Positions 1 to 7,969 of a stretch of 7,969 bases of DNA are shown here, piece by piece (the first letter of the stretch is position 1; each line of letters begins with the position of its first letter). The translations under genes and the position numbers were made by a program. Origin of the DNA: Methanosarcinales archaeon (GTDB lineage Archaea > Halobacteriota > Methanosarcinia > Methanosarcinales > Methanosarcinaceae); NCBI GenBank assembly GCA_012329085.1, contig JAAXQB010000076.1:1-7969 (forward strand), written 5' to 3'. The notes beneath the pieces are model-generated. The model did no database searches. It was given only the letters and a program-made list of their open reading frames with translations, and had not been told where the DNA came from.

Positions 1-619
1 CATGGTTTGGAAAAGAAAAATCTATCTCTGTATATAGCTCAATTAGATTAATTGAATCTATTTTTTCTATTATTCTGGGGAGAGTATAGCTAGACATACC
101 ATTTCCGGTATCTAGTACAATTTTAAGCTTTTTATCTCCTTTTAAAAAAGATAAATTGTAATTTATAAAATCGGTCATAAGTTGAGACTGCTCTATTTTT
201 TTTATTTGCCCAACTTTTATTTTCTGAGAATAAAATTGCTCTCTTTCAACAATCGCCTCTATCTCTTTAATCTCTTCTTTGCTAACAGGCGAACCTTGTT
301 TTTGGCAAAACTTAAATCCATTATATTGTTTTGGTAAGTGCGATGCTGTAATCATAATTGAAGCTTCCGCCTCTTTAGAAGCGAAATAGAGCAAGGGAGT
401 GGATGCTAATCCAATATCAACAACATCTGCCCCCTGATCTATTATCCCGTCAGATAAAGCCTTAAATAGCTCCGACGAAGAAGCGCGAGCATCATAACCA
501 ATAACGACCTCTTTAATCTTAAAATAAGAGACAAAAGCTCGCCCAATCTTGTAAGCAAGTTCTTCGTTTAGTTCTGAAGGATAAAGCCCCCGAACATCAT
601 AAGCTTTGAATATTGACAT
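1..619 (-). CDS. Phosphomannomutase/phosphoglucomutase, N-terminal part (runs off the window)
   Basis: Alpha-D-phosphohexomutase family enzyme, which interconverts hexose 1- and 6-phosphates (mannose or glucose) in the cytoplasm for cell-envelope glycan precursors. The first 206 residues are visible, from ATG at 619; the reading frame is open at position 1, so the metal-binding DGDGD loop and the C-terminal domains lie outside. Recognisable parts are the N-terminal FKAYDVRG motif (residues 4-11), IGYDAR (40-45), the phosphoserine loop TASHLP (91-96, Ser93 and His94) followed by YNGFK, LDTGNG (169-174), and the start of the sugar-binding region FSFPNH at the edge. The usual loop is TASHNP, so Leu in place of Asn is a mild oddity. 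No good Shine-Dalgarno sequence precedes the ATG; an AGGAT lies about 15-20 bases upstream. Substrate preference cannot be told from this half. It follows ppaC after a 213 bp gap and may have its own promoter there. Confidence 0.9.
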   Translation of the reverse strand, partial: MSIFKAYDVRGLYPSELNEELAYKIGRAFVSYFKIKEVVIGYDARASSSELFKALSDGIIDQGADVVDIGLASTPLLYFASKEAEASIMITASHLPKQYNGFKFCQKQGSPVSKEEIKEIEAIVEREQFYSQKIKVGQIKKIEQSQLMTDFINYNLSFLKGDKKLKIVLDTGNGMSSYTLPRIIEKIDSINLIELYTEIDFSFPNH

Positions 620-642
620 AATGAAAAATTTTAATCCTAAAA

Positions 643-736
643 TTCAATTTTCAATTTACAATTTACAATTTTCAATGAAATGTCTAATGTCTAAAATCCA
701 AAAGATTAAAGTTTTGAATTTTGAATCAATTTTGAA
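643..736. repeat. Heptad-phased AT-rich intergenic repeat
   Basis: Five perfect 7-base units of the form TTCAATT/TACAATT/TTCAATG run from 643 to 677. After three bases come two copies of TGTCTAA (681-694). Three copies of TTTTGAA follow at 712-718, 719-725 and 730-736, and these resemble the reverse complement of the first unit. From memory, similar ATTGAAA/ATTGTAA strings recur between genes in Parcubacteria, but this could not be searched here. It lies between ppaC and the phosphomutase gene and codes for nothing visible. Confidence 0.75.
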
Positions 737-782
737 TAACTCAATAAAACAAACAATTTTGGATTTCTAATAGTTTTGCGTA

Positions 783-830
783 GTACGGTCAGACCTTTCG
801 GCTGGGCTCAGGGCAAACCCGCCTACAATT
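783..830. repeat. GC-richer intergenic block, possible dispersed repeat element
   Basis: This stretch just after the ppaC stop is clearly less AT-rich than its surroundings. On the minus strand it contains CCCTGAGCCCAGCCGAAAGG, which resembles the short CCTGAGC...CGAAGG strings that I recall as dispersed intergenic elements in many environmental bacterial genomes. It also holds a small palindrome GGTC-A-GACC (787-795). It does not form a convincing rho-independent terminator, because there is no long stem followed by a T run. The assignment is inference from memory. Confidence 0.35.
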
Positions 831-832
831 GC

Positions 833-1726
833 CTAATCGCTCTGAAGGATGGGGACTATCTGTTTTTTTCTTGAGAATACCCCTTTTAAAAAATCACCGT
901 CTTTTATCTTAAATTTTTTCAAAATAATTTCTCTGTTTCCGACCACCCAAAGATAACTGCCCTCGCTAATAATATCTGTAATCATTAAAATAATTGAAAA
1001 ATAATTATCTTTATCAATCATTTTATTCATCTCAGCAAGAATTTCATCTTTTTTCCTTTTGATATCTTGCAAATCAACTAATTCTAATTGTCCAACGCCA
1101 ATTTTTCTGTCATCAAAAAGAAAGTCCTTAAAATCATTTTTAACAATTTCTTCGGCTGATTTTGAGGCAATCTCTGCCTTTTTATTAAATAAAAGCAATC
1201 CCAACTTTTCAATATTATCAATCTCAGCAATTTTAGCTAATTTCTGAGCAAGTTCTTTGTCTTTATTGGTTGTTGTCGGCGACTTAAAGATAACTGTATC
1301 AGATAAAATTGCACAAAGTAAAATAGCGGCTAAATTTTTGTCTATTCCAAAATTTCTATCTCTTTTAAAAAATTTTTCAGCTACAATAGAAGCTGTGCTT
1401 CCATATGACTTAACTAAAATTTCAATTGGAGAACTGTTTTGAAAGTTAAATTTATGATGATCAACAATCTCAACGATTTTGTCAGAATTCAACCCATCAA
1501 TTCTTTGACTTTCTTCATTATGATCAACTAATATAAACTTTCTATCAATAGCCTCTTCACAAATCTCTGGGACATCAAAGCCAAATTTTTCTAAAATAAA
1601 ATTTGTCTCATTATTTAATTTTCCGGCAATTAGCGGCTTATAACCTTTGCCCTTAAAAATGGAATAAGCGATAGCTGAAACGACAGAATCAGTATCTGGA
1701 CTTTTATGTCCAATAATATAAATCAT
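833..1726 (-). CDS. ppaC: Manganese-dependent (family II) inorganic pyrophosphatase
   Basis: Cytoplasmic DHH/DHHA2 phosphoesterase that hydrolyses pyrophosphate to two phosphates, pulling biosynthetic reactions forward; the family uses Mn2+ or Co2+. The protein is 297 residues, close to the usual 305-310, without the regulatory CBS domains found in some members. Metal ligands are visible: GHKSPDTDS (6-14; His7, Asp11, Asp13), LVDHNE (66-71; Asp68), the DHH triad (89-91) and LSDT (141-144; Asp143). The C-terminal DHHA2 domain carries the signature SRKKQIVP (285-292), whose Arg and Lys bind substrate. The ATG at 1726 begins exactly at the conserved beta strand MIYIIGH. It lies 3 bases after the stop of the 49-residue ORF, with no clear Shine-Dalgarno, so translational coupling to that ORF is plausible. 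The coding sequence is very AT-rich (for example 20% G+C over 961-1020). Confidence 0.95.
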   Translation of the reverse strand: MIYIIGHKSPDTDSVVSAIAYSIFKGKGYKPLIAGKLNNETNFILEKFGFDVPEICEEAIDRKFILVDHNEESQRIDGLNSDKIVEIVDHHKFNFQNSSPIEILVKSYGSTASIVAEKFFKRDRNFGIDKNLAAILLCAILSDTVIFKSPTTTNKDKELAQKLAKIAEIDNIEKLGLLLFNKKAEIASKSAEEIVKNDFKDFLFDDRKIGVGQLELVDLQDIKRKKDEILAEMNKMIDKDNYFSIILMITDIISEGSYLWVVGNREIILKKFKIKDGDFLKGVFSRKKQIVPILQSD

Positions 1727-1729
1727 TTC

Positions 1730-1879
1730 TCAATTAATCTTTAATTTTAATAATCCTAATTTTTGATAAAGTTTTTTTATTGCTGTTTCTTGATCTTTTA
1801 TATCTAATATCTCTCTCCGAATTAATGATTTTTCTCGACGAATATATTTAGAATAACTTTTTGATATTTTTATTTTCAT
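1730..1879 (-). CDS. Small basic hypothetical protein (49 aa)
   Basis: A short open frame from ATG (1879-1877) to TGA (1732-1730). The product is strongly basic, rich in Lys, Arg and Ile, with no Cys or Trp; it starts MKIKISKSYSKYIRREKS and the rest looks like one or two amphipathic helices. I do not recognise a family. Basic composition and size would suit a nucleic-acid- or ribosome-associated protein, but this is only a guess. Support for its being real: it ends 3 bases before the ppaC ATG in the same direction, filling the space between ppaC and the upstream surface genes, with the AT-rich codon use of ppaC. Against: no Shine-Dalgarno at a normal distance (an AGGAGA lies about 30 bases upstream of the ATG) and no recognisable domain. 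Confidence 0.5.
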   Translation of the reverse strand: MKIKISKSYSKYIRREKSLIRREILDIKDQETAIKKLYQKLGLLKLKIN

Positions 1880-1944
1880 AAGATTAAATTTGTTGCATAA
1901 TAAAAGAGATGTCTCCTAAATTAAATTCTTCAATTTTATTTTTA

Positions 1945-2049
1945 TTACCTAAAAAATTCGTCAAAGAAGAGGGCAAATCCATGCGCAATTAATATAACAA
2001 AAAGCCCTATTAGTCCATAGGTTATTATATTTTTGCCCTTTTTAATTTT
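1945..2049 (-). pseudogene. Remnant of a VirB2-like pilin (second helix and C-terminus only)
   Basis: In a frame +1 to the preceding gene's end, 34 residues starting KIKKGKNIITYGLIGLFVIL and ending FDEFFR then TAA match the second half of a pilin domain: a basic cytoplasmic loop followed by a hydrophobic helix. The three intact array genes have the same pattern at the same place (for example KRVKKGVKSITYALLGL in the 5732-3333 product and KFKKGKIII in the 7211-5763 product). The signal peptide, first helix and the GD motif are absent. The tail is short, as in ordinary stand-alone pilins, and there is no Cys after the helix. The upstream part of this frame is the antisense-free shadow of the GWAW gene. 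I read it as debris of another array member left by recombination; an alternative is a C-terminal membrane anchor reached by a +1 frameshift from the gene before it. Confidence 0.55.
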
Positions 2050-3298
2050 AATGACCAAAATGAATCCAGCCGATAGAAGTCGAATATGCCCAACCACGAA
2101 TTGTGCCATTAGCAACATCAACTGTTGCTGGATGATAAGGATAGTCAGGGTATGGTCCAAGTGCATCAAAGCTAATCCATCCGATCACATCTGACCATGC
2201 CCAACCACTTAAAATATAATAAGTGAGATCAGCGGTTACCCGATAATCAACTGTAGCACATGTGCCCATATTGTCGCAACTAAGACTAATCCATCCGATG
2301 GCTGGCGACCATGCCCAACCACTTAAATCTCCGGTTAAGCCATCAATAGCAACTTGATAATCAGCTATAGAACATGTGCCCATATTATGGCAACTAAGAC
2401 TAATCCATCCGATCACATCTGACCATGCCCAACCAGTAAGTGCCCTCCCCACACTAACTGTAGCGCTTCCCGGACTATAATTAGAATAGATAGCCCAAAC
2501 CAAGGTGCCACCAAAATTATTTGCTGTAAATTTGCCATATGCATCTATTGTTCCAATTGAGGAATTGTCAACAGTCCAAATTGCCCCTGGAAGAGCACCT
2601 GTAGCTGAATGTGCTGTAAAAGTTTGGGTTCCACCAATTAAAAGAGATGGTGAAGAGGGAACAACTGCTATTGTCCCGACTGCTGGAGAAATGACATTTG
2701 CGATAGCAATTCCAGAAACGGCTGGATTTAGAAGACTAGTCGCAGTAACAGTAACAACACCTGTTGTAGTTCCTGCGGTGAATTGTCCCCCCGAAGATAT
2801 TGTGCCAATTGCTGGATTGCTTGTTGTCCAAATAATGGGACCTAAAGAAGAACCTGTCGGGTGAGGAGTGGCAAGAAATGTCTGTTGTCCTCCAATAACT
2901 ATATCTACTGGATTAGGATTAACAGTTATAGCAGATAATGTTGGGGTAACTATAAAGGGGGTTGGAATAGCCCCTGGAGCCTTACAAACACCAGTAAAAG
3001 CAACAGCAATAACTATTATAAAAAAACCCAAAATAGCATAAATAGCCTTATTTTTTCCCTTGGCAATAATTTCATTGTCACCCAAGCCGGTCATTATATA
3101 AAGGGCTCCAACCAATATTATAAATATAGTAATGGGAACGGCAAAAGACCAAAGAAAACAGACTAAGCTTAAAATTAGCCCTTTAATGGTATCGGCTCTA
3201 ATGGGATTATCAATGGTGGCGAAAAGGGATTGTGTTGAAAATAAAAAAAAGAGTAATGAGAAAAAGGTGATTTGTTTTAGGTTTTTAATTTTGGTCAT
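2048..3298 (-). CDS. Pilin-domain surface protein with Big_2 Ig-like domains and GWAW repeats
   Basis: 416-residue predicted secreted/membrane protein. Residues 8-27 are a signal peptide with an AxA-like cleavage site (LFA-T). Residues 28-105 form a VirB2/TrbC-like T4SS pilin domain: NPIRAD motif, helix about 39-70, basic loop (AKGKNK, 79-84), helix about 85-103, then Cys105. Two Big_2-type Ig-like domains follow (about 120-202 and 205-283), with the typical IGGxQTF and IGTI...GxFTA patterns. The C-terminal part (289-416) holds four GWAWS...IGWIS repeats, two of them followed by a CxNMGTC loop. The GWAW repeat is frequent in Patescibacteria surface proteins, function unknown. ATG at 3298 gives the complete signal peptide; the leader is A/T-rich with no Shine-Dalgarno. 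It is the last intact gene of the array, 34 bp after its neighbour. Membrane-anchored or pilus-displayed adhesin is inferred. Confidence 0.8.
   Translation of the reverse strand: MTKIKNLKQITFFSLLFFLFSTQSLFATIDNPIRADTIKGLILSLVCFLWSFAVPITIFIILVGALYIMTGLGDNEIIAKGKNKAIYAILGFFIIVIAVAFTGVCKAPGAIPTPFIVTPTLSAITVNPNPVDIVIGGQQTFLATPHPTGSSLGPIIWTTSNPAIGTISSGGQFTAGTTTGVVTVTATSLLNPAVSGIAIANVISPAVGTIAVVPSSPSLLIGGTQTFTAHSATGALPGAIWTVDNSSIGTIDAYGKFTANNFGGTLVWAIYSNYSPGSATVSVGRALTGWAWSDVIGWISLSCHNMGTCSIADYQVAIDGLTGDLSGWAWSPAIGWISLSCDNMGTCATVDYRVTADLTYYILSGWAWSDVIGWISFDALGPYPDYPYHPATVDVANGTIRGWAYSTSIGWIHFGH
2051..2434 (-). repeat. Four tandem copies of a ~114 bp GWAW-repeat unit
   Basis: The units start with GWAWS or GWAYS at residues 289, 327, 365 and 402 of the encoded protein, spaced 38, 38 and 37 residues. 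Conservation is strong in the DNA too: a 36-base stretch is identical at 2172-2207 and 2400-2435, exactly 228 bases (two periods) apart. The CATGTGCCCATATT stretch recurs 114 bases apart near 2259 and 2373. Such near-identity points to recent duplication or gene conversion and offers room for copy-number change. Confidence 0.85.
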
Positions 3299-3332
3299 TA
3301 ATATTTATTTTAAATTTATAATTTTTTAGTTT

Positions 3333-5732
3333 TTAGGGGGAGGACCAGCAAGAGCAACGAAATCTGAATTCGCGGTCACTTGGGTCGCTGTCCCAATTGT
3401 TGCCTCTATAAAATCTGTCCCCTAAACACATAGTGCAGTCGGTGTCGGAGGTCGGAAAACGCCACCTTGCTTGTTGTGCCATACCATATCCATTCCCCGC
3501 TGCTCTACAAGCATTTAAACACCTACTATGAGAAGCAGGAGTAAGAGGGGGGTGCCCCGATGTCCTTGCTACAGCATCATCAGTTAAAAAGGAGAAAGTT
3601 CTTGTTGTCCCATCAACCTGGGCTTGGCATGACAGAAGATGTTGAGTTTCAATGGGCGGAAGAGCAAAATTTTTTGATGTTGACCCGCCTGGACCCGTGC
3701 AAGTTATTGTAAGGGGGTCTTGGGCGGTGGCTGTAGCTGACCCAAATGTTGGCAAGAAGAGGTTTCCAATTCGACAATAGTGAGAATCAAAAGAGTGCCA
3801 ACTTACGCTTATATTCATTCCTGCCCCTAAGCTGGTAAAGGTCTGATTGGGAAAATCAGGAAGGCGATCAAATGCAAGGTTTTTTATTGTTGGGGGGGGA
3901 AAGATAACTGTTATTATTATTTTATCATAAATAGCTGGGTCATCAATACTTGTAGCAATTATCTCAACAGTTCCTAAAACAAGAGCCGTAAATTCACCGG
4001 TTACTGGGTCTATTGAACCACTTCCACTAAGAGGATTGACATCCCAAGCTATATTCCCCAAAATCGCACCAACTGGAGAAATGGACAAGTCAAATATCTC
4101 CTTTTTTCCTCTTCCGATTTCTAGGGTTATTGGGTCAATTGTCGTTGGAGTAATAGTAATTCCAGTAAGGGGCGGATATATAACAGTAACAACTGTTGTG
4201 CCAACAATTCCCGAAGCCACTTCGGTGACAGTTACTTTAACAGTGCCTATGCTATGTGCCGTAAATTTACCAGCTGCATCTATTGTGCCAACACTCGGAG
4301 TGTCTGTTGTCCAATTTAATGTCCCAATGGGCGTGGTAGTTGGAATAAATGAAGCGCTAAATGTTTGCTGTTCTCCAATAATAACATTCGGGAAAGGAGG
4401 GGATACAAGCAAGCCTGTTGCAACTGGAGTAATTGTTACCGTTATTTTTTTATAAATAGTTGGATCAATATTACTTGTTGCAGTTACAACGAGAGTACCA
4501 GAGGTATGTCCTGTAATTTCACCAGTTATTGGATTTATTGTCCCAATTGTTGGATCATCAACAGACCAAATTATTCCTCCCGAAACTGGACCCATAACAG
4601 CAGTAAGTGTTTGCGTGGTACCTATTATAACACTATTGATATTAGATGTAATTGCTACCCACGGTGCTGGCGCTTTGCAAAAACAATAAAGGGGGCGTTG
4701 AACCGAACAATCGCTGTGGGTATTATGAAACCAGAGATGATTTGTTTGAATAGCATCTCCTATAAATCCCTGGTCAACAACAGCCGACGAAGTTCCCCCC
4801 GCACAATTGACACTTAAAGTACCAGAGTAATGAGAAAAAGTCCAAGGGCTAACAGCTGTTCCGACAGAATTAGAAACTGCTCCCACCCATAAAGAATTAA
4901 AGTCTAAAGCAATTTGAGGTCGCCCAAGTTGGCTGGCAGAATACCAAGCCAAATTTAAGTTGGTAGTAAGAATATCTTTGGCTTGGTCTGTTGAAGAAAT
5001 TGATAACAATGCGTTCTCTGTTCCAACGATACAATCGCTAGGTCTATTCGCATCCTGTTTGCATAAAGAAATTGCACCACTTCGACCACCACAATGACCA
5101 ATATGCCCATCTGTTTTTGCATTGCTTGTCCAAATAAGATAGTGGGGGGGAGAAGGAACCACCGTTATAAGTGCTATAGCATAATTGCGAGCATCTGCCT
5201 CGCTTCTAGCAATTATAGTGATATTTCCCGTGCTAAGGGCAATAAAGTTGCCATATGTATCTATTGTGCCTATTGATGGATCGCTTGTTGACCAAAAAAC
5301 ATTTTGATTGGCAGTGGCGGGAGTAATTATAGCGCTAAATGTTTCTGTGCCCCCTATATTAATTACTGCCGTATTGGGACTAACCGCCATTGTTTGGGGA
5401 GGGAGGGCAACGGGGGGAAGTTCTAAACAATTGCCATGAAAGCCAACCATTGTAATTATAAGCCCCAAAAGGGCATAGGTTATTGATTTAACCCCTTTTT
5501 TAACTCTTTTTGGATCTCCAGCACTGGTCATTATAAAAAAGGCACCAACCAAAATTACAAGAATGGCAATAACCGCTGAAAAGCTCCAAAAAATACAGAC
5601 AAAAGCATCTATTAGAGTTGCAAAATCATAAGCTCTAAAAGGGTTTCTAATTCTAGCAAATATTATGGTTGTTGGAAACAAAAATAGCAGAAAAAGAGAA
5701 TAAAACAGATATTTTATATTATCTAAAGACAT
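3333..5732 (-). CDS. Giant pilin-domain adhesin: Big_2 domains, DUF1554-like lectin module, Cys-rich tip
   Basis: 799-residue multi-domain surface protein. Signal peptide residues 7-26 (IFA-R); VirB2-like pilin domain 27-102 with NPFRAYD, helix about 38-70, basic loop PKRVKKGVK (74-82), helix about 84-99 and Cys102. A first Big_2 Ig-like domain spans about 114-193. A DUF1554/endostatin-like (C-type-lectin-type) module follows at about 197-353, ending CSVQRPLYCFC. Three more Big_2 domains cover about 356-436, 437-520 and 521-612. An Ig-like domain with two Cys (613-694) resembles those of the upstream gene. The last 100 residues (697-799) hold seven Cys, end FRCSCW, and I do not recognise them. 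Two runs of C encode Pro-rich joints (residues 195-196 and 612-614). No catalytic motif or sortase signal is seen. Start at ATG 5732 is set by the signal peptide; spacing is 30 bp from the gene before. A pilus-tip or cell-surface adhesin is inferred, and the ligand is unknown. Confidence 0.8.
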   Translation of the reverse strand: MSLDNIKYLFYSLFLLFLFPTTIIFARIRNPFRAYDFATLIDAFVCIFWSFSAVIAILVILVGAFFIMTSAGDPKRVKKGVKSITYALLGLIITMVGFHGNCLELPPVALPPQTMAVSPNTAVINIGGTETFSAIITPATANQNVFWSTSDPSIGTIDTYGNFIALSTGNITIIARSEADARNYAIALITVVPSPPHYLIWTSNAKTDGHIGHCGGRSGAISLCKQDANRPSDCIVGTENALLSISSTDQAKDILTTNLNLAWYSASQLGRPQIALDFNSLWVGAVSNSVGTAVSPWTFSHYSGTLSVNCAGGTSSAVVDQGFIGDAIQTNHLWFHNTHSDCSVQRPLYCFCKAPAPWVAITSNINSVIIGTTQTLTAVMGPVSGGIIWSVDDPTIGTINPITGEITGHTSGTLVVTATSNIDPTIYKKITVTITPVATGLLVSPPFPNVIIGEQQTFSASFIPTTTPIGTLNWTTDTPSVGTIDAAGKFTAHSIGTVKVTVTEVASGIVGTTVVTVIYPPLTGITITPTTIDPITLEIGRGKKEIFDLSISPVGAILGNIAWDVNPLSGSGSIDPVTGEFTALVLGTVEIIATSIDDPAIYDKIIITVIFPPPTIKNLAFDRLPDFPNQTFTSLGAGMNISVSWHSFDSHYCRIGNLFLPTFGSATATAQDPLTITCTGPGGSTSKNFALPPIETQHLLSCQAQVDGTTRTFSFLTDDAVARTSGHPPLTPASHSRCLNACRAAGNGYGMAQQARWRFPTSDTDCTMCLGDRFYRGNNWDSDPSDREFRFRCSCWSSP
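3892..3899 (-). repeat. Run of eight C (coding strand) at a domain joint
   Basis: Eight consecutive C on the coding strand encode part of FPPPT (residues 611-615), the hinge between the last Big_2 domain and the following Ig-like domain. Insertion or loss of one base would remove the C-terminal Ig-like and Cys-rich modules. In this sequence the frame is intact. Confidence 0.8.
5144..5150 (-). repeat. Run of seven C (coding strand) before the lectin-like module
   Basis: Seven consecutive C on the coding strand encode the PP of SPPHY (residues 194-198), exactly where the first Big_2 domain meets the DUF1554-like module. The frame is intact here. It is shorter than the run of ten in the first array gene and so less prone to slippage. 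Confidence 0.75.
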
Positions 5733-5762
5733 AGTCTAAAAAAATAAATAAATTGAAAAAAA

Positions 5763-7211
5763 TTAAAATATTTTTCCGATACAAAGAATTTTAAGAAAAC
5801 TATCACACGACTGATGGCGGCCAACAATGCCATGACGCCCCTTATATAATTGAACAGAGAAGCCATACAGATCTGGTTGAGAAGTTGTCCACTGATAACA
5901 TGTTTCTTCCCAGTCCGTGCTCCTGGGTTTATCACCTAATGCTGCTCCCGTCCAAAAATAATTGATATGGGGAGACATTCCATCTATTGCATCTTTCATT
6001 GAGTTTTGCCATATTCTTCTAAGAAATAGATCACGATTAAAGGCAATAAGATGGGAGTCAAAATTAGTTGTGCCATCAGGCCAAAATCCCCAAACTTTTG
6101 CATTAGGATCTAAATTTATTTGGTTCCAGATATTAGCAATATACCAATCACTGCCACCTGCTCGAGAATATAATCCAGCCACTCTCTCCCCCCAACCTAG
6201 CGTTGAGCCAACATCAAATTTATCAAAAATAATATGATCATATTTTGATCTTTGAGCTTCAGCTCGGCAAGCACCAATTAATGCAAAGTCTGGAGGATGA
6301 AAATAATCAACCATATGTCCTTTATCTTCACCCGGTCCTTGATCTAAGACAAAAATCACTAAATCACCAGAAGACGGAGTAAGAGTTGCCAAAGGAATAT
6401 CTACTGTTACTGTCACACTGGCTGTTACCGTCCCGGCTGACTCAATACATTCTATCTCGTATATTGTTGTTGCCGAAGGAGTAACTTGATCAACACCATC
6501 TGCCCTACCCCCAGTGACAAAACCAGGACCAGCAATGGCAGTGCAAGAGGTAGCATTTGGGAAATTCCATTTTAGAGTTGTGCTCTCTCCTAAAGTGATC
6601 GTATCTGGATCCGCTACTAATACATTAGTTGGAATTGGCACGATTACTTGAACTACTGCAGTAATAAATTTTTGTCCTTCGGGACCAATACACTTTAAGG
6701 TATAGGTTGTTGAATTTCTTGGATTTACTGAAATGCTACCGTCAGTTCTCCCCCCAGTATAAAACCCAGGACTAAAGGCAGTGCAAGCAGTAGTATTTTC
6801 TGAAGTCCATTTAAGTGTTGTTGTCATGCCTTGTTGAATAGTTGTAGGAACAGCCGTTAAGGTAATTGATATGTCCTCATCGGGAGGAACAGTACAAATA
6901 CCACTCAACCCGATTGTTATCCCAACAATAAGAACTCCTAAAAGAGAGAGAAAAATTATTATTTTCCCCTTTTTAAATTTTTCAGGATCTCCAATACTAG
7001 TCATTATAAAAAAAGCACCAACCAGAATTAAAATAACTGCTACTGGAATTGTGAAAGTCCAAAAAAAACAGAGAATCGAAAATACCAGCTCCATAAATCT
7101 ATCAGTTTTAATGGGATCTATAATCTCAGCAAAAACAATTTTACCCGAAAATAAAAACAAAAATAAGAATGATAATAAAAAGGGTAATATTTTTTTCTTT
7201 TTTAATCTCAT
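5763..7211 (-). CDS. Pilin-domain adhesin with duplicated Ig-like domains and C-terminal lectin-like module
   Basis: 482-residue predicted surface protein. Signal peptide residues 2-28 with a strongly basic start (MRLKKKK) and VFA-E cleavage site. VirB2-like pilin domain 29-106: DPIKTD, helix about 39-70, GDPEKFKKGK cytoplasmic loop, helix about 84-103, Cys106. Two Ig-like domains (about 115-192 and 194-271) are internal duplicates sharing STTLKW or TTTLKW, a CTA motif, PGF-TGGR-DG and a second Cys; the GGR motifs are 81 residues apart. The C-terminal 200 residues (284-482) look like a DUF1554/endostatin-like module: LVIFVLDQG start, GACRAEAQ, NYFWTGAALG, CYQWTT and a final CDSFLKILCIG. That call rests on motif order, not a search. 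ATG 7211 gives the complete signal peptide; the 28 bases before it are only A and T, with no Shine-Dalgarno. It is 28 bp behind the partial first gene and 30 bp ahead of the next. Adhesion is inferred from the modules. Confidence 0.8.
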   Translation of the reverse strand: MRLKKKKILPFLLSFLFLFLFSGKIVFAEIIDPIKTDRFMELVFSILCFFWTFTIPVAVILILVGAFFIMTSIGDPEKFKKGKIIIFLSLLGVLIVGITIGLSGICTVPPDEDISITLTAVPTTIQQGMTTTLKWTSENTTACTAFSPGFYTGGRTDGSISVNPRNSTTYTLKCIGPEGQKFITAVVQVIVPIPTNVLVADPDTITLGESTTLKWNFPNATSCTAIAGPGFVTGGRADGVDQVTPSATTIYEIECIESAGTVTASVTVTVDIPLATLTPSSGDLVIFVLDQGPGEDKGHMVDYFHPPDFALIGACRAEAQRSKYDHIIFDKFDVGSTLGWGERVAGLYSRAGGSDWYIANIWNQINLDPNAKVWGFWPDGTTNFDSHLIAFNRDLFLRRIWQNSMKDAIDGMSPHINYFWTGAALGDKPRSTDWEETCYQWTTSQPDLYGFSVQLYKGRHGIVGRHQSCDSFLKILCIGKIF

Positions 7212-7239
7212 TTTTATAAAAATTTTAATTTAATTTTTT

Positions 7240-7587
7240 TTATTGCTGAAATTTGATAATACGCAAGGTAATGGGTATAGTTATTTGTTGATTCCCTGCT
7301 GTGATTGTAACACTTTCATAATATTTACCAGGGGGTATTACGGGGGGATTAAGGGTATTTCCTGAGAGCCCCTGAACAGTAACTGTTATAGATTGTCCTG
7401 GACTCAAAGATCCTTGCAATGGATATGTCCTTATAAATGTTACAGAACTGCTACTATCCCAAGCTAATTGTTGGTTAGAAAAGTTGGTTATTATTATGGT
7501 GGCAGGGGTCGTCCAGAGCACATTACTCTGCCAAAACTGGTCGTTGACCCATATCATAAAATCGGAGTTATTTACATGTATCAGAAG
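7240..7587 (-). CDS. 3' half of frameshifted surface gene: Ig-like domain
   Basis: About 115 residues that continue the lectin-like part of the same gene but in another frame. They start LLIHVNNSDFMIW right after the ten-C run and end TIPITLRIIKFQQ then TAA. The region from SLSPGQSITVTVQG to ITIPITL has the strand pattern of a BACON/PapD-like Ig-fold domain. No start codon with a credible ribosome site opens this half: the frame can be followed upstream to an ATG at 7797, but there it only shadows the lectin module, so it is not an independent gene. With nine C instead of ten, the two halves would join as one reading frame through a Pro linker. I read it as the C-terminal domain of a phase-variable, frameshifted or mis-sequenced gene. 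Confidence 0.65.
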   Translation of the reverse strand, partial: LLIHVNNSDFMIWVNDQFWQSNVLWTTPATIIITNFSNQQLAWDSSSSVTFIRTYPLQGSLSPGQSITVTVQGLSGNTLNPPVIPPGKYYESVTITAGNQQITIPITLRIIKFQQ

Positions 7588-7969
7588 GGGGGGGGGAGGT
7601 GCTACCGCAAGCACATAATAGGGGCAAATCAAAAGGAGGTGCAATACAATTGGTTGGTGTCCATGAGCCAGCCCATGGGCCCCCGAGCCATCTTTTGCCT
7701 GTGGTATTTGTGATGCCAGATATACCTCCACTAGGGTCGGGAAAGGCTTCAGTCCAACCACCGCAAGTATAGGGAGCCACACTTCCATCAGAACCATCTG
7801 TTCCCGTCCAATGGTTAGTACCTAAACCCAGCAAGCCACTATCAAAACCACCGTCCATCGGGCTATTGATCACACTTCCATCAAGAAGGTCTGCCCAATT
7901 GTTTGCTGCCAAAATACCAGGATGAGTATAATCTCTAAAAAACCAGGGAGCAAACCTATTGTTCACATA
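7568..7969 (-). CDS. 5' half of frameshifted surface gene: DUF1554-like lectin module (runs off the window)
   Basis: The frame is open to the right edge; a GTG at 7966 is not a convincing start because the module is already under way. ANNWADLLDGSVINSPMD, HWTGTDGSDGS, CGGWTE and the end CIAPPFDLPLLCACG match the DUF1554 (Leptospira endostatin-like, C-type-lectin-type fold) pattern well, the best such match in the window. After the module the frame enters a Pro run encoded by ten C and stops at SPPPSDTCK, so as sequenced the protein lacks its following Ig-like domain (encoded just downstream in another frame). By analogy with the three genes after it, the missing N-terminus probably carries a signal peptide and pilin domain, but that part is outside the window. 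Role: extracellular binding module, ligand unknown. Confidence 0.7.
   Translation of the reverse strand, partial: YVNNRFAPWFFRDYTHPGILAANNWADLLDGSVINSPMDGGFDSGLLGLGTNHWTGTDGSDGSVAPYTCGGWTEAFPDPSGGISGITNTTGKRWLGGPWAGSWTPTNCIAPPFDLPLLCACGSTSPPPSDTCK
7587..7596 (-). repeat. Run of ten C (coding strand) at a frameshift: candidate contingency tract
   Basis: Ten consecutive C on the coding strand sit exactly where the lectin-like reading frame leaves the frame of the following Ig-like domain. Nine (or twelve) C would fuse the two; ten ends the protein nine codons later. Runs of this length are known to slip in replication in other bacteria (poly-G/C contingency loci of Neisseria and Campylobacter) and are also frequent sequencing-error sites. 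Confidence 0.8.

Follow-up and report, generated by a model that had tools for sequence, protein, structure and literature searches.

A tandem array of genes that join a pilin-like base to different heads, from a probable Patescibacteria genome

Introduction

To our knowledge, little has been established about the ways in which episymbiotic Patescibacteria recognize their hosts and attack them. VirB2 is a small stand-alone protein, and the locus described here, in a window of 7,969 nt (the whole stretch of DNA analysed), encodes three proteins, A, B and C, that begin with a VirB2-like unit but at 416, 799 and 482 aa are not small stand-alone subunits. What, then, is a pilin doing at the base of proteins of this size, and what might such proteins be for? 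In the accessible text of PMC12102498, VirB2-like pilins are described as widespread in the phylum (441 arrays of 2-11 pilins across 383 assemblies), PrgB-type adhesins are reported as not found, and VirB1 is missing from most VirB2-bearing genomes. Those arrays (PF18895) resemble the window in base family, in being multi-copy and tandem and in their divergence, but the available part of that paper mentions no extra heads, whereas the window genes carry 300-700 extra residues. No description of pilin-head fusions was found in open-access papers, and the accessible portions of PMC7739484 and PMC4158269 make no mention of pilin fusions.

Results

Genes C, B and A are three complete neighbours on the minus strand, separated by gaps of 30 and 34 nt. 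Gene C (5763..7211) consists of a pilin base (residues 1-110; 6882..7211), two Ig domains (115-271) and a 200-aa end; gene B (3333..5732) of a base (1-104; 5421..5732), a Big_2 domain, a 170-aa middle domain, further Big_2 repeats and a Cys-rich end; and gene A (2048..3298) of a base (1-112; 2963..3298), two Big_2 domains and four GWAW-type repeats. As the sequence-only reading had described, each complete gene starts with a common N-terminal unit, in which a stretch resembling a signal peptide precedes two hydrophobic helices. That reading had counted perhaps five members, of which three are certain, one is truncated and one is possible. The truncated member (1945..~2045, minus strand) has kept nothing but the loop and the second helix; its frame overlaps the 3' end of A, and it is a real pilin remnant by its match to an independent pilin profile (E = 2.4e-5). 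The possible member, D (7568..7969, minus strand), has its N-terminus, and with it any pilin base, beyond the window; its 133 aa are open at the window end and have no Pfam match. The D frame breaks near a run of ten C (7587-7596), and directly after it, in another frame of the same strand, follows an Ig/BACON-like tail (7240..7597, start approximate) with sub-threshold Pfam matches (Cep192_D6, 26.8 bits against a cut-off of 35; BACON_2, 17.0 against 25). This tail is likely the former end of D, cut off by the frame break. Phase variation through poly-C tracts was considered and rejected: the array holds three runs of 7-10 C, which do not amount to a clear excess (P = 0.10 and 0.09 by run count, P = 0.03 by longest run), and an error in the reads or the assembly is equally probable.

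Beside the array, the window encodes a Mn-pyrophosphatase and a sugar-phosphate mutase. VirB4- or VirB6-like genes, which had been sought next door, did not appear among the eight frames scanned on this short contig (7,969 nt), nor did an intact plain pilin. Scans of the window for Rfam families and tRNAs gave no matches, and its single short tandem repeat is not part of the array. The expectation of a CPR cell fared well: in a window that holds no marker genes, the pyrophosphatase (49% identity to a Patescibacteria genome) and the pilins point to an ultrasmall, Patescibacteria-type bacterium as the most likely carrier.

The shared base comprises about 105 residues in A, B and C, a signal peptide followed by a two-helix hairpin. 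The three bases are 40-45% identical to one another (BLASTP E = 5e-21 to 3e-24), with 30 invariant columns that include ILVGA and GD, and they are the product of local duplication, forming one clade (support 0.925) in a tree of 374 pilin domains from which duplicates, weak matches and sequences containing X had been removed. A profile built without window sequences, from 43 other Patescibacteria pilins taken from 237 less-similar ones (sequences with X dropped), matched all three (B, E = 1.2e-16; C, E = 9.3e-15; A, E = 2.1e-11), while at E ≤ 10 it matched none of 903 shuffled or reversed sequences and none of 522 Fructobacillus open reading frames. Direct matches to the Pfam pilin family T4SS_pilin (PF18895, cut-off 26.6 bits) were weaker: B scored 34.1 bits as base alone and 28.0 as the full protein, A exactly 26.6 as base alone and 22.4 in full, and C had no match at E ≤ 1, so that its assignment comes from the pilin profile and the tree. 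NF045849 (Mbov_0395 pilin-like conjugal transfer protein, cut-off 40 bits) remained below its cut-off with B (29.8 bits in full, 33.9 as base) and C (15.0 bits in full; E = 0.014) and did not match full-length A. Conjugative pilins of the TrbC/VirB2 family (PF04956) likewise have a signal peptide and two hydrophobic helices, but no direct match to this family was obtained at E ≤ 1 from full-length A, B and C or the bases of A and C, or at E ≤ 0.01 from the base of B. When alignment A2, which includes A, B and C, was compared with both families at E ≤ 0.01, 45 of its 46 members matched PF18895 and 22 of 46 matched PF04956. A sequence search for a solved structure of the base gave no credible match. 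Thus the N-termini do match pilin profiles, and the proposed VirB2-like base stands for all three genes through the bridging profile, with direct Pfam matches limited to B and, at a score equal to the cut-off, A; together these comparisons support membership of the bases in the T4SS-pilin family.

AlphaFold models, which cover B and C, gave the hairpin in both (C, helices 39-70 and 76-103, ten-residue pLDDT means of 77-97 over residues 39-70 and 76-100; B, means of 82-95 over residues 41-90). The models show the signal helix with low confidence, and the signal peptides of A, B and C were judged from hydropathy and sequence. The three loops between the helices carry positive net charges (+1, +4 and +2), and a signal peptide, two hydrophobic helices and a short positive loop are the traits of T4SS_pilin. 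This charge pattern agrees with the predicted position of the C-terminus outside the cell.

The heads differ. Big_2 (PF02368, cut-off 22.8 bits) matched A in two stretches (E = 8e-12, 45.4 bits) and B in three (E = 8e-30, 103 bits), and had no match over its cut-off in C. The heads of A and B are related through Big_2 (41% identity over 147 aa), whereas that of C matches neither (E = 0.02 or worse), which bears out the earlier claim of different heads on one base. The two Ig domains of C were modelled with pLDDT of about 90, and no fold was assigned to C 283-482, B 178-355 and B 601-799 (pLDDT < 50). The best 50 Foldseek rows for the C model consisted chiefly of chains with two Ig domains (1fnl first, at E = 3e-7), at low TM-scores (0.37 by target) and an rmsd of 11, so that the domains match rather than their arrangement. 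Ig folds act as spacers as often as binders. Of the head make-up first proposed, the Ig domains of C, the Big_2 domains of A and B, the GWAW repeats of A and the Cys-rich end of B (beside its middle domain of ~170 aa) held up, but the lectin-like label did not: DUF1554 (PF07588) reached only E = 0.027 in B (14.7 bits against a cut-off of 27.5) and had no match in C or D. A lectin motif common to B, C and D was also rejected, as the B-C score was at chance (reached by 196 of 500 shuffles, compared with 13 of 500 for C-D and 1 of 500, z = 4.1, for B-D); a B-D relation is possible from this alignment, the register of which does not pair the expected Cys/Trp pattern. The window heads had no match to hydrolase families, the GWAW repeats were absent from the other pilin open reading frames of the surveyed loci, and A, B and C contained neither an LPxTG-like motif nor, at E ≤ 1, a Pfam match to a PrgB-type adhesin domain.

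Protein searches for relatives of the full A, B and C proteins, which scored 230 candidates, the best 7998 of a larger number, and 541, returned only the same proteins (P0001, and P0002 on another contig, 99% identical) and, for C, proteins with Ig repeats that lack its end; viral contigs yielded no relatives. Some other combinations of pilin and head reappear as sets in several genomes (L054/L055/L056/L058; L113/L114/L118/L119), and pilins joined to variable parts, the pattern that had been proposed as a check, were found in many related genomes. VirB2-like pilins, which are multi-copy in the phylum, carried large extra domains at either end in 20 of 24 genomes, a non-random set (12 nearest by pyrophosphatase and 12 hand-picked, mostly among the top A1 hits); the 12 pyrophosphatase-chosen genomes held C-terminal heads in 3 and either kind in 10. 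After identical sequences were dropped, 26 of 116 pilin open reading frames had a C-terminal head (a stretch of 100 or more residues beyond the pilin that contains no more than one hydrophobic segment) and 22 an N-terminal head (called by a simple hydropathy rule). The resulting fraction (48/116) is biased upward, since long-frame loci were fetched first; the same 48 make up about a third of all 148 listed pilin matches. Heads in relatives include Ig-type repeats, which form tails of up to ~3,400 residues, as well as murein hydrolases (CHAP, SLT, M15). The families above cut-off, Big_2, Big_5, Big_7, TIG, PKD, CARDB, CHAP, SLT, SLT_3, M15 and C39, are extracytoplasmic types; glucosaminidase or NlpC/P60 heads scored below it. 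In L052, the first gene of L148, L150, L151, L153, L146, L140 and the smaller gene of L055 the pilin part is below the Pfam cut-off, and its assignment rests on the broad profile. This wider pattern of headed pilins is a stronger finding than the window array.

Pilins with C-terminal heads were co-directional with a VirB4-like gene and at most 5 kb from it in L145, L151, L153 and L146, but in 8 of the 12 genomes carrying such heads none had a PF19044 gene at a distance of 5 kb or less. The same was true of the fusions, long or of Ig type, in 10 other genomes, in 6 of which fusion and PF19044 gene are on different contigs and their distance is unmeasurable; Pfam scanning covered the fusions from six of these 10 genomes (L054, the smaller gene of L055, L057, L058, L060 and L113). 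It should be noted that PF19044 (P-loop_TraG) pools VirB4 with coupling proteins and also matched in 7 of 14 control genomes.

Discussion

We consider it moderately probable that the array encodes surface proteins which display their heads from a VirB2-type pilin hairpin, in all likelihood for attachment to a partner cell or a surface. After export, both helices would be embedded in the membrane or packed in a filament; the loop, with its positive charge, would face inwards and both protein ends outwards, a topology that fits the heads at either pilin end in relatives. The Ig, Big_2 and other domains would then project from the cell, where adhesion is suggested by domain type, and duplication of the base with attachment of different heads would have given rise to the three genes. 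Against this reading stand the weak direct Pfam matches of the base, here and in several fused relatives, and the lack of a window head in a binding family. Also against it are the absence of VirB4, VirB6 and intact plain pilins from the scanned window frames, the many genomes in which no head was placed near a PF19044 gene, and the failure of the searches to return a close relative of the full proteins. Whether the base polymerizes with plain pilins or only anchors in the membrane divides two competing alternatives, both of which overlap with it.

The better of these, possible although less probable than display as such, is that the hairpin only anchors what are ordinary surface proteins, with no T4SS interaction left. 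The orphan sites away from VirB4-like genes in 10 genomes, the pyrophosphatase and mutase beside the window array, and the absence of LPxTG, such that another anchor is needed, are as expected from a plain anchor; however, A, B and C have retained residues beyond mere hydrophobicity (the 30 invariant columns), and controls that keep the composition but shuffle the order give no match. That the headed proteins are minor or tip subunits, built into a T4SS pilus with heads at its tip or side in a VirB5/PrgB-type role, seems to us rather unlikely. The base does belong to the pilin family, pilins are multi-copy, and fused pilins adjoin VirB4-like genes in some relatives; in the accessible parts of the literature, Ca. 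S. epibionticum has a series of essential pilins in its T4SS cluster (PMC10633639) and a PrgB-type adhesin went undetected in Patescibacteria (PMC12102498). Yet no such pilus was found reported in the accessible literature, no VirB4-like gene lies near the window array or the fusions of the 10 genomes, and a head of 700 aa (or 3,400 aa) may be too large to pass or to fit into a filament. Quite improbable is a role in contact-dependent cell-wall attack, with the B and C heads as wall-acting enzymes or inactive binding versions rather than adhesins: relatives bear CHAP, SLT, SLT_3, M15 and sub-cut-off glucosaminidase or NlpC/P60 heads, and an adhesin role has been suggested for inactive homologues of VirB1 (available text of PMC12857230), but the window heads match no hydrolase family and Ig-type repeats make up much of them.

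Display from a pilin hairpin has partial counterparts in known systems. PrgB-type adhesins of Gram-positive T4SS may have a like role, providing cell contact for a monoderm T4SS, but the window proteins have no LPxTG or PrgB domain and would be anchored by the pilin hairpin instead. The VirB5 tip protein and the variable VirB2/VirB5 of Bartonella Trw, as described in the accessible part of PMC12857230, embody a like idea of variable T4SS pilus contact subunits; there, tip and pilin are separate, whereas the window proteins unite head and pilin base in one chain.

Conclusions

A common base joined to Ig repeats or, in relatives, to cell-wall-cutting enzymes points to modular display for cell contact. 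As a more doubtful extension, the Patescibacteria pilin might be a general display module, in which plain pilins, arranged as a filament or as a lattice in the membrane, would be decorated with pilins fused at either terminus to adhesins and wall-cutting enzymes, replacing VirB5/PrgB and VirB1, with the heads setting host range. If adhesin and enzyme domains ride on pilins, searches for separate adhesins or lytic enzymes would miss them. Headed pilins may thus offer a route to host-contact domains from sequence, and those beside VirB4-like genes are concrete candidates to be knocked out and imaged in strains that can be cultivated.

Three adjacent genes with a common base and different heads

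Three complete genes lie on the minus strand of the window, C (5763 to 7211; 482 aa), B (3333 to 5732; 799 aa) and A (2048 to 3298; 416 aa), separated by gaps of 30 and 34 nt. The sequence-only reading, in which adjacent genes join a common base to differing heads, was borne out: the N-terminal ~105 residues of the three proteins (the base) aligned with 30 invariant columns and 40 to 45% identity. Big_2 occurs as two stretches in the A head, together with four GWAW-type repeats, and as three in the B head, which also has a middle domain of 170 aa and a Cys-rich end; the C head consists of two Ig domains (good AlphaFold models) and a 200-aa end for which AlphaFold gave no usable model. Big_2 sequence is common to the A and B heads, neither of which matches the C head. 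The interpretation stood for the pilin base and the differing heads but not for the lectin-like label, as the B middle domain gave a sub-threshold match to DUF1554 and nothing else.

Upstream of C is the 3′ part of a fourth gene, D (7568 to 7969, minus strand, open at the window end), whose frame is lost near a run of ten C (7587 to 7596); past it, an Ig/BACON-like tail resumes in a different frame (to 7240, minus strand). Slippage, decay or read error could each account for the break. Two further C runs lie within B (3892 to 3899 and 5144 to 5150), and no clear excess of C runs was found in the array. A copy of protein C (database protein P0002, 99% identical) is encoded on a second public contig, 11,815 bases long, and more of the array may lie upstream there. 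Downstream of A, the frame of a truncated pilin (1945 to ~2045, minus strand) overlaps the end of A; the remnant (1945 to 2048) abuts the A 3′ end in a way that would fit a recombinational join of two pilin genes, and this junction may hint at how heads are swapped. Past it lie genes for a Mn-dependent inorganic pyrophosphatase (833 to 1726) and a phosphomannomutase-type protein (2 to 619).

Pilin membership and predicted topology of the base

The Pfam result differed among the three bases: PF18895 (T4SS_pilin) matched B above cut-off and A at cut-off with the base alone (22.4 bits with the full protein), and did not match C in the Pfam scan. A profile was therefore built that drew on 43 Patescibacteria pilin domains, window sequences excluded. 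It matched B (E = 1.2 × 10−16), C (E = 9.3 × 10−15), A (E = 2.1 × 10−11) and the remnant (E = 2.4 × 10−5), and at E ≤ 10 none of 903 shuffled or reversed sequences or 522 Fructobacillus reading frames. This independent profile supports the proposed pilin membership of all three bases. When the 43 domains were aligned with A, B and C, 45 of the 46 members matched PF18895, 44 matched NF045849 (pilin-like) and 22 matched TrbC/VirB2 (PF04956) at E ≤ 0.01; PF04956 matched none of the window bases. A tree of 374 pilin domains placed A, B and C closest to one another (support 0.925); the position of the remnant in it was unsupported (0.02).

AlphaFold predicted two long helices in C (residues 39 to 70 and 76 to 103) and B (37 to 68 and 74 to 96), with ten-residue mean pLDDT of 77 to 97 (C, to residue 100) and 82 to 95 (B, to residue 90); the signal helix was less certain in both. 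The interhelix loop carries a net charge of +1 in A, +4 in B and +2 in C, which under the positive-inside rule would place both ends of the base outside.

PF18895 was found in 371 of 379 genomes (366 above cut-off, often in many copies per genome) of the phylum of G001, a Patescibacteria genome; the one match among 14 control genomes was in Haloferax volcanii. A profile based on the window pilins matched 353 of the 379; frames among the best-scoring matches listed were mostly 90 to 250 aa, with some up to 3,577 aa. No marker gene was found in the window; its pyrophosphatase is nearest Patescibacteria (49% identity to G001), an affinity in keeping with that of the pilins.

Fused pilins in related genomes

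Searching 24 genomes with a broad pilin profile gave 148 matches, and the fetched loci held 116 distinct pilin frames. C-terminal heads (extensions of 100 aa or more containing no more than one hydrophobic segment) occurred in 26 of the 116 (12 genomes) and N-terminal heads (a domain between signal and pilin) in 22 further frames (13 genomes), both counts coming from a biased sample. The expected pilins with variable extra parts were thus present in 20 of 24 genomes of this biased sample, and in 10 of the 12 picked by pyrophosphatase alone. A Pfam scan of 27 fused relatives, a subset of those found, identified enzyme-type heads (CHAP, SLT, SLT_3, M15 peptidase and C39 peptidase) and others (TrbL_4, a VirB6 relative; Big_2, Big_5, Big_7, TIG, PKD and CARDB) above cut-offs, with NlpC/P60 and glucosaminidase below. 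That heads occur at either pilin end, the above-cut-off types being extracytoplasmic save TrbL_4, also favors both ends lying outside. Several fused relatives fell under the Pfam cut-off in their pilin part (PF18895 cut-off, 26.6 bits; for example, loci L150, 24.8; L151, 20.8; L153, 18.1), and their membership rests on the broad profile (E = 6 × 10−13, 2 × 10−12 and 1 × 10−8, respectively, for these three).

Two arrangements recur. At four loci (L054, L055, L056 and L058) a fused pilin of 640 to 760 aa stands before a far longer fused pilin (1,097 to 3,539 aa, with truncation by contig or locus ends in some cases). At four others (L113, L114, L118 and L119) the order is two shorter multi-helix pilins and then a pilin of 1,500 to 1,660 aa, which bears PKD repeats in L113, the member scanned. 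L145 has adjacent fused pilins of 925 and 550 aa, and in L144 (424, 435 and 416 aa), L103, L148 and L150 the pilins are nearly tandem, some being separated from the next by other genes or by gaps. In larger exported proteins of L138 (genome G210; preceding domains partly Cys-rich), L134 (G089), L137 (G061) and L136 (G145), the pilin domain is C-terminal, a mirror image of the window genes in that other domains precede it.

Other architectures were also seen. Two pilin hairpins per polypeptide were recognized by profile (L160:945-1679 and L109:9953-10783) and three by eye (L113:7439-8686). The pilin is followed by six hydrophobic segments in L063:8631-9923 and four in L133:8050-9339; L063 matches TrbL_4, placing pilin and VirB6-like parts in a single chain. 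L103:12279-13559 combines glutaredoxin, pilin and an NlpC/P60-like domain (just under cut-off), flanked by pilin-CHAP and pilin-glucosaminidase-like genes. L146:5901-7409, near a VirB4-like gene, has heads at both pilin ends (GDSL-lipase-like, below cut-off, and SLT transglycosylase).

Relationship to T4SS genes and proposed role

ATPases of PF19044 (VirB4-like, any coupling proteins included) were present in 22 of 24 surveyed genomes. Of the 12 genomes with C-terminal-head pilins, four (G063, G105, G300 and G117) have such an ATPase gene within 5 kb of the pilin and on its strand; in the other eight it was 18 to 20 kb away (G275 and G350), on a separate contig (five genomes) or not found (G127). 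For N-terminal-head pilins the distance was 5 kb (G145, same strand) and 9 kb (G061, opposite strand). PF19044 was also present in each of another 10 genomes, which have very long or Big_2-type fusions; in four of these it shares a contig with the fusion at a distance of 170 to 610 kb, and in six the two are on different contigs. The VirB4-like neighbor sought beside the array was not found among the eight window frames scanned, and the array in this respect resembles these orphan fusions.

Published work, as represented in the available portions of each source, describes 441 VirB2 arrays of 2 to 11 pilins in 383 assemblies using PF18895, with PrgB-type adhesin not detected, VirB1 missing from most VirB2 genomes and, in that portion, no mention of pilin-head fusions (PMC12102498). 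The essential genes of “Ca. S. epibionticum” include a predicted pilin series inside its T4SS cluster (PMC10633639), as also noted in PMC12857230, where VirB5 is the tip protein and inactive VirB1 a proposed adhesin. In Patescibacteria living with methanogens, T4SS pilins, Ig-like folds and thioredoxin-like domains were among highly expressed unknown genes and termed host-adhesion related (PMC10936435, portion available), so that an adhesion role for T4SS-pilin proteins had already been suggested. We found no description of the widespread pilin-head fusion pattern in the open-access papers searched, one of which names PF18895.

The most economical reading of the array is surface display: the fused pilin would be exported, its hairpin would seat in membrane or filament, and the heads would project outside the cell and serve contact. 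The orphan location of the fusions and the head sizes tip the balance slightly towards plain membrane display, over fused pilins joining a pilus or acting as its tip. The array itself is confirmed as an instance of a widespread head-on-pilin pattern, and head type and lifestyle suggest that surface display may serve adhesion to the host.
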